Below the pieces are notes generated by a model, which saw only the letters and a program-made list of their open reading frames with translations, had not been told where the DNA came from and ran no database searches. 64,000 bases of DNA from positions 1,860,001 through 1,924,000 of the forward strand of contig CP114125.1 in assembly GCA_029959195.1 (NCBI GenBank). The letters are read 5' to 3'. The DNA is from Dictyophora rubrovolvata. Its lineage: Eukaryota > Basidiomycota > Agaricomycetes > Phallales > Phallaceae. Shown here one piece after another: positions 1-64,000 of this stretch. Every line of letters begins with the position of its first letter. The stretch's first letter is position 1. A program made the position numbers and the translations under genes.

Positions 1-1062
1 AGCCGAATGGACACAACTAACGGCGGCACAGCGCTCGACCATCAAGAGCCAATACAACGCGGCAGGAGTCAAGCTTCTTGTTAGTTTGTTTGGCTCAACT
101 GATGCACCTACGTCGAACGGTGCCGATCCAGTTGCCACAGCGAATACGATGGCAGCATGGGCTATTCAATACGATTTGGACGGTGTCGACGTCGATTACG
201 AAGTAAATCGGATCAATTCTTTTTTCGTCTCTTTCCTAACAATTTCTTACTGTAAACTAGGATTTCAATGCCATAGACGCAGGTAATGGTAAAGCCGAAA
301 GCTGGATCGCTACATTTACGCAACAACTGCGCACTCAACTTCCGCAGGGACAATATATTATTACTCACGCTCGTACGTTTTTGTTTCTGCATTAACGTTT
401 ATTCACTAACCAGTAAAAATCAAGCCGTGGCACCTTGGTTCTCGCCTAACATTTGGGGAGGAGGCGCGTATCTTACTGTTAATAAAAATGTCGGCAGTTT
501 AATCGACTGGGTAAGTTTATACATCATCTTTCTAGTGAAGACTTGATGATTTGTTCTGTAGTACAACGTTCAGGTATCACTCTATTTTTCTCTCACTTAT
601 AATTAATTAACGCCCCATTTCTCCTTTCAACCAGTTTTACAACCGTAAGCCTGAGTCTTATGAATATAATTAGATGAATTATTGGAAACTAACTCCCGAA
701 TAGAAGGCACAACCGAATATACCACCTGCTCGGGACTCTTAACCAACTCCTCCAGTACATGGCCTCAAAGTGCTCTCTTCCAAATCGCAGCAAGCGGCGT
801 GTCATTGAACAAACTTGTTATCGGAAAACCTGCAAATACTGGAGACGCAAATAACGGATACATTTCCCCTGCTACGCTTGCTACGTGTATGTCTCAGGCG
901 AAAACGAAAGGATGGAACGCTGGTGTTATGGTTTGGGAGGTACGATTTCAAAAGTGCCCAAAACAAAAATGCAACTTCTCACTCTTTGATTCAACTTCAT
1001 AGTATCCTGATGCGACGGCTTCATGGATTCAATCCGTCCGCGCACAGGCATTTCCCGAGTAG
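1..1062 (+). CDS. GH18 chitinase, 5' end outside window (copy 1)
   Basis: Hydrolyses beta-1,4-linked N-acetylglucosamine polymers (chitin), probably secreted. The window begins inside the gene. The first visible segment carries the GH18 strand motif 'KLLVSLFGSTDAP' and then the catalytic signature DGVDVDYE, whose last Glu is the acid/base. Later exons read 'APWFSPNIWGGGAYLTVNK', YNVQ, FYN, then 'GTTEYTTCSGLL', 'LNKLVIGKPANTGDANNGYI' and a final exon ending RAQAFPE-stop at 1060-1062. Two consecutive micro-exons, 562-573 (12 bases) and 635-644 (10 bases), encode YNVQ and FYN. The catalytic motif is intact and I saw no break in the visible part. The family call is secure. The signal peptide and first exons are not in view. 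A paralogue lies on the other strand at 29975-31617. Confidence 0.9.
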
Positions 1063-1656
1063 ACATAGAACCATGATATGCTCACTCCGTATCTCTACAA
1101 ACGTGACATCGGGAATATTAACAGACCTATTACGCTGAATTCTATACTTTCTATTTGGATCTTCATGTATCATTAGGCTGCGGGACGGATGGCCAATATG
1201 TTTGGTCATGTATTTTTCGAAAGCCTGGGTGTACTTTCGTGTATGTATTTTGTACAGTAGAGTTGTTTTACATTTGCTTTCGGATATATTTCCACATGAC
1301 CTTGACCCCATTCCAGAAATTGGTCTCAAGAGTTGAGTGTACGCAAACGTACATAAATGATGTACATAATCATGAGCGCGCCTGGAATGTGCAACCAAAC
1401 AACCTATCAAACCTTCACGTTGATATCAAAAAAATATTTTCTTTTAAATACTTCCCTGGCTGAGAATAATTGGTGAGTGAAACGGACGGCGAAACGGCCT
1501 TGAAACGGCTTATTCTGACATCCCCTATTACTTAAATAATATAGAATCATCACCTCCGACTTTGAAATCACTAGCTACACAAGATAGGCGACAATTCTAT
1601 ATCTTCTAATCATTCATGCAATAAAACAGTGAAAAAAGTTTTGAACAAAAAAAGGT
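1063..1656. other. Intergenic, with one repeat copy
   Basis: Convergent 3' ends of the chitinase and reductase genes. No gene is supported. The open frames here (for example 1021-1410 minus and 1155-1463 plus) lack any family signal. It contains a short dispersed repeat at 1436-1522, listed separately. Confidence 0.6.
1436..1522 (-). repeat. Dispersed repeat, short copy
   Basis: Read on the minus strand, this stretch matches 34365-34527 on the plus strand: GATGTCAGA, then CCGTTTCAAGGCCGTTTC, CCGTCCGTTTCACTC, then ATTCTC, a GGAAGTATTT block and AAAGAAAAT. Identity is high apart from an extra segment of about 70 bases in the other copy. No coding capacity. It may be a relic of a short non-autonomous element. 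Confidence 0.65.
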
Positions 1657-3221
1657 CTAGAGCTCATCTTCTGATACTATGACAAGGGTTTTACCCAAAT
1701 TCTTGCCATGCAAAAGATCAAAAAAGGCCTGGGGTACTTTCTCTAAACCGTATACTATATCCTCCTTAGTCTTTATCTTCCCGGAGGAGATTAGGGCTGG
1801 AACTTCTTGCATGAAGGTGGGGAGCCACTTCTCGAGAATATCATAAGTCAATATGCCGTAAAACTGCAATCGTTTTTTAAAAATCCAGTGTAAATTCTAG
1901 GAGTCATTGTAAGTATAAAATATTAAACTCTCTTTTCCAAACTGCAGGCCAGACAAACCTTGACGCCGTATTTTTCTTGATCATTGTATTCGGAGATGTA
2001 CCCACAGACCTTCAAGAGAACGTTTGAAAAGATCATACTAAACGTGAGAGAGCTTGACCCACAAGAATTTTGGCGCGAACCCGACAATGCTCTATGGCCG
2101 CTTCCAACGTAGAACCGCCAACTAATCATGCATGGCGTTACTTTTCGTGAGAGGCGAGTAGTTACGGTCACTTGCCGTTATCCCAGTAAATATCGAGAGG
2201 CCCTTCCCTTTCCAGGACACTGTCGACCGAGGTTTTGTTATAATTGAAGGCGACGTCAACCCCTATCTCTTTTAATAGATAATCGACTTTTTCGTCAGTG
2301 CCGGTTGACGCTATAACTTTAAGTCCTGCGAGTTTCGCGAGCTGCACAACCATCCTGACATTAGAGACGTCATTTCATAATATATGAGCAATATCACTGT
2401 CAACTTACAATCCTACTGCCCCTGCACCGGTTGAAACATAAATAGTTTGACCCTGTCAAACCGATAAATCAAATTAGGCGTTGCGTCGGGAGCATTGGAG
2501 AAAGATGTATACAGATTTCATGTCAGACGCGTACTCCTTCAAACCAAAATACGCCGTCATACCAGGACCTCCAAGTGTTGCAGCATATGTAGTTAATGGA
2601 ATTCCCGGAATTTTCTGGATTTTAATTGATCCGTGGTTCACAATAGCATCAACGTCACTCGTATAATCGGGCCATTGGCCAGGTTCTGCAACTTTTGCAT
2701 ATTCCCAAGGGATCACATTATACAATTGCCAAGCTGAATCGATAGCTTTTTGAGAGGACAGCAGATAAGGAAGTGGAACACAATCTCACGCATTATCGCG
2801 AAAAGGTAATCTCCTGGAGAGTATCTCGGATCTTCAGAACGCAGTACTTTGCTGATACCGTAGCCGACCATCCTATAAATAATCCGGTATAAATATCTCA
2901 TTTTCGATTCTAATTGATTTGTAGTAACGCACGCGCAACCAAGACGCATTGGCGTAGAGTAACTGGCTTTCCTTGGATCCCTAAAAATGGGTCCTGGGGT
3001 TATCGTTTCGCAACCTCGGCTTGGTATACTACTTACCTTAGGCGTTCTCGCAACCAAGGCTCCGGAGATATCACTATTGTTTTGCTCAGAAATCCTCCAT
3101 TAAGTGGTACGGTATCGAGGTCAATGATGGCAGATGTGTCGTATACAAGGTCCTTTCCAGGAATCGGATAACCTTGTGGGATGGATTTATATAGAACCTG
3201 CGGGTTTACTATTGGTGCCAT
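1657..3221 (-). CDS. NADP-dependent medium-chain reductase (alkenal/leukotriene B4 dehydrogenase-like)
   Basis: Member of the medium-chain dehydrogenase/reductase superfamily, zinc-independent branch (prostaglandin reductase/LTB4 12-hydroxydehydrogenase/yeast YML131W type). It would reduce the C=C bond of alpha,beta-unsaturated carbonyls with NADPH, in the cytosol. Exons on the minus strand give, in order, the N-terminal domain from MAPIVNPQVLYK, 'GYGISKVLRSEDPRYSPGD', 'PLTTYAATLGGPGMTAYFGL', the nucleotide loop STGAGAVG, 'VVQLAKLAGLKVIASTGTDE', 'VGGSTLEAAIEHCR' and the C-terminal 'FYGILTYDILEKWLPTF' to VSEDEL-stop. I start at 3221 (MAPIVN), where the family normally begins. An upstream in-frame ATG at 3266 is possible. 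At least six introns are needed. No zinc-binding cysteines are seen, as expected for this branch. The substrate is unknown. Confidence 0.88.
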
Positions 3222-3780
3222 TGTAAAAATATACAATAATCGTTCGTAAGAAACCCTTTCTAGCAAAAATAAAACGCTGTTTGAGAATGAGGGTGAGAAA
3301 GCTCAAAGCAGCAACAAGGCGACGCTCTATTCTTTTCACCTTCCGATAAGGTTATTTCGTCCCTGAGAGCTTATGCGCTTATGACGTGAGCGCAGCTGCC
3401 AACGATTGTCAATGCATCTATCGTACGCGTCGTCTACTCCATGAAAAGCCCCAGCGCTGCCCTTTGAAAGGCGATATACAAAATTAACTCAATATATATT
3501 CTCTTTGGAAGTTCAATAGTTAAACTGTGCGTAATACTCTGAGATCGAGATTGATCACATGTCGGCTGCCATGCCCGGCTCATCAAAGAGCCTGAAGGTT
3601 CAGGGAATTTGGCCGCATGGAACATAGATCTGTGAATGAACTGGGGTAAATCATCTTACAAGGTGCTCTCATGTAACGTTCTCAAGTTTTTGTATCCCTT
3701 AGCATGAGCCGACGTGGAACGTACCAGGAGAAACTTTTAATATATAACAACAATACAAATACAGGACGAAATCTTATACT
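3222..3780. other. Intergenic, nothing recognised
   Basis: Upstream of the reductase and downstream of the ABM-fold gene. I see no gene, repeat or RNA. The 63-residue frame at 3434-3625 minus has no family signal. Confidence 0.5.
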
Positions 3781-4298
3781 TTATGCCTTGAACTCGCTGA
3801 AATCTACAAGGGATTTAAAGATACGATGAAGCCCCGTTTAAACCAGATCGCTTACATTCAATCTTTGGAGGACCGGTCAGCGCGCCTTCTCCTATCTTGG
3901 CGGCCAAAGCTTTGAACTGATCAGTTGCAAAATGAGCAGCGATCGCGGCTGCATCCCGATATTGTTCAAAGACAACGAATTTGAATACTTGAAAAAGTAT
4001 TACTTCAGCTAGGGGAGTTCGCTGTTGAAAGAAGGGAAGTATTACCGCCAGCAGCATCTGCTACGAAACTCCGGGACGTTCGATACTCCAGACATCCTGG
4101 CTCTTTATCAGACAAGCTGAAACGTTGGATATCGGACAACAATTGCTGGATTATATCTGCATTGCCAGGGGCAGCGTTTAGCTGAGCCAACAGTATTATC
4201 TGCCCTCTTGAAAATCAATCTCAATACAAACTATTTCGAGTTTCGGTACTAACGGGACCCTGAGCATTAGAGGGAACATCGCCGTATGGGGAAGCCAT
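3781..4298 (-). CDS. ABM-fold (antibiotic biosynthesis monooxygenase domain) protein
   Basis: Small single-domain protein of the dimeric alpha/beta-barrel ABM family, which includes quinol monooxygenases such as YgiN and many uncharacterised members. The spliced product starts MASPYGDVPSNAQ (ATG at 4298) and reads GQIILLAQLNAAPGN, 'QFSLSDKEPGCLEYRTSRS'-like helix/strand segments (seen as IQRFSLSDKEPGCLEYRTSR), 'TPLAEVILFQVFKFVVFEQY', then 'AAHFATDQFKALAAKIGEG', ending FSEFKA-stop at 3781. The EPGCLEYR strand and the FEQY...AAH...F helix are the typical ABM signature. Introns fall at about 4218-4270, 4039-4062 and 3803-3853. Length is about 125 residues, normal for the family. No substrate can be inferred. 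These enzymes need no cofactor-binding motif. Confidence 0.8.
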
Positions 4299-4736
4299 TG
4301 AAGAACGAACGAACGAATGGGTGTGAGTTTCCTTGGGGAAAGACGGCGCCTCCTTATATGCGGATGAAAGGCTTTAGTAATCGGGACTGCGAGATGAGTC
4401 AGACGAAATTGTATTGGAATGAGGCGTGGGGATATAGTAGAGTAATTTCCCTCTTAGGTAGCGACAGCCAACTGCAGCTGAATGTTTCTGAAAATATAGG
4501 TGTGGTCTGTGCGCACACGGTAATTACGGCGTGTAAACTCCCTGAGCCAGCACCTTCATACCTGATGAATGAGAGGCTTTGCCACTAGAGACACTTAACA
4601 CCGATATCAATGTAGAATTAAATATCCTTCGTCAGAATTTCCAATAATACTGCATTCCCGTTTGCTATTATACTAAAGTGTAACATACAACATACACGTT
4701 ACTACAAAAAAGTTGACAAGTACGATAAGAAATCCA
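4299..4736. other. Intergenic, nothing recognised
   Basis: 5' flank of the ABM-fold gene and 3' flank of the next minus-strand gene. The 100-residue plus-strand frame at 4286-4588 overlaps the ABM start on the other strand and has no family signal. Confidence 0.5.
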
Positions 4737-5556
4737 TTAAGAGAGAGGAGCTGTGACATTAGGGTATCTCCCGGGGTCGTAGTGATCGTGGCTATATACA
4801 TTCCCTGGATACTGCGCGTTTGACATTTGGTTTGCTGTCGAATACTGAGCGTTTCCTTGCGGTTGGATAGTGCTGGCGTTGGTGAATCCTGCACTTTGGG
4901 CGTCTGAGTTGTTTGTAGCCCCATTGGGGTTCATAACATTCGGGTGGGCTCCGTGTGCTACTGCACGCTCTCGACGTGCTAAGGCTTCCTGTTCCAGTCG
5001 CTCAGCAGCCGACACCTCCGCTGATTGAACCCTCAGCGCTTGCGCTTCCCTGATAAATTACTGAGCAGTTAGACAAAATAGCAAGCACACAGCCGCGTAC
5101 CGCTCTTTCTGGATGCCTTTGGCTCGCAACGAACTGGAGCAAAGGAGCGTCCCAGCAGCATGCTCCAACTTTCCAATGAGGGCCTTTTCGCCTGCGCTTG
5201 CTTTACTACGGTTGTTCATAGCGCCTGATGCAGGAATAGTTGCTCCATCTACTGCTGTAGTAGCACCGGGAGCCGTTACTTGTTGAGAATCGTGGATTCC
5301 CGACGGTCGTGCAGCTGGATCCGCTTGTTGATGATTCCTTGCAAAGTGATGACCGGCGGCGCCGCCAAGCACGGCGCCTGTTGCTGTGTGTCCTTCATGG
5401 CGTCCGAAGGCACCTCCTAAAGCTGCACCTGTTGCGGTTCCAGGTGCTGTATGATTGTTCTAAGTGGCAAGGAAAAAGGAAACGATAGTGAGCTGCTGGT
5501 TATGTGGGGTTTGAGAGAATTTTTCGAGGGCTTACTGTACGTTTGGTAAGAGGCAT
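4737..5556 (-). CDS. Glycine-zipper protein with CsbD-like segment
   Basis: Spliced product begins MPLTKRT (ATG at 5556), then an intron, then NNHTAPGTATGAALGGAFGR and HEGHTATGAVLGGAAGHH. These are two Gly/Ala-rich glycine-zipper hairpins of the sort that embed in membranes. After a polar linker it has 'IGKLEHAAGTLL' and LRAKGIQKER, resembling the CsbD-like stress domain (GKLEQ...G...L.AKG..KE). A last exon reads EAQALRVQSAEVSAAERLEQ, a short helical stretch, followed by an Asn/Gln/Tyr-rich tail ending NVTAPLS-stop. CsbD-like proteins are general-stress proteins of unknown biochemical role. The combination with a glycine zipper is seen in fungal hypothetical proteins. Splice borders are clear at 5533/5463 and near 5099/5053. 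Function is inferred only loosely. Confidence 0.72.
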
Positions 5557-6415
5557 TGTAATTTCGAATTCCAGTATCTTACCTACTGTATTGACTTTTA
5601 TACGCTTTATACGCCTTACATCGCGCCACAAGCACCACTTAAAAAACCCCTCAATGACATCGACGCAGATGATGGTCATTGGGGCGCCATGACGTCAGAA
5701 GCGATGTGCATATCGATCACATGACACATCGATAGGTGTGATTTAATTATGTAATGCGTAATGGCTTGAGACCGTCGGGCAGATGAGGGGACCGCTCTGC
5801 CATCAAGTAATTATCTAGAAAGTCCGTCAGTAGATAATAACGTACTCTAGGAAGTATGTCTATACCTAATGTTTGGAGCCAAAAGAATGGGAACATTCCT
5901 TTCAACTAAATTTAACATACCGGGAAACATTCTAGGGCCTTCTGGTTTCTTGTTTCGCCCATCTATCAACGCGAGTCAAAGACGGCTTTTCACATGGTAG
6001 TCCGCGGAGTTGGGAGCAGACATTTATCTTCGGATGTTACTCTATGTAACGCTTTTTCGGTAGCCGAACTCCGTTTATTTTCTTCGCTTGGCGGTCTCCG
6101 CGTATTAATGAAGAAAAGCGACAAATTTTGTTCAGGAATCAGGTTTTGTTTGCACATTTGTTGCTCAAAATGTCATGACGTTCTAAAACCTCATCAACAG
6201 ATAAGCTATAATCACGTACTTGCATTTTTGTTGCGCTCTCGGTTCAGAAACTTGCGCCGGAAGGATTTGTGAAGGATCATTTCAAGCTTACATACAAGCG
6301 CCCACTTACACACTCCTCTTGTCCAACTCTTGTCTCACCTTTCACTGCTTGGCTTCAGAATATCTATGTCTCATGTAGAATAAGCACATAATTTATTTCC
6401 TCCTTGCTTCCTCCA
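5557..6415. other. Divergent promoter region, nothing recognised
   Basis: Separates a minus-strand and a plus-strand gene, so it should hold both promoters. The 92-residue frame at 5994-6272 has no family signal. CT-rich tracts occur near 6310-6350, just upstream of the DUF6534 gene. Confidence 0.5.
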
Positions 6416-7976
6416 ATGAACATCCCATGGACTTTGGGGGCCTATGAAATTGGCCTCGTGTTTGCTACCGTCCTATACGGTATCGTCGTGGCACAAACTT
6501 TTACCTACACGCAAGAAAAGTTCATGGATCCAATTTGGCTTAGGGCTCTCGTTCGTCCTTTTCTTTTTGTAAAACAGACAATTAGACATAAACGGCTGTC
6601 TTTCCTAGGTTGGGATCGTGTGGTCAGTCAACTTGGATTTGCTCCCCAACTCAATGTGCCTCATCAATTGCAGCCTCTTCGACACCGTTCATACCTTCTC
6701 AATTTGGTCGCTTTTGTATTATTGGTCGGTCAACAACTTCGGAAATGAAGCTGGTTTACTGAAAATCCATTGGATGTTTGTAACGGCCTTTGCATTCTCG
6801 CCGACTATCGGTGCAATTGTTCAAGTGAGTTGCAAGCTATTCAGTGACCGGATGCACTATTTTCTGAGAGAAAAAACAGTCATTCTTCGCTTACAGAATG
6901 TTTCTGCTCCTCTCGAAACCATACTTGCCTATAATTATTTGGATGGGGGCCGCAACGCGAATTGGATTTGCGATTGTGCGAGCTGTGGCATTGGTCCGGT
7001 CCGGAACCATCCCGCAGGCAATTCTACGGTACAGTTGGATACTGACAACAACTCTTTCAATCAATGTGGTGCTAGATACCCTGAATACCACTGGATTATT
7101 GTATTGTCTCCTGAAAAATCGCTCTAGTTTAATGAGGTAATGATCAAGCGCTGCATGGTGGACTTGTTCATGATATATTTCTACTAGGTCGCGAAAAACA
7201 GTTGACAAACTGTTGAGGTATACCGTTGGTAAGTAGTATATTGAAACGCTTCCCGGCCTCGTCTTTTCATGCTTTGTTAGAAATTGGTTTGACAACTACG
7301 TCCGTCAAGTTCTTATCCACAGATTACAAAAAAATCTGACGTGAACAAACAGGATATGTGCAGTTGTCACGCTGGGTCTTGTTCAATACAGTGAGTTAAT
7401 ATATACACGATTTCCAACGATATCATCTAGTTTTTCGTTTTCGCTTGCAGAGGCCCATCAAAATTGTACGAATTGGTCTTGATCCTTAGAAGCCCCAATA
7501 GCTAACATACTCTATAGTCATTTTCGTAGCTTTTTTTGCCATATATCCCAAATGTGAGCCGAGTCCTAATTACAGCACAGCTAGAGCACCACCAATTACA
7601 TAACGTTTTAGTATTCGCGAATTCTTTTCTAGCATCGTCCGTTGTCATTTTCCTCCTTTCATTGGCCTGGCTTTACCATTTTCCTCCTCATTTAGCCTCA
7701 ACGCCCGGGCTGAGTTTAGACGAAATTCAACAACGATGATGTCGGACATATGTGTCGTCCAAGACAGTCATCCTGAAGAGGTATGTGTTTTTGCTGGTTT
7801 CTGTATCATGGTTAGCAGGCTTTATAAACCTCTTTTACCAGCACCTCATGGAGGCTGTTAGAATACAGTGTGCGAAAGGAACGTCCACAGCTTCATCTCC
7901 GACCCATCCTCCAGGTTCACCAGCGTCATCACTACGGGCGCCGCCCCAGTCACAACTATCATCAGAACACGGTTGA
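6416..7976 (+). CDS. DUF6534 multi-pass membrane protein
   Basis: Basidiomycete-expanded seven-helix membrane protein of unknown function. Starts MNIPWTLGAYEIGLVFATVL (ATG at 6416) and spans TM1 with GIVVAQTFTYTQEKFMD. The next exon is 'GIVWSVNLDLLPNSMCLI', the hallmark 'FDTVHTFSIWSLLYYWSVN', then FVTAFAFSPTIGAIVQ joined to SFFAYRMFLLLSKPYLP, a good match to the family's 'Q.FFAYR' segment. It continues 'TRIGFAIVRAVALVRSG', 'SINVVLDTLNTTGLLYCL', 'SRKTVDKLLRYTV', 'ICAVVTLGLVQ' and ANSFLASLNARAEFRRNST. The tail is cytosolic, Ser/Pro-rich, and ends LSSEHG-stop at 7974-7976. The acceptor before SFFAYR (CAG at about 6879-6881) is chosen because it alone restores the conserved segment. About eight exons. 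Confidence 0.85.
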
Positions 7977-9224
7977 TTGCAATTTGCAATTTTCATCCTT
8001 ATGTCACAAACAGACGATTGACCCTGTCGGTTCATGTTTCGACCCTTATAAGCTCAATTTATTGAGAATATATCACTCCATTCCTGCGCCGCGATGAAAA
8101 GTTCGTCTCTTTGGTAGGGCTGGGAGGAGGCAACTAACTCGGAAATCCATGGTATTACGGATTCCCGTATATGTTTTATACGTGAGATCATCGCATGTAC
8201 TAGTATGTACATATATTATCCAAAATTACTCAACGGACAAAGATAATTTGAATGAATACAGCACAATCTGTGTCCGTCTCGTCATAATTTCTTATTATCA
8301 ATATCGTGACGGGGCGATAACCTGGAGGCTAAGCCTCTTGGGACATCGAGTCACGGACTAAAGCATTTCACTAGGAGCTGCTATGCCATACTAATACCAT
8401 TTCAGATCAAGCTCACTCCTTTTAGTATCTTCAAACAAGTCATCTAATCTTTTTACCTAAACTCTCATTTCTTAAGGGCTGTGGCGGGAAACTCTCTTAT
8501 TAAATTATAAGACAAAGGCCTTGAGATTCATAATTCATCCAAACTTCGTACGTGAGCTTGAGATAGCATAACAAATGCAGCTGGTGTCAACAAACAGCTT
8601 TCGAGGTTGACGCATGCCAAGTCAAGCGACCAACTTTGAATGCCATGAGAGCCTCGGAGAGGTGAATGCAAATGCAGGATTTTTCCGTATAGGCTGCTTC
8701 CGCGCCGATTCTTTTGACGCAGAATATAACGACTCTTGACATCGGCCAATATCGCGGAGTTTTTCGAAAACAGACAATTGATGTTTTCCAAGATCAGTGT
8801 ATAATGGACAGATTAATCCATACAGCGATCCAAAGAAAGATTATGGCTCACTTAGCGCTCGCCGCTAGACCGAGCGAATCCCCAATTAAAACTCCGATGC
8901 AGAAGGCCGAAGGAAACCAAGGTCTGAGAATTTCCTTTTTAGTTACACAAGTTTTTGTCGCCAAAGAAACCTAAGCTACCGTTTGGGTATGTCTGAGAGG
9001 GAGCAAAATCCGGTTCGGAATAAATTCGCAATTGTGATCTCACGCCGCCCAATCTTACAGTATCAGTCTAAGCTTACTCACGGCGATAACTAGGGACACA
9101 TTTTAACTGAAGGTGGAGCTAAACCAGGGCCTATTTAAGTGCAGTATCGTCACATCCGGCCATATTCATTACTGGCACATCGTCTTTGAACTTGCCTCGT
9201 CTCGAGCTTGAAGGTTCCTGACAT
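7977..9224. other. Intergenic, nothing recognised
   Basis: About 1.2 kb between two plus-strand genes. The frames at 8528-8791 minus and 8714-8974 plus overlap on opposite strands and match no family I know. No repeats were noticed. Confidence 0.45.
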
Positions 9225-9966
9225 ATGGCTACCGAAATCGTATTCTTTGATACCATCCGTGAACCAACCGAGGAAGAACTTAAGGATGCATTAAAAGGCT
9301 TTTGCCCTACCCCCGCTGGACTTCATGAAGCTCGATGGACGAAGCATCATAGCGATCCGCAGCTGATCATCGGCTTTTTCAGTGCGTCACTTTATTGATT
9401 ATTTAACGAGATACATTTTTAAAATAAGGGCTGGTTTACCGAAAAAATCAGTGTGGAGTTCAATTCAAGATCACCTCAACTTCACAACATTGCCTCAATT
9501 CAAGGCTATCGAGGCCGTCGTTGTACCTCTTGCTAGGACCATGCCTCCCAGAATCATCCACGTTCACTTTAAACAAGGATTACCATCGTTTAAGCCAACA
9601 TCTATTGTTGAATTTATCACGCTCAAACGACAAGATCAAAGTTTTTCATGGGATTTGGAAGTTGTACATCAGTCCATTGGACCTTTCATAAATGTTGCTT
9701 CCCAGAAGGGTCTTGGCATGACTTTCTATGGAGTAGTTCATGAGGATCCTAAAGAGTTTATAATCCTCTTTGATTGGGAATCACCAAAGGTATGTTATTA
9801 CATCAAGTATTGAGAGCTAGAAAATAATATACTCTGTCCGAAGGCGAGGGAAGCCGTCCAAACGGACGAGACTTGGACAAAGTTTTTGGAATCAACTTCT
9901 CCCGCGGATAAAGAATCACGCTTGCTCACACCCTATCCTTTTAGAGAGCAAAGAAATGTTGATTGA
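9225..9966 (+). CDS. Hypothetical dimeric alpha/beta-barrel protein
   Basis: Three exons from MATEIVFFDTIREPTEEEL (ATG at 9225) to FREQRNVD-stop (9964-9966), about 205 residues. The first intron runs from about 9380 to 9450 and joins LIIGFF to MWSSIQDHLNF. The second joins FDWESPK to AREAVQTDETWTKFL. It has two similar halves: a short beta strand with ARWTKH or 'HVHFKQG', then an 'F..W.S..d' segment followed by a helix (WSSIQDH...F; DWESPKAREAV...W..F). This is the layout of tandem ABM-like barrels in fungal proteins, but the match is weak and no catalytic motif can be named. No signal peptide or membrane segment. The gene is real (long conserved-looking exons, good splice sites); the function is unknown. 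Confidence 0.72.
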
Positions 9967-10210
9967 AGAAGATTGATATATATACCTAGTTGCTAAGATG
10001 AGTGTAAGCTGTATGTATGTATGTAGTTTCGACATATATCAATAATGGTCGAACAAGCGTATGACATTGGTCTGGACAACTCTTGGATATACCGAATTTG
10101 AAGGCATCGGCTTCTCATGATTCGACTCGGACTTTCAGACTAAACATCTGTCATTCAATATACATATATACTTGAGACTCGTTGCGAAACTAATTAATCA
10201 AGTGACCTTT

Positions 10211-13200
10211 TTACACGGCACCAAAACCTGTTGGACATGGGGCCGCGATTGGCGGGGATCCACTACGAAGATAGCAGATTTTCGCCTCCTGACAAATCGC
10301 CGAGGTGCACTTTGGATTAAAATAACATCTCAAGCGAAAGACAAGAACAGAGCTATTTGAATACACACATTTTTTGTGAGAATGGAATGGCGACCTTGGT
10401 TCAGCGTGAATATTTCAACAAGGCTCGAATTTTGCTCCATGCCTAAAGTTCGGTTAACGGTTAGACGGTCTCCCGACTTTGATCATAGTTACTCACTCTC
10501 TGTCACAAGGTGCCACCAAGTTGCATCTATACATAGTATGATCATGAGTCGTTCATTGTCTAATAACTTATAGTACTTACTTAGAGGTGCAGTATCTGGC
10601 CAGTCAAAACCCACACCGAAAGTTTCACGAGTGCTATATTCAAAGTGATAGCTTCAAGGTATTAGCGAATGAGTGTTTTCTGTAAGTGAAATAGTTAACT
10701 TACGATGCGCCAAATTCGCCTTGTTGATCTAATTCAGCAAAAGAGCTGATGTTGGAGAACCACGTATACGCTTCCATAACGCTATAATTTGTATGCATTA
10801 GCGAGGAACCCAAGGCTTGTAAAATAAGAAGTATCCTACTCGAAAGTTACTGGGTCAACTTCATACATACTGAAACCTGAATATGAAGCATTAAATCACA
10901 AAAAGGTCAACCAAGAGAGAATTCACTCGCCAGAATTTAATGCAGTCTTCGGGGTAATAGACGCTCCGACCCATGTAGTCGTTAAGGCCGTATCAGCATT
11001 CATAACAGTCGCATTGTTCCTGTTCCGTGAATCAAAAAAGTACCCGGAAGAGACGAACTTCCTCACACTTACGCGTAATAAATATACCGGACTTCATCAT
11101 GAATGTGGCCCATGAAGATATTCGCGATGACGTGAGGCGAAAAGCGGTCCACAATTTGATAAAACAAGTTAGGCGGGTTGGGAAGGGCGTTCGTTCCGTC
11201 CCATCCTTTTAAGAATTTGGGCAAGTTGTAGTGAAGATTAAGTGAGAATATATACCTGGCAAAACATGACCCAAAATCCAAACCCGTTGACCTGCGTCTT
11301 CCGCTGCCTGTAGCTCGTCAGTGAGAAACCTAAGCATGCCGCTATTATCGGGATTTGACATCTAGTTATTATAGTATAAATTGAAGGAGAATGAACGGAT
11401 AAAATTGAGTTTACGTTAATGAAACTAAGCAATAAGTAGAAAAAGTTATCAATGAATAAGGGGATATGGTAATAATACACTAAACCTACTTGAACCAGCT
11501 AAAAATGAAAGTTATTGACTAATCTATTGTCTTTAAAACAGAACGACTCACTTATCCTTATACCAGAAGTCGGTATTGAGGCTTCATTACACAAAACGAT
11601 CAGTGATTGTAGTGGAGCACAGATGCTTATACTACGTACGTTATGATTTTAACACCAAAAGGAGTAACTGTGGAGTACGCAGAATATCTAGGAATAAAAT
11701 AATTTAAATCAGTAAAACATTGATCATCCTGGAATCATGAAGGCTTGAGATGCTTACGTCGCTCTAGATACAGCTGCAACTTGGCTTGATATCCATCCTT
11801 CTGCTTCCCATAAACTATTTTAAAGTTTCAATCTACTCCTTACGCCAATAAACGATAGACGTACTCTGCAAGATGAGAATAGTCCCACTCAAATTGGTTG
11901 GCAAGCTGTTCAGGCTGAATGCTATGGGGTGCATCGAATGCTTGTGGCCAAGTGTCGTGGTTTCCCTGAACAGAGTCTTTCAATCAACGGACACCACCAA
12001 TACACTACGGATCAATCGATTACCAAAGCAGCATATACGGGACCACCTCCTAGATACTCCTTGTATAACTGATAAGTTGCACTTTCGGCATACTCGATAT
12101 AGGCTCGGCTCAGTTGGTTGTCGTTATCATGTGAAACTAAGTCACCAGTGAAAACGGTGAAGGATACGGGTTTTTCGGCTACCGAACAAGATTTACATAT
12201 CATGATCAATAATTTTGCTTTGATAGATGGAAATAAATCATAGGAAAGGAACTTGCCATTACTGTCTTCTGGATTGACACCCGTGAGAGGTCCGATAGCA
12301 TGCATGACAGCGTTTGCGAGCAGCCACGGAGTGTCGCAGGAGTATGCTCCAAATCTGGGGGCCGGGAGTAGCAGCTGACCAGGCGGTACCTGGTTTCTGA
12401 AAATAAATAATGAGTAATCTCATTTTTAGACCAGTATATTTCACGAACGTGAATGTTCCTGGGCGGCAGCAGAGGGATTGGTCGCAATCTGCTTCTGTCC
12501 CAATAGTATATCCTGTATTCCCAGAGTTTATCGTAATCAATCTTCAGATATATACGATAAATCATACATACGGGGATCAATGTGACTGTGAAAAAAATGA
12601 GAATGCATCAGCACACTGTCATCAAGCGCGAGAATTCATATTCGCCTGGATCAAAACACTCACAAATCGCTCAGATGAATCACACGGATTGCTTTCTTTC
12701 CACTTGGCGGGGGAGCTACCACGTTGGCAGGTTTCGGCTTCGCGAACCATGTCTGTAGAAGTTCTGTCAAATCGGTCGGCGGAGGTTGTGGGCAACTTTT
12801 ACGAAGAGGAATGACGTCTCGGTTGCACATAAACTACGGCGGGCAGAGTTACAAAGAAGAAAAGACAACAAAAACCGGGAGAGGGAGAAACGTACTTGAC
12901 CATCAAGACCTGTTACATCTGCGTTAGCTAACACTTGCGTGGCCATACCCCCATCGGAATTGACGCTGAACTCCTGCTCGCAGCTTCCGAAGGCTATCAC
13001 AACGATAAATCAGTTGCGAGTTGTTCAACACAAAGCCTCTTTTACCGTCAAAGTTGGTATGATTGCAAATCTGGATAAGCAATGGCGGTACTTCCCAAGG
13101 AGCAGTCAAGGCAAGTTGTTTTGCCACTGATAGACTGGCAATGCATTGACTACAGGTCGAAGTGAAAGCACCGGAGACATCGCTTAAAATTTGAGTGATC

Positions 13201-13718
13201 TGAGTGAAAACTTGATTCCTTAGCGCAATTGAACCAGGTGTTGATAGATTAGCTTTTGGCGATACGACAGGGTCAGAGTTGGTCAGAAGGGATGGAGGTA
13301 GGACATCGGGATCATCGAAGTTGGCGGTTGGAATGGTATCAGGGTTAGTCAAATCGATAGGGAATACGGTGTGACCCTAAGCGAAAAGGTTAAGACGCGA
13401 ATGCCAGTATATTTGAAACTTTTAACGCACAACAGGGTCAGTGATTTTAGGTTGAGGTTCTACTGATGTTTGGGTAGGACCAAAACCTGGAAAAAAATCC
13501 TTCAAAAAATCTGTCGAGAACAATACACCCGCTGTGAAATCTGCGGGAACGTTCAAAGATGCTGGTGGAGTAGCAAAAAATACGGATGTGGACGTAGGGA
13601 TTGAGACTGTCTGTATTGTCGAATCAGACGCTGAAGCAGCGTGGACGCCTAGAACCACAAGGTAAAATAGGTTCGCGAATGGTTCAGTGAACTGAAAAGG
13701 TTTGTTCTTCACCCACAT
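10211..13718 (-). CDS. Acid sphingomyelinase-like phosphodiesterase, copy 1
   Basis: Secreted metallophosphoesterase of the acid sphingomyelinase family, predicted to hydrolyse sphingomyelin-like or other phosphodiesters outside the cell or in the vacuole. I start at 13718 (MWVKNKPF), which aligns with copy 2; an in-frame ATG at 13763 is less likely. Order: signal/anchor helix, Ser/Thr-rich linker, a saposin-B-like domain (STCSQCIASLSVAKQLAL..W..PPLLIQIC), a Cys linker (FGSCEQEF, FMCNRD), then the calcineurin-like domain. That domain shows metal motifs VIHLSDFHIDPRY, TGDLVSHD, GNHDTWP and 'NIFMGHIHDE'. C-terminus: 'FEYSTRETFGVGFDWP', 'DATWWHLVTESK', then CTSAICQEAKICYLRSGSPP to FGAV-stop (10211). 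About a dozen or more introns. Metal ligands look intact. Copy 2 lies at 46432-49866. Confidence 0.88.
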
Positions 13719-15475
13719 CGCACAACTTGAACTCAGGCGAGAAATCTCGACTTCAGTGTGCATTTTCAGTGCTATAGCTTATTCGATTATATTCGAAAGT
13801 CAACATTCAAACTTTAATTCATGCACGTTCGAACATGGAATATGAATATGGGTGGGTTTTTACTCCACCCAGTCATGTGCATGGGCTATAGGGAAAATTA
13901 CGGCATATAACTTGAATAGTCTGGATAGCATTTGGGAATAAAAATCTAGGCTCCTCACAAGGAAACGTATGGCCACAGTGGGAACAAAAACAACCAAAAT
14001 AGAGCAACCGCGTAGAATTCGAATACGAGAAGAATTAAGACGCCACATGCGCAAGAAGTCAGGGGGATTGGTAGACCAGACAATTATCCAGAAGGCAGAC
14101 ATGATGATGAATCAACTTTCCTGTTACAGAAAAGAACGAACGACTGTACCTTACCATCGGAAGGTCAAAAGGTACTGCAGAACTCGTGGTGAACAAATAA
14201 TGGCACTAAAGTATTAAGATAAGCGAATAAGTGATTGCCCGTGATTTACAAGCATACGGGGGAGCCAACCTGAGAACAAGTGGAGAGAAGCGACTCATCT
14301 CCAAGTGGATGGATTCCCAGACAATGAAGGGTGCAAGAGCTGCAGCTGCGAACATCTAATTGGAACAATCGCGGCATACAAGGGAATAGAATTAACCCAA
14401 ACATCTTATAATTAGGGAAGCAATTTCACACCATTTATGAGCATCCTGACGAAAAGTTTTGCGCATCTCATTCCACACATAGAATTATGCAGTTCTGGCT
14501 GCTATGTATAGTCTCCGCAGGCCGCGGTTTCTACTCGCCCTCGAATTGCACGGCTTCATTCGAGCTGCTCAAGTTCTTGATATCTTCCCAGACTTTTACG
14601 TGATATCTTTGAGGTCTTGCTGTCGGTCGGCAGAGTATCTAGGGACATCATGTCTTTTGGACGGAAGAGTCAAGTATTGAGAACATCAAACTGTTTTATC
14701 CACATGTAATTTGATGAGCCGATAACTTAAGCAAGACGGGAAAGAAAATGCTATGATGACCGTGACTTAGCCACGGGTAACCAAAGTACTTCCCTGATGT
14801 TGTGACGACCAAAGAGCAGTAATGTAGATATTATAGCGAAAAAAAGTCTTGAACACGAACAACGACGCGTCTTATGGTCCCTTGTGGATCGCTGTGGCTT
14901 GATAAAAATCTGCTCGGCAACGACGGCAGGTTGACCGTTGAGCTTGAAAATGTTTTGTAGCTAGGACTGACTTTGGTGAATCTTCCGGTACCTTTGGCGC
15001 TCTTTTTTTACAGAATTTTTTTTCCTATTGCCACCTCTGCCGTCAGTCTTACGGATCTTCATCAAACCACGTATCAAGTGCATGGACTTAAGCTTAGAAG
15101 TTAGGTTGTGGGACTAGACTCACCTTTTCGAGCATGGCCGTGGCATACTAATAGGCTTTCCAAGGCAAAAGGTACGCCTCTAGTCTCGTTGTGCCGTATT
15201 AAAACTTTGACGCTTTTCGTGTTGAATAAATATGTAAAAACAATGCCTTCTATAGAGTGCCTATCAGTGCCCACAGTTTACGAAATAATCGTGTACACTA
15301 AGGTACTATTTCAGACCTTGACCCGGGCTTCTGTCGAATGCGAACGTTGGGTTCTTGCCAGTACATTATTCTTGACATGGGAACTCTCCTCACCGCAGCA
15401 GCGACTGACGATTTGACAAGCGGTATATATTCTCCCTATCCTAATTCACCAGCTACTCGAACTTACCCTTTCAAT
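13719..15475. other. Intergenic; holds promoter of sphingomyelinase copy 1
   Basis: Divergent region of 1.75 kb. Its first 200 bases share three short motifs with the region upstream of copy 2 (listed separately). Frames at 13860-14102 minus and 13969-14217 plus lie antiparallel and have no family signal. Nothing recognised in 14250-15475. Confidence 0.5.
13800..13904 (-). promoter_or_regulatory. Motifs shared with sphingomyelinase copy 2 promoter
   Basis: TCAACATTCAA at 13800-13810, ATGCACGTTCGA at 13821-13832 and AAATTACGGCA at 13894-13904. The same three words occur in the same order upstream of copy 2, at 49959-49969, 49988-49999 and 50059-50069. Surrounding DNA is only patchily alike. 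They could be regulatory sites or simply leftovers of the duplication. Confidence 0.5.
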
Positions 15476-16270
15476 ATGGTATTCCTGGTTGTCGCATTTC
15501 TTTATCTCTCTCTATCATTTGCAGAGGCATGTCTGCAAAACGTCATATCAGATCCTCAACTAGCTATCAACTCCATTCCCTTCAGCACACGTGCCCATTG
15601 GATTAGGCAAGCAAATGCAGCCTTACCTTCACCTTGCCCCACTAGTGCATTCGGCACTGTCATTGTGAACCATACGGTCCCAGGATTGGGCGAATTGGTT
15701 TGCACCGGAGCTAATGCTGCCAGCCAAAAAGGCGATCCTACACTTCACGGTACACGTTTACCACTAAATTCCCCATCTTTTTTTTAATGGTTATTCGCAC
15801 TCTCTAGGAGAGATTGTCGCAATACAGAATTGCAGCGCCATATTGACCGATCTCTCTGGACCCTTCAAGCTAACACCAGACCAAGCTCGCGATGCATTTG
15901 CCCAATTAAGTCTATATACTAATGGTGAAAGTTGTCCAATGGTGCGTTGTGTTTTCAGTATATTCATATATTTTGTAATAATTCTATACTTGGACATTCG
16001 CAGTGTGCCTCCGCGATTCGCTGGGCAGGTTTCAGGGAATATATCTACGGAACCAGTATCGACTTCCTTATACAGCAAGGCTGGGATCAGATTCGTATCC
16101 CTTCCATTGAAGTTATCAGAAAATCGTTTGATCTACCGCAGCCGGTAAGGTTGATGGGACAGGTTCTAACGAACGAAACAGATCCCTTCTTCGTCTGGCA
16201 GTTTAATCCCGACGCTCCGTGTCCAAAGGGATGTCAAAGATCCGCTGGTGGAAGCACATGTACACCTTGA
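15476..16270 (+). CDS. Secreted cytidine/dCMP deaminase-fold zinc hydrolase
   Basis: Three exons from MVFLVVAFLYLSLSFAEA, a clear signal peptide, to GGSTCTP-stop (16268-16270). The zinc deaminase motifs are both present across splice joins: HGEIVAI (zinc His plus catalytic Glu) at the first junction and CPMCASAIRWAG (two zinc Cys) at the second. Between them lies 'LTDLSGPFKLTPDQARDAF', helical. The spacing fits the CMP/dCMP-type (guanine deaminase/TadA-like) branch. The tail has extra cysteines and an Asn-glycosylation site (LTNETDPF). It would deaminate a purine or pyrimidine base or nucleoside outside the cell or in the secretory path. ATG 15476 is chosen because it starts the signal peptide. 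Introns at about 15751-15808 and 15943-16004. The substrate cannot be told from sequence. Confidence 0.88.
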
Positions 16271-16476
16271 TGAAATATACATTGGCAATTTGGTGCAGAG
16301 ACATAGCAACATTCACGTTTTGAGAACGACCCAATCTATGATATAGTGTTTTGAGCGAAGAAAGATTAATTACAGCAATTGACTAATAAAATGAACTTAT
16401 ATTCTACACGTTACATGGAAGTTGGAGTGTTACATAAGTTTTTTTTTGAAACTTCGCCTCTACAGTGACACTCAAA

Positions 16477-18482
16477 CTAATCCTTTTGCTTTTGTGTGCC
16501 AATTGTTCTCGTAAGCTCGTTATATCGTTTAAGTAAATGAACCATCTCCCTGTTGGTCAAAAAATTATGGTAGACTAATGTCTGACAAAGAACATCAAAA
16601 CTTAACCGCAAAGCATAAATAAATAAAGACTTACCAGTAGAAAAGCTCGCCAGGATGCCCAACCAGCCGCTTTATAGATCATAGTCCAACATTGATTCAG
16701 GAATGACTCAACCCCGGCTTGATAGTCCGAGATAAACGTAGGACTGCGAAAGGAATACCAAGGCTCAATTTTCCATACTGAACAGGCTACAAAATCCGAA
16801 CACACCGATTGAACACAATCCACCTCCCCCAAAGCGCACACATCACTTTGTCCTCGTCCAGAACGTCAGTTAATTCAAACGTCTCCTCTTCCTTATCCAG
16901 AATAAACCAAGACAAAGGGCCAAAAACGTCCAATGATAATGACGCAAGATGATCATATAGATGCGGACCATCAGGTCGGTAAGACACTGTCTTATTTGGC
17001 CCTGTTAAAGTTACGGGCTCAGCAGGGCCATGATAAGCTGGAATATTGAACGCGCGGAATAATCTGCTCGGCTGAGAGCTTAAGGACGGAGCTACAGGTT
17101 TTGTTTTTAATGTCAATAAACCGAAGCGACGAACAATTATCCTCACTCATCGTCTCATTCGATAACGTTAGCTTCTCATTCTTGGTTCTATTCTCAACAT
17201 CCACGTCAGATGGATGGGTAGGCGAACGTGTTGGACTAGTCGCGTCCTCAGATTGCTCGGTACTTAATGCTTGCATTCCTGTTTCAAGATTAGGTTCAGA
17301 TCTGAAAATGTAACTTTGAGTGAGCTGGTTTCTTTTTTTCTCGAAAATAACTCACCTGGCATCTTCATCGAAATAAATTATGACCTTGGGCTGCATGTCA
17401 TCTGCAGATCGCACTACCTTGAACTCAATTTCTGGATGATTCCATGATAGATGCTTGGCGAGTGTCGACCAATTGGGGAAAATGCCCATCAGAGAACAAA
17501 GAGGACATTCGCGTACAAAATGAGGCGATTGGAAAGCATACTGGGCGCCTCGAGGATTCGTATATCGATATAAAACAAAAACGGTTTCCTTCTCTTCTCC
17601 ATAGCTGACTGAGACATGGTTAGAGGGCCACACTTCACCCATTTCTTTACAGCGAATACGGAAAGACTTCTTCAAGTTTTTCAAGAGAAAGGGAAGTTTC
17701 CGATTATGCTGGAGAAGAAGACATCCTGCTAAAAGGTTTTCATAAGCTTTGACTAATGGAGCTGGAGGGCTTTCAGAGACATTGGCTGAGGCCGATAATC
17801 GTATGTTTTTCAATAAAACCAAAAAAAAAGGAAGAATGACAGACCTGGGACCACGTAGGTTTTGGGACAAGAAGATTTTGGAGGAGAACCAGACGGGGAC
17901 GATGGCGATGCGGACGATGTTGACGTAGTGTAGTCTCTACTTTCCGGACTCTCGCTGCCTGAAAATTGTTCTGATCTCCGATATCCGCTTTTAGATGCAG
18001 ATTGTGTCGCGAGTACCCTTCTACTGACTACTGAGTCAACAGCAACTTCAGCACTACGGTGTCTCATCGTTTTACGAGCGATATTTATTTGAGGACTTGA
18101 GAAAGAGAGATCCTGAATTGTTACATTTGAGGCCGAAATCCTAGGCGTGATAGTCTGGCCCTGGTATGAAACCTGGCTTCGTGAAAAAACCGCAGAAGTT
18201 GTCGAGGCTTCGGCTGCCTTGTGTATTGATTTTCCAACTATGTGTGGTGGTTGTAAGCGCTTTGGACGGACTCATGGACTTGTCCTCGAGTCTTTTACCT
18301 CCAGATCCACGAGGCCTATTTCTGAATGCTGGGATGGTAGATGCTTCGAAAGTCTAGAAAGATTGAACAAGAGTATTATGTAGTATCCCACAACGTAATA
18401 ACCACAGGAGACATGCAGAGAACGTCGAATCTTCTACTTTCACGTCGGTTTCTATAGCTTCTTCATCGTGCATTTGGTACAT
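16477..18482 (-). CDS. SUZ12-like protein with C2H2 finger and VEFS-box
   Basis: Probable SUZ12-type subunit of Polycomb repressive complex 2, which supports H3K27 methylation in the nucleus. Minus-strand exons give an N-terminal Ser-rich part (FFTKPGFRPQIPQINIARK, MRHRSAEVAVDSVVSRR), then 'LQHNRKLPFLLKNLKKSF', FVLYRYTNPRGAQYAFQSPH and a zinc finger starting CPLCSLMGIFPNW and closing with HLSWNHPEIEF (C-x2-C-x14-H-x4-H). A long acidic/Ser linker follows. The C-terminal VEFS-like helix bundle reads DEDKVMCALWGRWIVFNR, PTFISDYQAGVESFLNQC, 'LYHNFLTNREMVHLLKRY' (seen as LVYHNFLTNREMVHLLKRY) and ends IGTQKQKD-stop at 16477. Finger-then-VEFS order is that of SUZ12/EMF2/VRN2. The start is uncertain: ATG 18482 (MYQMHDEEA) is the best in frame. 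Divergent from the EBP gene, 440 bases away. Confidence 0.68.
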
Positions 18483-18921
18483 CTGCTTATACCAATGAAC
18501 ATTTAAAAGAATCAGATAATTTACTCTTATAAACTTACTTGGATAGTTTTGATAAATCTGGGAAGTAATGAAAACAACCGTCAACCGCGTAGCGCAGCGA
18601 GAGTTGGAAATTAGCGCTCACTAAGTCCACCGTGTTACATGTTACATGATACTTTAATAAAAACACTTTTCTCTGAAAAAAATATAAGTATATGAATTAA
18701 TCAATCTCTGAATCACTCATGTCAACTTTGTAGGTTGAATTAGGCTGAATTCCAACCATTTTAATGAGAACTATGCAAGTCTTGTGCAAGTCCAAAGACT
18801 CCAAACACGCCGGCGGTTAGTGAAAAGATTCCCACACAGCCCCGGCCAGTCCGACAGCTCTTTTGCCCTTGAACGTTTGAACAATTATATCTAGAACCAG
18901 TCCGCTCTACGCTGTTGAACA
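18483..18921. other. Divergent promoter region (SUZ12-like / EBP-like)
   Basis: About 440 bases between divergent starts. It holds a partly repeated word, GTTACATGTTACATG near 18632-18647, whose reverse complement recurs near 36396-36411. Nothing else recognised. Confidence 0.45.
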
Positions 18922-19918
<997 letters not shown>

Positions 19919-21694
19919 ATTTAACACAAAAGATACAGACGATTTGGGACTCTCTGAGATACCTTTCACATCAACCCTATCTATTATAGCTTTTCCTCGC
20001 TACGTCGTACTGGGCCGTATTCATTCCGCTGTCAACTCTCTCTCCAGATTTTCGAAAATATAGCCGTGGTTGTCTTTATGACTTGATTGTCCAAATGTCA
20101 AAGTATCAAATAATGGGTAACGGAGCCTAAGACCTCAATATCCAATATTCTGGCCGATTGAAAGAAAGTTGACGTGAACATGCCGCATGTCTGCTGCAAT
20201 GAATTTTTTCTTTACAACATTATCACCCCTTTTATTAGAACTTTTCTCTCAGCTAAATGTCTTAAGAAAAATATCTCTATTTGACTTGCTATTCATGGTT
20301 TTTACTATATAGAGAGACCATTTACTACCTATCTATTCCCTACTCCCAGACACACTGGCATTTGGTTCCCCTCTTTCTCCGCGTACTCCTGCACGGCACG
20401 CATCAACTTTGTGGACTATTATATGGTGCCTTGATGAGACGAGGAGCTGGCCACTATTAAAGGCCTCAGGAGAGGCTATGCTTTCTCCGTGGGCTATGTT
20501 GTGGAGAGCTAATTCCCGGTACCAACTACTTTGGCTTGACTTTGACACCACATATGTAAGTAGCGTCAGGCCACCCATGGCTCATTCTAAAACCATCTAG
20601 AATGGCAACAGCAAATGAAAACATAAACCCCCTGCGAATTTCTAGTGTTGTTGTGAATGGTTACGGCAGAGCAAGGGTCAGCTGAGCTTTTAAAATCTCG
20701 ACGGTGGGGGCATATGGCATACTAAGCCCTGTTTCAATTTGCGAGTTTTACAAAGTACATAGCTCGAAATAACCCTGTTGAGATACCGGACAACGCGATC
20801 ATACACATCCCCGTAGGGTAAGTGGGCCTGGAATATGTGCTTATTTCGGAAGCTTTATACACATTCTTGTTTTTTCACATAGCCACGTATCATGTGACCA
20901 TATTCGAAATTGAATTACATTCTCAACTGAGCTTCAATATCACTTCTTATCAGTCTCGAACTCTCAATTAATCCAATATACGTATATAGTTCATAATCAT
21001 ATGCACACGAACCCTGGGCTTCACGAAACAAAAAGAAGGAAGCGCGCGAAATCCGCACAACTTCTGACCCGGACATCTCGGTTTTAGGCGCTGCAGGGTC
21101 CTCTTTCCTCTAATTCGTCGGTCATTTGCAGGAACGAGCTGTCAGCTGGTTGAAAAAAAACAATAACATCCAATGTTGCGGTAAACCGCTGAGGAACTGC
21201 TATTATCCCTGGACAATGATCGGTCGGCCAAAAAGACATCACAAACTCTATTGCCACATACAACATACAAGCCACAGAATCTTCTAGCATCTATGAATTG
21301 GGGAATATCGATGTCATCTTGTTTTTAGTTCAATCCAATGATTTTCTTCCAATTGATAGAAGGCAGACCTTATTGAATGAACGATCAAAAAAAAGGATAC
21401 CGAAGATACCGAGAGCGAGTCCGGATGCGTAAAATCCGACTCGGATTTTAACTTTGACATTGTGGGTACCAATATCGCAAAATGAAATTAATCGACAGAC
21501 TGATCTCCGATCTTACTCATCCCTAACCTACCCCAGCTTGTCGATTTCGACTAGAAATCTGATGGTTGTCTCACGAAGACAAGGGAGAGTATATAAGGAA
21601 CATCTATGGGCCCAACGGAGCTCCTTCCCTTCCTCTTCACCCTACCGCAGGTCCTCTTTCCCCTCTCAAATTTCGTCTCTAACGAATCACGAAC
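19919..21694. other. Intergenic, nothing recognised
   Basis: About 1.8 kb between two plus-strand genes. Short frames at 20333-20578 minus and 20409-20600 plus are antiparallel and match no family. A CT-rich stretch at 21600-21680 sits just upstream of the transporter start. Confidence 0.45.
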
Positions 21695-23286
21695 ATGCCG
21701 ACGTCCACCTATTCACCTTTTCTTACTCCCCCCGAAGTCGCGCGTTATTTTTTAGAGGCCGGTCTCGTGAAGCACAAGTCGCGACTCGAGGTGATATTCT
21801 TCAAGGCTGTAAGCCCTTTTCTCTCTTTCCATTTTTATGGTGTTCTAAACTGAGTTACCTCCGCCCGAGCCAGTTCATTGCCGGGATCTTCCTGTCTTTT
21901 GGAGGTCTTCTATCCGAGGTTGTCGGTGGTGGCTCCGCAGGGCTAACTGCTAGCAATCCGGGTCTCGTTAAACTTCTCTCAGGCTTCGTTTTCCCAGTGG
22001 GACTCGTAATGTTCGTATTTTTTTATCTTATCTTTCTTGATGTCGTTTTTCACCTCAAACCGCAGGATTGTTTTGAATGGTCAAGAACTCCTCACAAGTA
22101 ACATGTTAATTTTTCCCATGTGTGTTATAAAGCGCGTCGTTCCTTGGTGGAGCCTGATTGTAAATTGGTTCGTCGGTAAGTATAAACAACTTTGATCCAC
22201 GCCAATAATCAGATCGGTCTGACCCTGTCTGGTCACAAGTCTTCTTTGGAAATCTGGTTGGATCTCTATTCTTCGCCGCCATCCTCGTTAAATGTACGTA
22301 TAGATATTCACATCACGCCTTTCGAAATGTCAAAATTGAAATCAACTTGTTTGTAGATTCGGGTATCGTCTCCGAAGATCCATATGCTTCGTTTATTCGG
22401 AATGCGGCCGTGTGAGTCGTCGCGCTTACAGCCTTTTTTGTTGCATCAATCATTTTGGTGAAAATTTATTCTGTTTTGCGCAGCACAAAAGCCGTCACTC
22501 CGCAATGGCACCAAATTTTCCTGCGGGGTATAGGTTGCAATATACTAGTTTCGATTGCCGTATGGGTACGTCAACACACATCTGTCTATTGGTTAATGTG
22601 CCTTAAAGATGTTCAACAGCAAGCCGCAGCCGCGCGTGATGTGATTTCTAAGGTTGGTATTTTCACTTCAAATCTGCCTTACTAAACGTTGGAAAAAAAT
22701 TCACATCTCTTATCACCGTAGGTCTATGTCATCTGGTTTCCAATTTGGTTATTCGTCGCATGTTCCTACGACCACGGTGTGTATTCTCAAGACTTCTTCT
22801 GTGCGATGGACTGTCTTCACTGATATTTACTTTTCAGTTGTCGGTCAGTATATTTTTATTCTCGCAAGCGTCAATGGTTTGGTTCATTATTCACATTTAT
22901 AATCATGTAGCAAACATGTATTCACTACCCCTCGGAATTTTGCTTCACTCTGAGGTAAGAAAACCCCGGACTCGTCGTCGTCGCGATGCTTATATTGCCC
23001 TATAGTTGACAACTGCCGAATACATTAAAAAGTATATACTGAATAACTGTGCTTTTTGCTCTCACTAACGCATTTCCCCAGGTCATTGTTCGCAGCTTTC
23101 TTCGGTAACATAGTTGGGGCACTGATAATAGGCCTGCCGTTTACCTACTTCTACCTATCCGACTACCACCACGAAGAAGGAATAAATCAATTGGAAGAAG
23201 GTTCGGGATAGAGACTCCTTTAAATAACGTTTTTTTAACCCTTCTTCTCAGGAAAAGGAAGTGGTAGCCTTTCGGAAGACAGATGA
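21695..23286 (+). CDS. Formate/nitrite transporter (FNT family)
   Basis: Plasma-membrane channel-like transporter for small monovalent anions (formate, nitrite, lactate, acetate). Starts MPTSTYSPFLTPPEVARYFL (ATG 21695), then 'FIAGIFLSFGGLLSEVVGGG', SNPGLVKLLSGFVFPVGLVM with the FNT signature (NPGl.Kll.g.vFPvGL), IVLNGQELLTSNMLIF, VPWWSLIVNWFVVFFGNLVG, 'GIGCNILVSIAVW' and WFPIWLFVACSYDH. That exon joins at the DH step to ANMYSLPLGILLHSE; this central DH..NMY segment carries the pore histidine. The last helix is FFGNIVGALIIGLPFTYFYL, with the second-half FGNivG signature. Tail EEGKGSGSLSEDR-stop (23284-23286). About nine exons, all joins in frame. Length about 330 residues, normal for fungal FNTs. 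Convergent with the PH-domain gene. Confidence 0.9.
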
Positions 23287-23580
23287 GGAACGCGCTCCAT
23301 GACATTTCTTGACGTAGCTGTATTTGTTGATGATCTTTTTTCTGATATGATAATGAAGTCGATTTTGTTTTTCACATTGTTTTTTTTTTTTTTTTTGAGA
23401 AACATAGTATGGGGACATACATGTGCAAAGATAAATATTACCGAAGAAAACCAAATGCAATTGTCGATTGAAGAACAAAAGAGAACAAGAATAACGTAAC
23501 AGTTTCAAAGCAATGAAAAAAAAAACACGAGTAAAGCACAACATAGCATATAACAGTTCAGCTTTAGCTGAAAAGGAGAT

Positions 23581-24083
23581 TCATTTACCTTCAACGAAAT
23601 CCAAAGCAGTTTCAAGTCCTTTTCCAGCTTTCATACTCAGACCTCTCATCAGGCTTCTCATTCCCGTAGAGGAACCGGGACCTTCTACGTTTTGGTTATC
23701 ATCTCCCGTCCGCGGTCTCTCTGAACTGACAGCTGGGATTTTCGTCTTAGGTTTGGATGGTGCGGAGGGTTGACGCGGTTGAACATTCGATGAAGAGGAC
23801 GAGGAGGTAGGTGACCGCACTGCAGCTACAGCAGATACAGTCGCCGATCGTGCACGAGTTAAAGGCGACATCTTGGTCGAAGTACCAGGAGACGATGGTT
23901 TTGATGAGACGGCTTGTTGTTCCAAGACACTTTCACTGTCACCCGTACCACTACCTCCTTCACGTTGACTCCCCCTCCGCGATTTCACATCACGGTCTAG
24001 TGTAATCGTACTATTGGAAGAAAGGGTGGACAGAGTAGTAGAGCTACCCGCTTTAGTCGGTGAAAGCGAGATGGATTGTGTCG

Positions 24084-24123
<40 letters not shown>

Positions 24124-27100
24124 CGGTTGATGCTGTTGTATCCGAAAAGCAGTGAGCGAGCTGAACAAGTCTATACCAGCTCCTAGGGGTGATACCATGG
24201 TGGGTGTAGGCGTGGGTGTCGGGGTTGCGCCTGCCACACTCGCCCCTACAATAGTCCTCGCACGATCGCGACGAACCGTAGTTCTTCGAAGCTTCTTTTC
24301 ATCAGATGTTGTTATATCGTAATGATGATAATTATGTTCACGGTCTTCATCCGATCCACCACTTGCACCTGCACCGCCTACGCGCGCTTTGGGATACTTG
24401 ACACCCTTCAGCCTATCGAGATCATACGCCCACCCTTCCCACTCTTTCTCACTACCAGCTTCGCTATCTGAATCACTCTCTGTATCATCAAGTACCCCGA
24501 GCGCAACCTGATCAACCGAGTCCACGACCGTCCCGCTCAAACTAGAAGTCCTGCTAGTATGAAAGCTAATAACGGTATCTTGCGCACGGGCGGGTGGCTG
24601 TGACTGTACAACATCGGCGGGAACATCATGGCGAGAGTTTGAACCATCGTTATTGTCGCCGTCGTCATCGTCTCCGTTATCTCCTAACTTTCCTAGCAGA
24701 TGACGACGATCATGAGATACATACTCTCGCCGGTCTAAACCGCCCAGTCCTAAACCACCGGTCAAGCCAGCATTGATAGCTCTAATCAATACTTCCTCTC
24801 TCCACTCTGGAAACCGCACGCCCATACCCGTTCCGAGACCCATACCATAAGATGAAGAAGGTGCAAAAGACGTTCCAACGGACACGGACAAAGATGCATG
24901 GTGGTGATGATGATGATGATGATGATGATGAGAACCATTAAAAGTCAAATCGTCATCTCCAAGCAGCTCGTCGCCGGAAGCGAAATCAGCCGTGTCAAAC
25001 AAGCTTCTTCTCCTTCCGCTGCCGAAGAGAGGTAAATCCTCGTCGCTAACATCATCTTGACCTGCCAAGGGACTAGGAGCGCTGAAGCTCAACGCTAAAG
25101 GATGTGGAATTGGATTGGGAAGGAATTCAGTTCGCAGTGTGCGCATTGTGTGTGTCGTGGGTCGAAAGTGATGTGGTGTTAATGGCGACAATGGAGGAAA
25201 GTCGACGCTTTGGGAGAGCGATTGTGATATAGACTGTGTTGCCGAATGGCGAAGCGGGTTGGGATAGATTGAATGAAGACGTAAAGGAGAGGTATAAGCT
25301 AGTCGATGAATAATGCGAAGGAGATGTTCGTGGCCTAGTAAAGAAAAGTTAATTACATGGGAGTTAAACAAAGTAGGTAGACCGCTCTTACTTTGTAGGT
25401 CTAACGCCCTAAGAAACAACCATCGACTTCCTCCTGAATCTTCGGTGAACTTGGCACAGATGGTTAAGTCCTTCCCTGGTCGAACTGATTTTCGACTCGA
25501 GTTGGTAGATACGCGATAGGGCAGCGGCTCAGGCGAAGTATGATGTTGATGTGTCGAAGTTTGAGGACGGTGATGCTGGCGTACTGGATTGGTTTGAGGT
25601 GGATCGTGTCCCAGGAGATACTTGAGCTTATCAATACCTATGCACAGAGAGGAGAGAAAGTGTGTGCGCGCGCGCTTTGAGCAGGATTACGCATGAGACC
25701 GACAAACGCATCATACCATATAGCCCGACACAACCTCCAATAAACCAGCTCTCCTCCTCATCGTCCTCTCTTTGGCGTCGGATGCTAATACGACTTTCCC
25801 GTACTATAATCCACATCTTTTTCCAAGATTCTGTGCCGGAAGCACTTGAGCCAAGTCCTGGAGGGTCGATGGATTCACACCTTGAAACGCCGTCTTCTTC
25901 TTCACGTCCTTTGCCCTTATCGGCACCTTTCTTACCGGAAGAAGATAATCCGCGAATTCGTAATACCAGAGCCCAGCCATCGAAGTAAGGTTGTGCGTAG
26001 GGAGAGCCATATATTTCTTCAAAGTCTTCGACGTCCTGGTCTGATTCACATTCACTGGAGGTGGATGATGAAAGCTGACCATGATATGCGTAGCCGTGTA
26101 GAGGAGATGAAGATGGGGTGATGATGTTCGCTTCTGACTTGAGGGCGTGTTTCCTGTTCTTGGGTTTGTTCTTGGATTTAGTGGAGGGTTTTTCGGGTTT
26201 GGGTCTGGGTCTGGGTGTCGATGCTGCAGCGCGTGCACTGGCGGTGCGGGTATATCCTATATCGACTGGGAATGACATGGGATTGGGAAGAGATGGTTGG
26301 GCAGTGTTGGGTAAGGGAACATAGGCACTGGCTCGATGTAGTTCGAGCAATTCGTGGGGATTGAGGGAATATTCGGATAGTGGAGAAGCATCAGTTAATA
26401 GCATGCCACCCTGTAAACACAATGATTATTTGAGTGTCTTTTTTTTTTTTCTTGGGCAGGAAACAAACCATGGAAAATGAGTGCAAGGACCATCTGTCCG
26501 CGATCTGGAGCACGTTCTGGACGAACTCGGAATTCTCGGTAGGACACGCATGAGGGACAGAAGGGCCTGGATGTCTATTTTTCAAGGCCTGGATGCCTGA
26601 AATGGCGGGTGCGCCGGTGTTGTATGAATAGGGGATGGAAAGAGGGACGGGGGCAGGGGCAGAGTGGCAAGGAGGGAGACGAGGGCGAGAATTGGCATTG
26701 GGGTCGGAAGGCGGCTCCTGGACATCATCGGTGCTCTCTGAGACGGCAGCATCGTCAGGCGAGGGAGTGGCTGGGGAGTAGGGGGTTGCGGTCGTTGCTT
26801 CAGTGGCAGTAGGCGGAGCGGCGGCGAATGTGACGGGAGAGGAAGGGCGGAAGGAAGGCGGAAGAGGGAGAACATGAGGCGGTAATGCCTTGGACAGCAA
26901 CCAGACTTTCAAGTCCTTGACGCTCCACGTTCTGTCTATCCGTGTCGTAAACCATTGATCAGTTGGAACTACAATAGATATGTAGCAATGTAAATGAGAT
27001 ATTAATCACCCCCAACGGGCAACAAAAAAGAGGATTTACCAACTCGACAAGCGATGGGAAACAAGCGTTTCTGCTTGGCCGGGGAGGGCAAGTCTGGCCG

Positions 27101-27160
27101 GATAGAGGCGGAATTGGGAACAAGAATCGAAAGAGGGGGACGGCGGGAATGCGAGTCCAT
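23581..27160 (-). CDS. Large PH-domain protein with poly-Gln and poly-His tracts
   Basis: Probable signalling or membrane-binding scaffold. Exon 1 starts MDSHSRRPPLSILVPNSA (ATG 27160) and joins at ACRV/VVPTDQWFTTRIDRTWSV to KDLKVWLLSKALPPHVL, a ubiquitin-like/RA-type fold common at the N-terminus of such fungal proteins. The middle gives 'LQIADRWSLHSFSMV', PYFDGWALVLRIRGLSSSGK, 'SWKKMWIIVRESRISIRR', ESWFIGGCVGLYGIDKLKYL and 'SRWLFLRALDLQ' plus GHEHLLRIIHRLAYTSPL. The WKKMWIIV...I strands and the later SRWLFLRAL helix are the split parts of a PH-like domain. The C-terminal 500 residues are low complexity: 11 His near 24901-24933, an acidic run, TPTPTPTPT, and 12 Gln at about 24084-24122. Ends ETALDFVEGK-stop at 23581-23583. 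The exact PH boundaries are my inference. Confidence 0.75.
24084..24122 (-). repeat. CAA triplet tract (poly-Gln)
   Basis: About a dozen uninterrupted CAA codons on the coding strand (TTG repeats on the plus strand) inside the PH-domain gene. Pure codon use means it should be length-variable between strains. Confidence 0.9.
24901..24933 (-). repeat. CAT triplet tract (poly-His)
   Basis: Eleven His codons in a row, mostly CAT (ATG repeats on the plus strand), in the same gene. Poly-His stretches of this length are uncommon and could bind metal or target nuclear speckles; that is inference. Confidence 0.9.
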
Positions 27161-27958
27161 CTATACTACAGTATGCGGGGAGGAAGAAAGACGGGGGTGA
27201 CGAGGACAGCGACGACCAGAACCTGGGATTCGACGTCAAAATGCAAACAACAACATCAATAAGAACATCAACAGCAGCAACAACAACAACATAATTGCCA
27301 GCCAACTGATTCGTCCGCGTCAGATCTTCACAGTCAGCGCTCACTTCCAGAATTCGAATTTGATCCCGTGCACTATGTATAGGCTACGTATGATGTAAGT
27401 ACCTATAAGTACTAAGTACTTTCTGAATCAGTACTCGAATACTCAACAACGTTCACGATATATGAACCATCTCAAGTCTCTTTGAGTTGGGCCCATTGTC
27501 AATGTCAATTGTGATTGTCAATGGGCACGCAGTATCCATAGTATTCATCTAAATCATCTCGTTCGTCGTCGACGTGCCGCGCATCATCATCATTGTCCTT
27601 AGTATTTGGCAGCAGTATGTATAGACTCGGAGCTACTAATCTCTGAAATACCAACTAGCCTCACTACTTAAGTTGTTGGCTCTCAGCTCCAATATATTTA
27701 CATGTTCGCCTTCGGTGCCATGGGCGCTCGGCCAATAGGGTTTATAGGGTTTACGTTCCGATATTATTTCACACCAGCCCGGAAGCCTGTTGCGAAGGGC
27801 TGAGGCCGAGGGAGTCACAGCTATGTATGTGTATTACCTGAGACTGCTAACCATCTCACAAACATTTTCCTTCTTTCCTTCCTTTTACTCTCTATACAGT
27901 CTCTCCTTATGCTTTGTCTTCCAGTTCTAATCTAAGAGGCAAAGGAATAATATATTTC
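27161..27958. other. Divergent promoter region with a palindrome
   Basis: Between the PH-domain gene and the DUF6533 gene. Holds a CAA/CAG-rich stretch at 27244-27292, probably the 5' leader of the PH gene, and an imperfect palindrome at 27491-27526. The 27636-27818 minus frame has no family signal. Confidence 0.5.
27491..27526. promoter_or_regulatory. 36-base imperfect palindrome
   Basis: GCCCATTG at the left edge and CAATGGGC at the right edge are exact reverse complements. The centre is CAATTG, and the intervening ATTG/CAAT words also pair. It sits midway between two divergent starts, so it could be a dimer-binding operator. Confidence 0.5.
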
Positions 27959-29633
27959 ATGGATGGACATGTCATGAGTAGTCATTTTCAGCGAACTCGG
28001 GATCTCACTGTACGTCCTTTGTTTTCCTTCCTCTGCCTTGCTGCTTCAAGTGCTTTAAATCAAATCCAAGACGTGGGATCGTAAGTCCTTTATAGCCTTT
28101 TATAACTTCATACCAGGTTTCACTTACGGATGTACAGTCGTCAGCTATTGCGCTTTGGTATGGAACTATCTATTTCCTTTCTTATTCTTTCCTCGAACAA
28201 TTTTAGGTATACGACTGTCTTCTCACCTATTCTTCCGAAATCGAGTATATTTGGCCAACGCCATGGAGCATAGGCAAAGCTCTCTACTTCCTTACAAGAT
28301 ATCCCGCCTTGATAGATGGCGTCATCACAATATATAGTCAGTTAAAACACATAGATTTTATTCACCTGCAGATAAGTAACTAATGTGAAAAAAAAAAAAA
28401 AACTTGAAAGCTCACAACGGGCCACCATCTCTCTCGCTTTCACACTGTCAAACACTACTCCAACTTTACACCTGTACGTCCTCAATCGAGTTTATCTAAT
28501 TCTGCCAAACATCACGCGGCATGAAGGGTTTCTCTTCCTGGGCATAATCATCGCCGAACGTAAGTGACAGCTCTCGGATATCCAAATGCAACCTGACATA
28601 TCCATTGACGTGTATCACTCCAGTTGTTGTCGGATTTAGAACATGGGCGGTATGGGGCCGAAGCAAACGCCTAGGATTAGCCTGTTCTCTCCTGGCCCTC
28701 TTACTCATAATACCCGCCTGCTTTTTCGCTTGGCATGCCTCAAGCATGAAAAACAGTCAGTGCATTCATATATCATAAAAAATAGAAGCGATATATCATA
28801 GTCCATTGCCCTCTATCTGTCAATCTAGATGTACTTCCGAACATGGCATCTTTGACATGTGTTTTTTCTGAACCACCCAATAAAAATTTATATATTGACA
28901 TTTCATTCATCATTCTCTTTGAGTCACGTACGTCGCAATTCATTCCCTCTTGTATCAATATTTTTTACTGGAATTACATCTAGTGATGTTAGCTCTCACG
29001 CTCTACAAAACTTGGCCTTGCTGTACGTAGTCCATCACCGATCTTCTTGCAAGAAAGCGCTGCTATTCAAGTATTTCTCCTTCAAGTGCGTTATACCCCT
29101 TCCAAATTCATCATCACGTTATACTGCGATGGTGTGTCCCTTCACTGCTTTGTGTCACATTCAGGCTATACCCACCTCTTCCCGCAGGCATCGTTTTCTA
29201 CCTATACCTTATTGTCTTTTCTGTCCTTAATGTTGCTACCATCGCTCGTGACGTATGTCATGTCAATCACTCTTTCTGAATCAGATAAAATGATTGACGG
29301 CGTCTTTGACCGTCTTCAGTCTAATAATGTACCTACGTTTTTGACGTACGTCTCTTTAAGAATTCGTTTACAAGGGTGTTCACTACTATCTCTTCTAGAA
29401 TGCAGCGCGATTTACATTCCATCCTTACCTCGCGCTTACTCCTAAACTTGCACGAAGCAGTTTCCAAGGACCGTGCACCTTTAGATATTCAACAAGAATA
29501 TTGCGTCGACACCGTAGATGGGGTTGCGCTGACAACCCTTGTTCCCGGCGTCGAAACTTGGTTCTGTCAGCAACAACAACAACAAACGCAACATTCTCAT
29601 ATTCTACCAACACAAAACTTAAACTCATGCTGA
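27959..29633 (+). CDS. DUF6533 multi-pass membrane protein
   Basis: Seven-helix membrane protein family expanded in mushrooms, function unknown. ATG 27959 begins MDGHVMSSHFQRTRDLT. The family core follows across splice joins: VSYCALVYDCLLTYSSEIEY, then 'IWPTPWSIGKALYFLTRYPA' and LIDGVITIY, which is the DUF6533 hallmark (evd.iW..pws.gk.lyf.trY.a.id). Next come 'LTTGHHLSRFHTVKHYSNF', GFLFLGIIIAE, 'VVVGFRTWAVWGRSKRLGLA' (typical R.yAlyg.sk), LLALLLIIPACFFAWHASS, 'LYIDISFIILFES', LALTLYKTWPC, 'GIVFYLYLIVFSVLNVATI' and RMQRDLHSILTSRLLLNL (the family's Q..lHsvLssRillnlR). The C-terminus is cytosolic, with a Gln run, and ends QNLNSC-stop (29631-29633). About ten exons. Divergent from the PH gene. 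Confidence 0.85.
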
Positions 29634-29974
29634 TTTCCGTAAGCATCTTCTCAAATTATCCTCGTCTGACATTTTTCCTATTATTATATTATGTTGACGG
29701 CTTATTCCCATGTATATGTAAAATATGTATTTCCCAATGCTCTGGACATACGAGATTCCCCCTTTTTCTCGCGCGCAACCAACAATTCCAGAATATTTGT
29801 GTGGACTTATTATCGTGTTATCTCAAACGTCTATTCCATCGTATTCAGCATACATACCTGTCATCTAATATCTATAGCCACGATCTACAAGTTCTGTACC
29901 AATATCTTATCTATGTCGTAGGTCGTAAGCATCGTCACGGTGAATATACATAATCCCTCGGGTTTGAATACAGG
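29634..29974. other. Convergent intergenic, nothing recognised
   Basis: AT-rich 3' flank shared by the DUF6533 gene and chitinase copy 2. The 150-residue plus-strand frame starting at 29501 is an alternate frame of the DUF6533 last exon running into it. Confidence 0.5.
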
Positions 29975-31617
29975 TCAGGAAGCAGATTCCGGGAAGGCCT
30001 GCGCCCTTACATGATTGATCCAAGTCGAATTGGCATCAGGGTACTAAATCGCAAAGGTAGCATACCAAGGTCAACAGCTTGTTCTGACCGTAAAAGAAAA
30101 AATCCCAAGACAGCACTTACCTCCCAAGTCATCGCACCACCTTTCCATCCTTGCCTCTTGGCTTGCTCCAAACAACCGGCGAGCATATTGGTGGTCATAT
30201 ATCCATTACTTGCATCATCGGTCTTCCCAGGTTTACCGATGACTATCTTGTGTAGAGGTACGCCATTATGAGCTATCTCGAACAGAGACGATTCTGGCCA
30301 GGATGATGAAGATTCGAAAATTAGACCTTCACAAGTCGCGTATTCGCTAGATCCCTCTGTGAAAATAGGCGAGTCCATTCTTACAATCTGAGCGCGACGT
30401 GTGTACGAGAACTAATACTCACGATTGTAGAACTGTTGCCGCAGAAGAACATTACACGCTGTGTGAATTTTTTACACAATATACTCTTACCTGTACGTTA
30501 TACTGCAATTTGGTGAGTTTCAGTGAATTTTCTTTTTAGATAACTTTGGAGTTGAACTGACCCAGTCAATTAGATCCCCCACCTCTTTATGAATAGTCAA
30601 GTAGGCTCCTCCTCCAAAGCGGCCGGGCGAGAACCAAGGCGCTACCGCTAGAAGAAGGATAAGCCATAAGGAAGAAGAAAAAAGATAGAGAAATGAACCA
30701 TACGGGCGTGCGTCATTATATAGTTGCCCTTGGGCAATTTGGTCCGAAGTTGTCTCGTAAAGCTGATAACCCACGCTTCTCCTCTACCATCCCCTTTATT
30801 AATTGCTTCATAATCCTATGGAATGAAATAACAAATTACCAAACTGTGGAGGTACGGGTAAATTTGGCATTGGAAAACAAACACACCTCGTAGTCGACAT
30901 CAATTCCATCTAGACCGTATTGAATTACGAATTCTGCCATGGTATTCGCCGTTGCAATAGGATCCGCCCCGTTGGTCGTCGGTGCGTCTGTCGAACCGAA
31001 CGCACTGACGATTAGTTTGACACCCTCGGAATGATACTTTTTCTTGGTAGAGTTACGTTGAGCCGGGGACATGTTTGTCCATTCTAACGTTTTGTCATAT
31101 GGACCATCGACGAGCAAAAACGCGAGGGCGCTGTAGCATGTAACAGATCAGAGCCATCAGGAGTCATCAGGCGGAAGAGGACCGTGAAATGAAATGATAT
31201 GGAAGCGCTGTAGCCCTCTGAAAGAAGGAAGCAATGAATACAACATACAGTACGTTGAAACCCTTTTGGAAATAGATGTATCAGAATTAAAAGGCTAATT
31301 ACATGTATTTTGAAGCAAACCTTGATTTCAGAAACCGGAGGTGGGCCGATGTTTGATGTCCATCTGTCACTGTAAACCACGAAATTTGGCAGTGAAGAAT
31401 TCACGCTCGAATTGGACGGCTTGATCTCTCTTTTACCAGTCAAGTTCTTGGCATATGCAGATGATTCAAGCGCAGGCCTCAGTCCTCCATGTCCAAACAT
31501 TCGAGGATGGAGGACTTGGGGGCCTTCCCTGCTCTCCGGTATATAGTACGCCTTGCTTAACCAAAATAAGCAAGTCAGCATGATGAGTTGGAGGTAAATT
31601 CTTGAGGTCATCATCAC
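29975..31617 (-). CDS. GH18 chitinase, complete (copy 2)
   Basis: Complete secreted chitinase. ATG 31617 (or 31614/31611) opens MMMTSRIYLQLIMLTCLFWL, a signal peptide, then a pro-like stretch and 'LPNFVVYSDRWTSNIG', the first GH18 strand. A 14-base exon (GFNVL) joins to ALAFLLVDGPYDK. The catalytic segment 'VIQYGLDGIDVDYE' is intact. Then 'APWFSPGRFGGGAYLTIHKE', DLIDW, the micro-exons YNVQ (30491-30502) and FYN (30423-30432), GSSEYATCEGLIF, 'LHKIVIGKPGKTDDASNGYM' and QGWKGGAMTWE. The last exon ends RAQAFPESAS-stop at 29975. Exon structure matches copy 1 (1-1062). Asn-glycosylation sites lie in the N-terminal linker. No chitin-binding module is attached. It is a small single-domain endochitinase, possibly acting in wall remodelling. 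Confidence 0.92.
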
Positions 31618-32728
31618 GAACTATTGGGCGAAGGGGAGGAACAGGGGAGAGGTGGGAGTGGGGACTGCCAGCTCTTCTGAAATGATACATAGAAAACGTA
31701 GGCACATATATACAGGCTGCACCGCCCATCAGTCATATCACCATCTATCCATCTATCACTAGTCACTTTTAGACCCTTTCGCGTAGCAGATGTCCTGGAA
31801 CCTAATATTCACATACATATCTGCTGTTCGCCTGCTTGCTTTACCCCTGCCCTGAACTCCCACCCACAAACTGAGATGCATGAATACCACGATGCGAGCA
31901 TACAAGGTAACGATAGCAACTTCAGTTTTCATATTTTCTAGATATGAAAGAAATAATAAGAACCGCGTTGGTGAATCACGATGAGAAATGGGTAATATAA
32001 TGACAGAGATAGTCCCACCGCGTCCCGAGGAGAACGTGTGCCAGTGACCGGTTAAACTTATCCGCTTAAGAACCAAAAGAATACAGAATTGCTTACAAAT
32101 CAACTCTTCATCGACCCTAGGCTTACTTCTAAAAATATCGATCATCACTATACATCACATGCATCGCATCCAGTTACGCTTGAGCTCAAATCTATTGTTC
32201 CCTATCAGCGCGACATTATTTTCCTATGCTGCCTAATAAGGCTGAGTCTACAACAATTTAAACAACAGGGTTTTCCTTGTTCCCCGTCGCGGAATTTTTA
32301 ACCTCAGTCAGTCTGAGCGATTGTATTCAAGTATTCAGTTTTTATTGAGAATAAATAAATCAAGAAGATGTGATCTAATCCTTCGAATAAATAATTAATT
32401 TCCTGGGGCTTACCTTTTTTGTGGGTACATTGAGGTTCATGCATCGTGTTTGGTTTACTTCGTGGACGCCCCGTGTTTCATTTTCCGTCTTCCTTTCATT
32501 GCAGTGACGTCTAGATATGTCTCAAAGGCATGTAACCTTCCGTATACCAAATATAATTATGATACACCCTTTGAGTTAATGCAGGCTGCTTCGAAGCACT
32601 GGCTAAATTGAAGGGAGCTTCAGCCTCGTTACGGATACAAAGAAGGTCACGTATATTATTTCATTCCGATTCAAAATCGTTCTTCTCAAAATACATTGAC
32701 CTTGACCTTCCAATATCACAAGAAACGT
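31618..32728. other. Intergenic, nothing recognised
   Basis: 5' flank of chitinase copy 2 and 3' flank of the isochorismatase-like gene. The 31759-32148 minus frame (129 residues) has no family signal and unconvincing composition. Confidence 0.5.
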
Positions 32729-33568
32729 CTACTGGGTTTCGCCGGGTTGAATGGCACCGCTAGCCACAGCAGCAGCATGGCCGCGAGCAAGATATCCGTA
32801 CCCAGACATATACCTTGAATTAAGGTATCGTTAAATTTTTTTCGTAATTTGCGCGAATGGTCACATACTGGTCAAAGAATGGGAGAAGCTCAAGCGCTCC
32901 AGGCGTGTTTCTCCAGTCTCTCATAAGATCGCAAGCAATTGCAAACATGGATACTACATGAACACCGGCGACTCTCATGCGATTGTTTGCGTCGTCCGCG
33001 ATTCTCCTACTGTATGCCCCAGAGGCGTCGGCATTTGCATAAACGATGTATCCTTCCTTAACAAGCGAAAGAGCGAGAAAAGCAGTGCAGACCTGAATCA
33101 CAACAGCTCAATTATAAAGTAAGCGTGAAAGTAGATGCATAGGTACGTACATCTGTCACAATACCAGCTAAAATAATCTGTTTCTTGCCACTCGCGCGAA
33201 CGGCCTTCTTGAAATCTTCATTGTCCCAGGCGTTTACTTCTCCGTTGCGTTTGATAAATGGGGCATTTGGGTGCATTTCCATTATTTCCTTGGGAAGAGG
33301 TCCATTTGGGCCTATCGATAGTCAGACTAATGACCGAAAGTACTGAATCCTCACCATGTTCTGCACTTGTCGTCAATATGGTAGGTAATTTAAATACTTT
33401 CCCAAGTGCAGCGTGCGCAAGAACGTTGTTCTTGTATTCGTCCGGAGCATAGTCTCTAACAAGTTGGAATAGTCCCACTTGGTGGTCAACAACTAGGAGA
33501 AGAGCATTCTCCTTGTCAATACGCTCGAAGGGGCTGTTGGACATCTCGGTATAAGAGGATGTGGACAA
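32729..33568 (-). CDS. Isochorismatase-like cysteine hydrolase
   Basis: Single-domain member of the isochorismatase/nicotinamidase-like superfamily (YcaC group), acting in the cytosol on an unknown amide or ester. Exon 1 from ATG 33568 gives NALLLVVDHQVGLFQLVRDY with the catalytic Asp (VVDHQ), then LPTILTTSAEHG. Exon 2 has 'PNGPLPKEIMEMHPNAPFIK' with the catalytic Lys in FIKRNGEVNAWDN, and KKQIILAGIVTDV with the nucleophile Cys next (VTDVC). Exon 3 continues 'FLALSLVKEGYIVYANADAS' and YSRRIADDANNRMRVAGVHV. The last exon gives GYGYLARGHAAAVASGAIQP to GETQ-stop (32729). Asp-Lys-Cys triad complete. The nicotinamidase metal site (DxHxxxH) is absent, so nicotinamide is an unlikely substrate. A start at the internal Met (MSNSPF) is equally possible. 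Confidence 0.9.
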
Positions 33569-36500
33569 AGAATGACGTGATCCTCAGATGTCGTCCGAGG
33601 TGTTATTCTTTTATACGCTGGTCATTCCCGATCCGCCGATTACGCGAGGTCTAGGATTAGATAAGAAGAAAGAAGTTTTTGCCATAGTCGTATTTTGATT
33701 TCAAAGAGGATTACGTACACTGGGAGACAAGACTGCATTTTTAGTTAACGTATGGACGCAATCGCGAGGTAACATAATAGAAATCTTACTTGAAATGGAG
33801 AACGTCCGGCACTTCACGGAACTGTCGCAAGAATTGGCAATGTCGAAGCAATTTCAAAGTGGGAAACCCATTGGAATGCGGAACCACGAAAGGAAGCCGA
33901 GGGAATTTTGCCTGACTCTGACACATCAAGATACTGAGAACCATGATTCAAAAAGTGGTCATATTGACCTAGGACATATCAGAGTTTGGCTGTGAAATAA
34001 AGAATAGAGGGCACTTACTGTCTTTGAATGTTGAATTGACACGCCAAGAAGCGGGCGACCAATACTGAAAAACATACTACTAAGAATGACTTGGAGGCTT
34101 CTTGCCACTGTCAGCTGGGCATAGAACTATGGCTGCTGTGGTAAAAACTGAAATTCCATAACTTTAACCTTTTAAGACTGGCCGGAAAGCATTCTTACAG
34201 TGAACGCAAATGAGGACGGTCCGTCCAATTTCAAGGTCCGAAGAGCTTCGGCAAACCACTTCCTTATTCTTGATGAAGCACTTTCAAAAACTAGTAAAAG
34301 GGACTCCGAGTTTGTTCTAACTTTCGTTTGAAAGGCCATTCGAAAACGTCTCTATTGCTATCAGGATGTCAGAGTAGTGGACCGTTTCAAGGCCGTTTCC
34401 GTTTCGATTTCAGGAAAACGGCGAAACGGCTCTCAAGGCGTTTCACTGAACTAAGCAAAAAGACAGTCGTTTACCGTCCGTTTCACTCGCCGGTCATTCT
34501 CGGCCACGGAAGTATTTGAAAGAAAATCCACATTGACCATGTTCGTTGAATCGTTGTACATGTCGTAGCTTGTTCAAACACCATTTATGTAGGCGCGCTC
34601 AGTGACAAGTGAAACTCGTCCTGTTTTGCGTCGATCAATGGCATCGTTGTGTTGTAAATATAAGCCATATATTTTACAATGGATAACATATGTCATAGCC
34701 CATTAACTCACACGACTCATCCAACTACAAACAACAAGCTGACATTATTTCCGCTCCACATCCCGATGGCTTATAAAACATATTTGTACCCGTTTCTTGC
34801 GAAGTTAGATATGCATACACCGCGTTAAGACTGATGTCATATCTACCCGTCTTAGCTACACTCGGACTCCTATTGCGAGATGAGGTTCTTGCTTCAAAAA
34901 AAAAATATCAACAATGACAACAAATTGGGAATGAGAAAGAGTCTCGGAATTGTTTCACCTGCGATAGCCAATGTAATCGGACTTCGGTAAGCTCTCTCAA
35001 TTAATCTATCCATTTCATGTACATACTACTAGTAGTCACATCTGAAATGGCACAACTCCGTTCCTCAGAATATATGTAAAGTTTCACATGTTGTTCTTAA
35101 CTACAGGATTATAATCCATTTGTGAGTCTTAACTCTACATGACCTATCTGACGACATAATTTAGTAATCAAAAAGAGTTTTTTTAGCCCAGTCCGCTTTG
35201 AGAAACTTTCAAGGCGGGACAGGAAACGTTCTGCTCTCGAAATTTTTGCGGTATCCGGAATCCATATTGACAAGCGAACAGTGCTGTGTTTTTAAGGCTT
35301 TATTTTGACATCATTTGTGTCTGCTACCGTGATACCCCCCAAAAGACGTAGTGGGCGATAACATCTAACCTTCAATGTCGGACCCTAAATCATTATTTAA
35401 CAGAGTCGACACCATCGTGAATGCTACACATTTTGTCCACTGCAAGTGATAACATTCACTACCTCAGATGTTGCTTATGCCTTCAACTTGTTCTGATAAG
35501 GAGTGAATAAAGCTAATCATTGTGATCAGTACCAGCTGTACCCCCTAGTATTTTCTCCTTGAGTTCAGGCAGGCCCAATCCACAAGCCTCCCCAAGCTTT
35601 CTTTTTCCTTCCATAAAGACTTGGTCCATTGGTGGCACGGTATCTTTACATTATGTTTACGGAGTTACCTTTGACTCTTAAAGTGATAATTCACTTTGCT
35701 CGGTAATTCCAATGTGCTCTGGACATTGGATTATATCTCGAGTTGTTTGTTGTTTGACAGGTGATCCTTGGGATAGCGATATGATTGCATATATTGCTGT
35801 ATGATATACATACATATGATCGCTTAAAAAGGGAAGAACCAAAGGCTTTATCGAGAGACTTCAGTAGGATTGGTCCGACTGATATGCAAGGGGGGAAAGG
35901 TGTATATTACCGATATAACCGCGTAGTAGAATGATCAACTTAGGGCTTGGTTATTCATCCCTTTAAATCCATGTTTCCGCTCGAATCCTACAGATACGGA
36001 CCGGAACTTTCTTCCATCTTGACTCAATATTCCTTGTTTGCAACCAGACAAATTTTGAGATTTAAACATTCAAGGAACTGTATTACATATCATATCAAAC
36101 CGAAACCCGGTACTTTATTGACATAATTTGACGCCACTTGGCATTGATCAATAACCTCTATATTAGTTTTGCGTCTTTGTTTAAATTCTAAAACGTAATG
36201 AACCCGGGCAGAGTTAAAGTCGGAGTCATCTATAACAATAACCGCTGCCCAGCTTGGCTGGATTGATAGCTAAATGTATCAATCCAGCTGACGAAGGAAT
36301 TAATATTTAAGCGTACTAAACTACGGACTAATAGATAGCAAGAAGCCTTTTCCATGACAAACGTCAGTTTCGAACGAGCCCCACTGGTCTGTAACATGTA
36401 ACATGTCACATATGGTGAGCCCGGAAACGCAACTAGTCCGTAAGATAAGCTTTTCAGTTTATTCTTGTTGCTAAGGTAGCTTCGTCGTATTAATATAACC

Positions 36501-38170
36501 TTATTAAGACAAGGTTAAAGGAAATTCCTCCACGCGAAAAAGTGTCTAGCTTACTGCCTTTCCCCGCATTAATTCACTGATCTACCAGTCATCTTGGATA
36601 ATCATTCCGTTTCTCGGTAACATACATTTGACGAATATTGTTGCGCGCCGAACAGTCGTATACGCCGTTGCATAATGACGGTTTGTTGTCTTAGTTTTCT
36701 TTTCTCTTCCAAAATTCCGGCCCGCGTTGAACAAGCGTAAATCAAATTTCAAAGAGAGCCCATATCTGTTTGTTTCTTCCCAGCCACATCATATCATGTA
36801 GCGCGCTGCGCGCAATCGTCCGTATTACTCTGTGCACTAGATTATCACCGCCGGTTTCAGTTTAGTGCTAATACATAGCCATGCGACTTACTTTTCCGAG
36901 CCGCCTGATTAAATTATCGCTACCACTTGTGCGCCTGGGCAACTTGGTGCCTATACTTTGTTTACGATATTCGCCCGGAAAATGGGAAATAATTGCAGAA
37001 TTGCGGACCTCGCTTGATTTCTCTTGCATTCTTTGGCCAGTGGTGTCCTTCCCGTATTGTATCCCAAGTAATCGTGTCGCATTTGGGAGGATGTCAAACT
37101 TCACGATCCCTAACTGTATCAAGACTAGTTGGTGGGTGCATAATGTTTGCGATACCGCCGTCCTCTGGTTTCCCAAGGCACTCGGAACTTTCCAGCGCCC
37201 TGACACTTGGAATGAATCGCTTAATCCCCTTGAATCCCGACTGCGGTGAGCGCAACCGCTGAAATTCTGCAAATTTGGAGTCTTAGCGCATCTGCCCAAC
37301 TTGAATAGGTATTTACATTATTCATCTGCCGTTCGAAAAAAAATCGCAGAAGCCTCAAAGTGCCAAAAAAATGACTACGGATCTGATCAATAATAAATTC
37401 ACTGACGTATTTCTGGCTTCATAGAAGCTTTAGCCTGTCATCTAGATCTTCAAAACTCGAGATCTGCCTTTCGAGGCTATGAAGCTTGGAAGCTACGCAC
37501 ACTCGTCATGCATCACTAGCCACTAGTTACTGCGATGAGGAAGTAGAACTGAATTATGTGAGAAGGAGGGCTCTTGCGTAATGACACTTGTAGATAAATA
37601 TAGAGCCTACAGGCATAAATCTTCTAAAGGAAAAGTAATGAAGATTTCCGAGGCACCCGGAGTATTTCCCAAACTAAAAAAAATACCGTTAAGCGCTTCG
37701 AAACAGTGAGTAGTCTATCAGCTTGGCTCTTCGGCGGGTACTGGACATGCCGTCACATTTTTAACTATTTGGTTTATTTATTTTTCATACCCTCACATTG
37801 AACCTGTTTTGTTGTCACGCTAAGAAATCAGGGGTAATTTGGGAATCGCCCAAGGGGTTTGTCTTTTTGAATTCTTTGAAAACGTACAAAGTTATGGAAC
37901 CCCGTTGCTATCATTCAATATATCGTTAAGCCTTCTATTCAAATCGTTTTGATAATACATCTGACGCTTTATATACGAGTTTTTCTCGTCTATCTCTGAT
38001 TTCTATCTTCTTCCCCCCATTCGCATTGCCTATTACTGTAAGCCTTTTCCCTTTCACAATCCTTCCTGCCTCATCTGAAGCTCCTACCACCGTATAGATA
38101 CCTTTCTGTTCGATGCTTTTATATTGCTAATATACACCGTTCGTACTTCCATTTTTTGCGCCGGGAAGCA
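33569..38170. other. 4.6 kb without recognisable gene
   Basis: The largest gene-free stretch of the window. Contains a long copy of a dispersed repeat (34365-34527). Two antiparallel frames at 36868-37299 (minus, 143 residues) and 36881-37249 (plus, 122 residues) overlap almost fully, with no family signal and no clear splice structure. I see no tRNA, transposase or terminal repeats. The 500 bases before 38171 probably hold the promoter of the Zn2Cys6 gene. Confidence 0.5.
34365..34527 (+). repeat. Dispersed repeat, long copy
   Basis: Partner of 1436-1522 (opposite strand). Shared blocks are GATGTCAGA, CCGTTTCAAGGCCGTTTC, CCGTCCGTTTCACTC and the tail with ATTCTC, GAAGTATTT and GAAAGAAAAT. 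About 70 extra bases in the middle are themselves made of degenerate GTTTC/GAAAC words, as if part of the unit had been duplicated in tandem. A GGCGCGCTCA word follows in both copies about 70 bases on. Confidence 0.65.
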
Positions 38171-39638
38171 ATGTCATGGCAGGGAGATATTTGCGACTTC
38201 TACTTGGAGAGACGGCCTTCGGACGACAATACTCGACTTCAACAAACGGACGGGGCTCTTTCACCAAATCTTAACTCATCGTACGAGGCGAATCGACATC
38301 GGACGTCAGTTTCTTCCTCCTCAGGTTCCTCTATTTGGGAACCTCCTTCTCCATCTGTGCCCATTCAGCGGCGATCAAGTATTCCCATCTGTTCTGCCAT
38401 ATCAGAACCAGGCGAGGAGGAAGATGCCCCATGGAACTTAGTAGCGTATCACATTCCTTGGGGTCCGGGTTATGAAGGTTATGAAGCCGGCACTCTTCCA
38501 GGGCCTGACGGGGCATGCATATTTCTTCGAAGTCCTACCCCTCTGAAACGACAGCGTACAAGTCAAGCATGTGATAAGTGTCGCGAACGGAAAGCGAAGG
38601 TAAAGGCTTTCATAAATTCCGTCCACACTGCTACTCCTGTCTAATCGAGTAACATTGGATAGTGCTCGGGTACAAGGCCCACCTGTGGTCGTTGTTCTGA
38701 ACGAGGCTTTCTTTGTGTTTATTCCTCCGGACAAGCTCCTGTCGTCACCGGAGAAATTCCCGGTTCACCAACCAAAGTGCATCGGAAACTTTCATGTTGC
38801 AGCTCGAAAGAACAGCTCAAAACCTCGGCCATCAAGAATCGTGTTCGCCGAAAATCTTCACATATAGAAGCAACAGCTTCGGCCTCTTTGTACCACAAAA
38901 CGTTCCAAGCATTCCCGCGGCGACATTCACAGCCTGTCGCATCTGCGCATTCTCTAGCTCCACTTCCGGCCTTGCCTATTGCTTCCATGTTTCAAGAGCA
39001 ACTTCATATTGAAGAAGAGCAGGCTGTGAATGATGGTACAGAGACATTGGGAAAAGAGGTAACCGGCTCTAAAGGAATAATAGGTTTGTATTAATTTCAT
39101 ATTTTTTTGCTTTCGCGTAAAAAGGCTTCTAACATAATCCTTAGATATAATTGGTAACCCCGACTTAAACTACAGCATGTCTCAGCAATCTCTGAACCTT
39201 TATGCGCAATCAATCACCGCCTTAGATGCATATCGTTTTCCTCCTCCGTGTATTGAGAATACCCCAGTTCCTCTTGTCACTTGTTCCCCTAATGTGCTTG
39301 CGCCTGCTATTTATCATGTGGATAATGGACTCTCTATACAACTTCCCTCTTCCGTCCGCCCTGAAACACTGTGGCAGGTTCCAGAGTATGACCCACAGTT
39401 AGGTGCGAAAACACATGATGCATTACTAAATATCGAGTAAGCCCAGGTTTTTTCTACTTTTTTGTTATTTCAAAAATATGCCTCAACTCTTTTTGGCAGA
39501 TCCTTTCCTCTCGACGCGAGTTACACGGGTATGTCCCAACATACCGGTACCGCTAGTATCAACAACCCTTTCGAACAAGAGCAGCAAATGGCCTATCGTT
39601 CTTATTTCCATGGCTACAGATCAAATTTTGAACCATAG
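38171..39638 (+). CDS. Zn2Cys6 fungal transcription factor
   Basis: Nuclear DNA-binding regulator. ATG 38171 gives MSWQGDICDFYLERRPSDDN, a Ser-rich N-terminus and 'EEDAPWNLVAYHIPWGPGYE'. The binuclear cluster is split by one intron: PLKRQRTSQACDKCRERKAK, then CSGTRPTCGRCSERGFLC. This supplies all six cysteines (C-x2-C-x6-C-x5-C-x2-C-x6-C) and the basic patch. A Ser/basic linker follows. Two more introns join GII to DIIGNPDLNYSMSQQSLNLY and LLNIE to SFPLDASYTGMSQHTGTAS, ending YRSNFEP-stop (39636-39638). No fungal-specific TF middle-homology region is evident in about 430 residues. Targets cannot be inferred. Near neighbours (chitin and lipid hydrolases) are not clearly a cluster. Confidence 0.88.
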
Positions 39639-40058
39639 GCGGCGCTTTACAGTCTACTAGTTTTCCCTTTGGTAATCTTTCTTGTACAACCACTTTAATT
39701 TAATTACATTTTAATTTTAATTTCACTTTTTGTTCACGTGTGCTGTTACTGCTGTACACCTTGCTTTCATTGCCTTTTTTTCTGAGAAACAATTTAACAA
39801 ACCCATATCTCTTTTCTTTAAATTTGTGATTGAAATAAAAGTCCTGTTTGCTGTTTGCTGTCCAACTGCAGTTTAAATCACACTTGGGCTGTATAAACAT
39901 TTGTATAAAAGGTAGACGGAAAATTCAAATTCCGCCGAACTATAATAACACCGAAAAGCACGACGCGTTTCTTCTCTTCGCCATCTCATCCTATCTTCGT
40001 GTGCAGCGACTTACCCATTGAAAACCACTTTTTGAATCCCCCTCCCAACTAATTTCTA
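39639..40058. other. Intergenic, AT-rich
   Basis: 3' flank of the Zn2Cys6 gene and promoter of the PARP-type finger gene. T-rich tracts at 39700-39730. The 39700-39900 minus frame has no family signal. Confidence 0.5.
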
Positions 40059-41241
40059 ATGTCGGAAGACGAGGGCAAAAAAGTCACGGCGTACAGACTT
40101 GAGTACGCATCATCGGGGTAAGTGACAATGAGGACTGATAAAGCTTTTTTTTTGCGTATCGATTGACTTGGGTTTCTTTAGTCGGTCTAAGTGTAAAGAT
40201 ATGTCGAGAAATATTCTCTTTTTTTTTCTTCTGGATAAACGGCTTATATGGATTGTTGATTACGTCCTAAGCCTTGCGCTGGTATGGATGGATGAAGTTT
40301 ATCCGCCCGTCATTGAGGCCTTAGTCCCATGCTGATACTCGTTTCAATTCTTCGCAGGCACTCTTATTAACAAGGGCGATTTCAGATTCGGAACCCCAGT
40401 CACATTTGCTGGTAGGACGTCAATGTACGTACTATTTTGACGACTCATCGATAACCTAAACGCCAATACCCGTGTTTTTTCCAGGGCATGGCGCCATTGG
40501 GGTTGCGTGACTCCCAAAATCATTAGCAATTTCAGATCCTCTTTATCAAGTGTCGATGAATTAGATGGCTATGAAGAATTGAAAAAGGCTGACAAAGATC
40601 GGGTGCTCGTGGCATGGGAGGAAGGCCACGTTGCGGACGAAGACGTACCAGATACAGCTAGGAAGGGTGCGGTGGATGAAGAGGATGAAGGAGAAAAAAA
40701 AACCGACTCAAAAAAGAAGTCCAGGGCTAAAAAAATCAAGGTAGTGTGCACGTGCGCCTTCAATAATGGGGGCTCAAGTTAATATTTTTAAAAGAAAGAT
40801 GACAATGGCGAGGATGAAGTAGATGCCCCCAAGAAAAAGGCTCCGAAGAAGGCTAGTAGTGGTGCTAAAGAAAAGGCTCCTCCCAAGAAAAAGACCTTAA
40901 AAAAGAAAAAGGTAGTGCTCTAAGTCTTTGATTTATCTTTGAGCAATGGCGAGATTGATTCTAATCGTACTATGTAGACCAGTGATTCAGAAGGCGAAAA
41001 TTTTGAAGATGAGATTGATAAAGTTTCCGATGAGGAGGACGAACCAGAAGATGAAGAGATTGAAGGTGGGAAGAAACGAAAGGTAAATTCGCTTTAAATC
41101 GATATAAATATTAGATTGAAAGACTATCGTTCATAGCGACCCGTGTCCAAAAAGGAAGCTGAGACTAAAAAGTCCAAGAAACCACGTGCGAGAAAGTCAA
41201 AGAAGAAAACCGAGTCAGAAGATGAGGACGATGATAATTGA
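40059..41241 (+). CDS. Stand-alone PARP-type zinc-finger protein
   Basis: Nuclear protein with one PARP-type zinc finger, a nick/break-recognising DNA-binding fold, and a long charged tail. ATG 40059 gives MSEDEGKKVTAYRLEYASSG. The finger then assembles across small exons: RSKCKGPKPCAGTLINKGDF, RFGTPVTFAGRTS, MAWRHWGCVTPKIISNFR. The ligands are Cys (KCK), Cys (KPC), His and Cys (RHWGC). Exon 2 (40182-40198) and exon 3 (40264-40281) are 17 and 18 bases long. They are separated by 40199-40263, which starts ATATGT and ends AC (see findings). The rest is Lys/Glu/Asp-rich (KKKAPKKASSG, EDEPEDEEIEGG), with the last exon ending TESEDEDDDN-stop (41239-41241). No PARP catalytic, BRCT or WGR domain. 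Likely a DNA-repair or chromatin accessory protein. Confidence 0.88.
40199..40263 (+). other. Probable AT-AC intron
   Basis: 65 bases bordered AT...AC. The donor is ATATGT and the end is GATTAC. Removing it joins AAG-TGT-AAA-G to GT-CCT-AAG-CCT-TGC, giving KCKGPKPC, the conserved first half of the PARP-type finger. The available GT-AG alternatives shift the frame or hit a stop. Confidence 0.75.
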
Positions 41242-41906
41242 GGACGGCGAAATGCGTCCAATGACTTATAAATTGTTTCAATTAAACTTGTTTAACGTTT
41301 CTAAAACTCGTTCGCATACCCTTGGTTTGCTGTTTGTAATACCTTCCGGTCGTGTCGCGATTTGTGTTTATTCTTTTTTTAGCCGATTACGAGTCGGATA
41401 CTTGTAATATATCAAATATGGTTTTTTTTCATGATATTTTGAAATACTTTTTTCGTTTTGTTTTAATATATTTCACATTTCGCATCTAAAGAGGGCTAAG
41501 CTTTTCCTTGCATTTGTGGCGGTGGAGTGCTCCGTGGATGTGAATCGGTCCCTGGTATTTATTCAAACGTTTTAGCGACATTCAAGTGGTTCACTGGTAT
41601 ATAACATTAAACATACGCGTCGGCGGAAGTCAGTGTTATATATATTTGCGAAACGCTTGTTTGGCTTGTGTTTGGCACTAAGTGGAATCATATGTATTAC
41701 CCCAAAAGACCCACGAAGAGAAGTACGAAACCCTTTTGTACTTATGAAAACGGCTCATTGAAAAGATGTATCAGGCAAGGGTTTGATATTGTCATGAGCA
41801 AGGTTTTTCTAAAACAGATACCAAGCCGGCCTCGCTCTCCGGTTGTGACAGTGCCATGTCACGGGTGGATTCACGTGTAGGGAATGCGTAACCTGCCCTT
41901 CATCAT
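41242..41906. other. Intergenic, nothing recognised
   Basis: Between two plus-strand genes. Short frames only (41186-41407, 41668-41880), without family signal. Confidence 0.5.
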
Positions 41907-44900
41907 ATGTTCTACGTTCTCCTTTTAGCCTATGTCCTTGGAGGTCTTACTTTCGTTCCTCTGGTAATACTTGTCGCCATTATCTATTTCAAATACAACT
42001 TCAAACCACCTCAACAACCGGATCTCTGTGCTCACTATGCACAGCCAGCGACCATCATCGACCCCAAACCGCCGACCTTAAAGTCGTGGATTACAGTTCG
42101 AAGGACATTCGAAACAGCAGGATCGCAATCGTACATCTCTATCGTCAGGACTTTGCTTGACTCCCGTAGTGGCAACCACCGTAGAGCCGACGACTCCTAT
42201 TATGCGGTTCTGAAAGGCAGCGTCGTCTACCTCTATGAAGACGAGCCGATGACCGAATGCTCTGCGGCAATCGATATCACCAAATGCGTCGTTACAATCT
42301 ATCCCAGTAGTAACCTTTTGGATGGCGAATTGTTTGCGAAACGTAATGCTTTGCTAATAAAAGAGGGCACTGGGACTGAAGAAGAATCTCTTTTAACATC
42401 TCCATGGTACATGTTTTTCAAGTCCGTTTCCGTCATGGAAGACTGGTATTTAGCCATGCTGGCAGCCCAGAACTCCACTGTACCCATCTATCCTTATGCA
42501 TGTCATGCAGCGCTCATAAACTCTCTCGATGCACTGCCAGACTTGATTCCAACACGATGGCTAAACGCCATCTTGGGGAGACTTTTCCTTGCTGTCAAGG
42601 GCACTACCGCGGTAGAATCTTGGGTCATTGCCCGTCTCATGAAGAAACTAAACAAGGTATCTTGGTTTTCATGCACCGGTTCTTTGCACCTCTAATTGGA
42701 TCGCTTTTCGTTGAACAGATCAAAAAACCTTCATTTCTCACTTCTGTCATTGTTCGTAGCTTTGAGGCTGGTGACGCTGCACCCGTATTCAGCAAGCCCA
42801 TGTTAAAGGAATTAACGCCTGAAGGCGAAGCTAGCATCGGGGTCGACGTCTCGTACGAAGCTCCACCTGGTAGCGAAATTCGTATTACCGTCTCCGCGAT
42901 TGCGACTTTCTCACTTCCAAGTACACCTTCTCTATCCTTACTCGGCTTAGGCAGTGGGAAAAACAAAGAAAAAGATAACTTGGAGAAGGACAAACCCTAT
43001 GAAGTTAGCCTGGTTTTGGCGGTTGTATTACGTCGCCTATCGGGCAACATGTTAGTCAAGGTGGGTTTGTTTGATAGAATTACGACCAATATTGATTTTT
43101 ATTCGTCACTGAGCATAGATCAAACGACCTCCTACTAATCGTATTTGGTACTGCTTCACTACAATGCCTCAAATGGAAATGACTGTCGAACCTGTCGTCA
43201 GCGACCGTCAAATAAAATGGGGTATGGTACTGTCTGTCATAGAAAGCAAACTGCGAGAAGTTGTATGTATACCACGCTTCTGCGCTATATCGTCATGTTG
43301 ATCGCTCTTATTACTAGATACAGGAATCGGTGGTTTCACCATATATGGATGACATTCCTTTTTTCGACACGTCTTCTTTTGAAACCCGTGGTGGCTTGTT
43401 TGCCGATGCATTCAAACAGCATGCTGGAGTTGCAGCCTCTGTCCTAAAAGGCACTTCAAGTTATTCGGATGCTACTGCTGTCTCGGACGCGTCAGACACG
43501 GATAGCTCAAAAGTACCCAATGACAGTCTGATAGCAGCTTCTTTATCAGACTCGGATGGAGGCAGTTCTATGGGACAGGCAGAAACGACGTTACTTAGCT
43601 TGCGCAGAAGGAAGGCTTGGTTTGGACGCAAGGATTCCGACATAGTCAGTTCTCAGTCTGACACTACCATTTTGGCACATAAGCGAGGGAAAAGCCTAGA
43701 TGGATCCTTCTCATCACCGAGTACCGACATCAACGTGGTGGTAACGGATGAAGACTCCATGCCTGCGACTGAAGCGAAGGAGACGAAACAGTCCATACGA
43801 AGGGCGCAATCACATAATTCTCGCGTTGTTTCCGAGACCGTAATTGACCCTCAGACACCCTCTTCATCGGAATCTAGCAAGTCGGCGTCTGGCCTTTCTC
43901 GCTCAGCCCCTTCCTCATCCCCACTATCATCATCATCAGCACCTTCGGTATCACACCCCCCTGTAAACGTCGCTTCAGGATCTTTATTGGCTACATTGAA
44001 ATCTCGAGGGGCAGTCATGGCGGAGAAGCCGAAAGAAGCTATGAAGAAATGGGGCGTCAATGTGAATTGGGGAGCTGGTCTTCGCAAAGTGGACAAAGAG
44101 CTTGACAATAAGGTCCGAGAGTGTGTGAAGGGCGACTGGGAGTTAGATGCTGATCATGGAGAATTGTGGGGCCATAAAGATGAAAGCAAGGATGTTTCGA
44201 GAACGAGCTTCGCTGAATTACGACGGAAAGTTGAAGCCCGCGAGAAAGAACGAGCCTTGGCTTCAGCCTCGGGACCAGGTACACCGACTCTAATGCTTGA
44301 TGATGGGGAGCAACTACGTGCAGCCAGAAGCATTGGAACGAAACCTATTGATATTCCTGGAGTTTCACAGGCACCATTAGCTTCACTCTCCACAGCCGCT
44401 TCTGCTTCAGACACACCCCGAAAAGCTTCACCTCCCAATAATGGACCCGCCGCGGCACCTGCGCCTTTCCTTTCGCCTTCTGCTCCACGTACTACTACCG
44501 AGCTCCATACGTCTACACATGTTGTTACGCCGCCTCGAGAACGAGAGCTTAATGAGCGACAGCGGACTCCCAGCTTCAGCGCCATACCGGATAGTCTTCC
44601 AGACGTGGAAGCAGCTCCCACAGTTCCCATCCGTGCACAGCCGAGGGCTGCTACGATGGTAATACCTGGCATACACATCAGTCATCGAAATGATATAATG
44701 GCATTGAGCTCTGAACCTGCCGCACCGCAAACTAAGGTTAATGAAGTTCCTACTCATGCACCCTTGTCGGCTCCGACGTTAGGTGGTATACAGTCGGTTC
44801 GGAGGTTGTTCAGAGCCAATGGCCTTGATATCAAAGATCATGAGGAAACAAAACCGATTGGTCTGTCAACACCTACTGATTCTCTTTCATCGCCGCCGCC

Positions 44901-45321
44901 GCCGCTGCCTCCTCGGAAGCAATCCGCTGAAATCGATCGTCCTGGACAGAGTCCCTCTCCCGTTCTTCAGACAGACGTTCCATCCCATTCACCCGCTTCT
45001 CATGCATTGAAGCAAGTCGTCGAACAGGACGCAGCTCGCAAACCGCCGCCCTTACCTGCTCGAAGAAATACACCAATCGTCGTTCCACGGACACCCTCGT
45101 CGACCGCCCTCATCGCTACTGAAGATGAACCATCCGACACGACAACAACGTCTCCAGCTGGACCTACTATGTCGAATCCGCAGTCTGGGTTAATGGTGAT
45201 TGGAGATGACCATGATCTCGGACGTAATTCATCTCCGAATATTTTGTCAAAGAATTCTATAAAGCCGCCACTACCACCTAGACGACCAACCTTCCCCCTG
45301 TCTCCCGATAAAAGCGAATGA
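41907..45321 (+). CDS. SMP-LTD lipid-transfer protein (NVJ2/TEX2-type)
   Basis: Membrane-contact-site lipid-transfer protein. ATG 41907 begins with a membrane anchor, [20 protein letters not shown] then '[11 protein letters not shown]'. A PH-like region follows ([34 protein letters not shown], '[16 protein letters not shown]'). The SMP domain reads '[15 protein letters not shown]', 'ARLMKKLNK' joined to [80 protein letters not shown] and [20 protein letters not shown]. The last 600 residues are disordered and Ser/Pro-rich, with several proline-rich, SH3-ligand-like motifs such as PPPPLPPRK and KPPPLPARR. Ends PLSPDKSE-stop at 45321. Introns near 42657-42719, 43062-43133 and 43263-43321. NVJ2 of yeast sits at the ER-vacuole/ER-Golgi contact; the same site is inferred here. 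Confidence 0.92.
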
Positions 45322-45576
45322 TTTCCATGTTTCCTTTTGGAGATACGCTGAACGTGCCGTCGGTTATTGTGTCTGTGTAATGTAGTCCATTGTATATTAT
45401 GTTGCAGCCTATTTCCCTAATCCATGCTGGTTATTATTTTTTAGTAGCGTTATCTATTTATATTTACTACCGTAATACTAATCTAGAACGGTTTCGTGTA
45501 GTTGACATGAAAGACATACACTAACATAAGTGTAGAAAGTACGTGTAGACGACCGTCTTTCCCGCCAAATTTAAGG

Positions 45577-45974
45577 TTATATATCAGTAGGACTCTCAAC
45601 AGGCGCATCATCGCTATATAACCGGGGCATCTTCCCATCTGGAAAGGATGTGTCAAACTCTCTGGCCAACTGATTTGGACGGCGCCCAGTCTCAGGTTCT
45701 TTCACGAACACATTGGACTTGGGTTTCAAGTCCTGCACCAAATTCGAAGATGCTTAGGAAATGTGTCAGTAACAAAAGAACCTAACGTTTTGATATAAAC
45801 CTCACGTTTAATTGCCCCTGCCACTGTCAGCATGACCCGTCGTTTTGCCTGTTCTTCGTTGACAGCTTTGAGAATTCTGGAAATTGGGACATTGATGCCA
45901 AGCTTTGGAAGTACGGCTTCAAGAATATCTATGGGAATTTCGCTAGAAGACGACCGTGAAACGAAGGAAGCCAT
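45577..45974 (-). CDS. Small protein of unknown function
   Basis: Two exons, about 113 residues. ATG 45974 gives MASFVSRSSSSEIPIDILEA, VLPKLGINVPISRILKAV and NEEQAKRRVMLTVAGAIKRE. An intron of about 65 bases (near 45731-45797) then joins VYIKT to DLKPKSNVFVKEPETGRRPN, ending VESPTDI-stop at 45577. Splice borders are canonical and the join is in frame. No signal peptide, membrane segment or known motif. The Ser start and basic helix could suit a mitochondrial protein, but that is a guess. Its 3' end faces the SMP-LTD gene 255 bases away. Confidence 0.6.
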
Positions 45975-46431
45975 AGTATGCGGTCGCGGCTCAAAGGAGA
46001 TATAGGGGTAATATCGTCACACGATACGAGCCTACCATCGTAAAGTCCGCCTTTATAGCCACATAGCCCCTGTAGTCTCGTAGGCATATTACAACGTTTA
46101 CTTTTTTTTTTTCCTGATGCAAGTGGATCCGAAATGTCCCCATCTATCCACCATACCGAAAAACTCGCGGAGGACATTGATGCCGTGCATTGTAAATATT
46201 ACTACAAAACTTCATACACCAGATCCGAAGCTGCTTGACACTTTAATCTGCATCTTTTGATCTTCGGGTTAGTTTCAAGCTCCACGCGCCACGATCTATC
46301 GAATGACAGTTTCAATTCGCCCGATAACGGCCCAAATATCTTTCAACTTTTCTTCGGCGAACTAGCACTATATACTTATATTGTATGTATATATGGAATA
46401 TACAGATTATCTTCATTGCTAACAAGCATCA
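45975..46431. other. Intergenic, nothing recognised
   Basis: 5' flank of the small unknown gene and 3' flank of sphingomyelinase copy 2. No gene is supported. Confidence 0.5.
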
Positions 46432-49400
46432 CTATTGAACACTGCCAAAACCTTTGGGACAGCTAGCAGCAATCGGAGGGGACCCACTACGAATATAGCA
46501 TATTTTAGCTTCTTGGCAAATCGCGGAAGTACACTGATCATTGAGAAGTAGGTTAGTCATTGAGAATAAATGAAACTTTGTACGCAACACGTACATTGGT
46601 TGTAAGAACTGATTGACGGCCTTGGTTCATCGTGAACGTCTGAACTAGACTTGGATTTTGTTCCATGCCTGTGCGTTGTTCGTATAGTTTGATCTCAGAT
46701 GATAGATCGAGAACTTACTTTCGGTGACGAGATGCCACCAAGTTGCATCTTGACTAAACTCAACATCCCATCGCATTTTAGAAAATAGATCACACTTACT
46801 CAGTGGTGCTGTGGCTGGCCAATCAAAACCAACACCAAAGGTTTCGCGAGTGCTGTACTCAAAATGGTATCTTTGAATTGTCAGAAGATATTGGTGTTCT
46901 TCATGAATCAAAACCACTCACGAAGCGCCAAATTCGGCTTGCTTATCCAATGCAGAGAAGGAACTAACGTTACTGAACCAAGTGTAGGCCTCCAGGATGC
47001 TACCAGAACACTCAATAAGCATCAAGGCTACGAAAATAGGCGGTGTCGTACTCGAAAGTTACTGGGTCAACCTCATACATACTGAAACCTGAAAAACTTA
47101 TTACTTGAGTTTAGAGGCATAGAAAAATCATCCTACCAGAATTCAATGCAGACAAAGGTGTAACAGACCCCCCAACCCACGTTGTCGTCAACGCTGTATC
47201 AGCATTCATGACAGTAGCATTGTTTCTGCCTTATGACTGAGAAATTGATATGACGCAAACCAGAAAAAAAATCCTTACGCATAATATATGTATCTGACTT
47301 CATCGTGAATATGCCCCATGAAAATGTTTGCGATAACATGAGGCGAGAAGCGGTCAACAATTTGATAGAACAAATTAGGGGGGTTGGGAACAGCGTCTGT
47401 TCCATCCCATCCTGTAGACGATTTAAATGGATTAGGAACTATACAGCGAGGGTGGTGTTGCAATATATACCTGGCAAAACGTGACCTATGATCCAAACAC
47501 GTTGACCTGCATCTTCCGCTGCTTGGAGTTCGTCAGTGAGGAATCTAAGCATGCCGCTATTGTCTGGATTCGACATCTGATATCAAATGTTTATCAGGGG
47601 AAAGATATAAAAATGTAAGAATGGTTGAGCATACGTTGATAAAACTGAAAAATCAGGAAAATAATTATACGTGGTGGATATTGCGATTAAGATACTAGAC
47701 TTACTTAAACCAGCTTAAACCGAAATGCGACGATTGAGTGATTCATTTATACAAATGCATGAGTCACATACTTGTCCGTGTACCAGAAGTCGGTATTGAG
47801 GCTAAAGCGAGGTGGTCAGTACTGGAAGTGCTTAGACGCAATCAATGAATGCACGTGATAACTTTCAGGCCAAAAGGCGTAATCGTGGAATATGCGGAAT
47901 ATCTGGCAGACCATTAGCGAATGTCATTTTCAATTGTGTGCTTACGTCGCTCTAGACACAGCTGCGACTTGGCTTGAAATCCATCCTTCAGTTTCCCAAG
48001 TACTGTGCAGAGTTTTAATAGGTAACCTTTTCTTCAGTATACATACAGAACATACTTTGCAAGGTGGGAGTAGTCCCATTCAAATTGGTCAGCAAGTTGT
48101 GTCGGTTGAATGCTATGGGGTGCATCAAATGCTTGTGGCCAAGTGTCATGGTTACCCTGCAAGGCTTTATGTTCGTTGAAAGCGTCTCCGATAAATGAAT
48201 CAATACCATGGCAGCATACACAGGACCACCACCTAGATACTCTTTGTACAATTCGTAAACGGCACTTTCGACATACTCGACATACGCGCGACTCAATTGA
48301 TTGTCGTTGTCGTGCGAGGTTAAGTCACCAGTGAAAATGGTGAAGGACACAGGTTTTTCGGCTATAATTAGCATCAGAATTGAATAGAAACGTATATATA
48401 CATTTCATGCCTTTATTGTTTTCTGGGTTGACACCCGTGAGAGGGCCTACAGCGTGCATGACCGCACCCGCCAGCATCCATGGTGTGTCACAAAAGTACG
48501 CGCCAAATCTGGGCGCTGGAAGTGAAATCTGACCTGGGGATACTTGTGTACTGAGAAGTCAAATAAGCCACTGGATCGCTGCTGAATTTTTTTTACGTAC
48601 GTGAACGCTCCTGGACGACAACAAAGGAACTGGTCGCAATTTGCTTCCGAGCCGACAGTATATCCTATTCCCCAGAGGTATGGCGAAATCAATTTTGATG
48701 TAAAATGTAGCGGTGGCACGTACGGGGATCAATATGGCTTCAGGGTTTTATGAATGTACATCAGCACATCGTCATTGAACAGGATGTCGGTTGGATCAGA
48801 CTTACAAATCACTCAGATGGATCACCCGGATTGCCTTCTTTCCACTTGGAGGTGGAGCAATTGCGTTGGCAGGTTTTGGCTTCGCGAACCATGTCTTGAG
48901 AAGTTCTGTCAAATCGGTTGGCGGGGGCTGCGGGCAGCTTTTACGAAGAGGGATGACGTCTCGGTTACACATAAACTAAGTGAATGTAGTCACAAACAGT
49001 AACCATTCAAAAATAAATAACACGGAAAACAGAAATTACGTACTTGACCGTCGAGACCTGTAACATCTGCGTTGGCCAACACTTGCGTAGCCATACCCCC
49101 ATCAGAATTGGCGCTAAACTCCTGCTCGCAGGTTCCGAAGGCTGTCAGAATGTATCAGTTGTTCAGTTGTTTAACACAAGAAAGTCTTTTTTACCGTCAA
49201 AATTGGTGAGATTGCAAATTTGGATAAGTAAAGGTGGTACTTCCCAAGGCGCCGTCAAGGCAAGTTGTTTTGCCACTGATAGACTGGCAATGCATTGACT
49301 ACAGGTCGAAGTGAAAGCGCCGGAGACATCGCTTAAAATTTGAGTGATCTGAGTGAAAGCTTGATTCCTCAGCGCAATTGAACCAGGTGTTGATAGATTA

Positions 49401-49866
49401 GCTTTTGGTGATATGACAGGGTCCGAGTTGGTCAGAAGGGATGGAGGTAAGACTACAGGATCATCGAAATTGGCTGTTGGAATGGTATCAGGGTTAGTCA
49501 AATCGATAGGAAATACAGTATGACCCTAAAAGTAGAGTTTGAGATACAATTTGAGTAGGTTTGACGTTTCGAGCTCACAACAGGGTCGGTGATTTTAGGT
49601 TGAGGTTCAACCGAAGTTTGACTAGGACCAAAACCAGAGAAGAATTCTTTAAGAAAATCGGTTGAGAACAAGAAGCCTGCTGTGAAATCCGCAGGAACAT
49701 TCAAAGACGCTGGCGGGGTTGCGAAGAGAGCGGACGTGGCCGTAGGAGCTTGTGTTGTTTGGATTGCTGAACCGGACGCAGCATAAACGTTTCGAAATAA
49801 AAGAAAAAAAGAGCCTGCCCTCGCAAATAGTGCAATTGGTCCCGAGTTTCTAACCCTGAAGCGCAT
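46432..49866 (-). CDS. Acid sphingomyelinase-like phosphodiesterase, copy 2
   Basis: Paralogue of 10211-13718 with the same domain order. ATG 49866 gives MRFRVRNSGPIALFARAGSF, a signal helix, then 'ATPPASLNVPADFTAGFLFS' and the saposin-B-like domain STCSQCIASLSVAKQLAL. Cys linker, then the metallophosphoesterase motifs VIHLSDL/HIDPRY across an intron, AIKP-type strands, KPVSFTIFTGDLTSHDNDNQ, GNHDTWP and NIFMGHIHDE. C-terminus: 'FEYSTRETFGVGFDWP' and ATWWHLVTESKF, then a last exon CTSAICQEAKICYIRSGSPP to GFGSVQ-stop (46432). Metal ligands are intact. Exons from the saposin domain to the Cys linker are over 90 percent identical in DNA to copy 1, while the N-terminal and catalytic exons are nearer 75 percent (judged by eye). 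Probably secreted; the exact phosphodiester substrate is unknown. Confidence 0.88.
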
Positions 49867-50371
49867 TATTGAAAAAATGCAACCGATGTGGGGATAAGAA
49901 ACTTTCAGAGTGAACTACTTATAGACGTTTTTATGCTTTCTCGTTAAATTATCCGAGATCAACATTCAATTTCCATTAGCTCTCCTGATGCACGTTCGAG
50001 AGAACACGAATGAAATGGACTTCGCGTGCGCCAGACACGTCACGAGGGTAGCAGGGGTAAATTACGGCAGAAGTCCTCTCGATATTGTGTTTGGAAAGAA
50101 AAGCGGTGCTCTGCTTTAAGGCAGCATTTCACCACAGTGGGAAAAAGACGAAGGAGCCGTGGAGAGAACTTGATAGAAGCATAGAAAATCCACGAACCCC
50201 AGGGGTACTGCATCAAAATGATGCTGCGATTCATCCAAATCTGACTACAGCCAGAATATATATAGAGTTACAGTAGAAAAACTTGCACGTAAATTGTCAA
50301 TAAATGTTCGTAGCATATGCGATGAGAAACTAGATACTAAAATTGACATGCCGAGGTGTCGAAAACTCCCG
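49867..50371. other. Intergenic; promoter of sphingomyelinase copy 2
   Basis: Contains the three shared promoter words (separate entry) and the 3' flank of the alginate-lyase-like gene. No gene is supported. Confidence 0.5.
49959..50069 (-). promoter_or_regulatory. Motifs shared with sphingomyelinase copy 1 promoter
   Basis: TCAACATTCAA at 49959-49969, ATGCACGTTCGA at 49988-49999 and AAATTACGGCA at 50059-50069. Order matches copy 1. Distances to the ATG are about 93, 122 and 193 bases here, against 82, 103 and 176 there. Confidence 0.5.
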
Positions 50372-52251
50372 TTAGAAAATACAGATCGGCATGATAGTAA
50401 TGATAACCACCAATATTGAGAGGATTGAGGTGCTTGGTGAGTTGGCCAGAGCCGTGTTCTTACGACCTCCACTTGGACTAGTGGAATTCGTCGAATTCGG
50501 AGGGGGAGATCCTATTCATGTTTCATATTTGAGCTAGCGATAGACTTGATTTTGGACTAACCTCCTGCTAGCGGCTGAGTCCAGAAGAAGTACGGTTGAA
50601 GCGTATATTCTGGATCTCCAGACGACAAATAATTCACGTATTTTCCAGTTGGATCTCCATACGCAGCTGCAATTGCAGCTACATCGGGATAAAATTCTGT
50701 CAGTTGATCTTCTTCTCTCGTAGCATTTGGGTTAACGGTCAGTATGAAATCGAGAGCTGCTTGAATCGTAGCACCGGCAGCAGTTGTTTTATTCCACGCA
50801 TTCGCAGATGGATCTAAGTAATTCAGAATTTGTGCATTAACCTAATGTGATCAACTATTGTCCTTGGGCTTAGGATTTAAAGTCTGTACTCACAACCATT
50901 GCAGCAACGTTATAGAACCGATAATGAAAGGGTCTCGTCCTGGAGGCTTCCAGAGGCTACATAATTGTCTTTATAACCTCTCATATGCAACCACAGGATT
51001 ACTAACCTGTTCCCCGCTGGCGATAATTTGGTTCTGGAATTGGTTGTTAAAATAAGTCTCTGTAGCATTTTTAGCCCCGGACAAATCGCCAACTAAAATC
51101 TTCAAGGCGGCCAGTTGATTGTAATAATATGTCCCATGATTACTTTATCAATAATTGAGTGGCATGGAGGCGACGGTTCGTGAACATGATTAAACTCTTA
51201 CTTGGTTGCGTGACTCTCCTTAATCGCGATTTTTGCCGTTTGGAGCCATGAGGTGTATTCCTCTGCCCATGAAATAAACTGATTATGCATATCGTCCGTC
51301 CAATCTGTATTATTTTCCATGCGCAGGAGGAGGACGGCGCTGACAACTTTCGTGAGAGAATGAAGATCTCTTATGTTCAACGAATTAGTTTGTAATTGCC
51401 CTTAGTCGAATTTCAAACTCACAAAACACCTGTTTGGGTTCCAACTTGCCCAGTTGGTCCACGATGCATCTGAGCGTAATTGAGATTCGGGTTCATTTTC
51501 GTTTGGTTGTTGAGAAACCATGTATCGAGATACGATGCTTGATGGAAAGAATTAATTTTCAAAGCTGGAGAAATATCACTTGCTATGTGCTTACCAGCAT
51601 TCTTAGAATATACAGACGAAGAGCTGTTGTCTTTGTTCAAGGACCACGCTGCAGCGTTGTAAAACACGGCATCCGAGAGATTGAAAAATGCACCGATATC
51701 ATCAACCACTGTCCTTACATCCGGATTGATGTCGCCATCTCGTTGAACATATGTGCATTCAGTCCAAACTTCACGAGTGTCGTTTTTAAGCCTCAAAGAA
51801 ACAGAACAAATGAAATGTCATACTCTGTTCCGGCGCTAAGGGAGTCATATTTCTGACGTTGGTACAATCTGGCCACCAGCTAAAATTCTTAATATTCAAA
51901 AGACAAGAAGCGAAACTATGAGCGCGTACTAGATGGCCCAACTCATATAGTCATGTTTGGTCCCAGACGGAGGGGTAACCGATTTGTTCGTGACACCTAA
52001 CAGCAAGGCCCGGTGTCAAAGATGACAAGCCTGAGGAAGAACTGTCACATACTCCAGGGTCCATACTGAACAAGATCCTCAGCCCATTGTGCAATGGACA
52101 GTTGAGCCTCCCATGTTGTGTTTGGGTATTTATGGTCCACGATGTAGCTCGGATCTACCCAGAAAGTATCATAATCAAAAAATGGAGGACTTGTCAACGC
52201 AGAGATAACGAGCGGAAAAAAGAAAATTGCAAAGAAAACTACGTTAGACAT
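50372..52251 (-). CDS. Alginate-lyase-domain protein, GPI-anchored
   Basis: Secreted (alpha/alpha) barrel protein of the alginate-lyase superfamily (PF05426 type); the real polysaccharide in a fungus is unknown. ATG 52251 gives MSNVVFFAIFFFPLVISALT, a signal peptide, then 'FFDYDTFWVDPSYIVDHKY' and 'WEAQLSIAQWAEDLVQYGPW'. Middle: 'VVDDIGAFFNLSDAVFYNAA', 'FHQASYLDTWFLNNQTKMNP' and YAQMHRGPTGQVGTQTGVLD. The family core is DLHSLTKVVSAVLLLR, 'FISWAEEYTSWLQTAKIAIK' and ESHATKNHGTYYYNQLAALK with the NHGTYY motif. Then 'FHYRFYNVAAMVVNAQILNY' and DPEYTLQPYFFWTQPLAGGS. The tail NSTSPSGGRKNTALANSPST plus the hydrophobic end ILSILVVIITIMPICIF-stop (50372) is a GPI signal. Several N-glycosylation sites and about nine exons. 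Confidence 0.82.
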
Positions 52252-53469
52252 CGACAAAAGACGTCGTTGAAATCAAAGGAAGTAGCTGCCTTACATGCGA
52301 TCCAGCGTGGGGTATTAAATAAAACTCCTTGATGATTGATTTGTGATTTTGAAATTTCCGGTGCCTCGGGATCTGTGAGCTGTCTATAAGTACATTTCAA
52401 ACTAGCAGCAAAACTGTTCTCTTCTAATCATTCATTTGCTGAAGTTCACGTGTCATTGGACAGTGGACTAGGTTTCATTCTCGAATGGAAGTATTTTGAT
52501 TTTTTTGAACTATCGTCTTGAATCTCCAGTGGTAATTGGGTGGCATTGTTAGATCGTGCATATGGGGTCGCGCCAAACGAGGAAATTTTGACAACAATCA
52601 TCATTGCACTTCTTTTTTCCAAAAACAGAAAGTCCGTCGGCGGAAAAATATCGACCTAGCCAATGAGAATTTGACACGCAACTATTTGTGGCAATTCTCC
52701 TAATTCGTAATAACGTGGGCTAGTTTGTATTATAGATTTCAAGAATAAACGTACAGATGGGTTACGTGTCGAAGGTTCTTCGACTCGCGGTTTCGTCGCG
52801 GCAGCATGTGGATGAGAAAGAGCTGTAATATCATCAAACAAACTAGGGCCGGTTGCCGAGACTAACGCTTTCCCGGCCTTTCCGGCCAATGTATAACGCG
52901 ACGTTCTGTGCTTCAATATCTACTATTTCAGACTTTCCGCTAGCCTGGTGGCTTTTGAAAGATCCTCGATATATTACAATAGCTCACGTGTCTCCACCAG
53001 AATACGACTTTTGATTGGGAGAAACTCACGGGGTTCACTGATATCTGAATTAAATGGATTAAAGTTTCTCATTTGAAATCCATTGAATGTATCCAAAATG
53101 AAGTAGAACGCTTTCCATGGCCAGGAACTTATTAGAAAAGGTGGCTCAAACTACGTATACACGAGGACACAATGCTTCTATCGCATCCAAAATGTCCGAT
53201 GCTAATTTAATGAATTAAACGAATATAAACGGACCGGATATAACTCCTGACGGTAACGTATTCCGGACAGCGTTTAGGTTGTATTCAGTAAAATTAAACA
53301 ACCAGATATATAAAATGGAATTGCCGACTTAAAGATATGTCATAGCCTACATGAAAAGGAGTGATTGGAATAAATAAATATGCCAGAGACGTGGGCGTGC
53401 AAAATCGTGGTCAAAATCTGTAATATAGAAAGCAAGGAAATCAAAATCGACGAGGTGCCAGAAAAAAGG
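52252..53469. other. Intergenic, with a doubtful small frame
   Basis: Upstream of the alginate-lyase-like gene. A minus-strand frame at 52656-52916 (86 residues, with LVSATGPSLFDDITALSH) and an upstream piece MRNFNPFNSDISEP near 53026-53071 might be exons of a small gene. I could not join them with canonical splice sites in frame and match no family. Confidence 0.35.
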
Positions 53470-54423
53470 TTAGTTGAGGGCGACGACCACTTCTCGTTCG
53501 ACAAGAGGATAGTCGACATTCTTAATATCGTCCAGACGCGACGGAGAGTAGTAGCTGTAACGATCATATCTCTGAAAGGGTGTGGAAATTCGGCGGGATT
53601 TGGGATCTGCCTGTGATATGCGTGATTGCGTTTGTGAGCGAAAGCTTCTCAGGGAGGCCGTTTCCATGGTTAGTACTTCGTCGTCATCATCGGTGAGAAC
53701 AGAGGCCAATGGAAGTGGTATACCTCCTATATTTTCCGACTCGGATTCTTTGGCTCGTTTGAGAAGCAATCTCGTGTCGACAACTGTAATGACAAGCACG
53801 ATGCAATTGCGAAATATGAAATCAATACCGTTGGAAGTGATTTTGAATGGTGTAATTACGAGGATGGCGACCAAGATCAGGGTGATAAGACTGATGCAAG
53901 CAATGTCCAGGAAGTAAGGTCTCATGGCTCGTTCTTGGTATCCCAGTTGGAGGAAATGAAGTAGTGCAGCCACGTTGAACAAGGTGAGGGCACCAATTGC
54001 CCCTAAATTCCAGTGACTGGTGTTTATTAACTGGCAGTGTAAGTTCTGTTGGAAGTGGCTCGAAAGGATATGAACCGTCGATATAACCTTTGAAAGGCGA
54101 TTTGTGAGAAAGTAAAAAGGTAAGTATGTATCACAAGGTGCAAGCAACATAACACGTACAAGACAGACGAGCATAACTACAAAAAAAGCGCTACTGCATG
54201 ACAACGCAATGATCCTTCTTTTACGATTGCTTTTAAAGGACGTGGGGAATGCGAACAATACAACGGAGTGGGTGACGAGTGCGACAATAGTTGACAATTC
54301 CATGCATATTAGAAACGCGCGACATAGCGAGTCCCTTGAGAACAAGTATCCGACCGATGTCGTGAATAAGAGCAGGCATACATAACGAAGAGCTACGAAA
54401 CTGCACATGGAGACATATTTCAT
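53470..54423 (-). CDS. Multi-pass membrane protein, unknown function
   Basis: Uninterrupted 317-codon frame from ATG 54423 to VVVALN-stop at 53470. That is unusual here, where most genes have many introns. Hydrophobic segments: 'FVALRYVCLLLFTTSVGYLF', FLICMELSTIVALVTHSVVL, IIALSCSSAFFVVMLVCLVR, 'LGAIGALTLFNVAALLHFL', YFLDIACISLITLILVAILV and FIFRNCIVLVITVVDTRLLL, so at least six helices. The tail is cytosolic: ESESENIGGIPLPLASVL, then Arg/Ser-rich (RSFRSQTQSRISQ). The layout resembles the mushroom DUF6533/6534-like families, but I do not see their hallmark motifs. An N-terminal exon upstream of 54423 could be missing, since the first helix begins almost at once. Function unknown. Confidence 0.68.
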   Translation of the reverse strand: MKYVSMCSFVALRYVCLLLFTTSVGYLFSRDSLCRAFLICMELSTIVALVTHSVVLFAFPTSFKSNRKRRIIALSCSSAFFVVMLVCLVRVMLLAPCDTYLPFYFLTNRLSKVISTVHILSSHFQQNLHCQLINTSHWNLGAIGALTLFNVAALLHFLQLGYQERAMRPYFLDIACISLITLILVAILVITPFKITSNGIDFIFRNCIVLVITVVDTRLLLKRAKESESENIGGIPLPLASVLTDDDDEVLTMETASLRSFRSQTQSRISQADPKSRRISTPFQRYDRYSYYSPSRLDDIKNVDYPLVEREVVVALN

Positions 54424-55972
54424 CTTTTCTATTTATTTGACGAACAAAGTCAAGACAGCAAACCTTAGACTTTCAGTTGGATGTTCACGAAACGTGGATA
54501 GCATTTTCATATCTTGCCGGAACATATTAACACTTTGGGAGATTAGATTTGACAATTAAAAAACGAAAAAAAAAACTTCACGAACTAGTCCCAAATCATT
54601 ATACCTAAACCAATTGAAACGACAGCTGGTGGATATCAACTAAATAACCTAATTTTTCAGCGGGGGATTCGTGTCATACCGAGAGTTGAGTCTTCCCAAG
54701 ATTCCATCGTTCCTCGCTTTTTCTGCTGAACTAATTTATGAAAGAATCGATATTAAACAAAACAATAAGATACTGGAAAAGGAAAAAAACTCGACGGCTA
54801 GCGTCTGGACTGTAGAAGTTGAAATCTGATGAAGAGGTGTGGGTAAAGTTAAACGTTGTCTGTGAAGAATCAGCTTTTGACGCTGACTCCGGACAGAAGC
54901 CCGTATTTTCGGTGACCAGAGCCCGAACTGAACTGATTTAGAGAACGCCGACGCACAAAACACGATTCGCCTCTACTTACAAAACTCTACCAACCCTACG
55001 ACTCGAGAAAAGCAAGCGGCTAAACGGGGGTTATGATACTTATGCCATAATCTTTGAAGATACTGACTCGTAGTTGATAAAACGCTGCGTATGCTTTCAG
55101 GAGGGTGAAAACGAAAAAGTTCCAGGGTCGGCGGCCCTTAGTCTGTTCTAATCTCGTGGCCGCAGGATAATGTCGCAACCGCATAGATCATAGATTAAGG
55201 CGAGCAAACAGTCGCACATCGTAACAAAGAAGTCAACCTCGATGCGGGCAACAGCATTGCTGTGAATAAAGCCGAGGAGGGTTATAGTGCCGAGGACGTC
55301 CGTCGTAAATAAGCCTGATTCTGTACAATAATATGTATATCTGATTCGAAAGATTTTTATAAATGAAAAAGCAAGAAGAGAAATAAGCATTTTAACTTAT
55401 TATAAGAAGATTTGGTCGGGTTGCTCAACACTTTGACTTCTAGAAGTATCGTTTCGTTTACCACAGCTTTTGAGTAGGCGAGAAAACTGAAAAGAATGCT
55501 ATGTAGCGGGTTTCGCGGCTGCATTGAAGTCACGTGGGGGCTGGGTTTCAACTCGGAATTTGAATAGTCAATTGGATGGAGAAAATAAACTTGACCACCT
55601 CTTCTTTAGAATGAGATTCTATTTAACGGATAACGTATTTATATCACGCCAATTCGCATTTGCTTTTAGCCAATCCTCCATTGATATGATCCGTACGTCT
55701 TCCGTGTTCAAACAAGTCAGGCTGTTCTCTGAAGTCTTAACTCGCTGAAGCCCTGCTGGCAAGGACCCAGTAAGAACCACGTTTCAAGTTGAGCACCGGT
55801 TAAGGAACGGGAAAAATGTACGCTTTTTGGCCCGCGACGTTGCTCCCCGACCGCTTTTCTTTTTCTCGGGTCCTCGACTTTCAGTCCTAATTTACAATCT
55901 CGTCACAGGGTGCTTTCGGTGTGGAATCATCAAGTGATTATATAATCAATTCAGCTCGCACTGAAACGCAAC
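54424..55972. other. Intergenic, nothing recognised
   Basis: 1.5 kb between divergent genes. Small frames (54736-54963 minus, 55148-55390 minus, 55524-55748 plus) have no family signal. The last 200 bases before 55973 should be the promoter of the Arg/Ser-rich gene. Confidence 0.45.
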
Positions 55973-56077
55973 ATGGTTGACAGGGATAGAAGTCCGTTCC
56001 ATCCTGAGGCTGCGTGTTATATTTTTTTCTCTTCAATAAATTCGCCTTTCCCATCTTACCTCATTCATCCTACCACT

Positions 56078-56749
56078 ATGACTGACAGCGATACTGACAC
56101 GCCCTCCAAACTCTCTGCCCATCAGAAGAGAAAAGCCACAAATACCAATACACATAGACGCTCGCCACGGGCATCCGAAAGACATTCCACGACTACCCGC
56201 AAAAGGCTTTCGGTATCCGTATCATCCCAGGATTCCGATTCAACAGAGGAAAAGGATATAAGGTCGAGAGAGGGTTCCTCAGGCTGTAATAAACGACGTC
56301 GTTTAAGCGACAAGGATAAGCAAAGTTCTACCCACGATAATTTTCGTAGAAGCGGAAGCATTAGTAGTGGAAAACAAGCCGGAGTAAATCGTCGAGACAT
56401 GTCGGACTCATGGGTTGCCCCTGGGGCCACCAAAAGAGCTAAAAGAGTCGATATGCAATGGGACACCTGGATTGCCCCGGACTTGCGAGAGGGGGAAGAA
56501 CTCCGCGAAAAGGAAGTGATGGCTCGTTTACGAGCAAAACGAGCTGAGAAGGAGCGCAAAAAAAGGTCGCGACGAACTCGATATGATACTCGTAATATGG
56601 ACACTTGGCTTGCCTCAGACTCCCAATCAACGCCAGAGAAACACGAACACAGAGAACGAAGACGATCTCCGGCCGCCTCGTCTTGTAGGGAATCAAAACA
56701 TCCACAATCTCTTTCTCCGAGTAAACGAGATGACACCATCAAGGCGTAA
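56078..56749 (+). CDS. Arg/Ser-rich nuclear-type protein with three D-W-x-A repeats
   Basis: Intronless frame open from 55973. I prefer ATG 56078 (MTDSDTDTPSKLSAHQKRKA), because residues before it are hydrophobic and unlike the rest, but 55973 is possible. About 223 residues, strongly basic with RS/RR/KR runs (KRKATNTNTHRRSPRASE, ERKKRSRRTRYDTR), typical of splicing- or chromatin-associated proteins. Three spaced short motifs: DSWVAPGATKRAKR, DTWIAPDLREGEEL and DTWLASDSQSTPEK, at about 56405, 56461 and 56597. A charged helix lies between the second and third (REKEVMARLRAKRAEKERKK). It ends KRDDTIKA-stop at 56749. I recognise no named family. The D-W-x-A repeats could be short linear binding sites. 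Confidence 0.66.
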   Translation: MTDSDTDTPSKLSAHQKRKATNTNTHRRSPRASERHSTTTRKRLSVSVSSQDSDSTEEKDIRSREGSSGCNKRRRLSDKDKQSSTHDNFRRSGSISSGKQAGVNRRDMSDSWVAPGATKRAKRVDMQWDTWIAPDLREGEELREKEVMARLRAKRAEKERKKRSRRTRYDTRNMDTWLASDSQSTPEKHEHRERRRSPAASSCRESKHPQSLSPSKRDDTIKA

Positions 56750-57907
56750 GCCATGCCGCTTTTTTACTCTTTCTCTACACCCTTTCTCATCTCTAATCCT
56801 TCGGCATTAGACCAGAGAACAGTAATTAATCGCCGCATAACGACTATCTCTTTGATAAGAATGAGATGATATGTATACTGGATGTACAAAACTGCTTTGC
56901 TATGTTATGGTTACCAAACAGATGTTACATCGCTATTCATTTGTAATGGTATATGGACTTGGCTTTTCTTTTTTTAAAAATGGACAAACAAGTAATTGGG
57001 GTTATTTGCTACCACAAACTCGGGGGCTTTTGTACGCATCCTCATTCCGTGACTGACAGCTCTGTTTTGAAATTCACTGTTTAGATAGCTCACGCTTACA
57101 TAGAATTTCAACAGACATACGATTTCATTGACCAAGACATTGTTTGAAAAACTTCGATAAAATCCAATATCAGCTAACAAGCTATCACGTAATGTGCTGA
57201 CGACCGTCTGCGTGTCGATTGATTTGATTGCGTGTGGCTTATTTTCCATTGAACTGGGACTCGGGAATCGCTGTAAAAGCCTCTCCTATCCTTGTACGCC
57301 AGTACGTCTCAAACTAAACTCGAATTCTGCCTTCACACCCTTTCCTTGAGAATATATATAAGCATTTCAACCCGTCGTTTTCCTAGCATTATTGCCGTTT
57401 TCTCCAAGCCCTCTCTCCCCGACCGCCGTCACGCCCATGTGTGCTTCCTCCCCGATTCGGATTTTCTCATGTAACAACGTTCCATGTCGCACAGTGTTTG
57501 TATTTTCTACAATTCAATAGTTTGTTCCAGTACAATAGATGGTGTGATCATGACAGTTCAAATGCCAAATTCCACATGACGATGTTGACATTTCGTGTCG
57601 CCGAAACGCACCGAGATACACCAACAAGGAGATGATTCGAATATTATATCCGGGTCTATACTAAATACGTGATACTCGTAAGTCCGAAATCCTCGTAGAT
57701 GGCTATTATATAATCAAGTATCACGTAGCATGTATATTTCTAAATAGCTATTTTTTTTTCTACTCGGATACTAAATAGCAATTTATTTTATTTTATTATT
57801 ATACTTTCTATTTGTTAAATCTATAGACTTTTTTTATGTAAGCAACTGTATAGTTTTTCTTTTCACTCGTGTGCAGGAGGGAGTTTGACTGACAGTAAGC
57901 TGGAGGC
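56750..57907. other. Intergenic, AT-rich transition zone
   Basis: After about 57650 the base composition becomes markedly AT-rich and repeat-bearing. No gene is supported. Frames at 56974-57249 minus and 57292-57635 plus have no family signal. Confidence 0.45.
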
Positions 57908-57985
57908 ATGCTGGGTGATGCTACATCACTTAGCAGACTACTGGAAGCTCTCACTGATGATGAATTAAATGAGTTTCGTACTCAG
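57908..57985 (+). other. Possible first exon of a lost or truncated gene
   Basis: ATG 57908, with an upstream in-frame stop, opens MLGDATSLSRLLEALTDDEL and ends FRTQ at a good donor (GTATGT, 57986). A following piece TETGW precedes another donor near 58054, then sequence runs into the satellite. No family can be named; it may be chance. Confidence 0.25.
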
Positions 57986-58279
57986 GTATGTCTTGACTGA
58001 CTTTTGTATGCACCTGATATTCCCACAAAACCAATCAAATTAGACTGAGACCGGATGGGTGAGTTGGCAGGCTAATTAGCTTGCTGATTCACTCAAAAGA
58101 AATTCCAGCAAAAATTCCAGGCATTCCAGCTGAAAATTAATACAAAAACAATAATAATAAATATTATATAGGACGATTGAATTGGTGAATGAGTTTAAAG
58201 AACAAATGTCTTCTGCACTCGAAGTTCTGCAATAATCAAGGCAAAGGACGATATAGCCAAGTATTACAATCGGAAACAA

Positions 58280-59150
58280 CTTCTGACACCTGAATACAAG
58301 CTTGACTCACACTCCAATTGTATAATTGTATCCAAACATCAAGTATACAATTGTGTCCTGGACACAAGTGTGTAATAGGTATTTGGATACAAGTGTGTAG
58401 TTTATATCCAGACTTCGAGTATACAATTATGACCTGAATACAAGTATGCAGTTTATATTGACACTCCACTTGTGTTTTATACAGACTTCAAGTATACAGT
58501 TGTGTCCAGAACACAAGTGTGCAGTATGTATCTAAACTCCAAGTGCACAATTGTGTCCTGGACACAAGTGTACAATGTGTGTTCAAACTTTGAGTGTGAA
58601 ATTGTATCTTAGACATAAGTGTATAGTTTGTATCCAGACTTTGAGTGTACAATTGTGTTCTAGACACAAATGTGCAGTTTGTATTTACACTCCTAGTGTA
58701 TATTTTGTATCTAGACTTCAAGTGTACAATTGTGTCCTGGACACAAGTACACAGTTTGTACTCACACTCCAAGTGTGTGTTTTGTATGGACTTCAAGCAT
58801 ACAATTGTGTCCAGGACACAGGTGTATAATGTGTGTTCAAACTTCGAGTGTGCAATTGTATTCTGGATATGAGTGCACAGCTTGTATTGACACTCCAAGT
58901 GTGTAATTGTGTCCTGGATACAATTATACAGTTTGTACTTACACTCCATGTACACATTTTGTGTCTAACTATTGAGTGCACAATTGTGTCCTGGACACAA
59001 GTGTACTATTATGTCCTGAATACAAGTGTGCAGTTTATATTGACACCCCAAGTGTGTACTTGTGTCCAGGACACAAGTGTGTATAGTCTATATCTGTGTT
59101 GTATTGTGTTGTGAGTGTATAATCTATGTCCAGACCCCAAGGGAGTAGCC
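58280..59150. repeat. Satellite array, about 54-base unit
   Basis: About fifteen diverged copies of a unit with the words ACACAAGTGTGCAGTTTGTA, CAGACTTCAAGTGTACAA and TTGTGTCCTGGACACAA. The last word is a perfect inverted repeat: 8 bases, one-base loop, 8 bases. Units drift by substitutions and by half-unit losses. Frames stay open on both strands across several hundred bases (for example 58488-58955 minus, 155 residues), producing repeating peptide shadows. I take these as by-products of the repeat, not a gene. Confidence 0.85.
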
Positions 59151-59539
59151 TGCACTTAGACTCCAAGTTTGGAACTACACCCTCACCCCCTAGTCCATGC
59201 CTTGGCAGAAAAAAAAAACCCCTCCAACCCCTACCAATCTCCCATGCAGAGCCTATAACCCTAACATTCCTACATCCCCATGACTAGTCGAGGAGATGGG
59301 CAGCTATGTATTATGTAAGCATGAGGAGGAGGAAGAGAGAGGATGTTGAGGATATTTTGATGATATCTTGGGAAGTCTACCACGGAATTGAGTGAGAAGT
59401 GGTAGATTATATTTGGATAGAAGTAGAGTATGTTTTGAGATAATTTGAAAGGGAAAGAGTGGAATTTTTTTTAAATGATATGTATGGTGGGGGTATAATC
59501 ATTCTGAATTAGTTATGTCATAAGCACTCAACCCCACTT
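59151..59539. other. Intergenic, A/T-rich, nothing recognised
   Basis: Between the satellite and the XPG-like relic. GA-rich and poly-A tracts at 59206-59218 and 59320-59470. No gene is supported. Confidence 0.5.
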
Positions 59540-61320
59540 CTAATCAGAATCACTTGAAATATAATTACACTCTGAGTCGTTTTTAAGTATTAAGGTATGA
59601 GAAAAAACAAGGCAATTACATACATTAGAATCACCTGAGTCGCTTGAGACATAGACAATGTCTTCAGCCACCTTGACAAACCAGGCATCAGATTGGCTTG
59701 GAATTTTGGAATCAGATACCTGTAAAAGGTTAGCCATATGCATGAAATATAAAGGAAAGACATACATTATATTCTTGAGTGGAACTCTCAATTACTGGGT
59801 GCTGGTTGTAGAGTGTTGCAATAATTGAATGATGGATCCAAAAGTATTCGTGTTAGCTGTTGTCATGTACAATCATAGCAACCGCTAGGTTCTTCCTTGT
59901 GATCCTTGAAGGTAAATTAATAGTATCATTGTATAAATGATCATCTTCAGGAATACCGTCTGCAAGGGCCTTTTCAAAACTAGCTGTGGAGAGTTTGATG
60001 GAAACACAGTTAACATACACTTTAGGCTTTTGTTTGACAGACACAAGTTCAAATAGAACTTTAATTGAACTCTACCACTGTATTAATAGTAATTATTCAT
60101 AAGCATACCGGTAGACATTACCCCATTGTCTATCTTTTGTACGGTTTCTAGCAAAAGTCGCATCACAGTACCTGGCCAAACTAGACTTTTGAATGCTTCA
60201 AATATTTTCGATTCGATACTCCATTGAAACTTGTTGAGACAAGCACAAGCAAGGTTTGATATACTCAACTTGAATTTCCATAGATTTTCCAAAATATATT
60301 CAAGGTCCTTTGCATTGAAAACAACTGGGTTTAAGTATGCTGATAGAACTTCATTCTTGAGAAACTCATCAGCAATGATGTTATTTGCCACAGTCCTGTT
60401 CACCGGTCTGAGACTGTGAGTTGACAGAAGCTTTTTCTTAACTTCGTCCCTCCATAACGAAATGAAATCAACCCATACTAGTAGCGAACTGACCCGGCTA
60501 TTCCAATGCTTAATTAAGTGTTTTTCAAATCCAAAATGACAAAGATTCACTGCAGTGATAATACCACATCTTGTGAGACCCTATATATTCCATTGTAAAT
60601 TCTTAGGAAGTATTGGAAAAATATGAAATTACACAATCGTAATCACCACTACACAGGAGAGCTATGAATACAAGCTCGTCACATGAAAAATCAGAGTTCT
60701 CGAGCATTTGGATATCATAGATATTAAAATATTCCATGTATGTCGATTTGGGTATGCTGTTAATGCTTTGTAAAACTATTCTTGCTCCGAATAAAAAGCA
60801 GTCAACGTCATCCGAAAGCACTGCATCAATGATTCCTTCTACATTCAGCTAGGTCAGTGCTGCCTTAGCCTCACCAGGAGCCTTTAAAATTTCCATCAAG
60901 TAAAAAAGAGGATGAGAGGACAGATTACTCACAGTGACACATTCAAAACCAAAGGCGATTATCATTTTCCTAATATCATTTAGTTGTGAATTTTCCATTA
61001 TTTTTAACTCTTTGTTGTGTTTTGTAGCTGGCCGGTTGGGATCATCAAAGACAAATAATGGCAGAACCGGAGCTCTAAGTAACCTCAAAATCATTTAGGT
61101 GAATTAGGAGCACAGAACATCATTGTAAATGTGATAATTACCTGCAATAACGGTGAAAAAACATTTGCAGTTCCCCATTTCTGGTCTGACTCATAACTTT
61201 GTGGGTATGAAAGAACCATAAAGAGACACCAATCCCAATTCTATATGCATGCAGTCCTTGTGGATTGGCCTCGAACCCTTGCTTCACTGCAAATTCCATG
61301 AGGGTTTGCTTCTTGTCCAT
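59540..61320 (-). pseudogene. XPG/PIN-like nuclease, inactivated
   Basis: Relic of the mushroom-expanded XPG (FEN1/GEN1-like) family. ATG 61320 gives MDKKQTLMEFAVKQGFEANP, then HAYRIGIGVSLWFFHTHK, where the family has R.GIDaSiW. The first catalytic Asp is therefore Gly. Next 'LLRAPVLPLFVFDDPNRPAT' keeps the second Asp. After an intron, TAPGEAKAALT has Lys in place of the second Glu of EAEA and is followed directly by an in-frame TAG at about 60852-60854. Reading continues past it as LNVEGIIDAVLSDDVDCFLF (XPG-I Asp pair kept) and GSGDYDC-type loop (seen as LCSGDYDCG). Later exons include 'FEKHLIKHWNSRV', 'LSTHSLRPVNRTVANNII' and a Ser/Asp-rich tail. A premature stop and two lost catalytic acids show that it is dead as a nuclease. 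Confidence 0.8.
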
Positions 61321-61896
61321 TTCTGGGAGATGCTGGAAGGAATACTGAGTGATTTATTTAAAGCTTGGAAGGGAACTTTCCTACTATAATTCAAGTCATT
61401 TTAGACCCCTTTAAAGTTGCAAGCGGTGAGTCTCCGCTTAGCAGGCTGATCTATTCACTGATTGGCTAGAGTATGATTGATCTATTCAGTTCGCTCCACT
61501 CTTTGATCCGGTGAACTCCAGACATCACTCCGGTGACTTGTACCTCTCCGGTTAGTGTGTTCCTTCTATATTTAGCAGTCTCTCCGCTTAGCACCCTCTC
61601 TGGTTAGTGGCCCATCACAGGGCACCTCTCCGCTTAACTGGCCTCTCCGCTTAGAGTGCTCTCCGCTTAGCACACCTCTCCGCTTAGTATAGCTGCCCCT
61701 CCCCCCAGTGTATTTTATTAATTCCGGTGTATTCCTCTAGATAAATATGGTAACTAAAAGTGTATTCTATATCTGGGTATCTAAGAGCTATTTATGATAA
61801 CTTTTCCCCCCCTGAAATCCCTCTCCTTTCGATGGATGCGCACTGTGCAGTTTGGATGACATTCGCTTAAACTTGTTCAAAAAAGGTTGCTGAGGT
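61321..61896. other. Intergenic with motif array
   Basis: Upstream of the XPG-like relic. Holds the CTCTCCGCTTAG array (separate entry). The remainder, 61690-61896, is AT-rich without recognised content. Confidence 0.5.
61431..61688 (+). repeat. Eight copies of CTCTCCGCTTAG-like motif
   Basis: Copies of CTCTCCG(C/G)TTAG or close variants begin near 61431, 61544, 61581, 61605, 61625, 61643, 61660 and 61675, all in the same direction. Spacing tightens from over 100 to about 15-18 bases. Between them the sequence is unrelated, so this is a motif cluster, not a simple tandem repeat. It resembles subterminal transposase-binding repeats or a TF-site cluster. Confidence 0.75.
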
Positions 61897-62286
61897 AATT
61901 AAGCGCCGGTCAGCGTAGATAGAGAGAAAAAAAAGATTCTACCCATCTTTTTTCTTTTGTGATTTGGTGGAGAATTGAGGCTTGTAGAGCGAAGATAGTA
62001 TTGCACAAATATGCAGTAGGGGGACTGACTTGGGAGTTGGTGACACAACAAGCACCCATAACCTTTTTCGTAGAGATTCTAAAAATATCGAACCCATGTT
62101 TTTCGGTTTTTGATTTGGCCGAGTTTTCGGGTGTCTAGAGTGAAAACAAAAAAATTGCACAAATGCCTCGAAAATTGGGTGTAGTTTTGGCTCTAGAGAG
62201 CTCAATTCTTCACCAAATTGAAAAATAAAAAAAACGTAGGAAATATTTTTTTATTCTCTATGATCGGTAACGGGCGCTTAAATTTA
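61897..62286. mobile_element. Foldback MITE-like element with long inverted ends
   Basis: About 390 bases. The left end TTAAGCGCCGGTCAGCG, followed by a GATAGAGAG block, matches the reverse complement of the right end (TTAAGCGCCCGTTACCGATC, then ATAGAGAATAAAAA). Inner inverted matches continue: TTTGGTGGAGAATTGAG on the left against TTTGGTGAAGAATTGAG on the right strand, and TTGCACAAAT words. A diverged direct sub-repeat (GATTTGG...GAG...TTGCACAAAT) also occurs near 61960 and 62110. No coding capacity. The target-site duplication is not clear. The right end abuts another palindromic block, GGCGCTTAAATTTAGGCGCC-like, at 62272-62292. Confidence 0.7.
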
Positions 62287-63665
62287 GGCGCCCGTGCGCG
62301 CGCAAGTTCGCAGTGTACTGTATAGTTGGCTGAGTTTGAAAATGGACTCTTACCACACACACTTCCTTCCCCCTACCTTCCTGCCTCGAAATCCACCCCA
62401 AATTCCTTTCCTAAACTTATTCTTTTTACTTTTTCTACACATCCTACACTCCATCCATCATTTTCAGGGCGACTTGGGGGTTTTTTTGTGCTGGATGGAC
62501 AGGATGGAAGTCAGGCAAGGGAAGGGTATCATCCGGTGTGTCTTGCTGTTTTTCTTTTTGTTTTTCTTTGCTAATTATTGTCCTAGATGCCTGTCTAATT
62601 GATCAGCAGGACCTTGGACTCTCCATCATCAGTAGGAAGCCCTGGTGCTATTCACCAGGCGACCGGGCTGAAGATATTGAGTGCATGCTCTTGCTGGAAT
62701 CATTTGACATGGCCTTTTTTTTCTTTCCTCTCTTGGCTTATGGGTTTTTGGGTACGCTCTTTTCTCTTATGATTCTCACTAACCTCCCCTCCAGTTTGAG
62801 GCCCACCGGGCTTTGCTGGTGTTAGATTTGTATTTGGCCCCCTCTCATGTCCAGTCGATCCACGGACTTGAAAAAGTTCTGTGCCTAACGCCCATTGACT
62901 GTAGAGCTGCGGGGTCCCATCACAGTTATTGACAGTATACCGTCATGCTGCCAGCATACTGTTATGCTGTCAGTATGCCCTTATACTGTCATTATACTGC
63001 TACGCTGTCAGTATGCCGTTATGCTGTCAGTATGCTGTTAGTATACCGTTATGCTGTCAGTGTATTGTCCATGTGATATTATACTGTCAGTACACTATCA
63101 GTATACTGTCATGCTGTCTGCATACTGTCCAAGTAATATTATGCTGCTTGTATAATGTTACGCTGTCCATATACTGCTATTATTTGATTGTACGTATAAT
63201 ATTTCCAGGTCTAACTTTATATTACTGATCTTTGTGCTAGTATTACATGTGTATTTATAACTAACATAATAGACTTTTTTCACGCCTTTTTTTTATGGCT
63301 TATCACCAGGTTTCTATGCAAGTTTTTTTTACATTCTGCTCACTCGGATATGTTTGGTCATTTTCACCGTTCCAGTTGGATCTTGAGTGACGCGTAAGCT
63401 TGAATCTTGACTAATTTATATCCGTGTACGCGTTTTTTACGTGTTCTACCTCAAACATCGGCATTTGACTCACTTGCACTCTACTGTATCCATGGACAAC
63501 CCGTTTTTCAGCGCGGCAAGTCAAGATTCTTCAAGATCTACTTTTCTTTTTTTTTTTTTTTAAGATGTGTTGTGGATATTTAAGCACACGTCTTTTGCTC
63601 GCTTTATTATTACTGCTCATACTGCTTTCTCACAGTTGCTTTTACACAATACAGAAAACATTTCA
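62287..63665. other. Repeat-rich noncoding stretch
   Basis: Begins with GCGCGC-rich sequence after the foldback element. Frames at 62294-62825 are CT/TTT-rich and match no family. Holds a minisatellite at 62924-63185 (separate entry), then poly-T tracts near 63280 and 63550. The final 200 bases should be the promoter of the zinc-finger gene. Confidence 0.5.
62924..63185. repeat. Minisatellite, about 20-base unit
   Basis: About a dozen diverged copies of TATGCTGTCAGTATACTGTC-like units, built from alternating ATGCTGTCAGT and ATACTGTCAGT half-units. It yields a Cys/Tyr/Leu-rich open frame (62929-63228) that I read as a by-product of the repeat. Confidence 0.85.
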
Positions 63666-64000
63666 ATGTCATCCAAGTACGTCTTTTGAATCTGAAGGCT
63701 TGCCATCTGCTCATTTTTTGTTTCAGACAATCTAAATCTACCGAAGTCTCTTTCAAGAACTCTTGGGAACCCATTACTATCTATGCTGCTGCTGACGACT
63801 CTTTCACATGTCCTGTCTGCAAGAAGACTGGTTTCAAGACGCCATCAGGGTTTAAACGTCATGTAAAGATACATGATATGCCTGAAATAGGTAAGTAGTT
63901 TAAAACACATGCGTATTCAACTGTATTTACCTAGCATTAGCTTTTGACAATCAAACCGGCCCACCACCCTTACCTGCATCAAACATCGGTGATCCTAGTG
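63666..64000 (+). CDS. C2H2 zinc-finger protein, 3' end outside window
   Basis: ATG 63666 gives MSSK, then an intron (about 63677-63726) and QSKSTEVSFKNSWEPITIYA. The finger follows: FTCPVCKKTGFKTPSGFKRH then VKIHDMPEI, a C-x2-C-x12-H-x3-H pattern. A second intron (63891-63934) joins to ALAFDNQTGPPPLPASNIGD and runs off the window. A single N-terminal finger followed by a Pro-rich linker is common in mushroom proteins of unknown function and in some DNA-transposon ORFs. Which one this is cannot be told without the rest. Confidence 0.7.

What the first reader, a model, noticed from the sequence alone, without database searches (positions are those of the whole stretch)
40182..40281. AT-AC intron between two micro-exons inside a PARP-type zinc finger
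Seen: the zinc-finger frame is restored only if 40199-40263 is removed. That stretch starts ATATGT and ends GATTAC. It lies between a 17-base exon and an 18-base exon which carry the first two Cys ligands (KCK and KPC). Known: rare U2-type introns have a +1 G to A change balanced by a final G to C change, because the first and last intron bases interact; U12 AT-AC introns instead show ATATCC donors. Here the donor is a plain fungal GTATGT with only G1 changed, which points to the U2-type kind. Inference: a paired mutation arose in this gene and works, or the genomic copy is now mis-spliced. GT-AG alternatives shift the frame or run into a stop.
Basis: partly seen in the sequence, partly recalled or inferred. 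Interest (0 to 1): 0.78.

Follow-up and report, generated by a model that had tools for sequence, protein, structure and literature searches.

The report
Conserved AT-AC intron in stinkhorn gene
A zinc-finger gene of a stinkhorn-like fungus is cut by an intron that begins with AT and ends with AC instead of the usual GT and AG, and the same odd ends can be read in a distant relative, so the intron looks old and working rather than broken.

Summary
A zf-PARP gene (40059-41241, 8 exons, 247 aa) reads through only if 40199-40263 (65 nt, ATATGT...GATTAC) is removed; its six other introns are GT-AG. In a scan blind to splice signals these ends fit the homologues best among 368 stop-free in-frame pairs. 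The junction restores CKGPKPC; the Gly it splits is G in 115 of 122 first-finger rows (6 gaps, 1 D).

It does not look private or decayed. The genome is Phallales-like. The annotated Sphaerobolus stellatus (Geastrales) orthologue is broken exactly here: back-translated, it holds a retained 64-nt intron AYAARTAY...TTYAC before PKPCSGT in a shifted frame; no GT-AG or GC-AG pair fits. Three unnamed contig proteins placed in the same clade read the spliced KCKGPKPC. No Clathrus or Hysterangium orthologue was among the listed hits.

U2, U4 and U6 genes were found, U12, U11, U4atac and U6atac were not (nor was U1), and the U12 donor and branch motifs are absent. Best reading: a U2-type AT-AC intron, probably fixed before Phallales and Geastrales split. 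No RNA reads or orthologous DNA were available. New member of a known kind.

The parts
40059..40117 (+). exon 1 of the zf-PARP gene (59 nt, start ATG at 40059)
40118..40181 (+). intron 1, GTAAGT..TTTAG, 64 nt
40182..40198 (+). micro-exon 2, 17 nt, encodes RSKCK plus the first base of Gly; carries the first Cys ligand
40199..40263 (+). intron 2, the AT-AC intron, 65 nt, ATATGTCGAG...TTGATTAC
40243..40247 (+). candidate branch site CTTAT, A 17 nt from the intron end (consensus match only)
40264..40281 (+). micro-exon 3, 18 nt, encodes (G)PKPCA(G); carries the second Cys ligand
40282..40357 (+). intron 3, GTATGG..CGCAG, 76 nt
40358..40424 (+). exon 4
40425..40484 (+). intron 4, GTACGT..TCCAG, 60 nt
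40485..40740 (+). exon 5, His/Cys half of the finger (WRHWGC) and following domain
40795..40911 (+). exon 6 (Lys/Glu-rich)
40978..41082 (+). exon 7
41137..41241 (+). exon 8 with stop codon

Best explanation
40199-40263 is a real, spliced intron of the major (U2-type) spliceosome whose first base changed G to A and last base G to C. The two changes offset each other because the first and last intron bases contact each other in the second step. The rest of the donor (TATGT) still suits U1 and U6, so U12 machinery is not needed. Removal joins two micro-exons and makes the CKGPKPC start of a PARP-type zinc finger. An intron with A[TC]...AC ends at this site is also readable in Sphaerobolus (Geastrales), so the change most likely predates the Phallales-Geastrales split; broken gene models of other Agaricomycetes suggest that they keep GT here. 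Shown by computation: gene model, best fit of the ends, missing U12 signals, the A...AC ends implied by the Sphaerobolus protein. Inferred: that it is spliced in vivo, that the U2 spliceosome does it, the single origin and its direction.
For: Open 247-codon gene with six other GT-AG introns and strong zf-PARP match. Ends found blind to splice signals are exactly AT...AC. 108 of the 120 listed homologues carry C-[KRSTDN]-G-[PATGSL]-[KML]-P-C. P0046 of Sphaerobolus stellatus reads KCKDKYC...CLFTAQAMQWNYHRES: Asp forces A at intron +1, Thr forces AC at the end, and PKPCSGT fits in a shifted frame at one place only (it fits 5 of 20000 random 45-mers); of the end pairs (intron 40 nt or more, KCK kept, at most 6 residues to PKPC) none is GT-AG or GC-AG. 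The tree groups the query with Sphaerobolus, Ramaria, three unnamed contig proteins and a fragmentary Rhizoctonia row (98/94); the three unnamed ones (P0025, P0028, P0070) read KCKGPKPC. snRNA evidence. Basidiomycota are reported to lack U12 introns (PMC2846911, passages, one from the abstract).
Against: No RNA reads of this species. The Sphaerobolus DNA was not seen; its intron is deduced from an annotated protein, and +2 could be T or C, +5 A or G. U1 was not found either, so failure to find minor snRNAs is not proof; two papers note minor introns or U12 parts in some or many fungi (PMC7072748 and PMC10639083, passages). Branch site CTTAT is weak. Ramaria (P0102) is abnormal at the same place but fits no AT-AC reading that I tried. 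That the unnamed contigs are cDNA is inferred, and P0025 and P0070 are the same in the finger, so they are hardly independent.
Confidence: 0.86

Rival explanations
1. A minor (U12-type) AT-AC intron spliced by a U11/U12 spliceosome that this lineage kept.
For: AT-AC ends and the ATAT start are shared with U12 introns. U1 was missed by the same kind of search, so a diverged U12 could be missed too.
Against: Donor matches 4 of 9 positions of RTATCCTTT, best branch match 6 of 9 and badly placed; U12, U11, U6atac and U4atac have no match over cut-off, and the two weak U4atac hits are U4; U12 donor-plus-branch pattern 2 hits against 1 in the reversed control.
Confidence: 0.04
2. The splice sites are mutated and the gene is decaying; the mRNA is mis-spliced and gives a truncated or KPC-less protein.
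For: GT-AG-only open paths exist (7783) and retention of the intron gives a shifted frame with stops.
Against: The rest of the gene is intact, the own-genome protein search found no paralogue, only this gene and its identical copy (12 matches), and ends of the same kind are readable in another order.
Confidence: 0.06
3. Sequence or assembly error turned GT into AT and AG into AC.
For: The region lies in a stretch duplicated between two contigs, which may be an assembly artefact.
Against: Two separate errors at exactly the paired positions are needed, both copies agree (they may not be independent), and Sphaerobolus shows the same kind of ends.
Confidence: 0.02
4. AT-AC arose separately in Phallales and Geastrales rather than once.
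For: Only two lineages were resolved; Ramaria, which groups nearer to Sphaerobolus than the query does, could not be read.
Against: Same position, same phase, 65 and 64 nt long; two double changes are needed.
Confidence: 0.15

Closest known systems
U2-type AT-AC introns of animal sodium channel genes (SCN4A intron 21; PMC2831892, passages and section 16)
   Same: AT-AC ends, U2-like donor with G at +5, spliced by the major spliceosome
   Different: Here in a fungus, 65 nt long, between two micro-exons; that paper proposes a U12 origin, whereas annotated outgroup proteins here hint at a GT ancestor
G1-to-A with last-G-to-C reciprocal suppression in yeast introns (recalled, from no call)
   Same: Same pair of base changes and same proposed first-last base contact
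   Different: Laboratory mutations; here a natural intron apparently kept in two orders
U12-type AT-AC introns
   Same: Terminal AT and AC
   Different: No ATATCC donor, no well-placed TCCTTRAY branch site, no minor snRNA found
Annotated fungal AT-AC introns (PMC7072748, passages; PMC2846911, passage of Table 2, with 2 'other AT-AC introns' in the basidiomycete Phakopsora pachyrhizi)
   Same: Rare AT-AC introns of fungi
   Different: Those are counts; here one intron is followed into a second order, with the earlier state inferred

Membership tests
U2-type AT-AC (type II) intron | Intron starts AT and ends AC | tested here: met
   best-fitting ends
U2-type AT-AC (type II) intron | Donor otherwise fits the U2 consensus, G at +5 | tested here: met
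   ATATGT in the window; in Sphaerobolus +5 is A or G and cannot be told
U2-type AT-AC (type II) intron | U2-type branch site at ordinary distance | tested here: inconclusive
   CTTAT, 17 nt from the end, fits YTNAY only; no CTRAY
U2-type AT-AC (type II) intron | Excised in vivo with these ends | not testable with these tools
   No RNA reads; spliced-form proteins from contigs in the same clade are indirect
U2-type AT-AC (type II) intron | Depends on U1/U2/U6, not U11/U12/U6atac | not testable with these tools
   Gene content fits in part: U2, U4 and U6 found, minor snRNAs and U1 not found
U12-type intron | RTATCCTT donor | tested here: not met
   4 of 9 positions of RTATCCTTT
U12-type intron | TTCCTTRAY branch site about 10-15 nt before the end | tested here: not met
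   best 6 of 9, 4 or 28 nt from the end
U12-type intron | Minor snRNAs in the genome | tested here: inconclusive
   none over cut-off, but U1, which must exist, was missed too
zf-PARP protein (PF00645) | Score over Pfam's curated cut-off | tested here: met
   76 bits against 39.3

The most novel reading that the evidence does not exclude
The AT-AC intron was fixed in the stem of Phallomycetidae and has been trapped there ever since; it may be one of many, this subclass having a major spliceosome that tolerates A-C terminal pairs unusually well, and slow removal of this intron may control the level of the gene.
Probability: 0.15. Interest if true: 0.75.

Novelty: new member of a known kind. Interest (0 to 1): 0.52.

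Why it matters
Compensated first-last base changes in U2-type introns are known to me mainly from mutants and a few animal genes. A natural case in a fungus in which no minor spliceosome was found, with signs of GT in outgroups and A...AC ends in two orders, makes the origin and persistence of such introns testable by sequencing relatives. It would also explain why a conserved gene is broken in one annotated Phallomycetidae genome and was not among the listed hits for two others: gene finders that allow only GT-AG or GC-AG ends cannot build it.

Tried and rejected
GT-AG and GC-AG solutions: with introns 1, 3 and 4 fixed, none of the 368 stop-free in-frame pairs is GT-AG or GC-AG. With all introns free, the best GT-AG-only path is 16 to 29 bits worse, depending on the homologue set. 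GC-AG paths with all introns free were not scored.

Orthologous DNA: scans of viral contigs and genome contigs found no relative. The genome set holds no relatives of G000. Two protein searches over candidate lengths of about 136-432 aa and 371-1180 aa (ranges computed from the tool's stated factors) listed no protein named Clathrus or Hysterangium; one search listed 120 of 220 hits, all 26; several listed rows have no name.

Ramaria P0102: eight canonical motifs tried in all three frames, none fits; left unresolved. The U1 pattern gave 1 hit against 4 in the control; not taken as U1, and no Rfam family matched that locus at E 0.1.

First homologue profile: its rows were picked by a regex that demands the Gly, which favours my answer, so I repeated it with unselected rows; the lead then falls to 0.6 bits with all 161 rows (second fingers included) and is 2.3 and 4.1 bits with first-finger rows. 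Sphaerobolus: four motifs were tried; PKPCSGT and PKPCSGTITEK fit, PKPCAGT and unsplit GPKPCSGT do not. The ITEK tail was worked out by eye from the protein, so only PKPCSGT counts as a test. Tree: 48 of the 120 listed homologues plus the query were given. The Rhizoctonia row next to the query fills only 48% of columns and its place is unsure.

Full report
What is there. The window lies on contig C9 of a 28.24-Mb, 11-contig genome. At 40059-41241 (+) is an 8-exon gene of 247 codons with one Pfam domain, zf-PARP (E 3.9e-21, 76 bits). Six introns are GT-AG. Intron 2, 40199-40263, is 65 nt, starts ATATGT and ends GATTAC, and lies between a 17-nt and an 18-nt exon that carry the first two Cys ligands. 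The only other matches in the genome are those of an identical copy on C3 (12 matches in all).

Is it more than chance? I removed every possible stretch of 40 nt or more between 40183 and 40280, with no regard to splice signals and introns 1, 3 and 4 fixed: 589 pairs keep the frame, 368 are stop-free. Scored against a profile of homologues, 40199-40263 is the best (171.2 bits, next 167.3). That first profile (106 of 161 domain rows) had been chosen by a motif that includes the Gly at the junction, which favours this answer. With all 161 rows, with the 122 rows that start in the first 60 residues (first fingers), and with 116 of those after dropping six rows of the query's clade, the same pair is still first (163.0 v 162.4; 169.7 v 167.4; 168.7 v 164.6). 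The junction Gly is G in 115 of the 122 rows, a gap in 6 and D in one; the D row is Sphaerobolus. None of the 368 pairs is GT-AG or GC-AG; one other AT-AC pair (40211-40263), one GT-AC and two AT-AG pairs are open but not among the 15 best. If all introns may move (at most 5, of 40-130 nt), 7783 open GT-AG-only paths exist; the best scores 142.3 bits (144.4-148.3 on the other profiles) and loses the KPC ligand. GC-AG paths with all introns free were not scored.

Whose genome. The neighbouring SMP-domain protein is 86% identical to Clathrus columnatus and 68% to Hysterangium stoloniferum, searched with residues 40-440, and at most 48% to the other 118 listed proteins (120 of 294 hits listed). 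This places the genome in or near Phallales, subclass Phallomycetidae (Clathrus lineage; the subclass holds Geastrales, Gomphales, Hysterangiales and Phallales, PMC8299787, passages).

Relatives. 108 of 120 listed homologues carry C-[KRSTDN]-G-[PATGSL]-[KML]-P-C; 2 have the form without micro-exon 3, 10 neither. The two (P0042 Mycena, P0097 Astraeus) lack exactly six residues, as if their gene models skipped the micro-exon. This implies an intron at the same place with a donor that the annotators' software accepted. In three of the ten (P0044, P0116, P0120) the residue after the C-K pair is Gly, as a read-through of G|GT would give. A fourth, P0077 (Gymnopilus), reads E there with four extra residues (ECLS), which fits a model that took an acceptor 12 nt too early. 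These are inferences from proteins; no outgroup DNA was seen.

Sphaerobolus. P0046 (Sphaerobolus stellatus, Geastrales) reads KCKDKYCTNSLTTLIVGLILVCLFTAQAMQWNYHRESAWRHWGC. Back-translated, PKPCSGT fits in a shifted frame at one place only; random 45-residue strings fit it in 5 of 20000 cases, PKPCAGT in 0 of 20000. The longer PKPCSGTITEK also fits there, but I had worked out its tail by eye; PKPCAGT does not fit. This makes the stretch before it a retained intron 2 of 64 nt: Asp forces A at +1 (T or C at +2), then AA[AG]TA; Thr forces AC as the last two bases. Among end pairs with an intron of 40 nt or more that keep KCK, at most six residues, and PKPC in frame, four matches to a tested class remain (three AT-AC, one GT-AC) and none is GT-AG or GC-AG. 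Only the 64-nt AT-AC pair leaves the single residue between KCK and PKPC that is usual in the family.

Spliced form. A tree of 49 rows (query plus 48 of 120 homologues) puts the query with Sphaerobolus, Ramaria, P0028, P0025, P0070 and a fragmentary Rhizoctonia row (98/94). P0028, P0025 and P0070 come from contigs of at most 976, 1124 and 1125 bases without names and read KCKGPKPC (P0028 and P0025 whole). For P0028 and P0025 little room is left for seven introns, so I infer cDNA; P0070 equals P0025 in the finger and adds little. The Ramaria protein P0102 is abnormal at the same place, but I could not read an AT-AC intron from it. No protein named Clathrus or Hysterangium appeared among the listed hits over two length ranges (120 of 220 listed, all 26), which fits a gene that GT-AG gene finders cannot build, but absence has other causes too.

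Which spliceosome. The donor matches the U12 consensus at 4 of 9 positions and keeps G at +5 and T at +6; the best U12 branch match is 6 of 9 and badly placed; a YTNAY site, CTTAT, lies 17 nt from the end. U2 (6 copies), U6 (4) and U4 (2) are found over cut-off. U12, U6atac and U11 have nothing over cut-off; the two weak U4atac hits are U4. U1 was not found either, so these searches miss some snRNAs. A U12 donor-plus-branch pattern gave 2 hits against 1 in the reversed control. PMC2846911 (passages, one from the abstract) reports that Basidiomycota lack U12 introns. [quoted passage not shown] what they say of this subclass I did not see.

Mechanism. In U2-type splicing the first and last intron bases contact each other; changing only one end spoils the second step and the A-C pair restores it (yeast work, recalled). 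PMC2831892 (passages, section 16) describes U2-type AT-AC introns in sodium channel genes and argues that such introns become trapped, since leaving the state needs both ends to change at once. The data fit a trapped intron, but with a likely GT ancestor rather than the U12 ancestor proposed there. I searched the held papers for Sphaerobolus with AT-AC introns and for Phallales with spliceosome and intron: 0 papers each; the listings show no title or abstract start that describes this intron. Genome papers of two Phallus species were seen in passages only and settle nothing here.

Limits. No RNA reads, no orthologous DNA. The two genomic copies are identical and may not be independent.

Noticed in passing
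window 34999-64000; G000:C3:1-41815: The left end of contig C3 repeats C9 from window position 34999 on: the first 10 kb are 100% identical, and near the far end identity is 96-99% up to about C3:41815. C9 has telomere repeats at both ends, so C3 probably carries a misjoined or haplotype piece; the middle was not compared.
   Followed up: partly
G000:C3:3120000-3126376 (L008): The right end of C3 is 27% GC, and reading frames under code 4 resemble mitochondrial LAGLIDADG intron proteins (recognised by eye, not tested), so C3 may be chimeric at both ends.
   Followed up: partly
G000:C9 both ends (L006, L007): Telomere repeat is TTTAGGG (plant-like) rather than the TTAGGG that I recall as usual for fungi.
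   Followed up: no
P0102 (Ramaria rubella): The annotated orthologue is disturbed at the same zinc-finger site (GARCDGPSRRRYLTSDCSGT) but fits none of the readings tried.
   Followed up: partly
G000 snRNA genes: No U1 gene was recognised by the Rfam model or by the 5'-end pattern, though U2, U4 and U6 were clear.
   Followed up: partly
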